The position numbers were made by a program, and so were the translations under genes. Positions 1 through 64,000 of a stretch of DNA of 64,000 nt are shown piece by piece. The notes below the pieces were generated by a model. The model saw nothing but the letters and a program-made list of their open reading frames with translations, searched no databases and had not been told where the DNA came from. This DNA comes from Armatimonadota bacterium (GTDB lineage: Bacteria > Armatimonadota > Fimbriimonadia > Fimbriimonadales > Fimbriimonadaceae), in the NCBI GenBank assembly GCA_016125185.1, contig WGMG01000004.1, positions 62,001 to 126,000 of the forward strand. The letters are read 5' to 3'. Position 1 is the first letter of the stretch. Each line of letters opens with the position of its first letter.

Positions 1-1
1 T

Positions 2-589
2 CGCGATCTGGACATCGACCCATCGAAGGGAACGTACCTGCGGGTCGATCTGGAGCCCGGCTACTCGGTGATCCGACCGGTGACGACCTCGCCCCCCGAT
101 CTCCGCAACGTCAAGGACGGCCGCTTCGGCTTTGTGAAGCTGAGCTTCGACTATCGCACGTATTACACGCGCAACAAGAAGCCGCGCACCCCGGACGACA
201 TTTCGCGTGAAGTTTTCGCCTTTCGTTTGAAAGGAGGCACCGAAACCGGAACTGTTCCGTTCTTCGAGCAGTATTTTGCAGGAGGAAATGATTCGGTTCG
301 AGGCTATAGCGAAGACCGATTCTGGGGCCGCAACTCAGTGGTGGCGACTCTGGAATGGCGCAAGCCGATCCAGGAGCAGTTCAGCTTGGTCACGTTTGTG
401 GACTACGGCGGCGCCTGGGGCGGTTACGCGGGCGTGGCTGGCTTTGAGCAGAGCGCGAAGCCGACGTTCCACTACGGCTACGGTGTGGGTATCCGCTTCC
501 GCACTCCTCTGGGTCCCATCCGCCTCGATTACGCGTTTAACGATCAGGGAAGCTCCCGAGCTCACTTCATGATCGGAACAAGCTTCTAA
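2..589 (+). CDS. Omp85/BamA-type outer-membrane barrel, 3' end (partial)
   Basis: This is the C-terminal part of an outer-membrane beta-barrel of the Omp85 (bacterial surface antigen) family, most likely BamA, which inserts barrel proteins into the outer membrane. The frame is open from base 2, so the POTRA domains lie outside the window. The conserved barrel motif G-N-D-S-V-R-G-Y (about 285-308) matches the VRGY/F signature of the family. The protein ends in Phe (MIGTSF), the usual C-terminal barrel signal. Two OmpH/Skp chaperone genes follow 20 bp downstream, the classical bamA-skp order. A TamA-like relative cannot be excluded from this fragment alone. Confidence 0.88.
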   Translation, partial: RDLDIDPSKGTYLRVDLEPGYSVIRPVTTSPPDLRNVKDGRFGFVKLSFDYRTYYTRNKKPRTPDDISREVFAFRLKGGTETGTVPFFEQYFAGGNDSVRGYSEDRFWGRNSVVATLEWRKPIQEQFSLVTFVDYGGAWGGYAGVAGFEQSAKPTFHYGYGVGIRFRTPLGPIRLDYAFNDQGSSRAHFMIGTSF

Positions 590-609
590 CACAAGGAAAT
601 AGAAACTGA

Positions 610-1254
610 ATGAATAAGACATATTGGACAGGGTTCCTCTCCGGTACGACGGTTTTGGCGCTGGGCATGACGGCGATTTTGGCCGGCTCGGGCTTTCAGG
701 GCGCCAACCAAAAGATCGGCGTGGTCGACTCGAACGACGTGATCCAGAAAGTGGCCGTCGCGAAGAACCTGATCGAAACGGAAAAGAACCTGCGCACGGA
801 CCGCGAGACGGTGGTGCAGTTCTTGGATCGGTACCGCATCATGAAGAAGGAAGATGCGGATAAGTTCAAGACTTTGACCATCAAGCCAAACAAAACGGAT
901 GCCGACAAGGCCGAGCTTGAGAAGATCAAGGCTGGGGCCGAAGACTCGCTGAAGAAGTTCAAGGACCTCCAGTTGAAGTCGAGCCCGACCGCCGACGAAC
1001 TGAAGGCTCTGGACGATTTCCGCAACCGGCAGAGCGAGATGAGCGACTATCTGCAGAGCCTGGTCAACGACTTTAAGCAGGAACTGCAGGATATCCACGA
1101 CAAGAACCAGAATGACCTGCTTGAGGCATTCAAGGCGGGTCTCGCCGACGTGGGCAAGAAGCAGGGCTACACGCTGGTCATGGACAAGAACGTTGCCCCT
1201 TACGGTGCCAACGACTTGACCGACGAAGTCTCGAAGGCCGCGGCGAAGAAATGA
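610..1254 (+). CDS. OmpH/Skp-family periplasmic chaperone, copy 1
   Basis: A 214-residue protein of the OmpH/Skp family, which holds unfolded outer-membrane proteins in the periplasm. An N-terminal hydrophobic segment (about residues 8-28) acts as signal peptide or anchor. The typical start of the mature domain follows (KIGVVDSNDVIQK). Residues 60-150 are Lys/Glu-rich and look like the coiled-coil tentacles. The C-terminus returns to the family pattern (GYTLVMDKNVAPYG). It sits directly after the Omp85 gene and overlaps the next ompH gene by 4 bp (ATGA), so the three form one operon. Confidence 0.85.
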   Translation: MNKTYWTGFLSGTTVLALGMTAILAGSGFQGANQKIGVVDSNDVIQKVAVAKNLIETEKNLRTDRETVVQFLDRYRIMKKEDADKFKTLTIKPNKTDADKAELEKIKAGAEDSLKKFKDLQLKSSPTADELKALDDFRNRQSEMSDYLQSLVNDFKQELQDIHDKNQNDLLEAFKAGLADVGKKQGYTLVMDKNVAPYGANDLTDEVSKAAAKK

Positions 1255-1889
1255 AGTCGGGACGCCTAGCTTGGACGGGGTGGATTGTGGCCGCTGGGCT
1301 CGCCGGAATGATGGTGGGCAGCGGGTTCCAGACCCCCTCGATCAAGCTGGGCGTCGTCGATTTGAACGGTGTGATCGATAAGAGCGAGGTCGGAAAGACG
1401 ACCAAGAAGACCTTCGACGACATGAAAGGCGCTCGCGAAGGGGTGCTGGAGTTCATCGACCAATACCGAATCCAGACCATCGAACAAGCCACGCGCATCC
1501 GCGAACTGATGCTGAAGAAGGATCGGACCAAGCCGGAGGATGCCGAATTGGACCGCCTAAAGGCGGACGTGATCGCGACCAGCAAGCGATCGCAAGAACT
1601 GGCGACGAAGGCCAACCTGACGCCGGAAGAGCGGACGCTGGTGGAAGAGTATTCGCGTCGCAGCCAGATCATCATCGACCTCTCGAACCGATGGCTGCGG
1701 GAGTTTGCCGACGAGATGCAGAAGTGGGTCTCGGATCGCAAGGACGAGAACTACGTGAAGGCGCGGGCGGCAGTGAACGAGGTCGCGGCGAAAGACGGAT
1801 ACACGATGGTTTTTGAAGGGACGGTCGCGCTGTACGGTGCGAACGACATCTCTGACGCGGCGCTGACGGCGATGAACGCGAAGCCGTGA
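1251..1889 (+). CDS. OmpH/Skp-family periplasmic chaperone, copy 2
   Basis: A 212-residue paralogue of the preceding gene with the same layout: N-terminal hydrophobic segment (about residues 8-25), KLGVVDLNGVIDK start of the mature domain, charged coiled-coil middle and a GYTMVFEGTVALYG C-terminal strand. The ATG overlaps the TGA of the upstream gene (ATGA), which implies translational coupling. Tandem OmpH proteins may work together as a mixed Skp-like trimer or serve different clients; the sequence does not decide this. Confidence 0.83.
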   Translation: MKSGRLAWTGWIVAAGLAGMMVGSGFQTPSIKLGVVDLNGVIDKSEVGKTTKKTFDDMKGAREGVLEFIDQYRIQTIEQATRIRELMLKKDRTKPEDAELDRLKADVIATSKRSQELATKANLTPEERTLVEEYSRRSQIIIDLSNRWLREFADEMQKWVSDRKDENYVKARAAVNEVAAKDGYTMVFEGTVALYGANDISDAALTAMNAKP

Positions 1890-2125
1890 GATTTTGAGCT
1901 ACAAGCTTCTAGCGTCTTAGTTGCAAGCATTTCGTTTGTCTGGCGGACGAAGGTGACCCACCCAGTTCGCCTCCTGCTAGAGCTTGTCGCCCGGCAATCG
2001 AAAGCCTGATCGCGGATGGATTCGAACCTGAAATTGTCCGAGGAGTCCCAACGGGATGTAACAGTCTCTTCTGCGATCAGAATTCCTGGCTGACAAGCCC
2101 ATTTCCGATGCGCCAAAATGCTCCT

Positions 2126-3061
2126 ATGCACCACTCGCTCAAGGCGACTCGCGAGAACCTAAACGGCCATTTTTCACGGGATCTTGCCCCTGTGCTGACC
2201 ATCGATCCCGGCGACCGGGTGACGTTCGAATGCTTGGACGCGAATTGGGGATTGGAGCCGCACAACGGAACGGATATCGATCGGCGCACGGTTCAGCGAC
2301 GGCCGGACGGCCTGGACGCCGGACACGCCCTCACCGGGCCGGTTTTCGTCCGCGGAGCAAAGCCCGGTCTGACCCTGAAGGTCAGCATCGAGAGCCTGGC
2401 GCTTGGAGGGTGGGGAACCACCTATGTGGGCGGATGGCCGAGCGAGTGGAACGCCAAGCTGGGCGTCGAGAGCGAAGGCGCGATCCTCTGCTGGGAATTC
2501 GATTCAGACGGCAAAGTGGCGACGAACCAGTTTGGAGATCGGATCGCGCTGAGTCCGTTCATGGGGGTGTACGGCATGCCGACCGATGTACCTGGCCTCC
2601 AATCGACGATTCCGCCTCGGCGCACCGGCGGCAACCTCGACTGCAAAGAACTGGGCGTCGGCTCGGTTCTCTATCTGCCCATCGAGGTCGAGGGTGGGCT
2701 GTTCAGCACCGGCGACGGGCACGCGGTGCAGGGTGACGGCGAGGTGTGCATTACGGCCATCGAGGCGGCGGTGGAGGCGGTGACGCTGGCGTTCGAGGTC
2801 GTTTCGGACATGCCGCTACGCCGCCCAGTCGCAGAAACGCCGTCGGGATGGGTTGGCCTGGGATTTGGGGCGACTTTGGATGAGGCAATGTTGGACGCGA
2901 TCGAGACGATGGTCGAGCTCTTGGGATGGCGGTACGGGCTAGATCGGGTGCGGGCGATCGGGTTTTGCAGTCTGGCGGTGGATTTTCGGGTGACTCAGGT
3001 CGTGAACGGAACGGTCGGAGTTCATGGGGTCTTGCCGCATGGGAAACTGAAGCTTGGATAG
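2126..3061 (+). CDS. acetamidase/formamidase family protein
   Basis: A protein of about 311 residues in the FmdA/AmdA acetamidase-formamidase family, which hydrolyses short-chain amides to carboxylate and ammonia in the cytoplasm. Family features are the opening LKATRENLNGHFS, VLTIDPGDRVTFE, the TGPVFVRGAKPGLTLKV stretch and GDGHAVQGDGEV near residue 200. The second ATG (2126) is chosen because family members begin just before the L-K-A-T stretch; an ATG at 2108 would add six residues. The gene stands alone between an intergenic stretch and a convergent permease. The true amide substrate is unknown. Confidence 0.85.
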   Translation: MHHSLKATRENLNGHFSRDLAPVLTIDPGDRVTFECLDANWGLEPHNGTDIDRRTVQRRPDGLDAGHALTGPVFVRGAKPGLTLKVSIESLALGGWGTTYVGGWPSEWNAKLGVESEGAILCWEFDSDGKVATNQFGDRIALSPFMGVYGMPTDVPGLQSTIPPRRTGGNLDCKELGVGSVLYLPIEVEGGLFSTGDGHAVQGDGEVCITAIEAAVEAVTLAFEVVSDMPLRRPVAETPSGWVGLGFGATLDEAMLDAIETMVELLGWRYGLDRVRAIGFCSLAVDFRVTQVVNGTVGVHGVLPHGKLKLG

Positions 3062-3166
3062 CGCTCGTTTCAAAGTTTGGGAGGTTTGCTCCTGAACCGA
3101 ACACGGGCAACTCCCAGCTAAGCAGGAGTCGTTGTCCGCGCAACCCTTCTTTCAGAGGCTCAGGGC

Positions 3167-5155
3167 TCAGCTCGCCGCGTGAATGACCGGTCGCAGATTC
3201 GGATCGGATTCTACTCGCCGTAAAATCTCGCGCGTCAACGGAGCGATGTCGCCTTCGCCCGAGAAAAGGAACTTCATCAAGTACGCGCCAGGGCCGCGCT
3301 CTCCCCAATTAAAGTATGCGTGGGCGCGCTTGCCGCTGAGGCGGCCAAGGTGGAGCAATAGTGCCGCCAGCGAGTTCGGCACGGCCACGCCAGTCGCGCG
3401 CAGAATCTTGTATCCTTCGACCTCGTAGCCGCGCACCGAAAGTACGCCGGAGAAGTTCGATGCGTCCTTGATCGTCACCTCGACAAAGAGGATCGGCTCG
3501 TCGGGTGCGATGTCGTGGTCGCGGCGCGCCTCGATCTCCTTCAGTCGATACTCCTCAAGGTCTTGTGACTCGGGGCGGTTGGGAATGACGCGGATATGAC
3601 TGCTTTGGGCCGCGCACTGTCGCACGAATTCTAGCGCCTTCAGGTCGAGTTCGACGCTACTCACGCGAAGCTCCAGCGTGCGCCAAATGCGCGAAATGAA
3701 CGAGATCAGCACGATGCCGAGGATGAAACACGCAGCGATGCGGATGCCGTCCGGCTTCTCGTAGATGTTGAGGACCGTGGTGTAGATGAAGATGACGGAG
3801 ATGATGCCGAAACCCCACTTCGACCACTTCTTTTTGCGGCGGGTCGAGATGGTGGCAGCGATGGCGGCCGAGGTCATCAGCACCAAAACGCCGGTGGCAT
3901 ACGCGCCACCCTGGGCCGAGACGCTGGCGTTGAATACGAGTGTGACGATGAAGGCCACGAGGGTGAAGATGAGTACCAGCGGGCGGTTCGCTTTGGTCCA
4001 CTCTGGTGCCATGCCAAATTTCGGCAAATAACGCGGAACGAGGTTCAGGAGTCCGGCCATGGCCGACGCACCGGCAAACCAAAGAATGAGGATCGTGCTG
4101 ACGTCGTAGACGGTGCCGAAGTTCGGCCCGAAGAAGTCGTAGGCGAGGTACGCCAGGGCGCGCTCGTAAGCGGGTCCGCCTTTTTCGAACAACGGAGCCG
4201 GGATCAGCGTGGTGGTGACGATGCTCGATGAAATGAGCATGACGCTCATGATCAACGCCGCCGACAGCAGGAGCTTGCGGGTGTTCTTGATTCGGACCAC
4301 CGGCTTTTCTTCCGTGTCCTTCTTTCCGCCCTTCACGAGGGTCATGACCGAAACGCCGGTTTCGAATCCGGAGAGACCAAGCGCGAGCTTGGGGAACAGC
4401 AACGCGGCCATCGCGATCAGCATGATCGGGTTACCGTTGTGGTACGCCGGGGTGTGAAGCTTGTCTTGCCAGATCTGAATGTGCTTGGGATCGGCAATGA
4501 CGCGTTGGATGCCTTCGAAAATGACGATGGCGTTGAGCACGAGATAGCCGAAAACGAGCACGATCGCGATGTTGACCGCCTCCTTAAATCCCTTGAGAAA
4601 GACGAGTGCGAGGGAGATGATCAGCAGGAGCGTGACCGCGATTTCATGGCCCTGCATGTGCAGGTGCAGTTTGTTCTGTACGAAGTCGTTTTCGATGAAG
4701 TGGACGGCCGCATCGGCGGCGGAAAGCGTGATCGTTATGATGAAGTCTGTAGCGGCAAAACCTAACAGAACGAGGACAAATGCCTTGCCCTGCCACCACT
4801 TCAGCAGCTTCTGAAGCATGGCGATCGAGCCCTCACCGTGGGGGCTCTCTTGGGCAACTTTTGCGTACACCGGGTAAGCGCCGAACAGCGTGAGGAGGAC
4901 CAGAATGATGGTGGCCAACGGCGACAGATACTTGGCGGCTTCGAAAGCGATGAACGGCTGATAGCCGAGGGTGGAGAAGTAGTCGACGCCGGTAAGGCAC
5001 ATGACCTGCCACCAAGGATGAGCGGCGTGTTTTCCCTCTTTGCTGGATTCGGGTTCGTAAGGTCCGACGGGCTCTTCGGCATGTCCTTCGAGGAGCCACT
5101 TCACGATGGGGGAATGTTTCGTGCTTTTGAAGGTGGATGGGAGTTTAATTTCCAT
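3167..5155 (-). CDS. APC-superfamily permease with large C-terminal domain
   Basis: A 662-residue inner-membrane transporter of the amino acid-polyamine-organocation superfamily. The first transmembrane region carries the hallmark [19 protein letters not shown]. About 12 hydrophobic segments run to roughly residue 490. A soluble C-terminal domain of about 170 residues follows and is predicted to be cytosolic. Relatives are annotated as amino-acid or KUP-like permeases, and the substrate cannot be assigned from sequence. It is transcribed divergently from gatB across a 77-bp gap that must hold both promoters. Confidence 0.8.
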
Positions 5156-5232
5156 AGATGGGCCGGTCGGCGTTTTCGATTAGATAGCTTATCCCAAACA
5201 TATTCATACGGTCGGTAAACTGGAATAGATTC

Positions 5233-6675
5233 ATGGCGAACTATGTATGTAGCGTGGGGATGGAAGTCCACGCGGAACTGGCAACCAAGTCGAAAATGTT
5301 TTGTCGATGCCAGGTTGCCTTTGGCGGAGAGCCGAACACTCGAACCTGTCCGGTCTGCCTGGGCCTGCCCGGCGCATTGCCGGTGCCTAATCGCGCCGCC
5401 ATCGAAATGGTGCTGAAGACCGCACTGGCGCTGAATTGCAAGATCGCGATGAACAGCATCTTCCACCGAAAGAATTATTTCTATCCCGACCTGCCCAAGG
5501 GCTACCAGGTATCGCAATACGGCGAGGAAAACCCGCTGGGCTACCACGGTTACCTCGATATTCCGACCACAGATGGTGGCACCAAGCGCATCGGCATTCG
5601 ACGCGTCCACCTAGAAGAGGATACGGGCAAATTGATGCACCTGCCGAGCGGAGGGAGTGGCGTGGACTACAACCGCGCTGGCACGCCGCTGATGGAGATC
5701 GTCACCGACTTCCCGCCCGACATCAGCAATGGCGACGAGGCGAAGGAGTACATGACCCAGCTTCGCCAGATTCTCATCTACCTGGGCGTCTGCGACGGAA
5801 AGATGGAAGAGGGATCGATGCGGTGCGAGCCGAACATCTCGATTCGCGTATCGGGGACGGACGAGCTGGGCACCAAAACCGAGCTCAAGAACCTCAACTC
5901 ATTCCGCTCGGTGCAGATGGGTATCGCATTTGAGGTTCGCCGCCAGGCGGCGGTGTTGGACGCAGGCGAAAAAGTACTCCAGGAGACGCGCGGCTGGAAC
6001 GAACAGCGCGAGTCGTCCTTCGCCATGCGCGTGAAGGAGGCCGAAAACGATTATCGGTACTTCCCCTGCCCGGACCTGGTGCCGATGCAGTTCGACGAAG
6101 CGTACATCGAGTCGCTTCGATCGTCCCTGCCCGAACTTCCGCTGGCGAAGTTCAAGCGGTACACGGAAGAGTACGGCCTCAGCGTGTACGATGCTAACCT
6201 GCTGATTTCCGACGTCGCATGGGCGACGTGGTTCGAGAAAGCGGTGGTCGAGGGCGGCGAACCGAAGGCCATCTGTAACTGGATGAACTCGGACTTTGCC
6301 AAGATGCTGAACGAAGAGGGCAAGACTGCGGCGGAAAGCAAGATCACGCCGAGCCACCTCGTCGAGTTAACCAAGCTGATTGCGGACGGAACCATCAGCG
6401 GCAAGATCGCCAAGAAGCTTTTCGCTGACGCCTATCAGACCGGCAAGATGCCGGGTGAACTGGTGAAGGAGAGTGGCGCGACGCAGATCACCGATGATTC
6501 GGCGATTCGCCCTATCGTGGAGGCGGTTTTGGCCGAAAATCCCGATGTGGTGGCGAAGTACCGATCCGGTCAAGCCAGCGTGAAGGGCTTCCTGGTGGGG
6601 CAGATCATGCGGCAGAGCCAAGGACGCGCCAACCCCGGACTCGTGCAAAAACTGCTCGACGAATTGTTACAATAG
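5233..6675 (+). CDS. gatB: aspartyl/glutamyl-tRNA(Asn/Gln) amidotransferase subunit B
   Basis: A 480-residue GatB, the kinase/transamidase subunit of the GatCAB complex, which converts Glu-tRNA(Gln) or Asp-tRNA(Asn) to the amidated form in the cytoplasm. The signature GMEVHAEL (residues 9-16), the Cys-rich region [13 protein letters not shown] and CPVCLGLPG, and the [15 protein letters not shown] block are all present. The C-terminal YqeY-like tail (residues about 330-480) is intact. gatA and gatC are not adjacent. The length fits the family, and the gene is followed after 9 bp by a TPR gene. Confidence 0.97.
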
Positions 6676-6684
6676 GAATTAATC

Positions 6685-7290
6685 ATGGGTTTCATCGCCT
6701 CGACGGCATTCATTCTCGCGACGCAGGGGCTGGTTAAAAATGAGTCGAACATCCGACTCGATCCGCCTGTAGCCTTGGCAGTTGTGCCGACGAAAGATCG
6801 TCTGGACGAAATCTGGGGCAATGTCGACAACCGCGTCAACGAGCAGATCGACGTCTGGTTCGACGACGGCGAGTTTCCGACCATCATCTCGCTCCTGAAG
6901 GTGCAGTACGCGTACTCGCCCGACGACTATGAAGTGGCGACCAACCTGGGCTGGATGCAGGAGAACATCGAACTGAAGAACGACGCGATCGCAACCTACA
7001 CCGAATACCTGAACGCCCACCCGAAGGACGGCGATGCCGCCCTGCCGCTGGCTTTCTTGTACTACAACATGAACAAGGACTACGCCAAGGCGGTCGAAAT
7101 TCTGGAGCCGATGCTGAAGTACAATCCGAGGCCCAACACGTACCGTGTCCTGGCCAAGAGCTACGAACGGCTAAAGAAGTACAGCGACGCGATCCGCATT
7201 TGGGAGCTGGAACTGAAGCGCTGGCCGGACGAAGAAACCGCGAAGGCAAACATCAGGCGAGTGAAGCAGAAGCTGGGCATAGGCGGCTAA
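6685..7290 (+). CDS. TPR-repeat protein
   Basis: A 201-residue protein made mainly of tetratricopeptide-like helices. Pairs such as NLGWMQENIELKNDAIATY, LPLAFLYYNMNKDYAKAVE and VLAKSYERLKKYSDAIRIW repeat with about 34-residue spacing over residues 70-190. The first 20 residues are mildly hydrophobic (GFIASTAFILATQG) and could be a weak signal or anchor. It lies 9 bp after gatB and 5 bp before a DUF167 gene, so it is probably co-transcribed. TPR proteins are scaffolds, and the partner is unknown. Confidence 0.75.
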   Translation: MGFIASTAFILATQGLVKNESNIRLDPPVALAVVPTKDRLDEIWGNVDNRVNEQIDVWFDDGEFPTIISLLKVQYAYSPDDYEVATNLGWMQENIELKNDAIATYTEYLNAHPKDGDAALPLAFLYYNMNKDYAKAVEILEPMLKYNPRPNTYRVLAKSYERLKKYSDAIRIWELELKRWPDEETAKANIRRVKQKLGIGG

Positions 7291-7295
7291 TCGCC

Positions 7296-7559
7296 ATGCA
7301 CACCGACGTCGTGGTGACGGTTCAGCCGAAATCTTCGCAGAACAAAATCGCGGTTGAGGAAGTCGGAGTGAAGGTATGGGTCAACGCACCGCCGGTCGAT
7401 GGCGAGGCAAACGAGGCGGTTTGTCGGCTGGTTTCCAAGGCGTTGCGGGTGGCCAAAAGCAAAATAGAGATCGTTCGGGGCATTTCTTCGCGAGAAAAGA
7501 CTCTTAGAATTGAAGGATTGACCGAAAAAGAAATATTAGAGCGTTTGAAGACGCCCTAA
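7296..7559 (+). CDS. DUF167 (YggU) family protein
   Basis: A small protein of 87 residues in the DUF167/YggU family, conserved in bacteria and eukaryotes but of unknown biochemical role. The family pattern is seen in VTVQPKSSQNKI, VWVNAPPVDGEANEAVCRL and VRGISSREKTLRIEGL. The ATG at 7296 is chosen because the family starts just before the first strand and the upstream TPR gene stops at 7290. The downstream FHA gene follows after 34 bp. Confidence 0.85.
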   Translation: MHTDVVVTVQPKSSQNKIAVEEVGVKVWVNAPPVDGEANEAVCRLVSKALRVAKSKIEIVRGISSREKTLRIEGLTEKEILERLKTP

Positions 7560-7593
7560 AATAGAAACACTGTCGTCAAAGAGAATAGCCGTT

Positions 7594-8526
7594 ATGAGTG
7601 ATGCGAATCGAACACAGATGATGGGGGGTGCCAACCGCACGCAAATGCTGAACACCGACCCGAACCGTACGATGATGGCCGGCGCGCCGTCGATGGACCC
7701 CAACAAGACGATGATGGGCTCCGCTCCGACGATCAACGCGACGGTGACCATCAAGCCCGTGCAATGTCCGGTTTGCAAAACCTTCAATCCCGTCGGCGTG
7801 ATGTTCTGCGTCGATTGCGGCCTCATTTTCGACCGAGCGCTCCCGGCTGACGCATTCGGCGCCCCAGCGGTGCAGGTTCCCATGCTGGTGGAGCAGAGCG
7901 GGCGCGAGCATCCGCTTCGCCCCGGCGCGACCACGATCGGCCGCGAAGGCGATATCTCGCTGATGGATTCGCGCATCAGCCGACGACACGCGCAGATCAC
8001 CAACACCGACGGCGCACTCACGCTGGAAGACCTTGGCTCCTCGAACGGTACCAAGATCGACGGACGCGCAATCGCCGCAGGCGAGAAGGCCCCGCTGGCG
8101 GGCGGTGAAAAGATTTCGTTCGCTGGACTCGAAGTTTCGGTTCAGCTTCCCGGCGGACCCTCGGGCAACGCCACCCAGGCCTTCGCGAACAACAAGACGG
8201 CGGCCATCTCGACCGCACCCAAGAAGGAAACCGCGCCCGCAATCCTCACCTGGGACGGCAAAGACTTCCCGCTCAAGCTCGGCGCAAATACGTTTGGCCG
8301 CAAGGCAGACAACGACGTGGCAATCACCGATCCGTACATCAGTGGCCGACACGGTGTCATCGAGATTGCCGAGGACGGCATCTATGTGACGGACACCGGC
8401 TCCACCAACGGCACCAGCCTGAACGACAGCAAGCTGGCGCCTAACATGCGCACCCTGATGAACGAAGACGACGTCATCAAGATCGGCGCGATTCAACTAA
8501 CCGTGAAGCGCGCGGTGGTAGCATAA
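7594..8526 (+). CDS. twin-FHA domain protein with zinc ribbon and N-terminal Thr motifs
   Basis: A 310-residue cytoplasmic signalling protein. Residues 1-45 carry four copies of N-(R/K)-T-x-M with threonines at 7, 16, 26 and 39. A zinc ribbon follows (Cys58, 61, 72 and 75; CPVC and CVDC). Two forkhead-associated domains come next, each with the phosphothreonine-binding signature: GREGDIS / SRRHAQI / SSNGTKI at about 107-155 and GRKADNDV / SGRHGVI / STNGTSL at about 230-275. FHA domains bind phosphothreonine peptides, so the N-terminal threonines could be kinase targets read by its own or another FHA domain (inference). A PP2C phosphatase gene follows after 6 bp. No Ser/Thr kinase is in the window. 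Confidence 0.9.
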   Translation: MSDANRTQMMGGANRTQMLNTDPNRTMMAGAPSMDPNKTMMGSAPTINATVTIKPVQCPVCKTFNPVGVMFCVDCGLIFDRALPADAFGAPAVQVPMLVEQSGREHPLRPGATTIGREGDISLMDSRISRRHAQITNTDGALTLEDLGSSNGTKIDGRAIAAGEKAPLAGGEKISFAGLEVSVQLPGGPSGNATQAFANNKTAAISTAPKKETAPAILTWDGKDFPLKLGANTFGRKADNDVAITDPYISGRHGVIEIAEDGIYVTDTGSTNGTSLNDSKLAPNMRTLMNEDDVIKIGAIQLTVKRAVVA

Positions 8527-8532
8527 CCGGCG

Positions 8533-9366
8533 ATGGACGAAATTACCGCTGAATACGCCGTTGCGGACCTTTTGCCCCCGGCAGAATTGCGGGCCTTGGC
8601 CAAGGTCTCGATCGGTGCGAAAACCGACCTCGGACGCGTCCGCGAAAACAACGAGGACAAGTTTGAATTCTATGTATCCGACGACGAGGCCGTGCTTGCT
8701 TCGCGCGGGCAGGTTTTTGTCGTGTGCGACGGCATGGGCGGCCACGCGGCGGGTCAAATCGCCTCCGAGCTCGCCTCCAAAACGTTCATCGATGTCTATC
8801 TGAGCCATCCGGCGGCGGACGCCAAAGAGGCGTTGGTTGAAGCGCTGACGGCGGCCAATCGGTACGTGTTCATGGTCTCGCGCTCGGTGCCCAATCGGCG
8901 CGGTATGGGAACCACGTTCACCGGCATGGTGCTGTTGCAGAACATGGGCTACGTAGTGCAGGTGGGCGACTCGCGCGCGTATCGACTGCGCAACGGCGAA
9001 CTGACGATGTTGACCGAGGATCACACGTACATGAACGAGATGATCCGAATGGGCGTGCTGACGCCCGAGCAGGCGGCGGTCCACCCGCAGAAGCACGTTC
9101 TAACCCGCGCCGTGGGTGTGGAAGAGAACGTCGTGTGCGACGTGTACGAGTTCGAGATTCGCGAAGGCGACATCTACTTCCTGTGCTCGGACGGCATTTT
9201 GAACCATGTGGAAGACGACCAGATCGGCGCGATTTTGGGTGCCAACGGTCCGGCGTCGGCGGCGTGGAAGCTTGTCGGTCAAGCGTTACTGGGCGGCGGC
9301 AGCGATAATGCCACCGCGCTGGTGGTGCGTATCGACGAGCTGAAGACATTCGATCTGCCGGAGTGA
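8533..9366 (+). CDS. PP2C-family Ser/Thr protein phosphatase
   Basis: A 277-residue metal-dependent protein phosphatase of the PPM/PP2C family (PrpC/Stp type). Metal-binding and catalytic motifs are visible: GRVRENNEDKF near residue 36, VCDGMGGHAAG near 64, GDSRAYRLR near 145, CSDGILNHV near 217 and the terminal SDNATALVV. It lacks membrane segments and should be cytosolic. It lies 6 bp after the twin-FHA gene. The pair is the usual reader-plus-eraser arrangement of Ser/Thr phospho-signalling, with the kinase encoded elsewhere. Confidence 0.93.
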   Translation: MDEITAEYAVADLLPPAELRALAKVSIGAKTDLGRVRENNEDKFEFYVSDDEAVLASRGQVFVVCDGMGGHAAGQIASELASKTFIDVYLSHPAADAKEALVEALTAANRYVFMVSRSVPNRRGMGTTFTGMVLLQNMGYVVQVGDSRAYRLRNGELTMLTEDHTYMNEMIRMGVLTPEQAAVHPQKHVLTRAVGVEENVVCDVYEFEIREGDIYFLCSDGILNHVEDDQIGAILGANGPASAAWKLVGQALLGGGSDNATALVVRIDELKTFDLPE

Positions 9367-9438
9367 TTTTTTAGCCGCAAGCTTTAAGTCACAAGCCGAA
9401 GCGGGGCGAGAATTGTCTCGCTTAGAAGAACAAATCCC

Positions 9439-9500
9439 TACCTCACCTCTCCGCTAGCTCCTTCGTCGCGCGAAGGTCCTCTCCTAGGAGGAGAGGAAAT
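9439..9500 (+). repeat. R2 dispersed repeat
   Basis: Begins TACCTCACC and ends with the palindrome CTCTCCTAGGAGGAGAGG plus AAAT. The same ends are seen at 36914-36974, and in reverse at 26437-26551. A degraded relative lies at 14189-14277. Confidence 0.65.
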
Positions 9501-9615
9501 GGGGGTCCTCGATAGCTCTGGCTGGCACGTGCTATTTTCAGGTGAGGTCAGCTCCTTTGGGAGTGCTCAAGCCTGCTTGAGCTTTCGACTAGCGAAGCCT
9601 GCTTCGCTGGTCCTG

Positions 9616-9797
9616 GGAGTCGGCCCGATCTCGGGACAAAGGGCGGCGCTAATCGCCGGGTCGCTTTCGCCTCCGTACTGGGCTTTGGCGGACAAGACGC
9701 TCCTCGGACTTTTCGCGGGTGCGGGACTTTCCAGGGGTCTTCACTCCCTTCGGTCGTTGCGACACCCTGGCTATTGTCTGCGACCCCTCCGGGGTCG
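9616..9797 (-). repeat. R1 dispersed palindromic module, copy a
   Basis: Contains GGCGCTAATCGCC (9645-9657), a CCAGGGGTC...GACACCCTGG pair and GACCCCTCCGGGGTC (9782-9796). The order and spacing match the copy at 62735-62877, with which it also shares the stretch from GGGAGT to CCCGATCTCGGGACA. Confidence 0.7.
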
Positions 9798-9813
9798 TTT
9801 CTAGCCCTGAAAC

Positions 9814-10758
9814 TTACGCCGTAGCGTGTTGCTCGGCTTGGTCTTCCAGGTCCTTCAGGTACTTTGCCCGCTCAAACTCGTCAAGCTGGTTTAAGCGATC
9901 GCCCATAACCTTCTTGCTGAACTCTACCGCGTTATACGAACTCCGCACGAACGGGCCGCTGGCCACGAACGCAAAGCCCATATCCGAGCCGATCTTTTCG
10001 TACTCCTTAAACACGCGCGGGTGGATGTATTCGACGACCGGCAGGTGGCGCATGGTGGGGCGCAGGTACTGGCCGATGGTGACGGCGTCCACGCCGATCT
10101 CGCGCAGGTCCTCGAGGGTTTGCACCACTTCGTCCTGCGTCTCGCCGAGGCCGAGCATGATGCCCGATTTGGTGTAGATCGACGGATCGATCTCCTTCAC
10201 CGTCTCCAGCACTGACAGCGTTCGGTTGTACTTGGCCTGCGGGCGCACCAGCGTGTGCAGACGCTCTACGGTCTCGATGTTGTGGTTGAAAATCTCCGGC
10301 TTGGCGTCGCACACGGTCTGAATGCAGTCGCGATTACCCTTGAAGTCGGGGGTCAGAACCTCGACGATGCACAGCGGATTTTGCTTATGAAGCTCCTGAA
10401 TGGTGAGGCCGAATTGACCCGCGCCCTGATCGGGCAGGTCGTCGCGTGCTACGCTGGTAACCACGATGTGCTTGAGGCCCAGGTCGGCCGCGACTTTGGC
10501 GACGTCGGCCGGCTCGTGGGGATTGACGGTCAGGCCGCGCCCAACCTTGATGGCGCAGAACCCGCACGAGCGCGTGCAGGTGTCGCCGAGGATCATGAAC
10601 GTCGCGGTTTTCTTGCTCCAACACTCGGGAAGGTTGGGACACCGTGCCGATTCGCAGACGGTGTGCAGGTTTTTGGAGCGCATCATCTGCTCCACCTGCT
10701 TGATCGTGTCTTGGCGAGGTACCCGGACGGTAAGCCATTCCGGTAACCGTTGATTCAT
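9814..10758 (-). CDS. lipA: lipoyl synthase
   Basis: A 314-residue radical-SAM enzyme that inserts two sulfurs into protein-bound octanoyl groups to make lipoyl cofactor. Both iron-sulfur sites are visible: the auxiliary-cluster cysteines in CESARCPNLPECW (about residues 35-47) and the radical-SAM CxxxCxxC in CTRSCGFC (about 61-68). The C-terminal R-S-S-Y-N-A motif (about 273-278), which supplies the auxiliary cluster Ser ligand, is intact. lipB is not adjacent. The gene reads toward the repeat-filled region and lies downstream of the SLBB gene on the same strand. Confidence 0.97.
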   Translation of the reverse strand: MNQRLPEWLTVRVPRQDTIKQVEQMMRSKNLHTVCESARCPNLPECWSKKTATFMILGDTCTRSCGFCAIKVGRGLTVNPHEPADVAKVAADLGLKHIVVTSVARDDLPDQGAGQFGLTIQELHKQNPLCIVEVLTPDFKGNRDCIQTVCDAKPEIFNHNIETVERLHTLVRPQAKYNRTLSVLETVKEIDPSIYTKSGIMLGLGETQDEVVQTLEDLREIGVDAVTIGQYLRPTMRHLPVVEYIHPRVFKEYEKIGSDMGFAFVASGPFVRSSYNAVEFSKKVMGDRLNQLDEFERAKYLKDLEDQAEQHATA

Positions 10759-10780
10759 AGATTTATTCTACTTGAGTCGA

Positions 10781-10804
10781 GCCCCGAGCGTTCCCGGTCG
10801 GGGC
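10781..10804 (-). terminator. possible hairpin downstream of the SLBB gene
   Basis: GCCCCGA and TCGGGGC form a 7-bp stem with a 10-base loop between the SLBB stop and the lipA start. No U-tract follows on the minus strand, so termination is doubtful; it may only be a spacer hairpin. Confidence 0.3.
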
Positions 10805-10820
10805 CCAGACCTGGTAGCCG

Positions 10821-13802
10821 TTACTTGATCAGATTGCGCAGGATCACGTACAGGAAGCCGATGTTCGTCACCTGCTTGAAGATGCTATCTACCTTCGTCT
10901 GACCGTCGGAAAGCTGGGCGACCATCACGCGAGTTGGCACGAAGATCGTGTCGCCAAGCTCGATGCGGGTCTTGCCCTTCGCCTTGGTGATCGATCCCGA
11001 AGCGCGGATGATGATGATCTCCTCCTTGTCGGCGTCGATCGTCGGCCCGCCACAGCGGTCGAGGTAGTACTGCAGGTCGTGCGAGCCATCGTACAGAATC
11101 GTCGACGGCACGAACACTGCGCCGCGTACCGCCACGGTCGTCGGCTTCTCGGGGATGACAATGATGTCGCCGTCCTTCAGAACGATGTTATTCGGCGAGG
11201 TCGGCTGGTTCAGAGCGATATCGAGGCGGATCGGGATGTTGCCGCTCTCCAACAGTTCCTCGTTGTTCAGTTCGCGGGCGGGCGAAACCAATTCGCGGTT
11301 CTGCACCAGCTTCTTCGCCGCCTCCATGTCGGCCCCCGAAGCAGGTAGCTGGGTGGCGGTCGAGCCGAGGCCAGAAAGGATCGAGAGGCCGTTTAGCGCC
11401 TGGTTGCCCTGCGAGTTGAGGATGCGAATCTTATCGAGGTCCGACTTGGCCAGCGCACGCACGTACTGCGCTTCGTGGATCACGTCGAATACGCGTCGAA
11501 TGCGCGGCGAGAGTTTGGCCTCCGCGTCGGACTGCAGGTTCTTGGGATCGCGCAGGAACTGCGCACCCTCGGCCCAGGCATCGGTGGTGAGTCCGCCCGC
11601 TTCCTTTATCAGGTTGGCGATGGTTTCGGATCGTGAATTGACGGCGTACACGCCAGGCTTGGCCACGCGACCGCGAAGCTCGACCAGAAGCGGAGCCTCT
11701 TGGTAGTCGCCACGGTAGGGAATCGTCACCACGTCGCCATCGCGCAGAGCGATATCGACCGCGCCCTTGGCGAGGTCGGCGATCTGATAGGTCTCGATCT
11801 TGGTGTTCTCCGGCACGCGCGAGTGGGACACCTGGACCGTGGTTCCCACCGACGGCATGAGCCCACCGGCGAGCTTGATCAGGTCGGTGAGCATGAGGTT
11901 TTCGGCCCGTGGGAAGTTGCCCTGGTGCTGAACCGCGCCGTTGATCGACACCGTGTGCTCTGGCGTAAATTTGGCATCGGAAACGCTGAACACGGTCACG
12001 AGGTCGAGGTCGTTGAGCGCAACGTTGTCGTCGCCGCCCTGGAGCACTTTACGCACGTCGAGCTGGAGCAGCGGACCCTCGCTGCCGTCCGGATTCTTGC
12101 GGTTGACGAACAGTGTGTCGTAGCTAGCGTCGGGCTGAAGGCCGCCACCCTGAAGCAGGAGGTCGCGTATCCGCATGCCGTCCATTCGCACGTACTTGCC
12201 AGGGTTGCGCACCGCGCCGCGCAAGGTAACCATGCGGTTGTCCAGCCACGAGACTTCCTTCTGGAAGTAGATGTGCAGACGGTCGTGGTTTTGGAGCGGC
12301 ACATTGGCTTCGCTATCGCCGCCGAGCGCTTTGCTGAGGTCGATCGGCACCAGCTTGAGCGATTTATCCGAGTTCTCGCGGTACAGGTCGGCGCGAGCAG
12401 TGAAGGCGTCGGAAAGGAGTCCGCGTGCGCCGCGCACGGCGTCGGCCACGGTCATGCCTGGCGCGAGCTGATACTTGCGCGGCTGGTCCACCGCGCCCTC
12501 GACTTCGATCGTGTTCTGGAACTCGCCTCGGACGGGGTAAAGCGTGATGATGTCGTCCGTCTTGAGCTTGGCGCTGGCCGCCTCCGCCATGTTCACGTTG
12601 ATGATGCGGCGGCTAACGCCGGGCTCGGTGGAGGCCACTTCGATCTGGTCGACCACGGCGGTGGACTTTGCACCGCCCGCATAGGAAATCACGTCCTTCA
12701 GGCTGTCGCTGCTGGTGGTTTCGTACACGGCCGGACGTCCGACCTCACCCTTGACCGCCACGCGTTGGGTGGCAATGGGTACCAGGATGAGGTCGCCCGG
12801 CTGGAGCGGCACATCCTGCGAGGCGTCGCCTTTCAGCAGGTAGGAATAGAGGTCAACGGTAATGGCCTTGCCGTTGCTCCGGCGAAGCTGAATGTTGCGC
12901 ATGGAGCCGTTGATCGTGGGTCCGCCAGCGGCGTAAAGCGCGTTGAAAAGCGTCATCACGGACGGAAATTGGTAGTTGCCTTGGGCTGTGACTTCGCCGA
13001 CGATCGAAACCGAGATGCTTCGGAGTTCGGAAAGATTGACGGTGACCTGCGCGTCCTTCAGTCCGCGGCGAATCTCCTTTTCGATGGCGGTCTGAGCCTG
13101 GGCGAGGGTCATTCCTCGCACGGTCAATTTGCTTCCCATCACGGGGATGCTGATGCTTCCGGCCGCATCCACGACCACGATCTTCTCGACGGCCTCTTCA
13201 GTAGGACTCCAGAAGCGAACCGTCAGCTTGTCGCCAGGACCCAGTTGGTAGCGATCGGGCGCCGGCGTGTTAATGTTGCTGAAGGTCATCTGATTTGGGC
13301 CGACCGAGTTCGCCAAGCCGTTGACCGTCGGGCTTGCGTTGGGGTTCGTAGGCGCATCGATCAGAGCCTGCGACTGCGGGCCGCTCTTGCTCTTCACCGC
13401 TTGGCGGGCGGCGGCGAAGTAGGAGTAGCCGAAGGACTCCAGGCCCTCGAACGGGCCACTTTCAAAAAGGACCGGCTTATAGCCCGTGACCGGGGCACCA
13501 GTCGCGCCGATGAAGGTGACTCGACCGAGCCCGAATTCGGTGGGAGCGTCGGTATTTCTTGGCTTGTGGCCCGCGTCTTTCTGCTTGCCGAGAACATCAT
13601 TGATGTCGAACGAGTTGTCGGCGGGCGGGTTACTTTTGTCCTGCGTGGTCCCGGAGTCGGTGCTTCCCGTGGTGCCGGTGGTGTCCTTCTTTTTGGTCGG
13701 CGAGTCTTGTTGCTGGTTTTGGTCCTGAGCCCATGATGGCGCGGTGATCATGGCAACCGCGAGCACCAATGCGGACAGGGCGAAGAGACGGACCGGTTTC
13801 AT
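10821..13802 (-). CDS. Wza-like polysaccharide export protein with seven SLBB repeats
   Basis: A 993-residue exported protein. A signal peptide (residues 1-25, ending in SWAQ) is followed by a Gln/Ser/Thr-rich linker. A polysaccharide export (Poly_export) domain begins near residue 185 (YQLGPGDKLTVRFW). At least seven soluble-ligand-binding beta-grasp repeats then show the G-x-V-x-x-P-G-x-Y pattern, for example VKGEVGRPAVYE, LRGAVRNPGKYVR and LRGRVAKPGVYAV. The last 20 residues are hydrophobic or amphipathic. Wza-type proteins form an outer-membrane channel for exopolysaccharide. This one is nearly three times the length of E. coli Wza and resembles long SLBB proteins seen where no separate translocon is known. 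No other EPS genes are nearby. Confidence 0.88.
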   Translation of the reverse strand: MKPVRLFALSALVLAVAMITAPSWAQDQNQQQDSPTKKKDTTGTTGSTDSGTTQDKSNPPADNSFDINDVLGKQKDAGHKPRNTDAPTEFGLGRVTFIGATGAPVTGYKPVLFESGPFEGLESFGYSYFAAARQAVKSKSGPQSQALIDAPTNPNASPTVNGLANSVGPNQMTFSNINTPAPDRYQLGPGDKLTVRFWSPTEEAVEKIVVVDAAGSISIPVMGSKLTVRGMTLAQAQTAIEKEIRRGLKDAQVTVNLSELRSISVSIVGEVTAQGNYQFPSVMTLFNALYAAGGPTINGSMRNIQLRRSNGKAITVDLYSYLLKGDASQDVPLQPGDLILVPIATQRVAVKGEVGRPAVYETTSSDSLKDVISYAGGAKSTAVVDQIEVASTEPGVSRRIINVNMAEAASAKLKTDDIITLYPVRGEFQNTIEVEGAVDQPRKYQLAPGMTVADAVRGARGLLSDAFTARADLYRENSDKSLKLVPIDLSKALGGDSEANVPLQNHDRLHIYFQKEVSWLDNRMVTLRGAVRNPGKYVRMDGMRIRDLLLQGGGLQPDASYDTLFVNRKNPDGSEGPLLQLDVRKVLQGGDDNVALNDLDLVTVFSVSDAKFTPEHTVSINGAVQHQGNFPRAENLMLTDLIKLAGGLMPSVGTTVQVSHSRVPENTKIETYQIADLAKGAVDIALRDGDVVTIPYRGDYQEAPLLVELRGRVAKPGVYAVNSRSETIANLIKEAGGLTTDAWAEGAQFLRDPKNLQSDAEAKLSPRIRRVFDVIHEAQYVRALAKSDLDKIRILNSQGNQALNGLSILSGLGSTATQLPASGADMEAAKKLVQNRELVSPARELNNEELLESGNIPIRLDIALNQPTSPNNIVLKDGDIIVIPEKPTTVAVRGAVFVPSTILYDGSHDLQYYLDRCGGPTIDADKEEIIIIRASGSITKAKGKTRIELGDTIFVPTRVMVAQLSDGQTKVDSIFKQVTNIGFLYVILRNLIK

Positions 13803-13975
13803 GCAAGCACCTAGGTTCCCCGATACATCGAGGTACCCCCTAAATTTACCTGGGTCCGGGTTGGATTGGGGTGGTTTAGGCCTGTTTGGCGTTGTAAGGT
13901 TGCTGGCTTGCGACTGTGTTCTAGGAGCGCGGGTTAACTTTGAGCAAGCCGACTAACCACGCGGGTGATCACTTA

Positions 13976-14006
13976 CCCGCATAGTCTTCGACTATTCGGG
14001 CCACCC
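13976..14006 (-). repeat. R3 hairpin repeat
   Basis: On the minus strand it reads GGGTGGCCCGAATAGTCG followed by AAGACTATGCGGG, a stem of CCCG(A/C)ATAGTC with GACTATGCGGG. Close copies are at 36993-37016 and 62926-62956. Confidence 0.65.
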
Positions 14007-14067
14007 AAGATTATCGATGCCCCAATTCCTCTCCTCCTACAGCCTGTCGCACAGCAATCGGAAACCT

Positions 14068-14182
14068 GATCCCGGAGGGATCACAGATGGTAGCCCGGGG
14101 TGCTTGTCACCCCGAGAAAGTCTCGCAACGAGAAAGAGTCCGAGGAGTCCCGATACTAGGGACGACCCCGCCATTATGGCGG
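14068..14182 (+). repeat. R1 variant, copy e
   Basis: Opens with GATCCCGGAGGGATC, continues ACAGATGGTAGCCCGGGGTG and ends with CCGCCATTATGGCGG. The flanking hairpin arms differ from the other copies but remain self-complementary. Confidence 0.6.
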
Positions 14183-14188
14183 AGGCTC

Positions 14189-14277
14189 GTCGTTGGACTC
14201 CGCCGAAGGGAAATAGAGCAAGAGCCCTTGTTTGCTATGAAAAATGAGTTGCGGGACCGAGGCGAAGAGGCGAGGTA
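14189..14277 (-). repeat. degraded R2-like repeat
   Basis: Shares GTCGTTGGACYCCGCCGA and a GGGAAAT tract with the reverse R2 copy at 26437-26551, and ends at a GGCGAGGTA that corresponds to GGTGAGGTA there. Confidence 0.45.
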
Positions 14278-14300
14278 GAGAATCTTCATGATCGGCGAGG

Positions 14301-15290
14301 CTAAACCACCCGAATCTCAGCCGAACCCTCAGCCACAACCCCAATCGGCTCCATTCCCTCGATCTCCTTCGCCGTGAACAGTGCGAGACCGCCGCTGGTC
14401 TGGGCATCCAAGATAGCCTCGACCCGCCACGGATCGACCGAATCTGAAACCACAAAGGCAGAGCCAAGAAACTCTCGATTGCGACGCGACCCGCCCGTCA
14501 GGTGACCTCGCTCGATCAGCGACGGCAGGCCAGAAAAGACTGGCAAACGGTCGGCAAAGACCTCGATGGCTACCGACGACGCCCGCGCGACATTGAACAA
14601 ATGCCCCGCCAATCCGAAGCCAGTAATATCCGTCGCGCATCGAACCTCATGCACATGCCCCAACTCGGCGGCGCGGTCGTTCAGCATCGCCATGCTGGCG
14701 ATCGCCTCATCCAGCGTCGATGCCGGGCAGTCGTCGAACTTCGCGGCGGTGGTCACAATGCCGGTGCCCAGTTGCTTGGTCAGATAGATCAGATCGCCAG
14801 GGCGAGCCTCGGTATTGGCAAACATTCGACGAGGATCGACGGTGCCGGTGACGGCCATGCCGAACTTGGGCTCCTTGTCATCCACGCTGTGCCCACCGAG
14901 GATGGTCGCCCCCGCCTCGTGGGTCTTATCCGCCGCACCACGAAGCACCGACGCCCACACGTCGGCGGGAGCCGCAGTCGGGTCGAAACAGGCGATGTTC
15001 AGCACCGTCATCGGCTTGCCGCCCATCGCGTACACGTCGCTCAATGCGTTGGCGGCCGCGATCTGACCAAAAGCATACGGGTCATCGACGACCGGCGTGA
15101 AAAAGTCGACGGTTTGCACCAACGCAAGGTCGTCCGAGACGCGAAAAACCCCTGCGTCGTCGCGTGTTTCCAGACCGACGAGCAGATTCGGATTTTGGCT
15201 AGGCGGAATCTGACGGAGAACCTCCGTCAACTGGGTCGGACCCAGTTTCGCCGCTCAACCTGCGCAAGCAACCAGGTGCGTAAGTCGCAT
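14301..15290 (-). CDS. selD: selenide, water dikinase, itself a probable selenoprotein (UGA12 = Sec)
   Basis: SelD makes selenophosphate from selenide and ATP for selenocysteine and selenouridine synthesis. The body (NPNLLVGLETRDDAGVF, ANALSDVYAMGGKP, GHSVDDKEPKFG) is unmistakable. Normal gene calling would start it at a TTG at 15230, which loses the catalytic N-terminus. Upstream and in frame is ATG at 15290, encoding RLTHLVACAG, then TGA (15257-15255), then AAKLGPTQLTEVLRQ. This matches the family active-site pattern LTxxxxxxG(U/C)AAK, with TGA exactly at the catalytic Cys/Sec position. Two perfect hairpins lie directly after the TGA. Read through, the protein has 329 residues, a normal SelD length. 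Confidence 0.9.
15210..15245 (-). promoter_or_regulatory. candidate bacterial SECIS: two tandem hairpins after the selD UGA
   Basis: Starting 9 bases after the in-frame UGA, the mRNA forms CUGGGU-CCG-ACCCAG (15245-15231). Immediately after comes UUGACGGAG-GUU-CUCCGUCAG (15230-15210), a stem of 8 Watson-Crick pairs plus a closing U-G pair. The second loop begins with G and sits 34-36 bases after the UGA, within the 16-37 base window reported for bacterial SECIS elements. The role is inferred from position and shape. Confidence 0.65.
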
Positions 15291-15337
15291 ATTCGGCAGT
15301 GTACCGGCGGTACTCTGAGCGTAGAAACATTAAATCT

Positions 15338-16726
15338 ATGCAACGCCCGCCCGCCCAATTCGACCTGCCCCCATCCTTCGATTTGGGCGAGCCGCCGCTT
15401 CCCCGCATGAAATGGGCGTGGTGGGTGCTGGCCGTGGCACTGATCATGCTCGTGTTTTTGGAGCTATCGGCGAACGATAAGAAGGGACCGGCGGTGCCAC
15501 CCAACACGGCGCGCGATGAATCTATCTCGATGAAGCTGTCGGCCAAAGCCCTGCAGATGAAGACCGGGCAGGACAATAAGGACATGAAGCTGTTCGATGA
15601 GGAAGTCGACCAGCTTTTGGACGCCTCGAAGACCGATCCGAACGCCCAGAAACTGCGCATCGTGCTCCGCAACGAGGACCACGAAAAGCCGTTTTCGGAC
15701 GACCTTAAGAACCTGGCGAACTCAAAGGACGAGAATAATCGGGCGTTTGCGAGGCTATTTGCCGACCCGCCGCCCAGCAAGGACGAGTCGAGCGAACTGC
15801 TGAAGAAGCTGGACACCAAGAACATCGCCGAGAAGATCGCGATGGTCGAGGTGAAGGAGCGGCTGGGTGATAAGGAAATTCGTGAGAAGACCTTCGATCC
15901 AACGCTCGCGATGCGGATGGGCTCGGTGGTGTTTATCGGCCTAGTTGGCGCAATCATGGGCATGATCGCTTGGGCCATTTACTTCTCCAAGCGGCAGGCC
16001 GGTCTCCTCCGGCCGAGGGGGCTTCCGATGGCCGACATCGACTGGGGTCGAGCCGACCGCCTCGCGTTCGTCGCATTGGTCCTTCTGCTGACCTTCGTCC
16101 TTGGCGGAAGCACGCTCGCCTACCTCCTGACGGGGACCCGAGCGCCAATCGATTTGATAAGCTTTGTACCGGTTTACATTGCGATATTCATCTGTCTGCG
16201 TGTGCCGATTTTCGGCTGGCGGATCATGCCCGAAAAACTGGGGGTCTCGCTGAAGGGTCTCCAGGAAAACCTTCTCTGGGCCTTGACGGCATTCCTCGGA
16301 AACATTCCCATCATCGCTGCGGTCATGATGCTCGCTTCGATCCTGGCTCCGTACCTACCCGGCGGCCCGCACCCGATCGGCAAGGAACTGACCGACAATC
16401 CGAGTGTCAGCAATATCCTCATGCTGGCAGTTGCCGCGAGCATTCTTGCGCCGATTTGGGAGGAGATCATGTTCCGCGGGCTCCTGTTCCCGGCTTTCAC
16501 CAAGTTGCTTGGCAACCCGATTCGGGCCGCACTGCTGTCCAGCTTTATCTTTGCATCGATCCACCCGCAGGGTGTTTTGGGCATTCTCCCGCTGATGAGC
16601 ATCGCGCTGATGCTGTGTGCGGTTAGCTACCAAACCAAATCGCTGGTCGCGAACATGATTCTGCACGGCCTTCACAACTTGGCCGCCCTGGGGCTCGCCC
16701 TGTTACTTGGTCCGCTCCTTGGTTGA
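15338..16726 (+). CDS. CPBP-family intramembrane metalloprotease
   Basis: A protein of about 462 residues in the CPBP (CAAX protease/bacteriocin-processing, Abi) family. One membrane segment is at about residues 22-40. A charged, probably extracytoplasmic region of about 160 residues follows, then a bundle of 7-8 membrane segments. The catalytic motifs are EEIMFRG (the EExxxR motif, near residue 375) and FASIHPQG (the catalytic His, near 407). ATG 15338 is preferred over a GTG at 15299 because the protein then starts in a Pro-rich cytosolic tail and leaves room for a promoter facing selD. It overlaps the convergent K+ channel gene by 24 bp. Confidence 0.85.
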   Translation: MQRPPAQFDLPPSFDLGEPPLPRMKWAWWVLAVALIMLVFLELSANDKKGPAVPPNTARDESISMKLSAKALQMKTGQDNKDMKLFDEEVDQLLDASKTDPNAQKLRIVLRNEDHEKPFSDDLKNLANSKDENNRAFARLFADPPPSKDESSELLKKLDTKNIAEKIAMVEVKERLGDKEIREKTFDPTLAMRMGSVVFIGLVGAIMGMIAWAIYFSKRQAGLLRPRGLPMADIDWGRADRLAFVALVLLLTFVLGGSTLAYLLTGTRAPIDLISFVPVYIAIFICLRVPIFGWRIMPEKLGVSLKGLQENLLWALTAFLGNIPIIAAVMMLASILAPYLPGGPHPIGKELTDNPSVSNILMLAVAASILAPIWEEIMFRGLLFPAFTKLLGNPIRAALLSSFIFASIHPQGVLGILPLMSIALMLCAVSYQTKSLVANMILHGLHNLAALGLALLLGPLLG

Positions 16727-17839
16727 CATCGCGCCGCGCGGGTTGTGCCGCGCGCCGTCCCACGCCGCCACTTCCCAGTTGTCCGGCTCGGCCTGGCGAT
16801 TGACCCACAACGGCAAGTCCATCAGGAGTCCGCGACCCAGGGCCACGCAATAGGGCTCGTACATCCAGCGCGCGTCGCACAGCGATTCGTATGCGCCGGC
16901 TATCGGCAGTCCGAGGTCGCGCAGTTCGGCCACCATGTACTCAAAATCGTCTTCGTTCAGGCGATGCGAGCAGTCGTCCGTCGGCGGCATTTTGATGACG
17001 TAGGCAAGGTCCACGATGACATGGCGAAGCATAGCGAAGGTGGCTTTGGCCTGAAAACGGAGTACCTTCGCATCGTCCTCTTCGGACTGGTAGCAGGCGT
17101 CGATCAGGGTGCAGGCGTCCATGATCGCCGTGGCTGTTTTCACCCAGTTCTGAGCGTCGTGCTGACTGCGGTAGTAGGCAATGATTGGGTACGAAAGGTA
17201 CGCCTCCAGCATCTCGGCCCCCCATTGCTCGTACTTCTCGAGCAACGCCGGCAGGGCGCTCATCGCTCCCGCCGAGGCATGCCGCCTTAGAAGCTCAAAG
17301 CCGGTCGGCTCGGAGCCTGCTTTGGTGTCCAGCAGAACAATCGGGTACTCGCGCTTCTGCACGACGCCATACATAACAGGCAGATAGGTGATGACGCTGG
17401 CGAGGAAGACGAGGCCAGTAGCGGCTTCGGCCACCGCCATCATGCGACCGACCGGACCGGTTGGCGCGATGTCGCCATAGCCGAGCGTGAGGAAGGTGAC
17501 GCCGCTGTAGTACCAAGCCTCGAACGGCCCCAGCGGGCCGTTGTTGTGCGGCAGAGCGAAGCCGTAGTTGATCATCGCGAAGCCGAGGATGAGGAAGCCT
17601 CCCCACAGGACGAAGAGGATGATGACCGAGAGCGGCGCGTACACCATCAGCATGGCGTGTCGCCACCGCTCGTTTTTCACCTTGGCGGCGGTCCGATAGT
17701 AGGTCTTGCGGGCGAAGTAATAGAACAGCTTGCTCAGCCGCCAACTCCGGCTGACGCTCCGTGTCATCACGATGGTCTCAAAGCCATCCCAAAGGGTGTT
17801 GAGCGCCACGAAGATGCCGAGAATGCCTACGACGAAAAT
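16703..17839 (-). CDS. two-TM potassium channel family protein with C-terminal domain
   Basis: An ion-channel protein with the K+ selectivity filter T-L-G-Y-G-D. It has an N-terminal membrane segment, two further segments framing the pore loop ([13 protein letters not shown]) and a cytosolic C-terminal domain of about 220 residues of unknown fold. Start choice is unusual. GTG at 17809 would cut the first membrane helix. Ten codons upstream an ATT (17839-17837) lies 6 bases after a perfect AAGGAGG (17852-17846), and no ATG, GTG or TTG occurs between it and an upstream in-frame stop. I take AUU as the likely start. The gene overlaps the end of ruvB by 13 bp. Confidence 0.82.
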
Positions 17840-18846
17840 AGACTTCCTCCTTGGTCGGGAGGTGTCATTTCAAGATGTTTATAGGCAAAATCTGTTACAC
17901 ATCGACCGCGCGGCGTTCGTTGAAGCAAGCCGATTTGCAGGAGGTACGGCTCGTACACGTCCTCGATGGTTTGGCTGTCTTCACCGGTGCTGGCGGCGAT
18001 GGTGTCGATGCCGACCGGTCCGCCCTTGTGGCGTTCGATGATCATCCGTAGAAGGGTTCGATCGACGCGGTCGAGGCCGAGATGGTCGATCTCCAACGCG
18101 CGGGCCGCCTTCTCCACGATCGGCTTGTGGATCTCGCTGTGGTTCTCCACTTGGGCAAAATCGCGCACGCGACGCAGGAGTCGGTTGGCGATTCGGGGCG
18201 TGCCACGGCTCCGACGGGCGATCTCCTCGGCGCCGTCCGAGGCGATGTTGTAGCCGAGGATGTTGGCAGAGCGGCGTACGATTTCGAAAAGCGCCCCTTC
18301 TTCGTAGTAGCGGAAGTGGCTGATGATGCCGAAGCGGTCGCGCAAGGGGCCCGTCAGCAGGCCCTGGCGGGTGGTCGCGCCGACGACGGTGAAGGCCGGA
18401 ACCTCCATGCGGACGGATCGGGCGGCTGGGCCCTGGCCGATCATGATGTCGACCTTTCGATCCTCCATCGCGGGATACAGGTACTCCTCAACGGTGCGGC
18501 TGAGACGATGGATTTCGTCGATGAAAAGGATCGCGCCTTCTTCCAGGTTGGTGAGGATGCCGACGAGGTCGCCGGATCGCTCGATGGCGGGGCCACTGGT
18601 GACGTGGATCGGCGCTCCCATCTCGTTGGCCACGATGTGGGCGAGGGTGGTTTTGCCCAGGCCTGGCGGGCCGTACAGAAGCAGATGGTCCATCGGCTCC
18701 TCGCGCTGGCGGGCCGCCTCGATGAACACGCGCAGGTTCTCCTTCAGTTGGTCTTGGCCGATGAACTCGCGCAGAAACCGCGGACGAAGCGACAGCTCGT
18801 CCCCGTCGCCGGGAAGCTGGTTGGGGTCTAGCGCGTCGTTTCGCAT
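17827..18846 (-). CDS. ruvB: Holliday junction branch migration ATPase RuvB
   Basis: A 339-residue AAA+ motor that drives Holliday junction branch migration with RuvA. The Walker [10 protein letters not shown] (about residue 60), Walker [10 protein letters not shown] (about 110), sensor GATTRQGLL and arginine-finger region GPLRDRFG are present, with the C-terminal winged helix ([17 protein letters not shown]). ruvA and ruvC are not adjacent. Its last codons contain the Shine-Dalgarno of the downstream channel gene. Confidence 0.97.
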
Positions 18847-18902
18847 CGGTTGGTAGATTTTAGTCTACCAAGTCGGGTTGGGGCAATGGGTGAAGGACGC
18901 CA

Positions 18903-19457
18903 TCAGGCCCTCACCTGATTGAGTAGCTCCCGTGTGAGGTCGAGCGGGAGGCCGACGACATTGTCGAACGGACCATCGAGCGACTTCACCAGAAAGCTCC
19001 CCATGCCCTGCGCGCCGTAGGCTCCCGCCTTATCCATCGGCTCGCCAGTGTCCACATAGTTCTCGATCTCTTGGTCCGAGACGTCGTTGAACGAGACATG
19101 AGTGACGCAGTGCGAGACGACGCTTTGGCGCGGCGTGAGCACGGCGACACCAGTGATGACCTGGTGGGTGCGGCCACGTAGCGTCTGAAGAATGCGGATG
19201 GCGTCGGTGCGGTCCCTAGGTTTGGCGTATTGGCGGCCATCGAGGGCGACCACGGTGTCACAGCCGATAATGACTGGGTTTTCGTACGTTTTGGGAATCG
19301 CATTCGCCTTCTCGAAAGCGAGTGTTTCGGCGGTTTGGATGGGATCGTCGGTGGTCAGCGCATCCTCGTCAATGTCGGTCGGGACGATAAGAAAGTCCTC
19401 GACGACCTGCTTAAGGAGTTGGTGGCGACGGGGCGACGCGCTGGCGAGGATGACCAT
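18903..19457 (-). CDS. maf: Maf-family nucleoside triphosphate pyrophosphatase
   Basis: A 184-residue Maf/HAM1-like house-cleaning enzyme that hydrolyses non-canonical or pyrimidine NTPs to NMP and pyrophosphate. Hallmarks are the N-terminal LASASPRR motif (residues 4-11), VIIGCDTVVALDGR (about 63-76), GRTHQVITGV (about 94-103) and GAYGAQGMGSFLVKSLDG near the C-terminus. The length is typical. It lies 56 bp upstream of ruvB on the same strand. Confidence 0.94.
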   Translation of the reverse strand: MVILASASPRRHQLLKQVVEDFLIVPTDIDEDALTTDDPIQTAETLAFEKANAIPKTYENPVIIGCDTVVALDGRQYAKPRDRTDAIRILQTLRGRTHQVITGVAVLTPRQSVVSHCVTHVSFNDVSDQEIENYVDTGEPMDKAGAYGAQGMGSFLVKSLDGPFDNVVGLPLDLTRELLNQVRA

Positions 19458-19519
19458 GCGAGGGATAGTTTACATTTTGAAGTGAGCGAATCCGAATTCA
19501 CCAAGGTCTAAAATGGGGC

Positions 19520-19855
19520 ATGACGATTCACGAAGCGGCCGAACTTCTAAGCGACGCACCCGAGCTGACTCATCGGGCGATGTTTGGCGGATACGGCTTG
19601 TACACCAGGGGAAGAATGTTCGCCATCATGGACGAAGGCGTCGTGTACCTGAAGGGCGATTCGGTGTCGATTCCGATCTATGAAGAGGCGGGCGGCCAAC
19701 AGTTCAGCTACCTCTCGAAGGATGGTCCGATGCAGATGAAGTATTGGAGCTTTCGCGACAACGAAGCCCTTTTGGCGCATCTGCAGGACGCGCTTGACAC
19801 TGCCGCCCGCGCCCCGGCGCCAAAGCCGAAAAAGCCCAAGGTCAAGAAGGCTTAG
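19520..19855 (+). CDS. TfoX N-terminal domain protein
   Basis: A 111-residue protein consisting of a TfoX N-terminal domain: HRAMFGGYGLYTRGRMFAIM, VYLKGD and MKYWSF are diagnostic. TfoX/Sxy regulates competence in gammaproteobacteria, but stand-alone N-domain proteins elsewhere have no proven role. The Lys/Pro-rich tail (PAPKPKKPKVKK) could bind nucleic acid. It is monocistronic, between maf (divergent) and the SUFU gene (convergent, 6 bp away). Confidence 0.85.
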   Translation: MTIHEAAELLSDAPELTHRAMFGGYGLYTRGRMFAIMDEGVVYLKGDSVSIPIYEEAGGQQFSYLSKDGPMQMKYWSFRDNEALLAHLQDALDTAARAPAPKPKKPKVKKA

Positions 19856-19861
19856 CCCCGA

Positions 19862-20527
19862 CTAGGCGAAGAGGCTAGCCCGATCGGGATGGAGGACGAG
19901 AAATTCCTCCGGCTTTCGGCCCCGCCGCGCGATCTCCTCGAATAGACCCTGCTGATAATGCTCCTTCGAAAACGCGCGCTCCTCTGCGTTCAAAAAGCCT
20001 AGGGTGAGGAAGACGATTCGGCGTCCATCGGAAAGATCGAGCACCGGAAAGCCCTGCGGCAGAATCATCGGCGGCCAAAGAACCGCCACCGAAAGGTCGG
20101 TGCCCGGAAACGGCTCGGCTGGATCGTCGCCGATCGTATGACCACCCCACAGCCAGGTTTCGTGGCGATGCGGCATTCGGGCAAGCTTGACTAGCGTGGC
20201 GATGGGCCAGCTTGCGGGTTGACCAAACTCAGCGAACAACTCGACCGGCATCTGGAGGACGAGCTCGGCGTAGCGATACTTCTCGGGGTCTTGTACCTGC
20301 GATGGCACGTTCATCGGCTTCTCAGCCATGCCGGTGGTCACAAACGTGACGAGGTTCGAAACCGGATCGGGGCCAAAGCGATAAATGTCGATATGGACAA
20401 ACTCGGAGATGTTCTCGTGCAGGACCTCGACGCACGGTCCAAAGAACCGCTGGCAGTGGTTAGCGACCTCTTCGATGAGCACGAGGTCGCCGTCAGGTTC
20501 AGGCAGGAGGTCAGGCAATTCGTCCAT
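19862..20527 (-). CDS. suppressor-of-fused (SUFU) domain protein
   Basis: A 221-residue protein matching the bacterial SUFU-domain family, with the pattern IYRFGPDPVSNLVTFVTTGMAEKPMNVP and the later LPQGFPVLDLSDGRRIVFLTLGFLNAEERAFSKEHYQQGLF. Bacterial SUFU proteins are often found with toxin-immunity systems, but nothing toxin-like is adjacent. ATG 20527 is chosen because upstream residues are not conserved in style and the 86 bp to the divergent gene at 20614 then form a promoter region. Confidence 0.8.
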   Translation of the reverse strand: MDELPDLLPEPDGDLVLIEEVANHCQRFFGPCVEVLHENISEFVHIDIYRFGPDPVSNLVTFVTTGMAEKPMNVPSQVQDPEKYRYAELVLQMPVELFAEFGQPASWPIATLVKLARMPHRHETWLWGGHTIGDDPAEPFPGTDLSVAVLWPPMILPQGFPVLDLSDGRRIVFLTLGFLNAEERAFSKEHYQQGLFEEIARRGRKPEEFLVLHPDRASLFA

Positions 20528-20613
20528 CGGTGATGATAAGCATATCTTGTTTGGTGGACGCGCGGCCTGCAACCCAAGTAACCTAGGGTTCGTTCCTTGT
20601 AGAGGTTGGCGCA

Positions 20614-21357
20614 ATGCAGATAGTCATCTTCGTGCTCTTCGTGGTCATGGTGATCGTTGGACTGATCTTCGCCAACCAGCAACAGAAGAAACGCTACGCG
20701 GCCCTACAAGAGCTTTGCAACCGCATGGGCCTGACCTTTATTGAGGGCGGTATACCGCTCCCTAATTCGATGGGCCTTGGCGGGCTCTTCGGACTTTCGA
20801 CTCCCCCTCCGCAGATGGGCATCCAGGCTGGGTTTGCCACCTTCTTTCCTCTGTTTGGGCATGGCTCGGCACGGCGGATCGAACCAGCAATGGTCGGCCA
20901 GGACCGCGACGGCAACTACTGGTTCTTGTTTGACTATCGGTATACGGTTTCAAACGGAAAAAGCTCCACGACTTACCGTTTCAGCGTGGTCGTGGCCCAA
21001 GTGCCGCTCATGCTCCCCACGATGTCGCTTGCACCGGAAAACGTCGGCTACTCGATCGGTAAGTTCCTCGGCATGCGGGAGATGCAGGTCGAATCGGAGG
21101 AGTTCAATAAGCGGTATTTCATCAAGACCACCGACGAAAAGATGACGCTGGACCTGCTGAATCCCATCGCGATCGAGACGCTCCTGCGGCAACCGGCGTA
21201 CGAGTGGCAAATGGCGGGACCGTACGTGATGCTCCACCTGTCGGGTCAGATCCAGCCGGAGCTGTACGAAGGATTGACGGTCTGCATCCGCGAGTTCTTG
21301 GCTCAGGTTCCGGCCTTCTACAAGCAGGACCATGGAGCTTTTGGAGCGCCAAACTAG
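20614..21357 (+). CDS. membrane-anchored protein of a LemA operon, copy 1
   Basis: A 247-residue protein with one N-terminal membrane helix (residues 2-20) and a cytosolic domain. The core VESEEFNKRYFIKTTDEK, then LLNPIAIETLLRQPAYEWQM, resembles domains encoded beside lemA (DUF3137-like; tentative). It is paralogous to the next gene: the two proteins align through the whole C-terminal half. The stop is followed immediately by the next start (0-bp gap). The role is unknown; LemA partners are membrane proteins. Confidence 0.75.
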   Translation: MQIVIFVLFVVMVIVGLIFANQQQKKRYAALQELCNRMGLTFIEGGIPLPNSMGLGGLFGLSTPPPQMGIQAGFATFFPLFGHGSARRIEPAMVGQDRDGNYWFLFDYRYTVSNGKSSTTYRFSVVVAQVPLMLPTMSLAPENVGYSIGKFLGMREMQVESEEFNKRYFIKTTDEKMTLDLLNPIAIETLLRQPAYEWQMAGPYVMLHLSGQIQPELYEGLTVCIREFLAQVPAFYKQDHGAFGAPN

Positions 21358-22110
21358 GTGGGAAACCAGGACTTCGGCATTTACATAGGCGTCGGATTCT
21401 TCTTTCTCTTTGGGCTCATCGTGCTTCTGGTTATAGACGCGGCACGACGCCAAAACCTGAGAGAGCAAGACCTGATGGCCCTCGCGACTCGCCGCGGTCT
21501 CACCTATCTGCCCAACGGAATGCAATTGAAGTCAGATACGCGCGGTTGGTTTCGATCGCGAAAGGAAGATGCCCCTATCGCTGAATTTTCTGACTTCTTT
21601 CCTTTGTTCAAAACGGGAAGCTCGCCGCGTATCCCACGGGCTCTGGTTGGCAAAGACGAGCAAGGCACTTATTGGTACCTTTGTGACTTTTCCTACGACG
21701 AGCACACCACCACGACCGACAATCGAAGCGATACGCGCACCTTCTGGTATAGCGTCGTCGTGGGCATGGTGCCGATGCAACTGCCCACCATGCATCTGCG
21801 CCCCGAGACCGGCATGGACCGATTTGGCAAAATGCTCGGCAACCGTGAGATGGAAGTTGAATCCGAAGAGTTCAATCGACGGTATTTCATAAAGACATCC
21901 GATGAAAGAATGTCGCTTGACCTGCTTCATCCGACCGCGATCGAAACCCTGCTCCGCCAGCCGGCGCTGGAGTGGCAGATGAATGGCCCGTTCGCCATGC
22001 TCTACCTATTGGGGCACATCTCAGCCGACGACTATGAAGGTTTGATGGGTTGTCTCAAGCAATTCTTGGATAAGATTCCTGAATACTATCGTCAGGACCA
22101 CGGTTACTAA
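21358..22110 (+). CDS. membrane-anchored protein of a LemA operon, copy 2
   Basis: A 250-residue paralogue of the upstream gene, starting at GTG directly after its stop codon. It has an N-terminal membrane helix (residues about 8-26) and the same core (VESEEFNRRYFIKTSDER, then IETLLRQPALEWQM). The N-terminal halves diverge more than the C-terminal halves, so the duplicated proteins probably kept a common function with different membrane regions. The lemA ATG follows with no gap. Confidence 0.75.
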   Translation: MGNQDFGIYIGVGFFFLFGLIVLLVIDAARRQNLREQDLMALATRRGLTYLPNGMQLKSDTRGWFRSRKEDAPIAEFSDFFPLFKTGSSPRIPRALVGKDEQGTYWYLCDFSYDEHTTTTDNRSDTRTFWYSVVVGMVPMQLPTMHLRPETGMDRFGKMLGNREMEVESEEFNRRYFIKTSDERMSLDLLHPTAIETLLRQPALEWQMNGPFAMLYLLGHISADDYEGLMGCLKQFLDKIPEYYRQDHGY

Positions 22111-22671
22111 ATGGAAATTGCCATCATCATCGTCTTTGTGCTGATCGTGCTCCTCATTGGAGTACCGATCTCGATCTCGAACAACATCGTTCGGCTGGAT
22201 CGCCTGTGCGACGAGGCCTGGTCGGGTATCGACGTGGCGCTGAAGCGGCGGCACGACCTGATTCCCAACCTCGTCGAGTGCGTAAAAGGCTATATGAAGC
22301 AGGAGCAGACGGTCCTCAGCCAAGTCATCGCGCTCCGCAATGAGGCTGTTCACGCCCACGGCCCACAGGGCGTATTGGCCGCCGAGCGAGCGCTGGTGCC
22401 CGCCCTCTCAGGTCTATTTGCGCGGGTGGAGGCGTACCCCGACCTCAAGTCGTCGGCGAACTTCCTCCAACTTCAGCAGGAATTGGTGAACACCGAAGAC
22501 CGAATCGCGGCGGCGCGGCGGTTCTACAACAACAATGTGCGTGCCTTCAATGTCTCCATCGAGACGTTCCCGGGGTCGATGTTTCGCGGCGGACGACCCG
22601 AGCGGGAATTCTTCGAGGTCGAAGAATCCGGCGTGCGTGCTCCCGTGAACGTCGTCTTTACAAATAACTAA
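22111..22671 (+). CDS. lemA: LemA family protein
   Basis: A 186-residue LemA protein. One N-terminal membrane helix (residues 2-20) is followed by a long helical-bundle domain with the family signatures NNIVRLDRLCDEAWSGIDV, KRRHDLIPNLVE, LQQELVNTEDRIAAARRFYN and NVSIETFPGSM. LemA proteins are widespread, membrane-anchored and of unclear function, often linked to stress and proteases. Here the gene ends a three-gene, zero-gap operon and is followed by a terminator. Confidence 0.95.
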   Translation: MEIAIIIVFVLIVLLIGVPISISNNIVRLDRLCDEAWSGIDVALKRRHDLIPNLVECVKGYMKQEQTVLSQVIALRNEAVHAHGPQGVLAAERALVPALSGLFARVEAYPDLKSSANFLQLQQELVNTEDRIAAARRFYNNNVRAFNVSIETFPGSMFRGGRPEREFFEVEESGVRAPVNVVFTNN

Positions 22672-22675
22672 AAGA

Positions 22676-22701
22676 GCCCGGCCCCTTTTGGGGGTCCGGG
22701 C
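22676..22701. terminator. bidirectional hairpin terminator between lemA and hsp20
   Basis: GCCCGGCCCC pairs with GGGG(T)CCGGGC, with a 5-base loop TTTTG and one bulged T. CTTT follows on the plus strand and CTCTTTT on the minus strand. It sits between two convergent genes. Confidence 0.75.
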
Positions 22702-22724
22702 CTTTGCGCATTAACAGGAGGAGA

Positions 22725-23168
22725 TTAATTCTCCGTCTGAACGGGGATTCGGAGGGCCTTGGGCTTCTCCTCTTCCACCTTCGGGATCGTGATGGTCACG
22801 AAGCCGTTCTTGAAATTGGCTGAGACGGCGTCCTGGTTGAGCTGAGGCGAAAGGCGGATCGAGCGGCTGAACGAACCATAGGTGTTTTCGCGTCGGAAGA
22901 CCTTGGCGTTCTCGCTGATCTCCTCGGTTTTGTGCTCGCCCTTGATGGTGAGGACGTTGTTTTCGATGGTGATCTCCAGCTCTTCGGGATTGATTCCGGT
23001 GACGGCGGCCTTAATGGTGACCTTGCCTTCGTCCTCGATCACGTCGAGCGGAATGCTCAGCAAGTTCGATTGGGTGTTGACCTGCGGTGCACCGCTCATC
23101 AACCGGCTGAAGAGGTCGTCGAAATGTCGAATGTCGTCGAGGGATCGAAATGGGATCAGTGTGTTCAT
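22725..23168 (-). CDS. Hsp20/alpha-crystallin small heat-shock protein
   Basis: A 147-residue small heat-shock protein, an ATP-independent holdase. The alpha-crystallin domain spans about residues 40-135 (IPLDVIEDEGKVTIKAAVTG, FRRENTYGSFSRSIRL, NGFVTITIPK). The C-terminal I-x-V tail motif (RIPVQTEN) needed for oligomer contacts is present. ATG 23168 is chosen because a GGAG lies 6-7 bases upstream; a TTG at 23180 is less likely. It is divergent from marR. Confidence 0.95.
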   Translation of the reverse strand: MNTLIPFRSLDDIRHFDDLFSRLMSGAPQVNTQSNLLSIPLDVIEDEGKVTIKAAVTGINPEELEITIENNVLTIKGEHKTEEISENAKVFRRENTYGSFSRSIRLSPQLNQDAVSANFKNGFVTITIPKVEEEKPKALRIPVQTEN

Positions 23169-23204
23169 GGTTTTCTCCAACTGTTTACATGTGATACATA
23201 CGCC

Positions 23205-23233
23205 AACATATTTCTTGAGCGTTTCACTATCAA
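23205..23233 (-). promoter_or_regulatory. sigma-70-like promoter of hsp20
   Basis: On the minus strand, TTGATA (23233-23228) and TATGTT (23210-23205) are separated by exactly 17 bases and read toward hsp20, 37 bp upstream of its ATG. Five of six -35 bases match the consensus. A heat-shock sigma promoter is not evident. Confidence 0.55.
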
Positions 23234-23248
23234 GTAAAAATTTCTATT

Positions 23249-23280
23249 TATGAAGGAAAACTGTACAGTTTGCCTTCATA
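23249..23280. promoter_or_regulatory. 32-bp palindromic operator of the marR operon
   Basis: TATGAAGGAAAACTGT is followed at once by ACAGTTTGCCTTCATA. The arms match at 15 of 16 positions, with a perfect AAACTGTACAGTTT core. It lies 20 bp upstream of the preferred marR ATG and close to the hsp20 promoter. Size and position fit a MarR dimer or double-dimer site for autoregulation. Confidence 0.75.
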
Positions 23281-23300
23281 GTTGCGTAGTATCTGGTTAT

Positions 23301-23729
23301 ATGGACAGCGAACAGCTCAATTCGGCGATCGATGATCTGGCTTCGGGCATCGGGGTTTTGGTTCGACGCATGCGGCGGGCGAGCAGTTCGCACGAACTTT
23401 CACTGACCCAGCGAGCGGTGCTAGGTCGGCTGGCGCGGCACGGACCGATGACTACCTCCGATCTAGCTCGGGCCGAGGGCATGAAGCCGCAGTCGATGGG
23501 CGCGACGGTCGCAAACTTGGAAGAGACGGGACTGGTGTCCCGCATTCCGCACCCAACCGATGGCCGCCAAATGAACATCATCGCCACCGAGAGGGGCATG
23601 CAGGTCAACGACCAGATGCGCCGCGAGCGGCGAACGTGGCTCCTGGAGGCGGTCTCCGACCTCACCGAGCCGGAGCGCGAAATCCTGTTCGAAGCGGCAG
23701 GCATCATCAAGCGCTTGGGGGCGCAATGA
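23301..23729 (+). CDS. MarR-family transcriptional regulator
   Basis: A 142-residue winged-helix repressor: helix-turn-helix LTQRAVLGRLARHGPMTTSDLARAEGM, recognition region KPQSMGATVANLEETGLVSR and the wing DGRQMNIIATERG. MarR proteins usually sense phenolics or drugs and repress adjacent efflux genes. ATG 23301 is preferred to one at 23250, because the latter begins inside the 32-bp operator. It overlaps the MFS gene by ATGA, consistent with co-regulation. Confidence 0.9.
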   Translation: MDSEQLNSAIDDLASGIGVLVRRMRRASSSHELSLTQRAVLGRLARHGPMTTSDLARAEGMKPQSMGATVANLEETGLVSRIPHPTDGRQMNIIATERGMQVNDQMRRERRTWLLEAVSDLTEPEREILFEAAGIIKRLGAQ

Positions 23730-24988
23730 TCCGCACCGAATCGGTTTCCCACGCGTGGCGCGCGCTCAACCACCGCAACTTCAAGCTGTACTTCTTCGGC
23801 CAGAGCATCTCCGTCATCGGAACCTGGATGACGCGGCTGGCCACCACATGGCTGGTGTACCGGTTAACGCATTCGGCCCTGTTGCTAGGCGTCGTCAGCT
23901 TTTCGGGCCAGATCGTGGCATTCCTTTTGGGACCGTTCGCCGGGGTTATCGTCGAGCGGCTGGAGCGTCGACGCATGCTCATTTGGACGCAGGCGCTGGC
24001 CGCGATTCAGTCCCTCGCGCTCGCCGCGCTGGCCCTCACCAACGTGATTACGCTGGGGGAAGTCATCGCCCTTTCGGCCTTTCAGGGGCTTATCAACGCG
24101 TTCGACATGCCGGGGCGGCAGTCGTTTTTGGTCCACATGCTGGATGACCGTAAGGACCTCGGCAACGCCATCGCCATCAACTCGTCGATGGTGAACGGCG
24201 CTCGACTGGTGGGTCCGGCCATCGCGGGATTGGTGGTTGGTGCGGTGGGCGAAGGATGGTGCTTCTTCATCGATGGCATTAGCTACATCGCGGTCATCTG
24301 GTCGCTGTGGGCGATGCAGGTTCGGCCGGTGCAGACGCTGGAGGCGACCAACAAAATCGCCGTTCAGATGCGCGAAGGCTGGAACTACGTGCGGACGTTC
24401 ACGCCCATCCGCACGATCCTGACGCTCTTCGCGCTGGTCAGCTTCATGGGCTTTCCGTATGCGGTGCTGATGCCGGTTTTCGCCAAGGACATTTTCCATG
24501 GCGGTGCGACCACCCTCGGCTGGCTGATGGCGGCTACTGGTGTCGGAGCGTTGATCTCGGCACTCTCGCTCACCTTGCGCAAGTCGGTCGTCGGCCTCAC
24601 GCGCATGCTCCAAGTAGCGGCGGTATCGCTGGGATGCGGGCTGATCCTCTTCGGCCTTTCGAATTCCTTCTGGCTGTCGGTGGTGATTCTGGTTTTCGTC
24701 GGCTTCGGGCTGATGCAAAGCTCGGCGGCGAGCAACACCATCATCCAATCGGTGGTGAGCGAGGATAAGCGGGCACGGGTGATGAGCTACTATACCATGG
24801 CGTTCTTTGGGTCGGCCCCGCTCGGAAGCCTGCTGGCGGGCGCGATGGCGCACTGGCTGGGGGCACCGCACACCGTGATGATCACCGGGGCGTGCACTCT
24901 CCTGGGCGCGCTGTGGTTCACGCTTCAACTTCCGAAGATTCGCCCGATCATGGCGGCGCGGTATCGCGAATTGGGAATTATGTCGTAG
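23726..24988 (+). CDS. MFS transporter (EntS/MFS_3-like exporter)
   Basis: A 420-residue, 12-TM major facilitator protein. The start FKLYFFGQSISVIGTWMTRLATTWLVYRL pattern and the cytosolic loop GVIVERLERRRMLIWTQ are typical of the MFS_3/EntS-like exporters of small molecules. The ATG at 23726 overlaps the marR stop (ATGA), so it is translated from the marR mRNA and probably exports the compound sensed by MarR. The substrate is unknown. Confidence 0.88.
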   Translation: MIRTESVSHAWRALNHRNFKLYFFGQSISVIGTWMTRLATTWLVYRLTHSALLLGVVSFSGQIVAFLLGPFAGVIVERLERRRMLIWTQALAAIQSLALAALALTNVITLGEVIALSAFQGLINAFDMPGRQSFLVHMLDDRKDLGNAIAINSSMVNGARLVGPAIAGLVVGAVGEGWCFFIDGISYIAVIWSLWAMQVRPVQTLEATNKIAVQMREGWNYVRTFTPIRTILTLFALVSFMGFPYAVLMPVFAKDIFHGGATTLGWLMAATGVGALISALSLTLRKSVVGLTRMLQVAAVSLGCGLILFGLSNSFWLSVVILVFVGFGLMQSSAASNTIIQSVVSEDKRARVMSYYTMAFFGSAPLGSLLAGAMAHWLGAPHTVMITGACTLLGALWFTLQLPKIRPIMAARYRELGIMS

Positions 24989-25024
24989 CGCGGTCGGCTT
25001 CGAACCGCTATAATTGCCCCAACA

Positions 25025-26278
25025 ATGCAAGCGGTTCGATCGACGATGATCACCAAACGGCAGGGAACGGCCTTCGTCGCAGCATGGCTGGGATGGGCGT
25101 TCGACGGCCTCGACGGATTCTTGTACGGATTGGTGGCCTTACCTTTCGTAGCCGAGCTTTTGGGCAAAGGACCGAAGGACCCCGAAACACTCTCCAAAGC
25201 GGCAATCATTCAGGCCGTTTTTCTGGTGGGATGGGCGCTCGGCGGAGCTGTCTTCGGCCGCATCGGCGACATCATTGGCCGGACCAAGACCCTCAATCTG
25301 ACGATCCTCACCTACGCTTGCTTTACCGGCCTGGCCGCGATCTCCGGCGCGTGGTGGCACCTGATGATCTTCCGCTTTGTCGCCGCGCTCGGCATCGGCG
25401 GCGAGTGGGCGGCCGGTTCCGCGCTGGCAACCGAAACTCTGCCGAAGCGTTACCACCACTGGGGCAGCGCGATCCTGCAGAGCGGCTACATGGCGGGCAT
25501 GATCATGGCGTCGTTCACGGCCAAGTGGATGAAAGACTTTGATCCGCGGTGGGTGTTCGTCGTGGGCGTGATACCCGCCTTTGTGACGCTATGGATTCGC
25601 AAAGCGATCCCCGAACCCGACGAGTGGAAAGGCGCCAAAGAGCGCGAGGCCGCGCCGCCAATTTCCGCTCTGTTCAGCCGTCAGGTCTTGCCGACCACGC
25701 TCAAGGTTCTGACGATGTCCTCGATCACGCTGTGCGGGGCTTGGACGATCCTTTACTACGGCGCTCAGCTCATCCGCGCCCATCCCGATAACGCCCATTT
25801 GACCCCCGCTCAGCTTACGGATTTGGTTTCCACCATGACCATTACGTACACGCTGTGGAACGTGGGGGGAAACTTTGCCGCGGCGGCGCTGACGAAATAT
25901 CTGGGTTACCGGAAGGGCTTTACCATCCTGCTGACCGGTGCGCTGATCGCCTTTGTGCTTGGCTTTGGTGTGCCTCGATCATCGGACGAGTCGCGAGTTT
26001 GGATCACGGCCGCGGCGTTCTTCGGGCTTGGCGTTTTTGGGGCGTTCCCCCTCTATTTCCCCGCCCTCTTTCCGACCCTTCTGCGCACAACCGGGGCGGG
26101 CTTCTGCTACAACACGGGCCGGATCATCACCGCCGCGTCGACGATCTTCGCGGCGCAGTTCAAAGACGCCCGGCTGGCGTTCTACTACGTCGGCTTTGCG
26201 TACGTGATCGTAATCCTGCTCGCGTTCACCATGCCGGAGGTCCGCGAAGAGCCCCTCGCGGCGGGCGGCGAACCGTGA
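25025..26278 (+). CDS. MFS transporter (metabolite:H+ symporter-like)
   Basis: A 417-residue major facilitator protein of the sugar/metabolite:H+ symporter type. Signatures are the opening AWLGWAFDGLDGFLYGLV, the loop GRIGDIIGRTKTL (GRxxDxxGR) and GIGGEWAAGSALATETLP. Proteins of this group import organic acids, sialic acid or related metabolites. It follows the first MFS gene by 36 bp on the same strand and may belong to the MarR operon. A second ATG lies at 25046. Confidence 0.87.
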   Translation: MQAVRSTMITKRQGTAFVAAWLGWAFDGLDGFLYGLVALPFVAELLGKGPKDPETLSKAAIIQAVFLVGWALGGAVFGRIGDIIGRTKTLNLTILTYACFTGLAAISGAWWHLMIFRFVAALGIGGEWAAGSALATETLPKRYHHWGSAILQSGYMAGMIMASFTAKWMKDFDPRWVFVVGVIPAFVTLWIRKAIPEPDEWKGAKEREAAPPISALFSRQVLPTTLKVLTMSSITLCGAWTILYYGAQLIRAHPDNAHLTPAQLTDLVSTMTITYTLWNVGGNFAAAALTKYLGYRKGFTILLTGALIAFVLGFGVPRSSDESRVWITAAAFFGLGVFGAFPLYFPALFPTLLRTTGAGFCYNTGRIITAASTIFAAQFKDARLAFYYVGFAYVIVILLAFTMPEVREEPLAAGGEP

Positions 26279-26436
26279 GGGATGCTCCTGCGCTTACCTC
26301 CAATGTTCGCTTCGCGTTGCTCGCTTACCGACCCCCTAGCGTGGCTAGCCGGCCTGTTCAGAGACCCGAGCTAACCATTTGAGCAGGCAATTGGGGCTGG
26401 TCATTTATGAGGCCCACCGGCACCTGGCGACAGCCC

Positions 26437-26551
26437 ATTTCCTCTCCTTCTAGGAGATGACGCTGCCGCGACGGAGAATCTTGTCGTTGGACCCCGCCGA
26501 GCATCGCGAGGGAAATGTAGCGAAGCGGAATCGGGGGCAACAGGTGAGGTA
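26437..26551 (-). repeat. R2 dispersed repeat, reverse copy
   Basis: On the minus strand it begins TACCTCACC and ends CTCCTAGAAGGAGAGGAAAT, like the copies at 9439 and 36914, but carries an internal insert of about 55 bp with CGGCGGGGTCCAACGAC. It fills most of the 292-bp gap between the MFS and metallophosphoesterase genes, where no gene is seen. Confidence 0.6.
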
Positions 26552-26570
26552 GGGATCGCGACAAACGAAA

Positions 26571-27392
26571 TCAAACGCCTTCGAGCGTCAAAATCGCAAC
26601 CTGTGGCGGACACAGGAATCGCGAAGGAGGGCCCGTGGTCCCCACGCCGCGCGTCACGAATAGCGGCGTCGAGGCGTCGGGATAGAATCCATCCCGGTAC
26701 CGATCACCATTGGCCGACGTCATCGGTGTTAGGTTGCCCGGGAATCGGAACTGGCCGCCGTGCGAGTGCCCGCTGAGTTGGAGAATCGCCTGGCCGGTCG
26801 GAAGCATATCTACCAGATCTGGCTCATGCCAAAGCACGATCGTCGGGTCGTCGGTCGCGTTCGAAAACGCCTTGGCCACGTTGGCGTGGCCCTCATTAAA
26901 GCTGTCGATGCCAGTCCAGCAGATGCCCTTGTGTACCCACGACTCGTTGCGAAGAAGCTTGATATTCAGTTCGTCGAGGATGATCCGCAGAATCTCGGGC
27001 GATCCGGCGCGGTAATCGTGGTTACCAGGGATAGCCACCACGCTCCCGTCCATGATGAGCAGGGACTCCAGCGCGTCGCCCAATAACCACGGCGATTCGA
27101 CCTTCCAATACGACACGAAATCGCCGACCAAACACACCATGTCGGGGTCCTGGTCGAGGGCCATGTCAATGGCCCGCTGAGCCGTCTCCAGCGAGTACTT
27201 GTTACCCACGTGGAAGTCGCCCAGCACCGCGATGCGGAAGCCGTCGAGCCGATCCGGCAGACCCTTCACCGGGATCGAAAGCCGCTCCAGCACCAGCCGT
27301 TTGGACTCCACCAGCGCGCCATAAACCAGCATCGCGCCGCCGAGGGCCGATAGCCCGAACGCACCGACCGTCAACAAATCCTTATTTCGCAT
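26571..27392 (-). CDS. membrane-anchored metallophosphoesterase
   Basis: A 273-residue calcineurin-like phosphoesterase of the YkuE/YaeI type. An N-terminal hydrophobic helix (residues 7-28) anchors or exports it. Metal-ligand motifs are in order: GDFHVGN (about 58), GDFVSYW (about 90), GNHDYRAG (about 122), HEPD (about 188) and GHSHGGQFR (about 208). YaeI hydrolyses UDP-diacylglucosamine in E. coli; whether this one does is unknown. Its ATG directly abuts the stop of the upstream methyltransferase/MTHFR gene, so they are co-transcribed. Confidence 0.9.
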   Translation of the reverse strand: MRNKDLLTVGAFGLSALGGAMLVYGALVESKRLVLERLSIPVKGLPDRLDGFRIAVLGDFHVGNKYSLETAQRAIDMALDQDPDMVCLVGDFVSYWKVESPWLLGDALESLLIMDGSVVAIPGNHDYRAGSPEILRIILDELNIKLLRNESWVHKGICWTGIDSFNEGHANVAKAFSNATDDPTIVLWHEPDLVDMLPTGQAILQLSGHSHGGQFRFPGNLTPMTSANGDRYRDGFYPDASTPLFVTRGVGTTGPPSRFLCPPQVAILTLEGV

Positions 27393-29198
27393 CTATTTCA
27401 CTGCCTCCATGACACTTGCCGCGATGCCCGCATTCCCAAACGGCGGCATCAGATAGATGCCTTGCGAGAGCTTTTTGATCTCCGCGCTGAGCTTTTGCGC
27501 CTGCTCGATTCCGATCGCCAGCGCCGTCGCGTCGTCAGGGGCGTTCGCCATCATTGCGCGCAAATCCTCGGGGATCGTGACCCCCGGGACTTCATTGTGC
27601 ATGAATTCCGTGTGCCGAGCCGATCGCAGAGGCAGAACGCCCAGCAGAAGCGGCACGCCCAACGAGCGGCAGACTTCCGCTGTCCGCTCCGCCGCGCCAA
27701 GGTCGAAGACCGGCTGAGTGTACACGATCTGCGCCCCCGCTTCCACCTTCCGCTTTAGGCGATCATCCTCTAATTCTTGGTCCATCGCGCCAGGATTGTA
27801 GGCGCAGCAGATGGTGAACGCGCACCGCATGCCAACCGAGTACCCCGCGAGGTCGAGCCCTTCGTTGAAACGGCTCATGATGCGACACAGGCCGATGGCG
27901 TCGATGTCGAAGACGCTGGTCGCGCTCGGGTAGTCGCCGATGTTGGCCGGATCACCGGTGACGGAAAGGATGTTGCGGATGCCCAGGGCGTGGGCGCCCA
28001 ATAGGTCGCTCTGCACCGCCAGCAGGTTGCGGTCGCGACAACTGAAGTGCATGGTGACCTCGATGCCGCTCTGCGTTTGGATGAGGTTGCTGACCGCCGC
28101 CGGATTCATGCGCAGACGAGCGCGGGCACCGTCCGAAATGTTGATGACGTCGCACCCCATGTCGCGCAAGGTCTTGGCTCCATCGAGGAGCTTCTGGATG
28201 CGCAAGCCACGCGGAACGTCCATCTCGACCGCGATCACAAATTTCTGGCCGATCTTCTGCGAAAGCTGACTCGGTTCGGCCTGGGGAAGGTCCTCTTTCT
28301 CCTTCGCGCTGCGCGTCATGATCGTGCGGACCTTGGGCTTCACGCCCTGGTCGATCATTTTGCGCATGGCGCGGATGTGGTCGGGCGAGGTTCCACAGCA
28401 ACCGCCAACGACCCGCGCGCCCTCCTCGATCAGACGCATCGTCGCCTTGGCAAAGTATTCCGGCGAGGTATCGTAGGTGATTTCGCCTTTGACCAGTTGG
28501 GGTAGGCCGGGAGTTGGGAATGCGATGATCGGCAGATCGGTCTCTTCGGCCATCATCCGCACCAGGTCCAGCATGCGCTGGGGACCGACGATGCAGTTCG
28601 CGCCGAGGGCCGTCACCCCGAGGTCCGACATTTCGCCCGCGCGGCGGCCAGGCAAGCCTTCGGCCAGCATTTCGCCGTCCTCGATGAACGCCTTGCTGAC
28701 CAGGATCGGGAGGTCGCTGACGCTCCGCACTGCCTTCACCGCGATGGCGATCTCTTCGATATCCACGAAGGTCTCCAGGAAGAAGCCATCGACTCCGCCC
28801 GCGACAAGGCCCTGCGCCGCCTCGACAAACGAAGCGAATGCGGCTTCCTGGGAAATCTGTCCGAATGGGGCCAGCGGCTTTCCGCACGGACCCATCGCGC
28901 CGAGGACGAATTTGCCCTCCGGGCACACGCTACGGGCCAGTACCGCTCCGGCCAAATTCAGATCGTGGACGCTGACGCCAAAGCCTTCCAGCTTAAAGTG
29001 ATTCGAGCAAAACGTGTTGGTCTCGACGAAGTCGCTCCCCGCATCGAAGTATTCGCGGTGGGCGGCTCGAACGAGCTCTGGGGCTTCGAGATTCGCGAGG
29101 TCGTACGGCTGCTTTTTGTAGCCGCGATCCGCGAGTAGGGTTCCGTTTGCACCATCGCCAAGGAGCACGCCGTTTGCTAGTGCATCTGCCAAACTCAC
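27393..29198 (-). CDS. bifunctional homocysteine S-methyltransferase / methylenetetrahydrofolate reductase
   Basis: A 601-residue fusion. Residues 1-295 form a zinc-dependent homocysteine methyltransferase barrel, with Zn cysteines in GANCIVGP (about 203) and GGCCGTSPDH (about 268). Residues about 310-600 form a MetF-like flavin domain (VAVEMDVPRG, ILSVTGDPANIGDYP, QIVYTQPVFDL) that reduces methylene-THF to methyl-THF. Similar fusions such as Bacillus YitJ exist. It supports methionine regeneration without cobalamin in this polypeptide. Translation starts at GTG 29198. No SAM riboswitch leader is seen in the 53-bp upstream gap. Confidence 0.93.
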   Translation of the reverse strand: MSLADALANGVLLGDGANGTLLADRGYKKQPYDLANLEAPELVRAAHREYFDAGSDFVETNTFCSNHFKLEGFGVSVHDLNLAGAVLARSVCPEGKFVLGAMGPCGKPLAPFGQISQEAAFASFVEAAQGLVAGGVDGFFLETFVDIEEIAIAVKAVRSVSDLPILVSKAFIEDGEMLAEGLPGRRAGEMSDLGVTALGANCIVGPQRMLDLVRMMAEETDLPIIAFPTPGLPQLVKGEITYDTSPEYFAKATMRLIEEGARVVGGCCGTSPDHIRAMRKMIDQGVKPKVRTIMTRSAKEKEDLPQAEPSQLSQKIGQKFVIAVEMDVPRGLRIQKLLDGAKTLRDMGCDVINISDGARARLRMNPAAVSNLIQTQSGIEVTMHFSCRDRNLLAVQSDLLGAHALGIRNILSVTGDPANIGDYPSATSVFDIDAIGLCRIMSRFNEGLDLAGYSVGMRCAFTICCAYNPGAMDQELEDDRLKRKVEAGAQIVYTQPVFDLGAAERTAEVCRSLGVPLLLGVLPLRSARHTEFMHNEVPGVTIPEDLRAMMANAPDDATALAIGIEQAQKLSAEIKKLSQGIYLMPPFGNAGIAASVMEAVK

Positions 29199-29251
29199 CC
29201 GTAGAGGGTACCTTTTTGGCCCGCTACGGGTTCGCTAGACGTGCTCTAGGT

Positions 29252-30943
29252 CTACGGCACTCCAGGGTAGAACCGCCATGTCGCCTTGAAGTCGGGCGTC
29301 AATTTCTGACCCGACATCAGCGCACGAAGAATCTCGATCGGCATCTCGTTTTCCTGCAAGAACTGGTCGTGGAACTGCTTCTCGGTCATCTTTCCGGCTT
29401 CGACCATCTCCTTGCGCAGAGCTCGAATCTGGAGCGCACCCAGCATGTACGCGGCCTGGTACAAAGGCGGATAGCTGCCGTTGAACGACCGGCGCACCTC
29501 GCCTTCGGCCGTCGAGCGCTCGTGCCCGACCTTTTCCACCAGGTAGTCCACGCACTGCTGAGGCGTCATCTGACCCATGTGGAACTTCAACGAGAAGACG
29601 ATGCGCGCGCACCGGTGCATGCGCCAGAACAGCGCTCCCACCCGGTCTTCGGGCGTCGCCGTAAAGCCTCGATCCCACAGGACCATCTCCCAATACAGCG
29701 CCCAACCTTCGATCCAAAACGGCGTGTCGAAAAGCTGTCGGTAAGGTCGGTACCGCGCGTTCATGAACTGCTGGAGGTGGTGGCCCGGAATCAGTTCGTG
29801 GAACACCGTTGCCCTCGCGAAGTGTTTGTTGTTGCCGCGCATGCTCATCAGCTTGGCGTCGTAGTCCATCGTGTTCGTCGGGAACGAAACCATGATGGTG
29901 TCGCCACCGAGGAAGAATGGGCTGACCTTCTGCCGCTCGGGGCTCATCATGACCATCCGCCAGGTTTCTTCGGCCAGCGGCGGCACCGTCACGAGATCGT
30001 ATTTCTTGACGTAGTCGATGGCCTCCAGGGCGAGGTCGCGGATGAATTCGGGCTGTTCGCCGGGGGCAACGTGATCGTTCTTAACCTTCTCTAGCGCCTT
30101 CTTCCAGTCGTCGCCAAAGCCCATCTCGCGCGAGGCCTTTTTCATCTCGGTTTCGCACCAGGCGAACTCCTTCTCGGCGATGTCGAGCAGTTCCTGTGGC
30201 GAGTAGGCGATCAGCTCGGCCTGCAGTTCGTCCTTCAGCCCCTGCACGCCGATTGGCGAGCCGATGATGGTGTCAGTGTCGTCGCCCTTGATGCCCACCA
30301 GCTTCTCCTTGGCGAACGGAATATAGTCCTCCAGCGCCTTGTGCGCGCTCTCGTACGGCTTCTGCACCCACCACGAGAACATCGGGTCGTAACCGTTATA
30401 GAACTTGAACCACTCTTCGAGGTGCCGCTTCAGGTCGTCCAAGATGTTCGCACCCCGATAAGCGTCGGTTTTGTCCATCTTTAGACCCTTTTCTATCTCT
30501 TTTCGAGAGTCCTTGATGGCGTCCTCCAGCTTCTTCATCGCCGCCGCGCAGGCTTCGGGGTCGATGGGCTTCATCTGCTGGCGTGCTTCGCAAAGGTCGA
30601 TGATAAGGCCGCTGAACGGACGCATCTTCTCGCTGGCGGCGTCCAGACGGGCGTCGATGCTGAGGCGTCGTTGGGAGCTTTCCAGTTCGTGCTTGAGGAG
30701 CAGATAATCGATCTGCGATTCGCGGTCGAGGCCGTCGAAATTGACCGTCTTGAGGTCGGTCAATTGGGACTTGTAGTAGGTCTCAAACCGGGCGACGCGG
30801 TTGGGCGAACTGTTGATGTTGTAGAAACGCCGGAGGCCGTCGAGGTCCTCAGAAACAGACTGGATTCGGTGTTGCATGACGCTTTCTTGAGCCTGCGCCC
30901 CGGCGACCAAGAGGCATAAGGCGATGCTGGCGAGACTCCGCAT
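29252..30943 (-). CDS. DUF885 exported protein, probable zinc peptidase
   Basis: A 563-residue DUF885 protein with a signal peptide (residues 1-19, ending AGAQAQ). The conserved metallopeptidase-like motif HELIPGHHLQ is at about residue 380, and the downstream FWIEGWALYWEMVLWD block gives the Glu ligand. DUF885 proteins are related to M2/M32-like helical metallopeptidases, but activity is rarely tested. It is probably periplasmic. It stands 53 bp upstream of the methyltransferase/MTHFR gene. Confidence 0.85.
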   Translation of the reverse strand: MRSLASIALCLLVAGAQAQESVMQHRIQSVSEDLDGLRRFYNINSSPNRVARFETYYKSQLTDLKTVNFDGLDRESQIDYLLLKHELESSQRRLSIDARLDAASEKMRPFSGLIIDLCEARQQMKPIDPEACAAAMKKLEDAIKDSRKEIEKGLKMDKTDAYRGANILDDLKRHLEEWFKFYNGYDPMFSWWVQKPYESAHKALEDYIPFAKEKLVGIKGDDTDTIIGSPIGVQGLKDELQAELIAYSPQELLDIAEKEFAWCETEMKKASREMGFGDDWKKALEKVKNDHVAPGEQPEFIRDLALEAIDYVKKYDLVTVPPLAEETWRMVMMSPERQKVSPFFLGGDTIMVSFPTNTMDYDAKLMSMRGNNKHFARATVFHELIPGHHLQQFMNARYRPYRQLFDTPFWIEGWALYWEMVLWDRGFTATPEDRVGALFWRMHRCARIVFSLKFHMGQMTPQQCVDYLVEKVGHERSTAEGEVRRSFNGSYPPLYQAAYMLGALQIRALRKEMVEAGKMTEKQFHDQFLQENEMPIEILRALMSGQKLTPDFKATWRFYPGVP

Positions 30944-31590
30944 GAGGGAGAGTATACGCGTTGGGGGTTTCTTGAGAGCTTTCTGCCTTTAGCCTTCAGC
31001 TTTTGTGCGCGAAATGTTCCTTCTCTTGTTTTAGTGGAACCACTGGTAAATTCTAGCCTCGCCTTGCTTTGTCCCTGCTTCTCGGACTTCGGCGGACAAG
31101 CAGATGTCTTTACCAGTGCAACTGTAGGTTCTGATCTTAGAGCCCCAACGGGGCGATCAAAGTTAGCCCGGCCCGCAAGGGCTGGGTACCAAGACGCCGC
31201 ATAAAGGCGGTCTGAAGGACCGCGCCAATAAGACTTTCTCTCCCTCCATGCCTGCCCCCTTACTCTCTCAGTGAGGAAGGGAACGAAGGAGACGGACAGA
31301 CCGTCCAAGCTCGCGATGAACGACCCCATCGGGGTCGCAGATGGTAGCCAGGTGGTCGGAGCGTCCAGGAGGGAGCGCAGACCCCTGGATAGCCCCGCAA
31401 CAGCAACAATCCGAGGAGTGGAGCGACCCGGCGCTTAGCGCCGCCATTTATCCTGACCACCAGATCAAATCCAGGTCTTCACAACCTGTCCTAAGCACTC
31501 TGCACCATCGATCCCCCCACCCAAACGAAATTCAAATCTTCATTCTCGACAATGGGGCCAGCGAGCTTCGGTTCGCCTTAGGAGAAGCGA
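30944..31590 (+). other. gene-free region rich in hairpins, with an R1 module
   Basis: A 647-bp region upstream of two divergent genes. Short perfect hairpins follow one another: GCCCCAACGGGGC (31142-31154), a CCCGGCCC/GGGCTGGG pair near 31167, CGGTC/GACCG near 31207, and an R1 copy at 31322-31442. No gene is supported. The promoter of the di-haem gene should lie in the last 140 bp. Confidence 0.65.
31322..31442 (+). repeat. R1 dispersed palindromic module, copy d
   Basis: Opens with GACCCCATCGGGGTC, continues GCAGATGGTAGCCAGG, contains AGACCCCTGGATAGC and closes with GGCGCTTAGCGCC. It is 121 bp, the same length as the copy at 49429-49549. Confidence 0.75.
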
Positions 31591-32832
31591 ATGACAAATC
31601 GCAAAAAAACTGTCGCAACGGGATCCGTCGCGGCCCTTGGCCTGTTCCTCCTCGGAGCATGCGGAGGTTCATCGTCGGATCCCACTTTTACTATCGTCAC
31701 CTTGCCCGACGATCCCGAGGGGCGGTCCTACACGCTAGGCGAACCCCTCCACGGACTCTCGAGCGCGGACCTCGTCGCCTTCAACGACGGGCTCAACACG
31801 TTCGCCGAGACCGAGGACAAAGAAGACGGCCTGGGGCCGGTCTTCAACGGAGAATCGTGTGGGCAGTGCCACATTCGTGGGGCCCTGGGTGGGGCCGGAA
31901 CCGACCTTCAGCTCACGCGGGAGACTCGGATCGGCGGAATGCGGAACGGGAAATATAGCGACCTCGAGGACGTCGGTGGACCGGTGATTCAAGCCCGGTC
32001 GCTGAAAGAGTTCGATGCTAGCTACCGCTTCCCGGGGGAGGTGGTCCCGCCGGGGACGCAATTTGTCTCTCGCCGCATCACCACGCCCACGTTCGGTGAC
32101 GGCCTCATCGAGGCGATCCCGGACGACGCCATTCTCGCCCGGACGCACATGAAGCTCCCGGACGGCGTGGCGGGTGTGGCCAACATGGAGATGGATCCCA
32201 TCACCAATCGGCTCCGGGTGGGACGTTTCGGGTGGAAGAGCCAGCATGCGACATTGGATGTCTTCGCCGCCGATGCGTATCTGAACGAAATGGGGATCAC
32301 CACACCTCTGTTTCCGACCGAGAACCCCCCGCAGGGGCATCCGCTCCAGCCTGGCGACGACGTGGCTGCCGATCCCGAGGACACCGAGGACGTGGCGAAA
32401 TTCGCAGCGTTCATGCGGTTCCTCGCGCCGCCGGCTCGCTCGCCGCTGACCCAAAAGGGCAAACAAGGCGAGATTCTGTTCAGCAAGTTCGGTTGTGCCA
32501 ACTGCCACGTGCCGTCGATGACGACCGGGCCGAACGCCAACCCTGCGCTGGACCATAAGCCCGCCAACTTGTATTCCGACCTGCTGGTGCACCACATGGG
32601 CGGTCAGCTAGCGGACGGGGTGGTGCAGGGCCAGGCCAAGGGAGACATGTTCCGGACCGCGCCCCTTTGGGGGCTGTCGAAGCGGCTGTTCTTCCTACAC
32701 GACGGACGCGCGAATACGTTCGACGCGGCCATCACCGGCCACGGCGGCGAAGGGGAGGCGGCCAAACAGCGCTACGTCCGAGCCAAGCCACAGGAGCGCG
32801 ATCAACTGATCGAGTTCCTCGGTTCGCTGTAG
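31591..32832 (+). CDS. di-haem oxidoreductase (DUF1111), lipoprotein
   Basis: A 413-residue c-type cytochrome of the DHOR/DUF1111 family, related to di-haem peroxidases. A lipoprotein signal is present (residues 1-25, lipobox LLGAC). Two haem-binding CxxCH motifs are seen: CGQCH (about residue 90) and CANCH (about 306). The family C-terminus is FFLHDGRANTFDAAITGHGGEG. It should be periplasmic and anchored by lipid. The biological electron donor is unknown. It is followed by a strong terminator. Confidence 0.9.
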   Translation: MTNRKKTVATGSVAALGLFLLGACGGSSSDPTFTIVTLPDDPEGRSYTLGEPLHGLSSADLVAFNDGLNTFAETEDKEDGLGPVFNGESCGQCHIRGALGGAGTDLQLTRETRIGGMRNGKYSDLEDVGGPVIQARSLKEFDASYRFPGEVVPPGTQFVSRRITTPTFGDGLIEAIPDDAILARTHMKLPDGVAGVANMEMDPITNRLRVGRFGWKSQHATLDVFAADAYLNEMGITTPLFPTENPPQGHPLQPGDDVAADPEDTEDVAKFAAFMRFLAPPARSPLTQKGKQGEILFSKFGCANCHVPSMTTGPNANPALDHKPANLYSDLLVHHMGGQLADGVVQGQAKGDMFRTAPLWGLSKRLFFLHDGRANTFDAAITGHGGEGEAAKQRYVRAKPQERDQLIEFLGSL

Positions 32833-32852
32833 CCGATCGTCAGGGAGGGGAT

Positions 32853-32883
32853 GCCCCTGCGACTCGTTCGCAGGGGCCTTTTT
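32853..32883. terminator. rho-independent terminator after the di-haem gene
   Basis: GCCCCTGCGA and TCGCAGGGGC form a perfect 10-bp stem with a 5-base loop CTCGT, followed by CCTTTTTC. It lies between convergent genes. Confidence 0.85.
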
Positions 32884-32888
32884 CAGGC

Positions 32889-33347
32889 CTAGATGCGCTC
32901 GGCGCCGCCCGCCGAAAAACCGTAGCCGATGAAGTCGGTTTCGGGGAAATCCTCGTCGCCGCGAGCCCGTCGCAGGCCCCGCAGTTCGCCCCGGTGGTAG
33001 GTGCCGTGGTTGATGGCGTGTTGGACGATCCACGAGATAACTGCGCGGGCACCCTCGCCGGTGGTGCGCCGAAACTCGATGGACGATTGCAGGTCGATGG
33101 TCTCCAGCAGGCCAAGCCACTTGGCGTTGATCGTTTCCATCGTTTCGACCGTCAAGTCCGGCTTGGGAATCGCGGTCGGCGACTCGCCCGCCAGACGCAT
33201 GGCCCAGATCAACTGGGACCCGAGGATGTGCTGGAGCAGGCTTCGATCCGGCTCGCCCGCGCCGGTGCGATCCAGGCAGTCCAGCCACTGCTTATTCGCC
33301 CACAGGTCGTACTCAAACCCACGTTTAAAGATATCTTTGTCGGTCAC
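32889..33347 (-). CDS. DinB-family protein
   Basis: A 152-residue four-helix DinB/YfiT-like protein. The pattern YDLWANKQWLDCL at the start, LQHILGSQLIWAMRL in helix 2 and IVQHAINHGTYHRGEL in helix 3 supplies the three conserved metal-binding histidines (HxxxHxxxH type). Members are metal-dependent thiol-transferase or hydrolase-like enzymes. The start is GTG 33347. The substrate is unknown. Confidence 0.88.
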   Translation of the reverse strand: MTDKDIFKRGFEYDLWANKQWLDCLDRTGAGEPDRSLLQHILGSQLIWAMRLAGESPTAIPKPDLTVETMETINAKWLGLLETIDLQSSIEFRRTTGEGARAVISWIVQHAINHGTYHRGELRGLRRARGDEDFPETDFIGYGFSAGGAERI

Positions 33348-33388
33348 GAACTGTACTACGCGGGCGGCGCGGCTAAAATCAACGAGAG

Positions 33389-33955
33389 ATGCCCACTCGC
33401 CAAGACGCCCTCGATTTGGTTCGCGAACACACGAAAAGCGACTCGCTCGTCCGCCACATGCTGGCGGTAGAGACCTGCATGCGCTGGTACGCCGAGCGCT
33501 TGGGTGAAGACGTCGAAACGTGGGGTCTGGCTGGCCTTCTGCACGATTTCGACTACGAAGCCCACCCGGACGAGCATCCGCGTTGGGGCATGGCGCTGTT
33601 GCCTGGCTTGGGCTATTCGGACGAGATCGTGCGGGCAGTGGCTGCCCACGCGCCGGAGCGAACCGGTGTGGAACCGGAATCGACGATGGAGCGCTATCTG
33701 TTTGCCTGCGACGAGCTGAGCGGGTTCATCACGGCGGTGACCTACGTTCGACCCAGCAAGTCGGTTCATGACGTCGAGGTCAAGAGCGTCAAGAAGAAGC
33801 TGAAGGAGCCGTCGTTTGCCGCAGGTGTCAACCGCGATGACGTCTCGCGTGGGGTTGAACTGATCGGCGTGGAGCTTGACGAGCATATCGGCAACATGAT
33901 CCAAGCGATGCGCGGCAATGCGGAGGAATTGGGGCTCCAAGGCGTGCCTGGGTGA
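33389..33955 (+). CDS. HD-domain phosphohydrolase-like protein
   Basis: A 188-residue HD-domain protein with metal-ligand His in VRHMLAVE and the HD pair in [14 protein letters not shown] (about residues 47-60). It is a family of small cytosolic hydrolases found widely and not characterised. Its stop overlaps the GTG of the next gene (GTGA), indicating coupling with a membrane protein of unknown function. Confidence 0.83.
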
Positions 33956-35145
33956 TCATTGAGTTCCTCCTTTTCGCCCTAGCCTTCATCATCCTATCGA
34001 CGCTGGCCGATCTGGTGATGGCGCAAATTCGTATCCCCTACTGGAAGCGCCGGATCGCGGAGTTGGGTATCCCCGAGGACCCCAGCGAGTTCGTCGAAAA
34101 GTTCTATCCAGAAGGCGAGATTTCGGCCGACGTTGAGGCGGTCGGCGACGCGCTCGCTTCGATCTTTCCCATCGAAAGCGACGTTACGCTGACCGTTCCT
34201 CAACTCGAAGCCTGCATCAGTTACATTCTCACGCTGCCGGTAGGACCGATCGTGCCGCCGAAGTATATTGGCAGTGCCGACGAAACCCTAGTTGACTTGA
34301 TGAGGCCCTGCTTGTCCTTTGCCAAATCAGCCGAAAAACTGGTCCAAAGTGGGGCCGTGCAGGGGGACTCAATAATGCAGTGCCTACTGGCGCTTCAACG
34401 CCTCCTCGATGTTTACCGAGAGACGCCGTTTGCTTTTGCACGCATCGTCGAATACCGAACCCTGCTGGCCTATGGGCGAATATTTGCGGTTGGCATTCAA
34501 CGCACCGATTTCCGAGATGAGGGCTTCTCCGAAACGTTGGTCTGGCTGAGCGACGTGAAGTGGGATTGGTATCTGGAACGGATGGTCCTCAGCGAGATCA
34601 GCCTGAGTTACTACTATTCAGGTCAAAAGCTAGCAAAGGATAGCTATGAACGGGGGATGTTGGCTCTGGCAAAGTCCCGCCGAACTCGCCTCATGCGGCT
34701 CTCCTCTTGGGTTCGCTACCACATGCCATGGACCGTGCCCGTCTACGTAGCCGCGTACCTCGAGAAATTCTTTAAGACGCTTGAAGTCGCCCGTCGCGGC
34801 GGATACCATGTAACCTTCAAAGAAGTTACAAGAGCTTTTAACCGAACCAGGAACCCCTTTAGCCTCTTTACGCCGTTGATCAATGAGCGTCGGTCCCGCG
34901 AGATAATATTTCGTAGTTTCGAAATGCACAAGTCCCGCCGCGACTTCTACTTGTGGCTCCGCGAGACGCTCGAGGCCCTCAACACCTGCCTACCCGAAGA
35001 AATCGACCGCAGTTCTGAATTCAGTTGCATCCTTGTCCGCCGCGAAGGCGGCCTCATCCGGTCCCAATTCACATTCCTCAGCCACATCGCTGGGCCAGTT
35101 CAAATCGAAGCATCGTGGCCCGTCGAGTCCCCGCCGATCGTCTAG
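33952..35145 (+). CDS. membrane-anchored protein of unknown function
   Basis: A 397-residue protein that I do not recognise. One N-terminal membrane helix (residues 1-20) is followed by a soluble region containing several Leu/Tyr-rich helices. The Lys/Arg content is high around residues 220-325. No catalytic motif is apparent. It is translationally coupled to the HD-domain gene by a GTGA overlap. It may be lineage-specific. Confidence 0.65.
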
Positions 35146-35345
35146 CGTCCCCAATCTTTAGTACAAAGTATCTCGTACAAACGGAAAACCCGATCTGCGG
35201 AAGCCGTTCTTGTATTCGTACAATCTCCCCAGAGACCCGGAGCTTCAACGGAGAAGCCCCCCACTTAATTCTCTCGCGAAGTCTTCGAGTGTCTCTTATT
35301 TTTCTTCGGCCGAAGTGGGGTTTTTGGAGCGGTATCCTAATCCAC
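35146..35345 (+). other. gene-free stretch with long-arm hairpin
   Basis: I see no gene here. Three GTACAA motifs (35161, 35175 and 35218) and a small palindrome TTGTATTCGTACAA (35210-35223) lie upstream of a long-armed hairpin (35259-35320). Confidence 0.45.
35259..35325 (+). terminator. possible long-loop terminator
   Basis: CCCCACTT (35259-35266) pairs perfectly with AAGTGGGG (35313-35320), followed by TTTTT (35321-35325). The 46-base loop holds smaller hairpins. It could end the transcript of the gene at 33952 or be a structured leader. Confidence 0.4.
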
Positions 35346-35507
35346 GTGGAGAAGGCGAGGGGTTCGAGTCCGTGGCCGTGGATCACATTCGTGCTCCTGG
35401 TACTCTCGATCATCGTTTTTTGGGTGCTTCCCAACCGGCGGCCCGCTTCCGAAATTCATCTTAACTATCGCACCACGCAAAACGCCCCCGCGGCTAATGG
35501 TCCCTGA
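35346..35507 (+). CDS. possible small single-TM protein
   Basis: A 53-residue candidate starting at GTG. A charged N-terminus is followed by a clear membrane helix (WPWITFVLLVLSIIVFWVL) and a polar tail ending 14 bp before the DHFR-like gene. No ribosome site is obvious and I know no homologue. The membrane helix and its position make it plausible. Confidence 0.35.
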   Translation: MEKARGSSPWPWITFVLLVLSIIVFWVLPNRRPASEIHLNYRTTQNAPAANGP

Positions 35508-35521
35508 GGTAAGTTATTTCC

Positions 35522-36040
35522 GTGCTCACCACGCTTTTCATCGCAACGAGTCTCGACGGCTATATTGCGGGGCCCGATGACGATGTTTCTTGGCTGTTCA
35601 CCGACGCCGACTACGGGTTCGATGAGTTCTATACAACCATCGACACCCTCATCATGGGGCGCGGAACCTACGACGTGGTGCGCAAGCTGGGCCGATGGCC
35701 GTACCACGGCAAGCGGACCATGGTCGTGACCCGAAGCGAAAAGCTGGACATTACCACTCCAGATACCGCCTACTTCAACGGCTCTCTGCCCGACCTGGAA
35801 AAGCTCCTCAAGGAGCAGGGTGTTCGCAACTCGTGGCTGGTGGGGGGCGGCGAGTTGGTGGCGGGCTACCTCAACGCGCACCTGGTGGAGCAGGTCGTGG
35901 TGTCGGTGCATCCAGTCCTGCTGGGACACGGCGTTCCGCTGTTCCCGACCGAGATTCCGCGCACGCGCCTGGAACTTATCAACGCCGAAGCCTACGATAG
36001 CGGCCTTGTTCAGTTAAAGTATAAGATAAAGCGGAAGTAG
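35522..36040 (+). CDS. dihydrofolate reductase-like (RibD C-terminal) family protein
   Basis: A 172-residue protein of the RibD C-terminal/DHFR-like superfamily, using NADPH-type folds. The family signature FIATSLDGYIAGPDDDVSWL opens the protein. LIMGRGTYDVV, SWLVGGGELVAGYL and HPVLLGHGVPLFP follow. Such stand-alone proteins (YwjB/YyaP type) have unknown substrates. The start is GTG 35522. Confidence 0.9.
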   Translation: MLTTLFIATSLDGYIAGPDDDVSWLFTDADYGFDEFYTTIDTLIMGRGTYDVVRKLGRWPYHGKRTMVVTRSEKLDITTPDTAYFNGSLPDLEKLLKEQGVRNSWLVGGGELVAGYLNAHLVEQVVVSVHPVLLGHGVPLFPTEIPRTRLELINAEAYDSGLVQLKYKIKRK

Positions 36041-36068
36041 CCTCTCCGACGGCGCGCCTTCCGCAAGA

Positions 36069-36893
36069 GTGGACAGGATGGTCTTTCGCGCGACCAAATG
36101 GTACAAGGACCCCAATTTTCAAGGGTTCATGTTCTGTGGCGTTGCGTGCATCTTGCTGATTCCTTTCCGTGCGGCGCAACTGGCAAGGGACCAAATCATT
36201 ATCTTCACCATTTTCGGAATTTGGGCCGTTTTCGCCGCGCTTTGTTCCATTCGCGAGATTGAAGTCACGCCCGAGGTTCTGCGAATTCGCCGTTGGCCAA
36301 AGGGCCTCGAGTTGACCAAGAACGACATAAAACAGCTTCAGATCGAAGTTGCAGGCAACCATTCACGCATTAGTGTGGCGACGTCCGAAGGGATTCAACT
36401 CAAGATAGCGCTGGTTACCTTCGAACATCCCGATTCAGTGATTCAATCGTTGCATGAATGGGTAACTTTCGAGCCTAAATTTGGCATCTATGGCGGGAAG
36501 AGAAACAGGATTGGACTATGGCCCTTTGTCGTCTTCAGCCTTTGTATTTTGATCGCCGGTTACGGGCAACCGGATTGGCCGTTTGTCACATTAGGGGTTT
36601 ACCTCGGTTTCCTTATTAGCTCGCTAGCATCTGATCGCGGAGGTATCAAGGCGGACGTCGAACCAACTGGCCTTACGTTTCGCGCCAAAGGGATTTCATA
36701 TTCGGTCCGTTGGGACGAACTGAGTCAGGTCAAGCTTTTGTCCACCTGGGGAATACAAAAGATCGAGACCGCCACGATCTCGGAGGGAGACCGCACGTGG
36801 CGCCTACGACAGTTCGGAAACTACCTCGACTTGCGCGACACCATCCTCGCCAACGTCCCCGCCGGCATCGTGGTCGATAACCGACAGATTTGA
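36069..36893 (+). CDS. integral membrane protein of unknown function with two similar halves
   Basis: A 274-residue protein. Two hydrophobic hairpins lie at about residues 17-60 and 150-185. Each is followed by a short beta-rich domain (EIEVTPEVLRIRRWP and ADVEPTGLTFRAKG), reminiscent of membrane-associated PH-like domains. The two-part repetition suggests an internal duplication. Start is GTG 36069 or ATG 36078. It follows the DHFR-like gene by 28 bp. The function is unknown. Confidence 0.6.
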   Translation: MDRMVFRATKWYKDPNFQGFMFCGVACILLIPFRAAQLARDQIIIFTIFGIWAVFAALCSIREIEVTPEVLRIRRWPKGLELTKNDIKQLQIEVAGNHSRISVATSEGIQLKIALVTFEHPDSVIQSLHEWVTFEPKFGIYGGKRNRIGLWPFVVFSLCILIAGYGQPDWPFVTLGVYLGFLISSLASDRGGIKADVEPTGLTFRAKGISYSVRWDELSQVKLLSTWGIQKIETATISEGDRTWRLRQFGNYLDLRDTILANVPAGIVVDNRQI

Positions 36894-36913
36894 TCGCCTT
36901 TTGAAGGCATCCT

Positions 36914-36974
36914 TACCTCACCTGTTGCCATGCTCCCTTGTCGCGGCAACGTCCTCTCCTGAGAGGAGAGGAAT
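36914..36974 (+). repeat. R2 dispersed repeat
   Basis: TACCTCACC at the left end and CTCTCCTGAGAGGAGAGG plus AAT at the right end match the copy at 9439-9500. The inner arm pair GTTGCC/GGCAAC replaces the CGCGAAGG-type arms found there. Confidence 0.65.
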
Positions 36975-36992
36975 TTGGTTTTCGTCATCCTC

Positions 36993-37016
36993 GGGTGGCC
37001 CGTATAGTCGAAGGCT
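36993..37016 (+). repeat. R3 hairpin repeat
   Basis: GGGTGGCCCGTATAGTCGAA followed by GGCT, nearly identical to 62926-62949 and to the minus strand of 13976-14006. Confidence 0.6.
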
Positions 37017-37094
37017 AAAGAATAGTCCTGCGTCATCAGTTTGGAGTTGGCAGAGCTGTTTCCAAGTACTGCGCGACAAGTGACCAAGCCTACC

Positions 37095-37120
37095 AGCCAC
37101 GCTATCCCGCGGAGGGGATC
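37095..37120 (+). repeat. R4 dispersed repeat
   Basis: AGCCACGCTA followed by a GC-rich palindrome (ATCCCGCGGAGGGGAT). The same left end precedes different palindromes at 51954 and 63004. Confidence 0.5.
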
Positions 37121-37129
37121 CCCCTTTCT

Positions 37130-37150
37130 GCTAACTGCCGACTGCCGACT
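37130..37150 (+). repeat. heptamer tandem array (3 units)
   Basis: GCTAACT GCCGACT GCCGACT, a period-7 array ending 5 bp from the purH stop codon. Two of the units are identical, and GCCGACT also occurs in the array at 42226-42267. Confidence 0.7.
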
Positions 37151-37155
37151 GAATC

Positions 37156-38700
37156 CTAGTGATTAAAGTGCCGAACGCCCGTCAGGCACATCGCGATCCC
37201 CAGATCATTCGCTTTCGCAATCACATCCGCATCCTTCTTGCTTCCGCCCGGCTGAACGATCGCCGCGATGCCATGCTCCGACGCCGTCTCGATCGAATCC
37301 GGGAAAGGGAAAAACGCGTCGCTCGCCAACACTGCGCCCTTCACCAAGTCGCCCGCCTGAGCGATGGCCAACCGCACCGACTGTACGCGGTTCATCTGCC
37401 CCGCGCCGACACCCAGCAGGCGCGAGTCGTTGCCCACCACGATGGCGTTCGACTTCACATGCTGGACGATCGCCCACTGCAGGCGAAGCGCCCGCATCTG
37501 CGCCTCGGTCGGCTTCAGTTCGGTCGCGACCGTCCACTCAAAGCCGGGATCCTCGTCCGAGTGCTGGATCACCGCTCCGCCGCGGATGCCCTTCAGCGCC
37601 AGATACGACGCCTTGGCCGGCAGAGTCGCCTTCAGCAAACGCACGTCCTGACCCCATCCCGAGCGGCCCTTAAACACCTCCAACGCGTCGTCGTCGAAGC
37701 CCTCGGCAATGACGATCTCCAGGAAGTTGCCTTTTTCGGTCATCGCTTCCGCCGCCGCCTTATCGACCACGCCGTTGAACGCCGCGATGCCGCCAAATGC
37801 GCTGATCGGATCGGACTCCCGCGCCAGCCGGTAGCTGTCGGCGAACGACCCCGACACCGCCGCCCCACACGGGTTCGCGTGCTTGATGATCGCGCAGGAG
37901 GTCGGCGGCATATCGCCCACCAATTCCCATGCGCCAGTCGCGTCGGTGATGTTGTTGTACGAAAGCTCCTTGCCCCAAAGCTGGTGCGCTTGCGGCAGCC
38001 CGACGCCGTTCATCGAGTTCGAGTACAGCGCGCCGGTCTGGTGCGGATTTTCGCCATAGCGGAAGCCCTGGACCTTGCGGAACCCAAACGAGATTGTCTC
38101 CGCCGCCAGGGGGTCGCCCTCAAACTTCTGTGTCAGGTAGTTGGAAATCGCTGAATCGTAGTAGGCCGTGTGCCGAAAAGCTTTGGCTGCCAGCTTGGGT
38201 CGGAGCCCGGCCATGCCGTCCGAATCCAAAGCCGAAAGCACCGCGCCGTAGTCGCCCGGATCGACCACGATCGCCACCGAGTCATGGTTCTTCGCCGCCG
38301 CGCGGATCATGGTCGGACCGCCAATGTCGATCGACTCGATAGCCTCCTCCAACGTGTGCGGTTTGGCTACCGTTTCCTCAAACCGGTACAGGTTCACCAC
38401 CACCATGGCGATCGGCTCGATCCCTGCGCCTTTCATCGCCTCTGCGTGGGCCGGATTGCCCGGGATGCCGAGGATGCCGCCGTGGACCTTCGGGTGCAGA
38501 GTCTTCACGCGCCCGTCGAGCATTTCGGGAAAGCCGGTGACCTCGCTCACGTCCTTCACCGCCAGCCCCGCATCGCGCAGAGCCTTGGCCGTTCCACCCG
38601 TCGAAATCAGCTCGAAGCCGCGCTTGGAAAGCTCGGTTGCAAAGTCGACGATGCCGGATTTATCGGTGACGGAGAGAAGGGCGCGCGGGGAAGAACTCAC
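37156..38700 (-). CDS. purH: bifunctional AICAR transformylase / IMP cyclohydrolase
   Basis: A 514-residue PurH catalysing the last two steps of IMP synthesis. The N-terminal cyclohydrolase (MGS-like) domain shows ALLSVTDKSGIVDFA, ELISTGGTAKALRDAG and RVKTLHPKVHGG. The transformylase domain shows RYGENPHQ, SCAIIKHANPCG and the C-terminal CLTGVRHFNH. The length and all blocks are canonical. The start is GTG 38700, overlapping the TGA of the upstream Ig-like protein gene. Confidence 0.97.
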   Translation of the reverse strand: MSSSPRALLSVTDKSGIVDFATELSKRGFELISTGGTAKALRDAGLAVKDVSEVTGFPEMLDGRVKTLHPKVHGGILGIPGNPAHAEAMKGAGIEPIAMVVVNLYRFEETVAKPHTLEEAIESIDIGGPTMIRAAAKNHDSVAIVVDPGDYGAVLSALDSDGMAGLRPKLAAKAFRHTAYYDSAISNYLTQKFEGDPLAAETISFGFRKVQGFRYGENPHQTGALYSNSMNGVGLPQAHQLWGKELSYNNITDATGAWELVGDMPPTSCAIIKHANPCGAAVSGSFADSYRLARESDPISAFGGIAAFNGVVDKAAAEAMTEKGNFLEIVIAEGFDDDALEVFKGRSGWGQDVRLLKATLPAKASYLALKGIRGGAVIQHSDEDPGFEWTVATELKPTEAQMRALRLQWAIVQHVKSNAIVVGNDSRLLGVGAGQMNRVQSVRLAIAQAGDLVKGAVLASDAFFPFPDSIETASEHGIAAIVQPGGSKKDADVIAKANDLGIAMCLTGVRHFNH

Positions 38701-40301
38701 CCAGTTGTTGTACCCCTGGTGGCGCCTGTCGCGCCGCCCCCGCCATCGGTCGGCGGACCCACGCCGCCGTCGGGCGGAGTGTCGGGTTGCTTCAACTTCA
38801 CCTGAATCGTCTTCGAGATCGATTTTCCGTTGCTGTCGTAGGCCGTAATCTTAAAGTCCGTGTCGCCCACAACCTGAATTTCCTGGCTACCAACCGTCTG
38901 CAAAACGTACGGATTCTTCGCGTTGGTATAGGTCAGCTCGACCCGAATCGCATTGGTCACTTGCCATGAAAGGTTGACGGTGCCGCCCGGAGGATCGACT
39001 TCGGTTTGGTCGGTGTCAAACTTCACGATCTTCGCCAAACAGGCGTCCACGACTGTGACCTTGAACGACTTCTTGACCACCTTGCCCGCCGAGTTGTAAG
39101 CGGCGACCTCGAACAGGTTTTCGCCGACATCGGACGGATCGACCAAAATCGAGTTGAGATTTAGGTTCAAATCCGTGTTTTGCGGCGACAGCACAGCGCG
39201 CGTTACCCCATCGCCAAACTTGTAGGTGAGCGTGAATTTTTCGCCCTTGTTCAGCGTGGTCTTCGACGGCTTCAGATCCACGATGGTGGGATCGGGGATC
39301 ACCGGCGCGGTCTCCACATTGATATCCAGCGTCGCGGTATCGCTCTGGCGGTTATCACGATAGGCGATCGCTTGAATCTTGAGCGTTCCCACTAGCGAGG
39401 TAGGAATATCTTCCTGCCCTTCGGGGCCCAAATTGTCCTTAAACACCTCGCCGCCCGCCATCAGCTTCACCGACGTCGCGTTCTCCGCCGCCCAATGCAC
39501 CGAAACCGGCATCCCGCTGAACACCTTGTGCAGGCCGCCCACCATCGAAAGGTGGACTACCGGCTTCTTCGGCTGGGTGTACCAAAACACCGCGATGACG
39601 ATCGCCAGCACGGCGATGATCGACGAACTGAGCGGCGTGAAGAACGGGCGGATTTCAAGCTGGGCCTGGGCCGACGCAACCACGCTCGGCACCGTCAGGC
39701 TTCGGCCCGTGACGGCAAAGCCGATCAGGCGCGTGGAGCCGAACGGAGAGCCTTTCTTGGGGTTGACGATGAAGTCGACATCCTTTTGCTGACCTGGCGC
39801 CAGCACGATCTGCTCGTCGTCGAACTCAAAAGCGCAAACCTCCTCCGGGTCGTCCGCCGTGAGCTGAATCATGTGCTCCGAGTTACCCATGTTCGTCAGC
39901 GACACAGTGAAAACGTTCTGTCGCTTCGTCGGCGTCACAAACCCCTTTTTCGGGTTGATCTCCATCGTGAGGCTGTGGTACGGCTTGATGGTGAGCACAC
40001 CCTGCGCCGATCGCGTGTCGCCATTGGTCAACGACCGAACTCGGGCGATGAAAGGGAAGTTCCCCGCCGAACTTTCACTGGTGCGCGGCGGCTTAAAAAA
40101 GATTTTGACTGCCTGTTTCTCGCCGACTTTCAGTTCGACGACCGGCACGGGAATTGCGATCCATTCGCCATCGATTCCCTCAATTCCAACTTCAATCTGG
40201 TCGTCGACATCTCCGTTGTTCTCGACCTCGATCGTAAGGGGAGCGGTGGCTCCGGGCTCGACAACAACCATGTCCGTGGAAATATTTGATTGAAGAGCCA
40301 T
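38697..40301 (-). CDS. single-TM protein with Ig-like/CARDB repeats on both sides
   Basis: A 534-residue protein with no signal peptide. Residues 1-215 form two Ig-like (COG1470/CARDB-like) domains rich in ENNGDVDDQIEV and SLTNMGNSEHMIQL patterns. A single membrane helix lies at about 222-242. Residues 250-510 contain three further Ig/PKD-like repeats (HLSMVGG..., TIVDLKPSKTTLNKGEKFTL, KTIQVKLKQ), and the protein ends in a Pro/Gly/Thr-rich tail. It should be inserted with one side cytosolic. The role is unknown. It is coupled to purH by a GTGA overlap. Confidence 0.75.
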   Translation of the reverse strand: MALQSNISTDMVVVEPGATAPLTIEVENNGDVDDQIEVGIEGIDGEWIAIPVPVVELKVGEKQAVKIFFKPPRTSESSAGNFPFIARVRSLTNGDTRSAQGVLTIKPYHSLTMEINPKKGFVTPTKRQNVFTVSLTNMGNSEHMIQLTADDPEEVCAFEFDDEQIVLAPGQQKDVDFIVNPKKGSPFGSTRLIGFAVTGRSLTVPSVVASAQAQLEIRPFFTPLSSSIIAVLAIVIAVFWYTQPKKPVVHLSMVGGLHKVFSGMPVSVHWAAENATSVKLMAGGEVFKDNLGPEGQEDIPTSLVGTLKIQAIAYRDNRQSDTATLDINVETAPVIPDPTIVDLKPSKTTLNKGEKFTLTYKFGDGVTRAVLSPQNTDLNLNLNSILVDPSDVGENLFEVAAYNSAGKVVKKSFKVTVVDACLAKIVKFDTDQTEVDPPGGTVNLSWQVTNAIRVELTYTNAKNPYVLQTVGSQEIQVVGDTDFKITAYDSNGKSISKTIQVKLKQPDTPPDGGVGPPTDGGGGATGATRGTTTG

Positions 40302-40373
40302 CCAAGTAATAATAGCAGTTTCGGGGCCGTCTCCTTAACCTAAGAGAAGCCCTGGTCCTAGTAATATGGATGG

Positions 40374-41606
40374 ATGAACGCCGAGATCGTTTCGGTGGGC
40401 ACGGAGCTCCTTCTCGGCCAAATCATCGATACGCACGCCGCTACCATGGCGCGCATCCTTGCTGAATGCGGGATCACCTGCCGCCATCGCGCCACTGTCG
40501 GCGACAATTTTGACCGTGTGGTCGAGACCCTGCGGGTCGCCCTCAGCCGTGCCGATGTGGTGGTCACCATCGGCGGATTGGGCCCAACCGCCGATGACCT
40601 GACCCGCGATGCCATCGCTGCCGCCCTCGACGACACACTGGAAATCGTGCCCGAAGTGGAAGAGAAGCTCAAGCGGTTCTTCGCCCAGCGCGGCGTTCAG
40701 TGGGTCGCGTCGAACGGTCGCCAGGCCCAAAAGCCGACCTGCGCCGACCTGATCGACAACCCCAACGGCACCGCGCCGGGCCTCGTGTGCCGCAAGAACG
40801 GAAAGACCGTATTTGCGCTTCCCGGACCGCGCGGTGAGTTCGACCCGATGGCGTACAACCAGGTGAAGCCAATGCTGGAGCGCCTGGGTGGCGGCGAAGT
40901 GATCCACTCGCGTGTTCTGCGGGTCATTGGCGTCGGCGAGAGCCTCGCCGAAGAGAAGATCAAGCACCTGATGGTGTCTGAGAACCCGACCATCGCGCCA
41001 TACGCTCAGCCGATGGAGGTTCACCTTCGAGTAACCGCCCGGGCCGCATCCGTGTCCGCCGCCGAAGCGCTGATCGATCCTGCCGAGCGGGCGATTCGCG
41101 AGATTCTGGGTGACGCCGTCTACGGGACAAATCTCACCACGCTCGAAGCGGCGGTGATTGAGCTTCTGAAGGCTCGCGGCGAGACGATCTCGACCGCCGA
41201 GTCGATGACCGGCGGCGGGCTCGCTGGACGATTGACCTCGGTCGACGGAAGCAGTCAGGCGTTCATGGGCGGCGTGGTGACCTACACCGTTGGCGCGAAG
41301 CAGACTCTGCTCGACGCGCCCACCGACATGGACCTCTCGAACCCAGTTTCGGCCGATGTCGCGCGCTTCATGGCCGAATCGGTCCGCGCTCGCCTCGGCA
41401 CGACCTATGCGATGTCGGTCACCGGCAACGCCGGGCCGACTTCCGATGTCGGCGGTCAGCCGGTGGGATTGACGTACATCGGCATCGCCTCACCGGGCGG
41501 TACGCACGTCGAGGAATGCAAGTTCCGAGGCATCCGCGCCGATATCCGAAGCCGCGCCGAGCAGACGGCGTTGCGATTGGTACGCGAGGCGATCCTAGCC
41601 CGCTAG
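40374..41606 (+). CDS. cinA: CinA-family protein (ADP-ribose pyrophosphatase / NMN deamidase)
   Basis: A 410-residue CinA with both usual parts. The N-terminal MoaB-like COG1058 domain has AEIVSVGTELLLGQIIDT and TIGGLGPTADDLTRD. The C-terminal nicotinamide-nucleotide amidase domain has STAESMTGGGLAGRLTSVDGSS and GNAGPT. The enzyme recycles NMN and ADP-ribose and is linked to competence in Gram-positives. It is full length. The gene overlaps a convergent kinase-like gene by 12 bp. Confidence 0.95.
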   Translation: MNAEIVSVGTELLLGQIIDTHAATMARILAECGITCRHRATVGDNFDRVVETLRVALSRADVVVTIGGLGPTADDLTRDAIAAALDDTLEIVPEVEEKLKRFFAQRGVQWVASNGRQAQKPTCADLIDNPNGTAPGLVCRKNGKTVFALPGPRGEFDPMAYNQVKPMLERLGGGEVIHSRVLRVIGVGESLAEEKIKHLMVSENPTIAPYAQPMEVHLRVTARAASVSAAEALIDPAERAIREILGDAVYGTNLTTLEAAVIELLKARGETISTAESMTGGGLAGRLTSVDGSSQAFMGGVVTYTVGAKQTLLDAPTDMDLSNPVSADVARFMAESVRARLGTTYAMSVTGNAGPTSDVGGQPVGLTYIGIASPGGTHVEECKFRGIRADIRSRAEQTALRLVREAILAR

Positions 41607-42158
41607 CTTGGCAAGGATCAGGTTGGCGCACTCCTGCGGCGTCAGGACCGAGGTGTCGACCTCCAGGTCGTACGCTTTGCCTTCGTGAACGGTGTCCTGC
41701 CACCGCTGGACCGGAGCCGGAACCGGCTCATCGACCGTGCTTTTGGCGTAGCCGTCGCCCCCGGCGTTCCGTCGAGCCATGATCGTCTCGATTGGGCATC
41801 GAACGCCCACGACCAGAACCGGCAGATCGGCCCACGCCCGCAGGGCTCCTGAGAACGGATCGAACGGCTGGGAGTACCACCGATGAAAGCCGATATCGAC
41901 GACGACGTTCTGTCCTGATCGCGCCGCATCGCCGATCCATTTGTAAAAGTCTCGAAAGGATTCTTGTATGAAAGATTCCAAATCCGGCCGTTCACCACCG
42001 GGCCGTAATCCGATGCCCGGTCGAAATTCCTCCGGCGTGTGCTCGCGCATCCATCGGTCTACGCCAAGGTTTTCCCAGCCGACCATCGCCTCTGCGATGC
42101 TCGACTTGCCCGAGCGTGGCGCTCCATTGAGGATAACGATCTGTCCCGTCGGCGGCAT
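41595..42158 (-). CDS. chloramphenicol phosphotransferase-like P-loop kinase
   Basis: A 187-residue P-loop NTPase of the chloramphenicol-3-O-phosphotransferase (CPT)-like family. The Walker A is ILNGAPRSGKSS near the N-terminus. The family pattern FRDFYKWIGDAARSGQNVVVDIGF contains the base-like Asp, and CPIETIMARRNAGGDGYAK forms the lid. Many members are annotated as resistance-type kinases without proof. ATG 42158 is chosen because the P-loop should lie within about 15 residues of the N-terminus. Confidence 0.8.
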   Translation of the reverse strand: MPPTGQIVILNGAPRSGKSSIAEAMVGWENLGVDRWMREHTPEEFRPGIGLRPGGERPDLESFIQESFRDFYKWIGDAARSGQNVVVDIGFHRWYSQPFDPFSGALRAWADLPVLVVGVRCPIETIMARRNAGGDGYAKSTVDEPVPAPVQRWQDTVHEGKAYDLEVDTSVLTPQECANLILAKLAG

Positions 42159-42225
42159 AACTATGCCCCTATCATGACCGATACCAGACTTGGTCATCTA
42201 TGACATGGAAGCCTTATGGCTCTCT

Positions 42226-42267
42226 GCCAACTGCCGACTGTCAACTGCGGACTGTCAACTGCGGACT
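42226..42267 (+). repeat. heptamer tandem array (6 units)
   Basis: Six consecutive units: GCCAACT, GCCGACT, GTCAACT, GCGGACT, GTCAACT, GCGGACT. The last four form a 14-bp dimer repeated twice. All units read GNNNACT. The array lies between the kinase start and the M48 peptidase stop. Confidence 0.8.
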
Positions 42268-42292
42268 GGCGCTCGCTAGGCGAGCCCATCGC

Positions 42293-43141
42293 CTACGCCA
42301 CTTTCGCGTACTCGCCGCTCAAAATCCGCTCATATGCTCCCGACTGAATCCACCGCTCCAACTCCTGCGTGCGGTGAACCGGCATCGGATGCGTCAGAGT
42401 CTTGCCAAACGTCGCAAACAGCACGATCTTGCCGAGCTTATCGAGCGAATCCGCGTCCTGATACGCCCGCGCCTGCTCCATAAACGCTTCTTCGTTCAAC
42501 TCGTCCGCCAGCCGCGAAGGGCCCGCCGCGAGCTTGATCAACGATCGACTCGCCAACCGTGTATCCTGGCCCACCAGCAGCCCGGCGCGATCGCACGAAA
42601 ACTCGGCCTGACGCGACCACTCGAAGAACGCCAGATACAGCGCATAGGTCGCGATGTCCGACGCTCCCATCGACCGCCGACCCAGCAGTTCCAGCAAAGG
42701 GAACAGCAGGTACCCGACCGACCGATACAGCACGTGGTCGGCCTTGATATGCCCCAATTCGTGGCCCATGATGAAGAAAAGCTCCTCGTTCGACATCGTG
42801 TCGATCATCGACGAACGCAGCGTGATATAGGGTCGCTCGACCCCACCCGCAAACGCGTTCGGGAACGGGTTGTTGGAGACGTAAAGCTCCGGCTCCGGCA
42901 TGTCCATCACCTTGCACGACTCCTTCATGATGTTGTAGAGCGTGGGGTACTGGTTAGGCCCGCAGCGGATCGAACTGCTCATGTTGTAGCAATACATCCA
43001 CCGGTCGATGCCGATCTCATAAAACTTGGCGACGAGCTGCGGAACCAGCGGCAGCTTCTTCAGTTTGTCGAGCGCCCATTTGTCGGCGTCGCTCACAAAC
43101 GCATCCGGGCTGATCCCGGTCAAATGAATTCGTTCGCTCAT
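42293..43141 (-). CDS. M48-family metalloprotease
   Basis: A 282-residue Ste24/HtpX-type M48 peptidase domain protein. The zinc motif HELGH (about residue 127) and the downstream Glu in EFSCDRAG (about 180) are intact. A moderately hydrophobic stretch (VGYLLFPLLELLG) follows HELGH, with no clear N-terminal anchor. The C-terminal THPMPVHRTQELERW block is family-typical. It is probably a cytosolic or peripheral protease in protein quality control. Confidence 0.88.
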   Translation of the reverse strand: MSERIHLTGISPDAFVSDADKWALDKLKKLPLVPQLVAKFYEIGIDRWMYCYNMSSSIRCGPNQYPTLYNIMKESCKVMDMPEPELYVSNNPFPNAFAGGVERPYITLRSSMIDTMSNEELFFIMGHELGHIKADHVLYRSVGYLLFPLLELLGRRSMGASDIATYALYLAFFEWSRQAEFSCDRAGLLVGQDTRLASRSLIKLAAGPSRLADELNEEAFMEQARAYQDADSLDKLGKIVLFATFGKTLTHPMPVHRTQELERWIQSGAYERILSGEYAKVA

Positions 43142-43154
43142 TGGTGAATAAGAA

Positions 43155-43186
43155 TACGCCTACAACCAAAACCGGTTGCAGGCGTA
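43155..43186 (-). terminator. hairpin downstream of the cheX operon
   Basis: TACGCCTACAACC pairs with GGTTGCAGGCGTA (13 bp, one A-C mismatch) around a 6-base loop. On the minus strand the stem is followed by TTCTTATTC. It lies 26 bp after the cheX stop. Confidence 0.6.
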
Positions 43187-43212
43187 GGTTCTTTTGTCCG
43201 AGTCAAGCTGGC

Positions 43213-43695
43213 TTAGGCGGCGAGACTGATCTTCGTTTCGCGAAGGCTAACGTTGACCTCGATCGCACCAACTCCGTCGAAGTTGAACGGAATCACGAGC
43301 GTCGGGACGTTGAAGGTCGAAATTCGAATGCTGTTTCCGCGAACCAGCGTCGGCGGCGTAATGTTGCACACGATTCCCTTCGTGGAGAAGATCGACGAGC
43401 TGTTACCCGTGATCATGTTGCCAAGCTCCGAGATCGCCGAAGCCACCATCTGGTCGAACACGCGCGGCGCGGTACCCAGCATCAACTCGGCAATCTTCAT
43501 CGCGGTGTCCTTGGACATGCTATACATGACCAGGCCCTCGAGATCTCCATTAACTCCGCACAGGATGTTAACGGGAAGAGCGGTAAAAAGAACTTGCTTC
43601 GCCGAAAGTTCTCCTCTTTGGGGCGGTGTGCCCATAATCATCTCCGCGACCGAGGTTGCGGCCTCAGCAAACGGAGCAATGTACTCTGCTTTCAT
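43213..43695 (-). CDS. cheX: CheX-type CheY-P phosphatase
   Basis: A 160-residue CheC/CheX-family protein that dephosphorylates CheY-P. The catalytic E-x-x-N is seen in ISELGNMITG (about residues 88-97). One such motif and the short length fit CheX rather than CheC. It closes the minus-strand operon HDOD-cheB-cheR-cheY-cheX and lies 38 bp after cheY. Its natural target is presumably the adjacent CheY. Confidence 0.88.
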   Translation of the reverse strand: MKAEYIAPFAEAATSVAEMIMGTPPQRGELSAKQVLFTALPVNILCGVNGDLEGLVMYSMSKDTAMKIAELMLGTAPRVFDQMVASAISELGNMITGNSSSIFSTKGIVCNITPPTLVRGNSIRISTFNVPTLVIPFNFDGVGAIEVNVSLRETKISLAA

Positions 43696-43733
43696 CTATA
43701 TATTCGTTCCCCTAAAGTCGGTGGGTCTTCGCA

Positions 43734-44096
43734 TCACGCCGCGTGACGCTTGATGACCTCAATAACCTTATCGGCTTGAAAAGGCTTAGTTATGAACTCT
43801 TTTGCACCGGCCTGAAGAGCTTCGACCATCAAATTTTGCTGTCCCATCGCCGAGCACATGACCACGACAGCCTCTGGATTTGAACCTCGAATAGCCTTGA
43901 GAGCCTCGATTCCATCCATCTCCGGCATAGTGATGTCCATGGTGACCAAATCGGGCTTCAGGTCCCCATAAAGAGCTACAGACTCAAGACCGTTGGCCGC
44001 CTCACCGACGACTTCGTAACCGGCATCCGTTAGGATGCGCTTCAATGTGACGCGCATGAAAAGCGCGTCATCCGTAATTAAGATGCGTTTCGCCAT
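43734..44096 (-). CDS. cheY: CheY-like single-domain response regulator
   Basis: A 120-residue receiver domain. The acidic pair (ITDD, residues 7-10), phospho-acceptor Asp in LVTMDITMPEMDG (about 54), switch Ser in VVMCSAMG and Lys in FITKPF (about 104) are all present. It overlaps the end of cheR by 19 bp. Without a CheA gene nearby, its kinase must be encoded elsewhere. Confidence 0.93.
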   Translation of the reverse strand: MAKRILITDDALFMRVTLKRILTDAGYEVVGEAANGLESVALYGDLKPDLVTMDITMPEMDGIEALKAIRGSNPEAVVVMCSAMGQQNLMVEALQAGAKEFITKPFQADKVIEVIKRHAA

Positions 44097-44890
44097 ACTT
44101 TTTCCTCGCTAGGTTTTTTGTAGAAATACGGTCTCGGACATTCGAAACCAATCTCCCTGGTGTTGTAGATGCGCTCGCTGCTCCCCAAGAAGAGGTAGCC
44201 ACCAGGGCGGAGCGCATTGTAGAACCGCTGAAAGATCTGATCTTTCGCCTCGTCGACGAAGTAGATCAGGACGTTGCGGCAGATGATCAGGTCGTAACCC
44301 ACGCCGTAGCTATCTGCCAGCAAATTGTGTTTTTGGAAGGTCAAAAAGTCCTTCAGTTTTGGGATGACGTTCGCGCCGTCCTCGGTAACCTCGAAGTACT
44401 TTTCGAACTCCTGCGGAATCATCCTCGCTTCCATGCGATTGAGGAATCCCCGCTTGGCCTGGGCCATCGCCGTCTCGTCGATGTCCGTGCAGACGATCTT
44501 GTGCGGTCGGCCGGGAGCAAATTTGTCCAGCACCGCCGCCAGGCTATACGCCTCGGCCCCGGTCGAACATCCCGCGCTCCACGCACGGATCGATCTTCCC
44601 CCGTCGGCCAGTTCGTGCTTCACGATCTTCTCGAGGTCGCGCCACAGCTCTGGGTTTCGGAAGACCTCGGTGACGTTGATCGCCAACTTGTCCAGGAACC
44701 ATCGCCGCTCGTCTTCGCTCTTCAGCACCAGGTCCACTAGAGCTTCGAAGCCGGGCATTCGCCGCTGTTCGCCCAGCATCAGAATCTGTCGCTGAAGCTG
44801 GTTTTGCTTGTAGAGGTTGAAGTCGATCCCCGTCTGCGTTTTCAGCTTTCGGTAGAAATCGGCCCACTGAATGTCATTAGGCGCTTGCAC
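44078..44890 (-). CDS. cheR: CheR-type protein-glutamate methyltransferase
   Basis: A 270-residue CheR, which methylates chemoreceptor glutamates with SAM. The N-terminal helical domain (FYRKLKTQTGIDFNLYK) is followed by the SAM site AWSAGCSTGAEAYSLA and YDLIICRNVLIYF. GTG 44890 is chosen because a perfect AGGAGG lies 5 bases upstream, inside the cheB 3' end. The resulting length is standard, and the overlap with cheB is 14 bp. Confidence 0.92.
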   Translation of the reverse strand: MQAPNDIQWADFYRKLKTQTGIDFNLYKQNQLQRQILMLGEQRRMPGFEALVDLVLKSEDERRWFLDKLAINVTEVFRNPELWRDLEKIVKHELADGGRSIRAWSAGCSTGAEAYSLAAVLDKFAPGRPHKIVCTDIDETAMAQAKRGFLNRMEARMIPQEFEKYFEVTEDGANVIPKLKDFLTFQKHNLLADSYGVGYDLIICRNVLIYFVDEAKDQIFQRFYNALRPGGYLFLGSSERIYNTREIGFECPRPYFYKKPSEEKVWRNAS

Positions 44891-45923
44891 GTCGACCTCC
44901 TGAGAGCGCTGCGGTGATCGCCGCACCCATTTGGTCGATCGGAAACTCGCCATCGGTTGCACCGGCTTCTTTTGCCGACTTGGGCATGCCGTACACAACG
45001 CAGGTCTGGTCACTTTCGCCGAAAATCGTGGCGCCCGCCTTCTTCAGGGCCAAGGCCCCAGCGGTACCGTCTCGACCCATTCCGGTCAAGATCACGCCCA
45101 GCACGTTCGCACCGATGTACTTCGCCGCCGACTCAAACGTGTAGTCCGCACATGGCTTCACGCCGTTGCGATCCGGTCCGTCATTCAACAAAATCTTGGT
45201 TGCGTTCACGAGTTCCAGGTGCTTGCCGCCCGGGGCCATCAGGGCCACGCCTGGCTCCAGCGCGTCTTCCTGGTTCGCCTCGCGCACCTTAAAGGCACCG
45301 ATGCGGTCCAGTCGCTCGGCTAGGCTCTTGGTAAATCCGGCGGGCATGTGCTGGACGATCACGCACGGGACCGTCATGTTTTTGGGCAGCGATTCGAACA
45401 ACGTCATCAGCGCCTTCGGTCCGCCCGTCGAACTGGCGATCAAAAGCGTTTTCTGCGAGGTCGGCGCGCGCATTTCGGTTCGCGGTGTGCGAACGACCGG
45501 AGCTGGCCGAACCGGCGCCGGGCGGAATTTAGCCCGCGAAGCGGCACGAATCTTCGGAATCAGTTCCTGAAAAATTGCGGACAAGGACTCGCCCGTGATG
45601 GCTTCCGGCTTGCACGCAAAGTCCACCGCGCCGATTTCCAGCGCGAGAACCGTCGCATCTGCGCCAATCGAGGTCAGCGTCGAGAACATGACCGCCGGGG
45701 TCGGCGCCTCCGACATCAGCTCCTTCAGAGCGATGAGGCCGTTCTTGCGCGGCATCTCGATGTCGAGCGTCACCACGTCGGGCTTTAGCTCGCGCACCTT
45801 GGCGAGGACTTCCTCGCCGCTCGATGCGGTTCCGCAGACCTCCATATCCGACTCTCGATTGATCGCGTCCGAGATCACTCGGCGCATAAAAATCGAGTCG
45901 TCAACGACGAGAACGCGGGTCAC
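44877..45923 (-). CDS. cheB: CheB-type protein-glutamate methylesterase/glutamine deamidase
   Basis: A 348-residue CheB with an N-terminal receiver domain (VDDSIFMRR; acceptor Asp in DVVTLDIEMPRKNG) and a C-terminal methylesterase. The Ser-His-Asp triad is visible in IASSTGGPKAL, VIVQHMPAGF and LTGMGRDGTAGA. It removes methyl groups from receptors or, in alternative systems, other targets. The start is GTG 45923, 2 bp after the HDOD stop. Confidence 0.95.
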   Translation of the reverse strand: MTRVLVVDDSIFMRRVISDAINRESDMEVCGTASSGEEVLAKVRELKPDVVTLDIEMPRKNGLIALKELMSEAPTPAVMFSTLTSIGADATVLALEIGAVDFACKPEAITGESLSAIFQELIPKIRAASRAKFRPAPVRPAPVVRTPRTEMRAPTSQKTLLIASSTGGPKALMTLFESLPKNMTVPCVIVQHMPAGFTKSLAERLDRIGAFKVREANQEDALEPGVALMAPGGKHLELVNATKILLNDGPDRNGVKPCADYTFESAAKYIGANVLGVILTGMGRDGTAGALALKKAGATIFGESDQTCVVYGMPKSAKEAGATDGEFPIDQMGAAITAALSGGRRASA

Positions 45924-45925
45924 AG

Positions 45926-46780
45926 TTAAGCCGCCTCCGCGAAGGCGCTTCCACCCGCTTCACTCAACTTGCTGAGGGCTTCGTCCAGCCACTCATTCAA
46001 TACGTCTGCCTCAACACCAAGCCTTTCGAACGCGGCCTCGTCGCGGACGTAGAACGTTCCCGGCAGGTTCTCATGGATGCCCCGCTCGCGAACCATGATG
46101 TCCGCGATGTGGATGATGTCGGTCAGCACGTCGGTCTCTTCCATCTCCGAAGGGCGATGGTGGAATCGGATGCTTCGGCAGTATGCCTTGGGCAGGTTCC
46201 AGCTCTCAGCCAGAGTTGCGCCCAGTTCGGCATGGTCAAAACTCAAGGTCTCTCGCTCGATCTGGTCGAATGGCTTATCTCCGGCCAGGCTCGTCTGGGT
46301 CATCGCCGTAAATTCGTCTTCAAGCGTCAGGTACAGGGCCACGGTGCCGATGTCGTGAAGCAGACCGATACAAAATGCCTGCTCCGCGTCCATGTCGGTT
46401 TTGCGCATCGCCAGCATCTTGCTGAAGTAAGCGCAAGCCAGACAGTGGTTCCAAAGGTGCTTGGGGCTCAGGCCCTTGCCTTTAAGGGCGATCTGAAGCC
46501 AAGGAAAACTGGCGGCCACGAGGGAAAGGCTCTTGGTGGTGCGCATGCCGAGAACGACAACCGCTTCCTGAATCGAGTGGACGTCTCGCGCCATTCCGTA
46601 AAAGGCAGAGTTTGCCAATCGCAGAACGCGAGCGCTGAGGCTCGGATCGCGAGAAAGCGTCGCCGCAACCGTCGAAGCGCTTGAATCCGCTTGGTCGGCG
46701 ATGCGAATCACCTCGAATGCCACTTCCGGCATCGACGGCAGATCGCTCGCTTTTTTGATGACTTCTTTAATGTCCCACAT
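45926..46780 (-). CDS. HDOD-domain protein
   Basis: A protein of about 284 residues with an HDOD domain: LPSMPEVAFEVIRIAD, LSRDPSLSARVLRLANSAFYG, and the degenerate HD-like LLHDIGTVALYLTL. HDOD proteins act in signal transduction, often with chemotaxis-type or c-di-GMP modules. It is the first gene of the che-like operon. ATG 46780 is preferred to a GTG at 46804, because the HDOD fold begins right after it. Confidence 0.88.
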   Translation of the reverse strand: MWDIKEVIKKASDLPSMPEVAFEVIRIADQADSSASTVAATLSRDPSLSARVLRLANSAFYGMARDVHSIQEAVVVLGMRTTKSLSLVAASFPWLQIALKGKGLSPKHLWNHCLACAYFSKMLAMRKTDMDAEQAFCIGLLHDIGTVALYLTLEDEFTAMTQTSLAGDKPFDQIERETLSFDHAELGATLAESWNLPKAYCRSIRFHHRPSEMEETDVLTDIIHIADIMVRERGIHENLPGTFYVRDEAAFERLGVEADVLNEWLDEALSKLSEAGGSAFAEAA

Positions 46781-46975
46781 GGCCCATCTATCTTTCTTGA
46801 ACACTCGTCCAAGGAACCCTCAGGACCTAAGTGCCACATAGGGGATAAGCCCCTGCTAAGTACAAATACTAGGACCGGGATTTTTGGCACACTTCTTGCT
46901 AGACCGTCGTTCTGCGAGGGATGTAAACGTTCTCTCACTTTGCAGGAATCGCCCGCCTTGGTAAACTATTTCGAT

Positions 46976-47386
46976 ATGGCACCGCTGGACTTTGCACTTG
47001 TCCGCCATGCACTCAACCTGGCCAAGAAAACGGGCATGGACGAGGTCGAACTAGAGCTTGGAGAATCCAAATTCCGAGCCGTCTTGGATGAGAAGGCCAA
47101 GAAGCCCGCAAAGGCCGCCTCCGCTGCACCCGCCGGAAAGGCCGAAGAACCGGCCGTCACCGCCAAACCCATCAAGAGCCACAACGTCGGCATCTTCCGT
47201 CAGGGCGACCACGCCATGAAGGTTGGCGACGAAATCAAAGTCGGCGACATCGTCGGCTCCGTGGTGGCTCTCGGCATTGCGAACGACGTGGTGTCGTCGG
47301 TGCAGGGCAAAATTTCCGAGGTCAACGTCCTCGACTCCGAAACCGTCGAGTACGGTCAGGTTCTCGCGCTTGTGGAGGTCGAGTGA
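46976..47386 (+). CDS. BCCP-like protein lacking the biotin-acceptor lysine
   Basis: A 136-residue protein with the full layout of acetyl-CoA carboxylase biotin carrier. The N-terminal motif LVRHALNLAKKTGMDEVELE is followed by an Ala/Pro/Lys-rich linker and a C-terminal biotinyl-like beta-barrel (VGDEIKVGDIVGSVV, ISEVNVLDSETVEYGQVLALVEVE). At the position of the E-A-M-K-M biotinylation motif it reads V-A-L-G-I: residue 100 is Gly (GGC at 47273-47275), not Lys. It therefore cannot be biotinylated at the usual site. It precedes accC with a pilin-like gene in between and overlaps that gene by GTGA. It may be a structural subunit or a diverged carrier. Confidence 0.85.
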   Translation: MAPLDFALVRHALNLAKKTGMDEVELELGESKFRAVLDEKAKKPAKAASAAPAGKAEEPAVTAKPIKSHNVGIFRQGDHAMKVGDEIKVGDIVGSVVALGIANDVVSSVQGKISEVNVLDSETVEYGQVLALVEVE

Positions 47387-47748
47387 AACAGCGCGGCCAG
47401 ACCCTGGTCGCTAGCTTGGTCGTTGTCGCGATCATCCTCGTCGCCGTCGTCATCTTCATGCGCGGCACGGGCGACGCCAAGCCGACGATGAAGGCCGATG
47501 GCCGCGGCAAAACCGTGCTGGGTAACGCCAAAGCCAGCGCCGAAGACGAGGTCTGTCGAAGCAATCTGATGCAGGTTCGCCAACTTCTTGAAGTTCAAAA
47601 GGCGACCGACGAAGACTTCAAACCTACCTCGGTGGACGATATCCCCGGTGCAAAAAGTGTGTCACACTGTCCTGTCGGGAAAGAGGCATACGTCATCGAC
47701 GAGTCGGGAAAAATCCACTGCCCACATCTAGGACACGAAAAGTTTTAA
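47383..47748 (+). CDS. pilin-like small membrane protein between accB-like gene and accC
   Basis: A 121-residue protein starting at GTG, overlapping both neighbours (GTGA upstream, TAATG downstream). The N-terminus KQRGQTLVASLVVVAIILVAVVIF resembles type IV prepilin leaders: a short charged leader, Gly, then a hydrophobic helix. However, position +5 is Ala, not Glu. The soluble part has three cysteines, two of them late (HCPVGKEAY and HCPHLG). A pseudopilin role is possible but unproven. Its place between carboxylase genes is odd. Confidence 0.65.
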   Translation: MKQRGQTLVASLVVVAIILVAVVIFMRGTGDAKPTMKADGRGKTVLGNAKASAEDEVCRSNLMQVRQLLEVQKATDEDFKPTSVDDIPGAKSVSHCPVGKEAYVIDESGKIHCPHLGHEKF

Positions 47749-49103
47749 TGCTGAAAAAGGTGCTCATTGCCAATCGCGGGGAAATCGCCTGCCGTGTCAT
47801 TCGCGGCTGCCGCGAACTCGGAGTCAAAAGCGTCGCGATCTACTCGGAGGCCGACCGGGATAGCCTTCACGTCAAGCTCGCCGACGAAGCTATCTGCGTC
47901 GGTGCTGGTTCCAACTCCGACTCCTATCTCAACCTTGCCAACGTCCTCATGGCCACCCAGATCAGCGGAGCGGAGGCCGTTCACCCCGGCTATGGTTACT
48001 TCAGCGAGCGGGCCAACTTCGCGGTCGCGCTCGAAGCCCTTGGTGTCAAATTCATCGGTCCGCCAACCGGCGCGATCGAGGCGATGGGCGACAAAGCCAG
48101 CGCCAAAAAAGCCGCCATTGCCGTGAAGTGTCCGGTCGTCCCCGGCTCCGACGGTCCAGTCGCAACCGACATCGAGGCCCTCAAGATCGCCGAAAAGATC
48201 GGTTACCCGGTTCTCCTCAAGGCCGTCGCCGGTGGCGGCGGACGAGGCATCCGCAAGATCAACGCCCCCGACGAACTGCCGGATGCGTGGAAGATTGCGA
48301 CTGCCGAGGCCCAAGCGTCGTTCGGCTCCGGCGAAATGCTCGTCGAGAAGTTCGTCGAGAATCCGCGCCACGTCGAAATCCAGGTCTTCGGCGACCAGCA
48401 CGGCAACATGGTCTACCTCGGCGAGCGCGAATGCTCGATCCAAAACCTGCGCCACCAAAAAATCGTCGAAGAGGCTCCGTACGCCCAACTGCCCGAGCGC
48501 ATCCGCAAGAAGATGGGCGAGGCCGCGGTGCGAGTGGCCAAGAGCGTTGGCTACCAAAACGCCGGTACGGTCGAATTCCTTGTGGACGATAAGTTTAACT
48601 TTTACTTCCTCGAAATGAACACAAGACTTCAGGTCGAACACCCGGTCACGGAAGAGATCACCGGCTACGATCTGGTTCACATGATGCTGAAGACGGCGAG
48701 CGGCGAAAAGCTCCCGATCACGCAGAAGAACATCGAACTGAAGGGTCACTCCATCGAGGTCCGCGTCACCGCCCAAGACCCCGACAACGATTTCGCCCCT
48801 TCCACCGGAAAGATCACGGGCTGGCGCGCGCCGATGGGCCGCGGCGTCCGTATGGAGAGCCACTGCTACGCGGGCCTGACCGTCTCCCCGTTCTACGACC
48901 CGCTTCTTGCTAAGCTGATCGTCTGGGGCGAGGACCGCGCCGACGCGGTCACCAAGCTCCAAACCGCCCTGCACGAGTTTGAGGTCGAAGGCATCGCCAC
49001 GAACATCCCGTTCCTACGACGGCTGTGCGCAACCCCGTCCTGGATCGAAGGGAAGTTCGACACCGGCTTCGTGCCGAAGTTCCTGGACGGAGAGGCTTCC
49101 TAG
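47748..49103 (+). CDS. accC: biotin carboxylase subunit of acetyl-CoA carboxylase
   Basis: A 451-residue ATP-grasp biotin carboxylase. KVLIANRGEIACRVIR opens the protein, the glycine-rich loop GGGGRGIRKI is at about residue 163, and EMNTRLQVEHPVTEE at about 289. The block usually read as ECSxQRRHQK reads ECSIQNLRHQK here, one residue longer. RxxAEDP reads RVTAQDP. These are near the ATP/bicarbonate site. The length is typical. The neighbouring carrier lacks its lysine, so the biotin partner may be encoded elsewhere. Confidence 0.92.
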   Translation: MLKKVLIANRGEIACRVIRGCRELGVKSVAIYSEADRDSLHVKLADEAICVGAGSNSDSYLNLANVLMATQISGAEAVHPGYGYFSERANFAVALEALGVKFIGPPTGAIEAMGDKASAKKAAIAVKCPVVPGSDGPVATDIEALKIAEKIGYPVLLKAVAGGGGRGIRKINAPDELPDAWKIATAEAQASFGSGEMLVEKFVENPRHVEIQVFGDQHGNMVYLGERECSIQNLRHQKIVEEAPYAQLPERIRKKMGEAAVRVAKSVGYQNAGTVEFLVDDKFNFYFLEMNTRLQVEHPVTEEITGYDLVHMMLKTASGEKLPITQKNIELKGHSIEVRVTAQDPDNDFAPSTGKITGWRAPMGRGVRMESHCYAGLTVSPFYDPLLAKLIVWGEDRADAVTKLQTALHEFEVEGIATNIPFLRRLCATPSWIEGKFDTGFVPKFLDGEAS

Positions 49104-49609
49104 TCTATGAAGCTGGCCAACCTCGCTTTGTCCGCTTCTAACTCTTCTTGCGCTCCCGCCGCCCGCTCACTCCGACCCACTATGGTCGACGCTGGACGGG
49201 AGGAAATTCTTCCACAACTTAGCCAAACTCTGGCGGCACCGACTAGCCTGCGTCAGGTGACCAACCACCCCCAAAGGGGCGGCAGTATCTTAGCCCAGCC
49301 TGAAGGGCTGGGTAGAGACGATCTCAAGCAAAAGTCCAAGGCGACGCAGTCGTCCCGGTCGTTACGACCGCCGAAAACGTCCACGACTGCTCAAACTTCT
49401 TTCGCTCCACCCGCTCTCGACTCGAACCGACCCGCTAGGGTCGAAGCTGGTAGCCAGGGTGTCAAAGCGACCAAAGGGACCGTAGACCCCTGGATAGCTC
49501 CGCAACAGAAAAATTCCAAGGCGACGCAGGAGCCCCGGCGATTATCGCCGCACCATAACGCCACCCCCAAGACTTCCCCATGCCCCTCGCCCTGGATCGA
49601 GGTGCCCCA
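49104..49609 (+). other. gene-free region with hairpins and an R1 module
   Basis: A 506-bp region between accC and nusB. It holds CCCAGCCTGAAGGGCTGGG near 49294-49312, CGGTCGTTACGACCG (49356-49370) and an R1 copy (49429-49549). An open frame spans it but encodes Ser/Pro/Arg-rich sequence with no homology pattern, so I do not call a gene. Confidence 0.65.
49429..49549 (+). repeat. R1 dispersed palindromic module, copy c
   Basis: Opens with GACCCGCTAGGGTC, continues GAAGCTGGTAGCCAGGGTGTC, contains AGACCCCTGGATAGC and closes with GGCGATTATCGCC. It is the same 121-bp length and orientation as the copy at 31322-31442. Confidence 0.75.
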
Positions 49610-50248
49610 ATGACCCCCTTCGCCTGGCGACGAATCGCTCGCGAATGCGCCCTCCGCGCGCTCTACACCGCTGACCTAGGCCAAGGCTCGCTGTCCGACG
49701 CCCTGCACCTCACCATCGACTCGCTCGAAGACGAAGAACAATCCGAAGAACTGGTCAACGGCGTCGAACTCGTCGACGCAACCCTCGATCTCGTCGACCG
49801 CTTCGCAACCGCTCTTGCCGAAGGCACCTGGAAATCCCGCGTCTCGCTCGACCGCGCCATCTCCGCCGCCATCCCCGACTACGACTTCTCCCGCCTCGCC
49901 CTCGTCGATCGCTCCGTCCTGCGGCTCGCCCTCTACGAACTGCAAAACTACCCCTACATTCCGCCCGCGGTCACCCTCAACGAGGCCATCGAAATGGCCA
50001 AAAAATACTCGACCACCGAGAGCGGAAAATTCGTCAACGGCGTGCTCCACACGCTCCTCAAACAGACCGAAAAGGCGAATTACGACCCCAAGACCGCGCC
50101 CAAAGACCCCGATTTGGGTGAAATAGAAAAGATCATGCGCACTCCTGAGCCCGTTGTCGAGGAGGAGACCGTCGACGCTGACTCGGAAGAAGGCAAGATC
50201 GCCAAGCGCTACGGGGTTTGGAAAGTGAAAGGAGACGAAAAAGAATGA
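49610..50248 (+). CDS. nusB: NusB-family transcription antitermination protein with acidic tail
   Basis: A 212-residue NusB, which binds boxA RNA and NusE in antitermination of rRNA operons. The family pattern ARECALRALYTADL opens it, and IPDYDFSRLALVDRSVLRLALYEL and PPAVTLNEAIEMAKKYSTTESGKFVNGVLHTLLK are diagnostic. About 55 residues beyond the usual end are acidic and disordered-looking (VEEETVDADSEEGK). The ATG at 49610 opens the conserved domain. It overlaps folD by ATGA. Confidence 0.92.
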   Translation: MTPFAWRRIARECALRALYTADLGQGSLSDALHLTIDSLEDEEQSEELVNGVELVDATLDLVDRFATALAEGTWKSRVSLDRAISAAIPDYDFSRLALVDRSVLRLALYELQNYPYIPPAVTLNEAIEMAKKYSTTESGKFVNGVLHTLLKQTEKANYDPKTAPKDPDLGEIEKIMRTPEPVVEEETVDADSEEGKIAKRYGVWKVKGDEKE

Positions 50249-51090
50249 TCCTCGACGGCCTCGCCCTCTCGAAAGAACTTCGCGTTCAGCTCAAGGAGCG
50301 GGTCGACCGCCTCCGCGAGCATGGCGTGATCCCCCGCCTCGATGTCATCGTCGCCGCCCAGGATCCCGCGTCCGTCGCCTACGTACGCATGAAGCGAAAA
50401 TGGGCCGAAGCTGCCGGCATGCACGGCGAATCGTACGAAATCAACGAGGAAACGACCCAAGAACAGCTCATCGAGATCATCTACAAGCTCAATGGCAACC
50501 CCAAGGTCCACGGTGTGCTCCTCCAGCACCCCCTGCCCAAACATCTCGATGAGGACGCCGCCCTCCTCGCCCTTGGTTCGGCCAAAGACGTGGATGGTAT
50601 CACGCCCCAGTCGCTGGGCCGCCTCACCGCCGGACTCCCCGGCTTCCGATGCGCCACCCCGCTCGGCATCACCAAGATTCTCGACCATTACAACATCGAC
50701 TGCACCGGCAAGCGCGCCCTCGTCATCGGCCGAAGCCACATCCTTGGCAAGCCGATGGCCCTCATGCTCTTGGAGCGCAACGCGACCGTCACCATCGCCC
50801 ACAGCAAGACCGTCGATCTGCCCGACCGATGCCGCGAAGCCGACATTCTTGTCGCCGCCGTGGGCCGCGCCGAAATGATCAAGGGCGACTGGATTAAGCC
50901 CGGGGCCACCGTTATTGATGCTGGATATAACAAAGTTGAGGGCCGAAAGGGAGATGTTGGGGACGTTCACTTCGAATCCGCTGTTGAAGTAGCCGGAGCG
51001 ATTACCCCGGTGCCCGGAGGCGTGGGACCGATGACGGTGACAAGTTTGCTGATCAATGCGGTCGACGCGGCAGAAAAAACGGTTTCGTAG
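50245..51090 (+). CDS. folD: methylenetetrahydrofolate dehydrogenase/cyclohydrolase
   Basis: A 281-residue FolD interconverting methylene-, methenyl- and formyl-THF. Motifs: VIVAAQDPASVAYVRMKRKWAEAAG (catalytic Lys in the YxxxK), VHGVLLQHPLPKHLDE, KDVDGITPQSLGRL, VIGRSHILGKPMALML and PVPGGVGPMTVTSLL. The ATG overlaps the nusB stop. It supplies one-carbon units used by PurH and the MTHFR fusion in this window. Confidence 0.97.
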   Translation: MILDGLALSKELRVQLKERVDRLREHGVIPRLDVIVAAQDPASVAYVRMKRKWAEAAGMHGESYEINEETTQEQLIEIIYKLNGNPKVHGVLLQHPLPKHLDEDAALLALGSAKDVDGITPQSLGRLTAGLPGFRCATPLGITKILDHYNIDCTGKRALVIGRSHILGKPMALMLLERNATVTIAHSKTVDLPDRCREADILVAAVGRAEMIKGDWIKPGATVIDAGYNKVEGRKGDVGDVHFESAVEVAGAITPVPGGVGPMTVTSLLINAVDAAEKTVS

Positions 51091-51910
51091 AGCCATCTAC
51101 TTCCTGGCGGGGCTCTTCCTCGCCTACATCGTCCTGTGCTTTTGGATCGCCGACAAGGTGGTCTCGCCCCGGCGCGTAGTACCCAGCCTTCCCAAAGATT
51201 TTGTGGTGTGGGAGCCGGTCAAAGGCGTGCCCGCTTGGGCGTCGCCGACCCTTGGCGAAGGCAAGGCCAAAAACCTCTTCATCTTCGCTCACGGCATCAA
51301 GGCCAGCCGCGCCTTCTTCGAGGACACAGCGAGGGAACTTCAACATCGCGGCTACGACGTGGTCATTCTGCCCATGCCGGGGCATGACGCTAGCCCCGAG
51401 CCGACCGTCGGCTTTGGCACGACCGAGTCCAAGCTGATCCGCGAGACCATCGCCGCCGCCCACGCTCAACACACGGTGCTGGTGGGAGCCTCGATGGGAG
51501 GAGCCAGTTGCTGGATGGCCTCCGACGATCCCCACGTGGACGGGATCGTGACCGAGTGCGCCTTTGGCCGCCTCGAACCAGTGACTCACCGGTGGTTCAA
51601 CAGCATGCTCCCGTACGGCGACATCCTCTTCAAGCCCGTGATCTGGATCGCCTCCGCCCGATTGCACATCAACCCCAACGACATCAACCCGGTCGAAACC
51701 GCCCAGAAATGGAATCATGCCAAACCCGCGCTGGTCATTGAGGCAAGCGATGACCGCCTGATCCCCGAAGCCCAGTCCAAAGAACTCGCTTCCGTCTCCG
51801 GCGCCGACTTCTGGCGTGTCCCCTTCGTCACCCACGCCAACTGCCAATCGGTCGGAAAGGAGTACATCGACCGAGTCGAAGGCGTGATGAAAAAGGTCCT
51901 CAGGCGCTAG
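51056..51910 (+). CDS. membrane-anchored alpha/beta hydrolase
   Basis: A 284-residue alpha/beta-hydrolase. One N-terminal helix (residues 12-32) is probably an anchor. The nucleophile elbow is GASMGGAS (about residue 144), LFIFAHGIKASR forms the oxyanion strand, SDDRLIP holds the Asp region and THANCQ the late His. It overlaps the 3' end of folD by 35 bp, so the two are likely linked in transcription. The substrate is unknown. Confidence 0.85.
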   Translation: MRSTRQKKRFRRAIYFLAGLFLAYIVLCFWIADKVVSPRRVVPSLPKDFVVWEPVKGVPAWASPTLGEGKAKNLFIFAHGIKASRAFFEDTARELQHRGYDVVILPMPGHDASPEPTVGFGTTESKLIRETIAAAHAQHTVLVGASMGGASCWMASDDPHVDGIVTECAFGRLEPVTHRWFNSMLPYGDILFKPVIWIASARLHINPNDINPVETAQKWNHAKPALVIEASDDRLIPEAQSKELASVSGADFWRVPFVTHANCQSVGKEYIDRVEGVMKKVLRR

Positions 51911-51953
51911 GTGTTTTTTGGGGCCCAGGCGTCCCGCCTGTGGAAAGTAGAAG

Positions 51954-52002
51954 CTAACCACGCTACCCCACTGAAGGGGGTCGGCGAACGAAGTGAACCG
52001 GA
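51954..52002 (+). repeat. R4 dispersed repeat
   Basis: CTAACCACGCTA followed by CCCCACTGAAGGGGG (51966-51980) and TCGGCGAACGAAGTGAACCG. The order matches 63004-63050, where GTCGGCAAGCGTAGCGAGCCGG follows. A separate CAGGCGTCCCGCCTG palindrome (51926-51940) stands just before it. Confidence 0.55.
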
Positions 52003-52055
52003 GGGGGAAAGGGCCATACATAAACCCTTCAGCTCACAAAGCAGGACAAGAAATC

Positions 52056-52490
52056 TCACGCCTCGCGCTTCGTCGGAACCCGCGCCAAATACACCGTCAG
52101 CGCCAAAATCGTCCCCGCCAACAACCCCACCGGAATCCATTTCGGCAATTCCATCTCCAACTGCTCGATCACAATCGGTGGCTTCGACAGAATCCGGTAG
52201 ATCGTAAACCCGATCGCCACCCAGATCATTGAGATCGCGATGACCTTCGTCCGCAGACGCATCGACCGATGCTCCTCCCAATCTCGCAAAGTCGGTCCGA
52301 CGGTCCGATTCGCCAAGAGCCAACTCTCCAGCCGCTCGCTCGAATTTCGAAACGCCCACAGCGCGATCAGAAAGAACACAAAGCCCGGCAGGCCAGGGGT
52401 AATAATCCCTACGAACCCCACCCCCACGCATACAATTCCGAAGCCCGCGAACAGCGAGCGAACCAAAAGTGGACGGTTTGTGTGGGGCAT
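52056..52490 (-). CDS. DUF454 (YbaN-like) inner-membrane protein
   Basis: A 144-residue membrane protein of the YbaN/DUF454 family. The family core is the short loop GFVGIITPGLPGFVFFLIALWAFRNSSERL, followed by VGPTLRDWEEHRSM and RTKVIAISMIW. Four hydrophobic segments are visible. The function is unknown. It is divergent from the gene at 52565. Confidence 0.88.
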   Translation of the reverse strand: MPHTNRPLLVRSLFAGFGIVCVGVGFVGIITPGLPGFVFFLIALWAFRNSSERLESWLLANRTVGPTLRDWEEHRSMRLRTKVIAISMIWVAIGFTIYRILSKPPIVIEQLEMELPKWIPVGLLAGTILALTVYLARVPTKREA

Positions 52491-52564
52491 TTGGCCCGAT
52501 TATAGAGCCTTTGCAACCCCAAAACCTACGGCTCCGATTTGAAAAGATAGAGGATGATAAAGCT

Positions 52565-53065
52565 ATGGTTACAATCGGTGACTCCTTCTCAATCGTCGCA
52601 ACCCTGGCCGGACTGGCCGTAACGCTCTGGGCCTTTTTGGTCGCCTGCGCGCTCCTTTTCCCGGCCCGGGTGGCCTCCGCCCGCAACGCGGTTTCCACCC
52701 ACACGAGCGCCTGCATCGGCACCGGGTTCGCCGCTTTTCTCGTCGGATTTTTCGGCATCGTCGTGCTCCAAGTGCCCAATCCGGGCGTCAAGCTCTTCGG
52801 CATGATCATGGTCTCCAGCTACTTTGCCATGGTCGCCATCGGCAGTAGCGGCATCGCCAAACTTGCCTCCGAGCGCCTGCGCTCCCTCAAGGGCGACCAC
52901 TCGAATCTGTTCGACTCCTACGCCAAATCCGCGCTCTACATCGTGGTGGCCGGCATGCTCCCGATCCTCGGTTGGTTCCTTTTCGCCCCGATCTTCATGC
53001 TGACCGCCGGCGGCGCGGGCCTGTTGGCTTTGCTCAAGCCCGCCACCGCAAACGAGGTCGCGTAA
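52565..53065 (+). CDS. four-TM membrane protein of unknown function
   Basis: A 166-residue protein with about four membrane segments (residues 12-34, 50-72, 80-100 and 128-155). It does not match a family I can name. Its stop overlaps the ATG of the DUF1800 gene (TAATG), so it is translated with the DUF1800/DUF1501 pair and may serve their export or assembly (inference). Confidence 0.65.
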   Translation: MVTIGDSFSIVATLAGLAVTLWAFLVACALLFPARVASARNAVSTHTSACIGTGFAAFLVGFFGIVVLQVPNPGVKLFGMIMVSSYFAMVAIGSSGIAKLASERLRSLKGDHSNLFDSYAKSALYIVVAGMLPILGWFLFAPIFMLTAGGAGLLALLKPATANEVA

Positions 53066-54468
53066 TGTCTCTGACTCGGCGCGACGCGCTCCTCCTTGGC
53101 GGCGCCGCTGCAATCACCGCCGCTGGGTGCGGGCGCGTCGCGACCGAGGTCAGGCGACGCAAGCAGTCCGAGCCGTGGCGCGAGCCCAGCGATCCCAAAA
53201 CCACCCGCTTGCTCGACCGGATGTCGTTCGGCTGGTCGGGGGACGAAGAGGCGACCTACGCCTCGCTGGGGCACGACGCCTACGTCGAGAAGCAACTCAA
53301 AGCCGGATTCGACGAACCGATCGAACTCACCCTTCAACTCCAGAACCTCGACTGCCTGCGCATGCAGGCCGTCGAGCTCATGGAGATCCCACGCGGACGC
53401 GTCATCCAACAGCTCCAGTGCGCCGCCATTCTGCGCGCGGTCTACAGCCCCAACCAGCTCCGCGAAAAGATGGTCGATTTCTGGAGCAACCACTTCAACA
53501 TCTACTCGCAAAAGAAGGATGGTGCGTTCTTCAAGGGCAACCAGGAAGAGCAGATCATCCGCCAAAGCGCCCTCGGTAACTTCGGCGACATGGCCCGCGA
53601 GATGGCCCATTCGCCCGCCATGCTTCTGTACCTCGACAACGAGCAGAACGTGAAGGAGCACCCGAACGAGAATTATGCCCGCGAACTGCTGGAACTCCAC
53701 ACCCTCGGCATCTACGGCGGCTACACGCAGAAGGACGTTCAAGAGGTCGCCCGGTGTCTGACCGGCTGGAAGATGGAAACCCGCTTCCTCGGCGGGCTGT
53801 TCAAAGGCGAATTTCACCCCAAAGCCAAAGGTTCATTCCGCTTCGATGACAGCGTGCACGACAAGGGAACCAAGCTCGTGCTCGGCCACGTAATCCCTGC
53901 CGGGCGCGGCATCGAAGACGGCGAGCAGGTCCTCGATATCGCCATCGCCCACCCCTCGACCGCCAAGCACCTGGCCCGCAAGCTCGTCGTTTTCTTTACC
54001 GGCGCGCGCTCCGAAGACCTGGAATCCAAGGTCGCCGACGCCTACACCACCACCAAAGGCGATATCCCCAGCATGATTCGGCCCATCCTCCTCTCCGATG
54101 AACTCGGTGCGGGCGAGCCGATCCTCAAGCGTCCGTTCGACTTCCTTTGCGCCTCCCTGCGCCGGTCCGGTGCCATTACCGATGGCGGCCCCGCCCTCCA
54201 GCAGTACCTGCGCAAGCTCGGACAGCCAATGTACGAATGGCCGATGCCCGACGGCTACCCAGTGGACCAGATTAGCTGGGCCAACACCGTCCTGCCACGC
54301 TGGCAATTCGCCTACGACCTGGCGTTCGGCAAGATCGCCAACACCACCATCAAAGCCGAATCCCTGCCGATGATCGCGAGCATCGTGGGCAAGGGAAGCG
54401 GCCTCACCAAGGAGCGGATGCGCCTGCTCGCCAACCACCTCTCCGCCCCCGAATTTCAATACGCGTGA
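53065..54468 (+). CDS. DUF1800 exported protein (Tat-type lipoprotein signal)
   Basis: A 467-residue DUF1800 protein. The signal contains twin Arg and a lipobox (LTRRDALLLGGAAAITAAGC), so it is probably Tat-exported and lipidated. Core motifs are LLDRMSFGWSGDE, REKMVDFWSNHFNIYSQKK, NENYARELLELHTLG and the later HPSTAKHLARKLVVFF. DUF1800 genes are regularly paired with DUF1501 genes, as here. Their function is unknown. Confidence 0.92.
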   Translation: MSLTRRDALLLGGAAAITAAGCGRVATEVRRRKQSEPWREPSDPKTTRLLDRMSFGWSGDEEATYASLGHDAYVEKQLKAGFDEPIELTLQLQNLDCLRMQAVELMEIPRGRVIQQLQCAAILRAVYSPNQLREKMVDFWSNHFNIYSQKKDGAFFKGNQEEQIIRQSALGNFGDMAREMAHSPAMLLYLDNEQNVKEHPNENYARELLELHTLGIYGGYTQKDVQEVARCLTGWKMETRFLGGLFKGEFHPKAKGSFRFDDSVHDKGTKLVLGHVIPAGRGIEDGEQVLDIAIAHPSTAKHLARKLVVFFTGARSEDLESKVADAYTTTKGDIPSMIRPILLSDELGAGEPILKRPFDFLCASLRRSGAITDGGPALQQYLRKLGQPMYEWPMPDGYPVDQISWANTVLPRWQFAYDLAFGKIANTTIKAESLPMIASIVGKGSGLTKERMRLLANHLSAPEFQYA

Positions 54469-55712
54469 ACGATATGAACGACCACTCCTGCGACAGTTTC
54501 AAAGATGCGATGTCCCGCCGGTCGGCCCTTAAGCTGGGTGCCCTTGGGCTGGTGCCCTGGCTCCTCTCCGGCAGTGCGCTCAGTCAAATCAAGATTGATT
54601 CGACTCGGCGTGGGCACGCGCTGGTCGTCCTCTTCCTTCGCGGCGGTTCCGACGGCCTCAACATGATGGTCCCCTACGCCGATGACCACTATTACAAAGC
54701 CCGCCCGAGCCTGGCCATCGCTCGCCCCAACGATCTCCGCGTGAAGGAAGCGGCCCGAAGCGTAGCCCTCAACGACTATTTCGCCTTGCACCCATCGCTG
54801 GCGCCGCTCAAAAAGTGGTTCGAAGCCGGTTCGCTCGCCCTCGTCCCCGCCGTTGGTTCGCAGGACATGACCCGTTCGCACTTCGAGGCGATGTCCGCCA
54901 TGGAGCGCGGTGCCCCGACCGGCCACTCCGGCGAGCCCAGCGGCTGGCTGGCCCGTTACCTCAATAAGACCGCCTCCGCCCAGGACACGCCCCTCCGCGC
55001 CGTCGCTTGGGCCGACCGAATGCCGGATTCGCTTCGCGGCGCGCCTGCCCCGCTCGTCGTCCAATCCATCACCGACTTCCATCTCGACGCCGACGAAGAC
55101 TTCGTGCGCGAACTCAAGCTGAAGTACCAAAACGAACCCGCCGACCCGTCGAACCTCATGCACAGCGCTGGGGCCAACACGCTTCACGCCCTCGATCGTA
55201 TCGAGCGCCTCGATCCCAAAAACTACAAGGCGTCGAGTGGAGCGACTTACCCGATATCTCCCTTGGGAGCCGGGTTCCGCGAGGTCGCCTGCCTGCTGAA
55301 GTCCGACCTCGGCCTCGAAATCGCCTGCCTGGAAGAAACCGGTTGGGACACCCATTTTGCCCAAGGCGCGGATACCGGCGTTCACGCCAGCCAGCTCGAT
55401 AAGGTCGCCAAGTCGATCGACGCCTTTATGACCGACCTCGGACCGCGCGCCAAGGAAATGACCCTGATCGTCATGACCGAGTTCGGCCGCCGCGTGCAGG
55501 AAAACGCCAGTTTGGGAACCGACCATGGCCGCGCGAGCGTCATGATGGCCCTCGGAGATGTCGATGGCGGCAAGATTCTCGGCCAATGGCCCGGCCTTGC
55601 CCCCAACCAACTCGACGATGCCGGCGACATCAAGCCCGTCAACGACTACCGTACGGCCCTCACCGACTTCCTCTCGCCGAAAATGCCAGAGATTGCCGGA
55701 ATATGGGGCTAG
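54465..55712 (+). CDS. DUF1501 exported protein
   Basis: A 415-residue DUF1501 (sulfatase-like fold) protein. A Tat-like MSRRSALKLGALGLVPWLL signal lies 15-34 residues in, and VVLFLRGGSDGLNMMVPY and the metal-ligand-like GWDTHFAQ and MTEFGRRVQEN segments follow. GTG 54465 overlaps the DUF1800 stop (GTGA); an ATG at 54474 is an alternative. The partner role is inferred from pairing. Confidence 0.92.
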   Translation: MNDMNDHSCDSFKDAMSRRSALKLGALGLVPWLLSGSALSQIKIDSTRRGHALVVLFLRGGSDGLNMMVPYADDHYYKARPSLAIARPNDLRVKEAARSVALNDYFALHPSLAPLKKWFEAGSLALVPAVGSQDMTRSHFEAMSAMERGAPTGHSGEPSGWLARYLNKTASAQDTPLRAVAWADRMPDSLRGAPAPLVVQSITDFHLDADEDFVRELKLKYQNEPADPSNLMHSAGANTLHALDRIERLDPKNYKASSGATYPISPLGAGFREVACLLKSDLGLEIACLEETGWDTHFAQGADTGVHASQLDKVAKSIDAFMTDLGPRAKEMTLIVMTEFGRRVQENASLGTDHGRASVMMALGDVDGGKILGQWPGLAPNQLDDAGDIKPVNDYRTALTDFLSPKMPEIAGIWG

Positions 55713-56140
55713 TTGACTTCCATCCAGCCGCATCGAACGCATCTGGGAGCTTGACTAGGTCCTGACTTCGGCCTAACTACTCCATAAATCCATAGAATGA
55801 CGAGACCTGCTCCAACAATGATATTTAGGACTGGTATACACAAAAATGGCAGGCCTACGACCGTTGCAACTATGCACCAGATTGCGAAATTGTCTGATCT
55901 TTGGTAGTGATCCCACCGCCAATCGTGGGATCCACAGGAGCGGCAGACCCATCGTGTGTGGTGTGCGACTCCTATGGGGACTGGTAACGCCGCAAATTGG
56001 GAAGCTGTGGCCCTTAGTTGGTGCGCGACGGCGACGGGCGATTGGCCCTGGTTATACTGCGCATTTAACCAGTTTGGATCGGCTCCCGCCGGATCGATTC
56101 CGGCCTGCTTTATGAGGGCCAACCAGTCCTGGTAGGTCAC
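55709..56140 (-). CDS. zinc-ribbon/two-TM protein of unknown function
   Basis: A 143-residue protein. An N-terminal helical part is followed by a CxxC ribbon (WVCRSCGSHDW, about residue 70), two membrane helices (about 85-122) and a second CxxC near the C-terminus (RCVRCGW). The CxxC pairs on both sides of the helical hairpin could jointly bind one zinc. The start is GTG 56140. It overlaps the convergent DUF1501 gene by 4 bp. Confidence 0.6.
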   Translation of the reverse strand: MTYQDWLALIKQAGIDPAGADPNWLNAQYNQGQSPVAVAHQLRATASQFAALPVPIGVAHHTRWVCRSCGSHDWRWDHYQRSDNFAIWCIVATVVGLPFLCIPVLNIIVGAGLVILWIYGVVRPKSGPSQAPRCVRCGWMEVN

Positions 56141-56391
56141 GCCGTTATTCTATCACCGGTTACTAAAAAACTAAGGTCCGACCCATAGGGTCATAGCCTT
56201 CTATTCGCGAACGCATACCATCGGTCCTCTCCACCATTACGGCTCAGGAACCAAAAAAAGATACTTCTCCGGATGGAGAAGTCGGTGAACGCGCCCTCCT
56301 AAGCATCGCGAAGTTGACCCTTCCAGCGAACCGGATGAGGCGAACCGAGCATCCCGACCACCAAAAAACAAATCGGTACACTAACCACCCC

Positions 56392-57114
56392 ATGCTCGAC
56401 GAAGACATCCAACTTTGGCAAAACTCCGCCGACGCCTGGATTCGCATCCTCGACATCCGCGGCGACAAATCCCGCCGGTTCCTGGACCCCCGCGTTCACG
56501 CCGCTTTCGGCGACGTCCAAGGGCGAAACATCCTCGATATTGGCTGTGGTGAGGGCCGATTCTGCCGCCAACTCCAGGAGCGCGGAGCCAACGTCGTCGG
56601 CGTCGAACCCACGCCAAAACTCCTCGAGCAAGCCATCCAGCAAGACCCCCAAGGCGACTATCGAGACGCCCGCGCCGAGGCTCTGCCGTTCCCAAATGAG
56701 ACATTCGACGCTGTGCTCTTCTACCTCGTCCTCATCGACATTGAGCCGTTCGAGCCCGCTATCGACGAGGCCTTCCGTGTCCTCAAGCCCGGCGGAAAAT
56801 GCGTTATCGTCAATTCAACTGGTATGAACACTGCTACAAATCGGTTTTGGGAATGGAATGAAGCTGGTGAGCGGACGGCCTGGTTAGTGGAACACTACGG
56901 AACGAGGCAGCGCGTCGTCGCTGAATGGAACGGCATCCGGGTTCATAACTACCACCGGCCGCTCGGGACCTACTTCACGCACTGCCTCAATTCCGGCTTC
57001 CAGCTCCGCCATTACGACGAGCAAATCCCCACCGAAGCCGAGCTCGCCGCCAACCCCGAACTCGCGCCCCACCTCATCTGCCCCTGCTTCAACATCCAGG
57101 TTTGGCAGAAGTAG
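56392..57114 (+). CDS. class I SAM-dependent methyltransferase
   Basis: A 240-residue methyltransferase. Motif I is ILDIGCGEGRFCRQLQERGANVVGVE (about residue 47), then ALPFPNETFDAVLFYLVLIDI (motif II region) and FRVLKPGGKCVIVNSTG (motif III). ATG 56392 is preferred over one at 56314, because the latter runs through sequence without structure. The substrate is unknown (UbiE/COQ5-like group). Confidence 0.85.
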   Translation: MLDEDIQLWQNSADAWIRILDIRGDKSRRFLDPRVHAAFGDVQGRNILDIGCGEGRFCRQLQERGANVVGVEPTPKLLEQAIQQDPQGDYRDARAEALPFPNETFDAVLFYLVLIDIEPFEPAIDEAFRVLKPGGKCVIVNSTGMNTATNRFWEWNEAGERTAWLVEHYGTRQRVVAEWNGIRVHNYHRPLGTYFTHCLNSGFQLRHYDEQIPTEAELAANPELAPHLICPCFNIQVWQK

Positions 57115-57141
57115 TGAACAGAGAACAGAGAACAGGGCTCA
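57114..57141 (+). repeat. heptamer array, left flank of four-helix-bundle gene
   Basis: GTGAACA GAGAACA GAGAACA GGGCTCA, period 7, ending at the 3' end of the four-helix-bundle gene. The same units recur in reverse at the other side of the gene. Confidence 0.75.
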
Positions 57142-57489
57142 GGGCCTTTTGTCTAACAAGCCTTTGCGGACCGAAAACAAGAGCTTGCCCACCTCGTCCG
57201 AAGCCGTCTCAAGTTCGTCAGTTGCCAAATACTCCAGGCGCTTCGAAATCTCAATCTGGGTTTGCAATTCTCGAAGCGACCCAATAGCAATGTCAAGGAA
57301 GCGCAAGTATTCGTTGGTACCGCTTCGTCCGTAGCCCTCGGCGATATTAGAGGGAATTGAGACCGCCGCCCGACGCATTTGGGCTTGCAAGCCAAACTTT
57401 TCAGTCTCAGGCAGTTTTGAAGTGTCCCTGTAGACCACCTCGACAAGCGTCATTGACTTTTGCCAGACGATCAGCTTTCGAAAACTCAT
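57139..57489 (-). CDS. four-helix-bundle protein (23S rRNA IVS-type)
   Basis: A 116-residue protein of the S23/IVS four-helix-bundle family, with the pattern FRKLIVWQKSMTLVEVVYR, FGLQAQMRRAAVSIPSNIAEGYGR and YLRFLDIAIGSLRELQTQIE. The family name comes from 23S rRNA intervening sequences, but stand-alone genes of unknown role are widespread, and the Avd protein of retroelements is a relative. ATG 57489 gives the standard length. Period-7 arrays flank the gene in inverted orientation. Confidence 0.9.
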   Translation of the reverse strand: MSFRKLIVWQKSMTLVEVVYRDTSKLPETEKFGLQAQMRRAAVSIPSNIAEGYGRSGTNEYLRFLDIAIGSLRELQTQIEISKRLEYLATDELETASDEVGKLLFSVRKGLLDKRP

Positions 57490-57556
57490 GAGAGTTCTAT
57501 TTTGCCTTGTCATCTGACTCAAGCATTTTTCAATCGTTTGCCATCCGACGACCACT

Positions 57557-57597
57557 CGTTCTCTGTTCTCTGCTCTCTGATCTCTTGTCCCTCAGCA
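57557..57597 (-). repeat. heptamer array, right flank of four-helix-bundle gene
   Basis: On the minus strand it reads GGGACAA GAGATCA GAGAGCA GAGAACA GAGAACG, about 68 bp upstream of the four-helix-bundle start. The GAGAACA unit is identical to the left flank, so the two arrays form inverted repeats around the gene. Confidence 0.7.
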
Positions 57598-57615
57598 GGT
57601 ACATTCAAGCCTGCG

Positions 57616-58476
57616 ATGCTGCTGAAAGGTATTAACTATTGGTGCTTCCCCGGCTCCTTCGAGGACAAGGTGGACCCGTTCGACGCCGTCAAGATGACCA
57701 AGAAGTACGGCTACGATGCCCTCGAATTGTGCATCGGCGAAGCCGGAACCCAGTTCGGCCTCGACGCCGACGAAGCCAAGTGCAAGAGCCTGGTCGAAGC
57801 CGCCAGCAACGAGGGCGTCGTCCTGCGCACCACCGCCTCCGGCCTCTACTGGGGCCGAAGCATGGGTGATCCCGACGCCAAAGTTCGCGAGCAAGCCAAG
57901 GACGACCTCAAGCGCATGCTCCAGATTTCGAGCTGGCTCGGATGCAAGGTTCACCTCACCATCCCCGCCGCCGTCGACGTCTTTTTCCTGCCCGATCGGC
58001 CCGTCCACAACTACGACGACTGCTGGAAATATGCAAAGGACGGCATCGCCGAACTCCTCCCCCACGCCGAGGCGTGCGGCGTCAAGATGGGCATCGAAAA
58101 CGTGTGGAACAAGATGTTCATGTCCCCTGGAGAAATGGGATATTTCATCAGCCAATTCAACTCGCCATGGATCGGATGCTTGTTCGATGTGGGAAATGTC
58201 ATGCCCTTCGGCTACCCCGAGCAATGGATTCGAAGCCTGGGTAAAGACATCGTCGCGATCCACTTCAAGGACTTCCGAAAGGCCGTCGGCACCGCCGAAG
58301 GTTTCGTCGACCTTCTCGAAGGCGATGTGAACTTCCCAGAGGTCGTCAAGGCGCTGGGCGAAATCGGCTTCGATGGCCCCGTCGTCGCCGAAATGATCCC
58401 CCACTACAAGCTCTATCCTATCGCCCGCGTCGAGAACACCTCGAACGCGATGGATCATATCCTCGGTCGCAAATAG
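57616..58476 (+). CDS. sugar phosphate isomerase/epimerase-like TIM-barrel protein
   Basis: A 286-residue AP-endonuclease-2 superfamily barrel (xylose-isomerase-like). Metal-ligand patterns include GIENVWNKM, CLFDVGN, VAIHFKDFR and GPVVAEMIP. ATG 57616 opens the barrel (LLKGINYWCFPG), and upstream in-frame codons run through the heptamer array. Reactions in this family include 3-keto sugar epimerisation. The exact substrate is unknown. The next methyltransferase gene starts 2 bp later. Confidence 0.87.
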   Translation: MLLKGINYWCFPGSFEDKVDPFDAVKMTKKYGYDALELCIGEAGTQFGLDADEAKCKSLVEAASNEGVVLRTTASGLYWGRSMGDPDAKVREQAKDDLKRMLQISSWLGCKVHLTIPAAVDVFFLPDRPVHNYDDCWKYAKDGIAELLPHAEACGVKMGIENVWNKMFMSPGEMGYFISQFNSPWIGCLFDVGNVMPFGYPEQWIRSLGKDIVAIHFKDFRKAVGTAEGFVDLLEGDVNFPEVVKALGEIGFDGPVVAEMIPHYKLYPIARVENTSNAMDHILGRK

Positions 58477-58478
58477 CT

Positions 58479-59216
58479 GTGGTCTGGCGGGATCGACTCC
58501 CAAAGGCTCCGCTTGATCCGCAAGAGATCAAGCGGCAGTCCGGCGTGAGCGACTGGACCACGCACCTCGCCGGAGTCCAGGCCGAACTTCCCGAGCCGTT
58601 CGCGGTTATCGACGTCCTCGAAGGTGAAGGCTGCAAAGAAACCTGCATAGACCTGCGCGCAATAAGAAGAAACCCACGCATTGTTCGCCGGGCCGAAATC
58701 GACACAAAGCCCGGCCGTACCTGGAATATCAATCCCATTCTCAACCAAATCGCGCAAGAGGCCGCTCCAGGATTCGCTCTCGATCTGGGTTGTGGCGCCG
58801 GGCGTGATGCCGTCTGGCTCGCCGCCAACGACTGGGACGTCACCGCCGTCGATCGCCTAGCGAGCAACATCGAGGCGATCCAACGACTGGCCAAAACCTA
58901 CGCCCCCGACAAACCCATCGAAGCAATCCAAGCCAACCTTCACGATTACCGGCCCGAGACCCAATACGATCTCGTCTTGCTCCACTACTGCTGGGACCCC
59001 AACTACTTCGAACTCGCCAAGCAATCCACCGCCAGAGGCGGTTTTCTCAGCGTCCTGGGCCACTCCGAAACCAACTACCGATGCTTCGCCCATCCGCGCG
59101 AATCTAAGCTCATCAATAGCAAAGCCCTCGATTGCGAGGGCTTCGAAACATGGTCAGAACGGGAGTTTTGGTCTAGAGACCGGCACTCAGTTTCAATTGT
59201 GCTGCGACGGCATTAG
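58479..59216 (+). CDS. SAM-dependent methyltransferase with N-terminal extension
   Basis: A 245-residue protein. The C-terminal 150 residues are a class I methyltransferase (LDLGCGAGRDAVWLAANDWDVTAVD at about 100). An N-terminal part of about 85 residues is of unclear fold; it includes VIDVLEGEGCKETCIDLRAIRR. It starts at GTG 58479, 2 bp after the isomerase-like gene, so it is co-transcribed. It overlaps the convergent peptidase-like gene by 44 bp. Confidence 0.78.
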   Translation: MVWRDRLPKAPLDPQEIKRQSGVSDWTTHLAGVQAELPEPFAVIDVLEGEGCKETCIDLRAIRRNPRIVRRAEIDTKPGRTWNINPILNQIAQEAAPGFALDLGCGAGRDAVWLAANDWDVTAVDRLASNIEAIQRLAKTYAPDKPIEAIQANLHDYRPETQYDLVLLHYCWDPNYFELAKQSTARGGFLSVLGHSETNYRCFAHPRESKLINSKALDCEGFETWSEREFWSRDRHSVSIVLRRH

Positions 59217-59976
59217 CCGAATCGTAATCGACGCTCATGCGCCCGACTTTCTTCGAAGGATCAAAGGTCAAAACGTCCTCGGGATTCGTCAGCCGAGAGA
59301 ACACGAAACACTTGATTTCCGACAGCCGCGCGGTGCGGTCGCCCAGGCCGTTGGTGCTCTTCTGGCTCGACCAAAATCGCATTGCCATCTCGCCGTCCGG
59401 TGTGGTGTCCCACCCCAAAAACACGACCGAATGGCCATAGCCGCTCCGCCAGTCGAGGTTGCAGAAGTCGCCGGGTCGAGCGTCGAGCGGGTCCACCCGC
59501 GTCCCCATTTTGGAAAAAAGCGAGAGCGCGTAGTATGATCCGGGGCCGTCCGCGTTCCAGCACCCCCACATCTTCACCATGTCCTCGCGCAGGTGCCCGT
59601 TCTGGTCCTGCATGCGTAGGGCGTCTAGGCGATCCTCCGAAATCTCCGATTGGCACGACACGGTGGCCGTGTCCAGCGCGCCGATGAACGCCGCGTACGA
59701 CGCTCCCGAACAGTAGCTCGACGACCGCGGAGGGCTGATCAGCCGATAGTCGCCCAACTTGAGCGGAATGCCGATGGGCGAGGCCGGCGGGTTCGCGCCC
59801 GACTTCATGAAGTAGCCGCCGCCGTCCGGCGCACTAGCCTGGATGTCGTCGATCGCCATCAACACGGCTTGGTTCAACTCCGGCGTATCCTGGCCATATA
59901 CGGCCTGGTGGTTGATGTGATACATGGGCATCCGCACGGTGATGAAGGAGGCATAGGAAGCAAGAAAAGAAACCAT
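59173..59976 (-). CDS. NlpC/CHAP-like cysteine peptidase candidate
   Basis: A 267-residue protein with a peptidase-like layout. Cys89 lies in SSSYCSGASYAAF, His182 in SGYGHSVVFLGW and a following Asn/Ser-rich FWSSQKSTNG segment may supply a third polar residue. DARPGDFCNLDW just before the His is typical of NlpC/P60 and CHAP domains, which cleave peptidoglycan stems. The N-terminal 25 residues are mildly hydrophobic. I cannot place it in a named family with certainty. Confidence 0.6.
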   Translation of the reverse strand: MVSFLASYASFITVRMPMYHINHQAVYGQDTPELNQAVLMAIDDIQASAPDGGGYFMKSGANPPASPIGIPLKLGDYRLISPPRSSSYCSGASYAAFIGALDTATVSCQSEISEDRLDALRMQDQNGHLREDMVKMWGCWNADGPGSYYALSLFSKMGTRVDPLDARPGDFCNLDWRSGYGHSVVFLGWDTTPDGEMAMRFWSSQKSTNGLGDRTARLSEIKCFVFSRLTNPEDVLTFDPSKKVGRMSVDYDSANAVAAQLKLSAGL

Positions 59977-60248
59977 AAATCTTCACAGGTGTCCCCGGCA
60001 AACGCACAGAGGGAACAAGAGAGATAGTCGGCTCTATCCCAAAAACCTGGATGGCAACTTCTCCACAAACCTAAAGATTCCTGTGAGATTTCAACTGGCG
60101 GAGTAGGCTTCTAGCCTTCAACGACGACTAGGGCTACGCGGGAAAAGAAGAACTCTGTGGTTAGCGCCGCAGTAACGTGCGCTACGCAATTTTCACATCG
60201 CATGGGCCACCCAGAAACCTCGGCCCAAACCAGTAAACTACCAACGCC

Positions 60249-61322
60249 TTGATCCCCACTGACTGGCTCGATGCTCTCGCGAGCGTCGGCAGCCTCACCG
60301 ATAAGCAGCTTCAGAACCGTTTTGGTGCGGAGGCGTCGCGCTGGGCGCGGCAACAGGAGGAGCTTCGCAAGAAGGCTCGGGCCAAGTTCGCGGAGGCGGA
60401 CACTATGCTGTTCGATCGGGAGGCGCTGGAACAGGCCACCCACGAGGCGATCGCTCGGTACCATGCCTCGCGCTTTCCATTGGGTGCCAAGGTAGTAGAC
60501 CTGACCTGCGGCATCGGGAGCGATCTTCACGCCTTTGGATCGGGTGCGGTTGGCTTCGAGATCGACGCTTTGCGCGCCGAATACGCCCGCCACAACTGCC
60601 CGCTGACCGAGGTTCGCACTGAAGACGGCCTCGCCTACGCCCAAAGCTCTTCCGACCCCTATCTATGGGCCGATCCCGACCGTCGCGATTCCAGCGGCCG
60701 TCGCCTGGCCGACCCGTCGCAGTACGCTCCGAACCCGCTGGACATTCCGCGCGACCGCCAACTGACCGGCATCAAGCTCTCGCCCATGCTCGCCGACGAA
60801 TTCCTTGCCGAGGTCGGTCCGCGGGTCGAATTCGTCTCATTCCGGGGCGAGTGCCGGGAGGCGGTGGTCTGGGCGGGAAAGCTAGCCGAAGCTGGCATCT
60901 TCGCCGTTCGCATCGAAACCGGCGCGACACTCGGCCGCGAACCCACTTACGACCAAGTCGATGAGGCGGGCGAGTTCATCTTCGACGCCGATCCGGCGGC
61001 GGTGCGAGCCCACGCTCTCGGCGGCTTCGATCGACCTCAGTTGGGCGATTCGCCTGGCTATGTGACCGGTGGCGACCTTGAATCCGAGTGGCTGACGCCC
61101 TACCGCGTGCTGGCCGCCGGCACGTACGACGCCAAACGCATCAAAGAAGCTCTGCGCAACTTGGGACGCCGCGTATTCGAGGTGAAACAGCGCGGCGCAG
61201 GCGTGGAACCCACGGCGGTCATGCGCCAGGTGCGCACCGACGGCGACCCGGCCAGCCTGATTTGTTGGCGTGTCGGCAAGAGCGTGCGCTGGGCGCTGGC
61301 CGAGCGGGTCGGACGCGGGTAG
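60249..61322 (+). CDS. class I SAM methyltransferase with THUMP-like domain
   Basis: A 357-residue protein of the family annotated as THUMP-like class I methyltransferase. A helical N-terminus (LTDKQLQNRFGAEASRWARQQ) precedes the SAM site VVDLTCGIGSDLHAFG. D-P-D-R-R in WADPDRRDSSGRR is the hallmark of the family. The C-terminal THUMP-like region (about 260-350) suggests RNA binding. The target RNA is not known. The start is TTG 60249. Confidence 0.88.
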   Translation: MIPTDWLDALASVGSLTDKQLQNRFGAEASRWARQQEELRKKARAKFAEADTMLFDREALEQATHEAIARYHASRFPLGAKVVDLTCGIGSDLHAFGSGAVGFEIDALRAEYARHNCPLTEVRTEDGLAYAQSSSDPYLWADPDRRDSSGRRLADPSQYAPNPLDIPRDRQLTGIKLSPMLADEFLAEVGPRVEFVSFRGECREAVVWAGKLAEAGIFAVRIETGATLGREPTYDQVDEAGEFIFDADPAAVRAHALGGFDRPQLGDSPGYVTGGDLESEWLTPYRVLAAGTYDAKRIKEALRNLGRRVFEVKQRGAGVEPTAVMRQVRTDGDPASLICWRVGKSVRWALAERVGRG

Positions 61323-61331
61323 CATCAAGCG

Positions 61332-62573
61332 ATGCAACGAAGCTTCGCCGACAAGCTCCAAGATTACGCCGCCCTTACCATCCGCCTTGGGATCAACATT
61401 CAGCCCGGACAGGAGCTGTTTCTCACCGCGCCGGTGGCAGACGTCGAGTTTGTGCGCCTGCTGGTAGCCGAGGCATACCAGGCGGGGGCGAAGAACGTTC
61501 AAGTCAATTTCGTCGACGACATCGCGGCCAAATCCCGCTTCATTTACGGCTCGGATGAGGCGGTAGCCTACGCGCCCAAGTGGTTTTATGACGGCGTAGC
61601 GAACGCCATGGAAGCTGGGGCGGCTCGGCTCGGCGTGATCAGCGAAGACCCGGGCCTACTGAGCGACATCGATCCCGCCAAGGTCTCGACGTGGTACGGA
61701 GCCGCGGGTGCGGCAGCCAAGCGAGTGGGCGAACTGGTCGGCAGTGCGGCCATCAACTGGAGCCTCGTGGCCGTGCCGAACCCGCGATGGGCGCGCTTGG
61801 TGTTTCCTGGCGACAGCGATGAAACTGCGGTGGCGAAGCTGTGGGAGGCGATTTTCACCTGCTGCCGCGTGGATCAGCCCGATCCTTTGCAGGCGTGGCG
61901 CGACCACTGCGACAACCTCGCTCTACGTCGCGACTACCTGAACCAATTGAATCTGACGGCGGTCTGCTTCCGGGGTCCTGGAACGGATTTGGAAGTCGGC
62001 TTGGTCGATCAGCGAATCTGGATCGGCGGATGGGGAACGGCCAAGAACGGCGTCACCAACGCCCCGAACATCCCCACTGAGGAGATTTTCTCCATGCCCC
62101 ACCGAGACCGCGTGCAAGGCACGGTTTCCAGCACGCTTCCGCTGAGCTTGCGGGGGCAGGTGGTCGATAAGATTCAGGTGGAGTTTAAGGACGGCGTGGT
62201 GGTGCGCGCCTCGGCGGGCGAGGGCGAAAAGACGCTGATCGGCCTCCTGGACACCGACGAGGGCTCGCGCCGATTGGGTGAGGTCGCGCTGGTGCCGCCC
62301 GGGTGCGCGGTGGCCCGCACCGGCCTGCTGTTCACCAACACACTGTACGATGAGAACGCGGCTTGCCACATTGCGCTCGGCTCATCGTTTGCCGAGAACA
62401 TGATGGGCTACGACGACCTGTCGGCCGACGAGCGGCTGGCAGCGGGGTCTAACGACAGCCGCATCCACGTGGACTGGATGATCGGCTCACGCGAGGTCGA
62501 GGTCGATGGCATTTTGCCTAGCGGCGAGCGCAAGCCTCTGATGCGCGGTTTGGACTGGGTCGAGGCGGTTTAG
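61332..62573 (+). CDS. M29-family aminopeptidase
   Basis: A 413-residue aminopeptidase T/AmpS (M29) metallopeptidase. Blocks such as LGINIQPGQELFLTAPVADVEFVRLLVAEAYQAGAKNVQV, FRGPGTDLEVGL, NIPTEEIFSMPHRDRVQG and the C-terminal HIALGSSFAEN and NDSRIHVDWMIGS supply metal ligands (Glu, His and Asp). It is cytosolic and removes N-terminal residues with broad specificity. It lies 9 bp after the THUMP-like gene. Confidence 0.94.
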   Translation: MQRSFADKLQDYAALTIRLGINIQPGQELFLTAPVADVEFVRLLVAEAYQAGAKNVQVNFVDDIAAKSRFIYGSDEAVAYAPKWFYDGVANAMEAGAARLGVISEDPGLLSDIDPAKVSTWYGAAGAAAKRVGELVGSAAINWSLVAVPNPRWARLVFPGDSDETAVAKLWEAIFTCCRVDQPDPLQAWRDHCDNLALRRDYLNQLNLTAVCFRGPGTDLEVGLVDQRIWIGGWGTAKNGVTNAPNIPTEEIFSMPHRDRVQGTVSSTLPLSLRGQVVDKIQVEFKDGVVVRASAGEGEKTLIGLLDTDEGSRRLGEVALVPPGCAVARTGLLFTNTLYDENAACHIALGSSFAENMMGYDDLSADERLAAGSNDSRIHVDWMIGSREVEVDGILPSGERKPLMRGLDWVEAV

Positions 62574-62734
62574 GAGGATTTGGTGCAAAGTGCGGAGTGC
62601 GGAGCAAACTGCCGAAAGGACTTGGATCACCACGGTCCTTCAGACCTCGTGCCGTTTGTCGATCGATACCCAGCCTTCGCAGGCTGGGCTAACTTGGATC
62701 GCTCCGTTGGAGCTCACGCAAGAGGAGCTGTTTG

Positions 62735-62877
62735 GGAGTTGCCCCGATCTCGGGACACAATGCGGCGCTAAGCGCCGGGTCGCTTTCGCTCCTTGGACGA
62801 TTACAGTTACGAGGCTGTCCAGGGGTCTTTGCTTCGCTTCGACACCCTGGCTAACATCTGCGACCCCTCCGGGGTCG
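62735..62877 (-). repeat. R1 dispersed palindromic module, copy b
   Basis: Contains GGCGCTAAGCGCC (62764-62776), a CCAGGGGTC...GACACCCTGG pair and GACCCCTCCGGGGTC (62862-62876), in the same order as copy a at 9616-9797. Confidence 0.75.
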
Positions 62878-62925
62878 AGACCTCTTTGCGCGAAGATCCG
62901 CTCCTGGGAGAGGAAACAAAGCCTC

Positions 62926-62956
62926 GGGTGGCCCGTATAGCCGAAGGCTATGCGGG
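62926..62956 (+). repeat. R3 hairpin repeat
   Basis: GGGTGGCCCGTATAGCC followed by GAAGGCTATGCGGG. The CCCG(T)ATAGCC/GGCTATGCGGG stem has 10-11 pairs and a 3-base loop. Confidence 0.7.
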
Positions 62957-63003
62957 AAATTGACCAGCCATTAGACGAGGTCAGCATCCCGGATGCTGGA
63001 ATT

Positions 63004-63050
63004 AGCCACGCTACGCCCCTTGAGGGGAGTCGGCAAGCGTAGCGAGCCGG
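63004..63050 (+). repeat. R4 dispersed repeat
   Basis: AGCCACGCTACG, CCCCTTGAGGGG (63017-63028), then AGTCGGCAAGCGTAGCGAGCCGG. The same order is seen at 51954-52002. Confidence 0.55.
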
Positions 63051-63079
63051 TAGGAAGTCCGCACAAGCAGGCGCGCTAC

Positions 63080-63424
63080 CTACAATGCGTCCGCTTTCCC
63101 GTACAGCCGAGCGGGTGGCTCCGAGAAGTACTTGAACAGCGCCGGGCACAGCCACCCTTCCATTTCCAGTCCCGCGCAGTAGTACACGTTGCCGGACATC
63201 TCGGGACGCCGCCACTCGAACTCGTGTTGATACCCAGGGAACGGTTCGGCGGAAAACACCAGCCGGAAGCCCTTTTCGGCGTCAGGGATGTCCTTCGTCC
63301 AGGCGTCTAGAATCGTATCCGCTCCGCCCACGAATGGTTCTTGCGACAGACCCACTCGCTCGTCGTCGAAGACCCAAATACCGTACGCCTTGTACGGCGA
63401 AATCACAAACAGCGAGTTGCCCAT
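63080..63424 (-). CDS. DUF6717-family protein
   Basis: A 114-residue protein matching the small DUF6717 family: SLFVISPYKAYGIWVFDDERVGLSQEPFVGGADTI at the start, and EMEGWLCPALFKYFSEPP near the end. Its role is unknown. It lacks signal and membrane segments. It is divergent from the MOSC gene across 36 bp. Confidence 0.82.
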   Translation of the reverse strand: MGNSLFVISPYKAYGIWVFDDERVGLSQEPFVGGADTILDAWTKDIPDAEKGFRLVFSAEPFPGYQHEFEWRRPEMSGNVYYCAGLEMEGWLCPALFKYFSEPPARLYGKADAL

Positions 63425-63460
63425 CGCTCAAGTTTACTGGGTGAGAGGTACGCTCCAGAC

Positions 63461-64000
63461 GTGCTCGCGGGTGAGATTCTTTCGGTCCAGGTGGGCCTGC
63501 CCAAGGTCTACCAAAGCGCCTCAGACGATGGCGAGGATCGCACCTGGTCGTCCGGCATCTTCAAGCGCGCGGTCGAGGGTCCGGTCCGTCTCGGCGAGAC
63601 GAATTTGGACGGCGACGGGCAAGCCGATCTGGTCCATCACGGCGGTCCCGACCGGGCTCTGCTCCTCTATTCCGCCGCCCATTACCCCTTCTGGGAGGAT
63701 CGCTTCGGACACTCCCTCGAGTTCGGGAGCTTTGGCGAAAACCTCACAATCACAGACATGGACGAGCTTCAGGTTTGCCTCGGCGACCGCTTCACTATCG
63801 GTGAAGTGGAGATCGAGGTCAGCCAGCCGCGTCTGCCATGCTTCAAACTGGCGCGACGCCTGGACAAACCTGGTTTGAACCTGGAAGTGATGGAAAACCG
63901 ACGCGGCGGATGGTACACGCGCACGCTCAAGTCCGGCTCGATCCAGCGCGGCGATCGCTTGCAGCAGACGGCTCAGCCGAACCCGCAGTGGACCATCGAC
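63461..64000 (+). CDS. MOSC-domain protein, YiiM-like (3' end cut by window)
   Basis: An open frame of 180 codons from GTG 63461 runs off the window end. Translation gives the MOSC beta-barrel: ILSVQVGLPKVY at the start, DLVHHGGPDRALLLYSAAHYPFW, GSFGENLTITDM and SQPRLPCFKLARRL. The Cys in RLPCFKL fits the conserved molybdenum-cofactor-binding Cys of YiiM, an N-hydroxylated base reductase. The family is usually about 220 residues, so roughly 40 are missing. Confidence 0.88.
   Translation, partial: MLAGEILSVQVGLPKVYQSASDDGEDRTWSSGIFKRAVEGPVRLGETNLDGDGQADLVHHGGPDRALLLYSAAHYPFWEDRFGHSLEFGSFGENLTITDMDELQVCLGDRFTIGEVEIEVSQPRLPCFKLARRLDKPGLNLEVMENRRGGWYTRTLKSGSIQRGDRLQQTAQPNPQWTID

Follow-up and report, generated by a model that had tools for sequence, protein, structure and literature searches.

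An AccB paralogue without the biotin-accepting lysine in the accC operon of Armatimonadota, a candidate non-catalytic subunit of acetyl-CoA carboxylase

The window, that is, the whole 64,000-nucleotide stretch that was analysed, carries the genes accB2, P3 and accC in this order on the same strand (Table 1). The stop codon of accB2 overlaps the start codon of P3 (GTGA at 47383), and P3 and accC overlap by 1 base at 47748. The original prediction had set accB2 beside accC; the two genes do share an operon, but P3 lies between them, which makes accC the second gene downstream of accB2. The window AccC scored 639 bits against NF006367/PRK08591 (cut-off 597) and 614 bits against TIGR00514, just below the cut-off of 626.5, whereas the second biotin carboxylase of the genome, on contig C10, scored far lower with 534 (PRK08591) and 496 bits (TIGR00514); the window AccC was therefore taken as ACC-type. 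The genes nusB and folD follow further downstream of accC, and an accB-accC-nusB-folD style order is familiar from Bacillus-type operons. Between accC and nusB lies an ORF of unusual composition (49107-49613, +) that is perhaps no gene. Divergent from accB2, a cluster of CheX/CheC-, CheY-, CheR-, CheB- and HDOD-like genes occupies 43213-46804 (-); these genes, like nusB and folD, were named from reading the sequence only.

Table 1. Features of the accB2 operon in the window and related genes elsewhere in the same genome
Feature	Position	Strand	Description
accB2	46976..47386	+	AccB/BCCP-like, Gly100, short thumb, N-terminal helix, Ala/Pro/Lys-rich linker, biotinyl-type barrel; ATG at 46976, stop ending at 47386, product of 136 aa
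Codon 100 of accB2	47273..47275	+	GGC (Gly) in place of the biotin-accepting Lys; motif VALGIAND
P3	47383..47748	+	Small membrane protein, prepilin-like N-terminus, conserved C58, C96, C113, H118
accC	47748..49103	+	Biotin carboxylase, ACC-type reading from NF006367/PRK08591 and TIGR00514 scores
Canonical AccB	contig C3:23319-23768		IEAMKVFNE, full thumb
Third biotin carrier	C6:282598-282789		EAMKT; beside an HMG-CoA-lyase-like gene (name given from the sequence)
Second biotin carboxylase	C10:4049-5392		48% identical to the window AccC
Carboxyltransferase	C6:1489490-1490908		Full-length

The biotin-accepting Lys of the (A/S)MK motif was absent from the AccB2 of the window. Residue 100 is Gly in the motif V-A-L-G-I-A-N-D, as had been predicted, and at least two base changes would be needed to turn its codon into one for Lys. 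The predicted N-terminal helix and AccB barrel were also borne out: the AlphaFold2 model contained a helix at residues 6-19, a disordered linker at about 40-55 and a biotinyl-type barrel with a pLDDT of about 90 or more, and Pfam Biotin_lipoyl (PF00364) matched with 26.0 bits, above the cut-off of 22.1. In the structure comparison, the model matched E. coli BCCP 1bdo with a TM-score of 0.84 on target, and it also matched 4hr7 (E. coli BCCP) and 9a87 (Arabidopsis BCCP1). The full BCCP thumb (YRxPSPxxxPF type) was missing, and the AccB2 thumb, VGIFRQGDHAMK, is 5 residues shorter than TGIYYGSSSPSSPPYVK in the normal AccB of the same genome. Against TIGR00531, AccB2 scored 40.8 bits with a cut-off of 115.2, a weak test given that the true AccB of the genome also fell short at 109.3.

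The 121 residues of P3 comprise a long helix at the N-terminus, another helix and a short tail (model pLDDT 92.5), and C58, C96, C113 and H118 were invariant or nearly so among its members. The prepilin N-terminal motif was matched by 27/60 P3 members, and the GspG/ComGC models gave weak matches to a few of them. The family libraries held no name for P3 beyond the prepilin-like N-terminus, and a structure search against solved structures yielded nothing significant. A P3-type protein was found between accB2 and accC in about 120 related loci, phylum-wide. In loci L045 and L215, the N-terminus of P3 instead resembles a putative lipoprotein signal.

A second accB with the AMK motif was sought in the genome and found on contig C3 (EAMKVFNE), which rules out AccB2 as the lone AccB of the genome working by exotic chemistry. 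Contig C6 carries accA, an adjoining second ACC-type carboxyltransferase gene read as accD, and a gene of the BPL/LplA/LipB ligase family. The EAMKT carrier, the C10 biotin carboxylase and the full-length carboxyltransferase on C6 probably form a separate, split acyl-CoA carboxylase. The data show that AccB2 is a conserved protein of AccB fold whose canonical site does not allow biotinylation, in a genome that also encodes a normal AccB.

Relatives were found by the P0001 search in 60/61 related genomes, some of the weaker matches being normal AccB. The closest matches on named contigs were from an uncultured Fimbriimonas (74% identity) and an Armatimonadetes bacterium (73%), and on this basis the window was assigned to a Fimbriimonas-like member of the Armatimonadota. 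Only V71, G72 and G111 were invariant in 45 aligned AccB2 sequences, with L99 and G100 nearly so, and the conservation of Gly100 was confirmed by 50 Gly and 1 Thr among 51 AccB2 proteins of the order. In close pairs, dN was about 0.17-0.22 (near 0.18) and dS above 1.4 (1.5-2.0 or saturated), giving a dN/dS of roughly 0.1; since dN lies far below dS, the protein sequence of AccB2 is under purifying selection. This selection and the Gly in 50/51 proteins agree with the earlier view that the gene is not decaying and rule out a sequencing error or a pseudogene.

Profile searches were performed on 291 genomes and 48 chosen genomes, with phyla beyond Armatimonadota thinly sampled. AccB2 and AccB were split by profile score, in agreement with the tree, and 188 distinct sequences were counted. 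Most sampled genomes encoded two AccB-type proteins, one normal AccB and one AccB2 beside P3 and accC, and AccB2 was present in nearly every Armatimonadota family sampled. The same-strand order accB2-P3-accC was observed at 111/111 loci in which all three genes were found, the window included, and at 6 further loci accB2 stood directly before accC with P3 undetected. Neither P3 nor accC was seen in any of the 56 fetched loci of normal AccB (about 1-1.5 kb on either side). The biotin-accepting Lys was present in 56/56 normal AccB proteins vs 33/132 AccB2 proteins (Fisher p 8e-25, a value made optimistic by kinship), and the residues at the AccB2 site were Gly in 66, Lys in 33, Arg in 18, Thr in 4, Ser in 4, Asp in 3, His in 3 and Asn in 1. 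The Met that precedes the Lys position is often Leu in AccB2. In loci L160, L181 and L183, Asp replaces the biotin Lys (QSMDILNE/QSMDIHNE) and P3 was undetected between accB2 and accC.

AccB2 was placed on one side of a branch, away from the normal AccB of the phylum and the AccB of other phyla, with moderate support (94 in the quick tree; 78/87 in the careful tree with the longest rows removed). With the site column excluded from the tree, 15 changes between Lys and non-Lys were counted within AccB2 (bootstrap range 13-15), at least 5 of them on well-supported branches alone, and 17 losses were required if Lys was never regained; these counts are estimates because the proteins are short and many forks lack resolution. 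That the Lys state changed repeatedly is secure.

Relatives with the same operon that carry Lys, which the original prediction regarded as contrary evidence, do exist in other families (the 33/132 above). Given the repeated loss on the tree and the normal AccB in the same genomes, they mark the origin of AccB2, and the reading as a dummy carrier still stands. With Lys retained by one AccB2 protein in four, some members are possibly working biotin carriers. A strict ESMKL motif was kept in AccB2 at loci L092-L094, L097-L099, L158, L166, L167 and L176, from several families. AccB2 proteins of the ESMKL type may, judging from this motif, be working second biotin carriers and so a natural control for the Lys-less members.

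Two small genomes from the family to which the window belongs, G152 and G153 (1.5 Mb at 97% completeness), lacked AccB, AccB2 and the ACC-type AccC all together. Their only biotin carboxylase was 47-48% identical to the window AccC, whereas the ACC-type gene in a further genome of this family reached 75%. Joint loss in these reduced genomes fits a role tied to ACC, and it could also be part of a wider loss that includes fatty-acid synthesis. Fatty acid synthesis is perhaps impossible in these two organisms, which would possibly rely on a partner.

The best 30 loci of Cyanobacteriota encoded ordinary thumbed EAMK AccB proteins, almost always in a locus that also contained accC; no P3 and no Lys-less AccB was present among them. 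The larger Cyanobacteriota genomes mostly had one AccB-like match, and many of those of about 1.8-2 Mb had two AccB-type matches. In the collection-wide P0001 scan, full matches outside Armatimonadota were Lys-bearing AccB proteins only; the scan reaches only close relatives, so AccB2-like proteins in other phyla are possible. A PDB sequence search returned mainly biotinyl/lipoyl-domain proteins, and none of the matches listed was annotated as BADC (biotin attachment domain-containing protein, known from plants). No description of a bacterial protein of this kind was found in the open-access papers searched, a collection that leaves most subscription papers outside.

Taken together, the best reading of AccB2 is the structural or regulatory dummy carrier that was first proposed. 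We suggest, with a probability of about 0.6, that it acts as a non-catalytic subunit of AccB type, binding AccC and perhaps AccB and tuning the assembly or activity of ACC. AccB2 would bind AccC and/or AccB via the surfaces that AccB itself uses, and would in this way tune the amount of AccC that pairs with the biotinylated form of AccB; it could promote assembly as a scaffold or reduce activity as a competitor. The ancestral AccB2 would have been a biotinylated carrier, whose Lys presumably became dispensable many times because biotin was carried by the second AccB. As a counterpoint, the accB2-accC neighbourhood may reflect an old accB-accC-nusB operon and not present function.

The main alternative is a transcriptional role: in E. 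coli, AccB uses its N-terminal domain to repress the accBC operon that encodes it (PMC3896788). AccB2 might likewise regulate expression of the accC operon and leave catalysis to the biotin-bearing AccB, and its retained N-terminal helix and its position as the first gene before accC suit such a regulator. The barrel, however, is the best-conserved part of the protein (it holds the three invariant residues V71, G72 and G111) and would be superfluous in an N-terminal regulator, so that we consider this role unlikely. More doubtful still is a function of AccB2 alongside the pseudopilin-like P3, apart from ACC, in a different complex or in some process linked to the membrane. P3 is kept between accB2 and accC phylum-wide, and the family libraries recognise in it only a prepilin-like N-terminus, but a prepilin-like or lipoprotein anchor would place the folded part of P3 outside the cytoplasm and away from AccB2; moreover, AccC is encoded in the same operon, and P3 was undetected in the 6 accB2-accC loci mentioned above.

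Slightly less probable again is an operon relic, a protein that does little and is kept mainly for its translational coupling to the downstream genes. Overlapping start and stop codons at both junctions and the many losses of Lys are compatible with a relic, but a coupling leader would be expected to drift or shorten, whereas AccB2 retained 74% identity between species with a dN/dS of roughly 0.1 and was present in nearly every sampled genome of the phylum. A prosthetic group carried on another residue or via other chemistry, which had also been proposed and for which the fold kept after the loss of Lys might speak, is very improbable: the site is G, R, T, S, D, H or N by lineage (K in the Lys-bearing members), no other reactive residue and no column beyond structural Gly/Val positions is invariant in the order, and the alignments offered no candidate column for a substitute attachment residue.

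AccB/BCCP proteins (TIGR00531; E. coli AccB, 4hr7/1bdo) and AccB2 are alike in the N-terminal helix, the linker, the barrel and the place before accC, and AccB2 differs in the missing biotin Lys, the short thumb and the low TIGR00531 score. To our knowledge, none of the accessory subunits of other bacterial acyl-CoA carboxylases is a biotinyl-domain protein. These subunits resemble the proposed AccB2 in being non-catalytic and in aiding assembly (mentioned in PMC11926652). YqhY (Asp23 family), encoded in the accBC-yqhY operon of Bacillus, is likewise an accessory protein with a genetic link to ACC (PMC5437119), but it comes from an unrelated protein family and is no AccB paralogue.

The closest parallel is found in plants, where BADCs are BCCP homologues without biotin that lack the AMKL motif and bind BC and BCCP (PMC11926652, PMC7712654). 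BADCs have been presented as assembly glue (PMC11926652) and as competitors for BC (PMC7712654), and it is disputed whether their effect is to promote assembly or to inhibit (PMC11926652). Plant BADC1-3 and AccB2 are alike as BCCP homologues without the biotinylated Lys in a genome that also has a normal BCCP; in contrast to the plant proteins, AccB2 is bacterial, is encoded in an operon with accC, and lost its Lys many times inside one phylum. A Brassica BCCP-like motif of 23 residues, IEQLGGQFPIESD, has Leu-Gly at the Met-Lys position (PMC9578262), as does AccB2 of the Fimbriimonas group. Outside the site, this motif, the one printed motif compared, had a mean identity of 5.8/22 to AccB2 and 7.05/22 to normal AccB. 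A common origin of AccB2 and plant BADC is unsupported by this single motif, which resembles AccB2 no more than it resembles AccB, and convergence is the simpler reading because many Armatimonadota AccB2 proteins carry Lys.

The best reading by analogy is that AccB2 would work like plant BADC and would have evolved separately. Tentatively, and with slightly less than even confidence, we propose that the phylum has a BADC of its own: an operon-encoded, mostly non-biotinylated AccB paralogue that would assemble with AccC and the true AccB and control ACC, that arose independently of plants, and that shed its site at least 5 and probably about 15 times. BCCP look-alikes without biotin that control ACC have been described as a plant speciality, and a 2025 paper considered BADC unique to the plant enzyme (PMC11926652). 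If the proposal is true, a bacterial counterpart that neighbours accC and exists in one phylum both with and without the Lys would provide a simple system for assembly vs inhibition, and the loss of a catalytic residue while the carrier stays as a subunit would be a repeatable evolutionary step.
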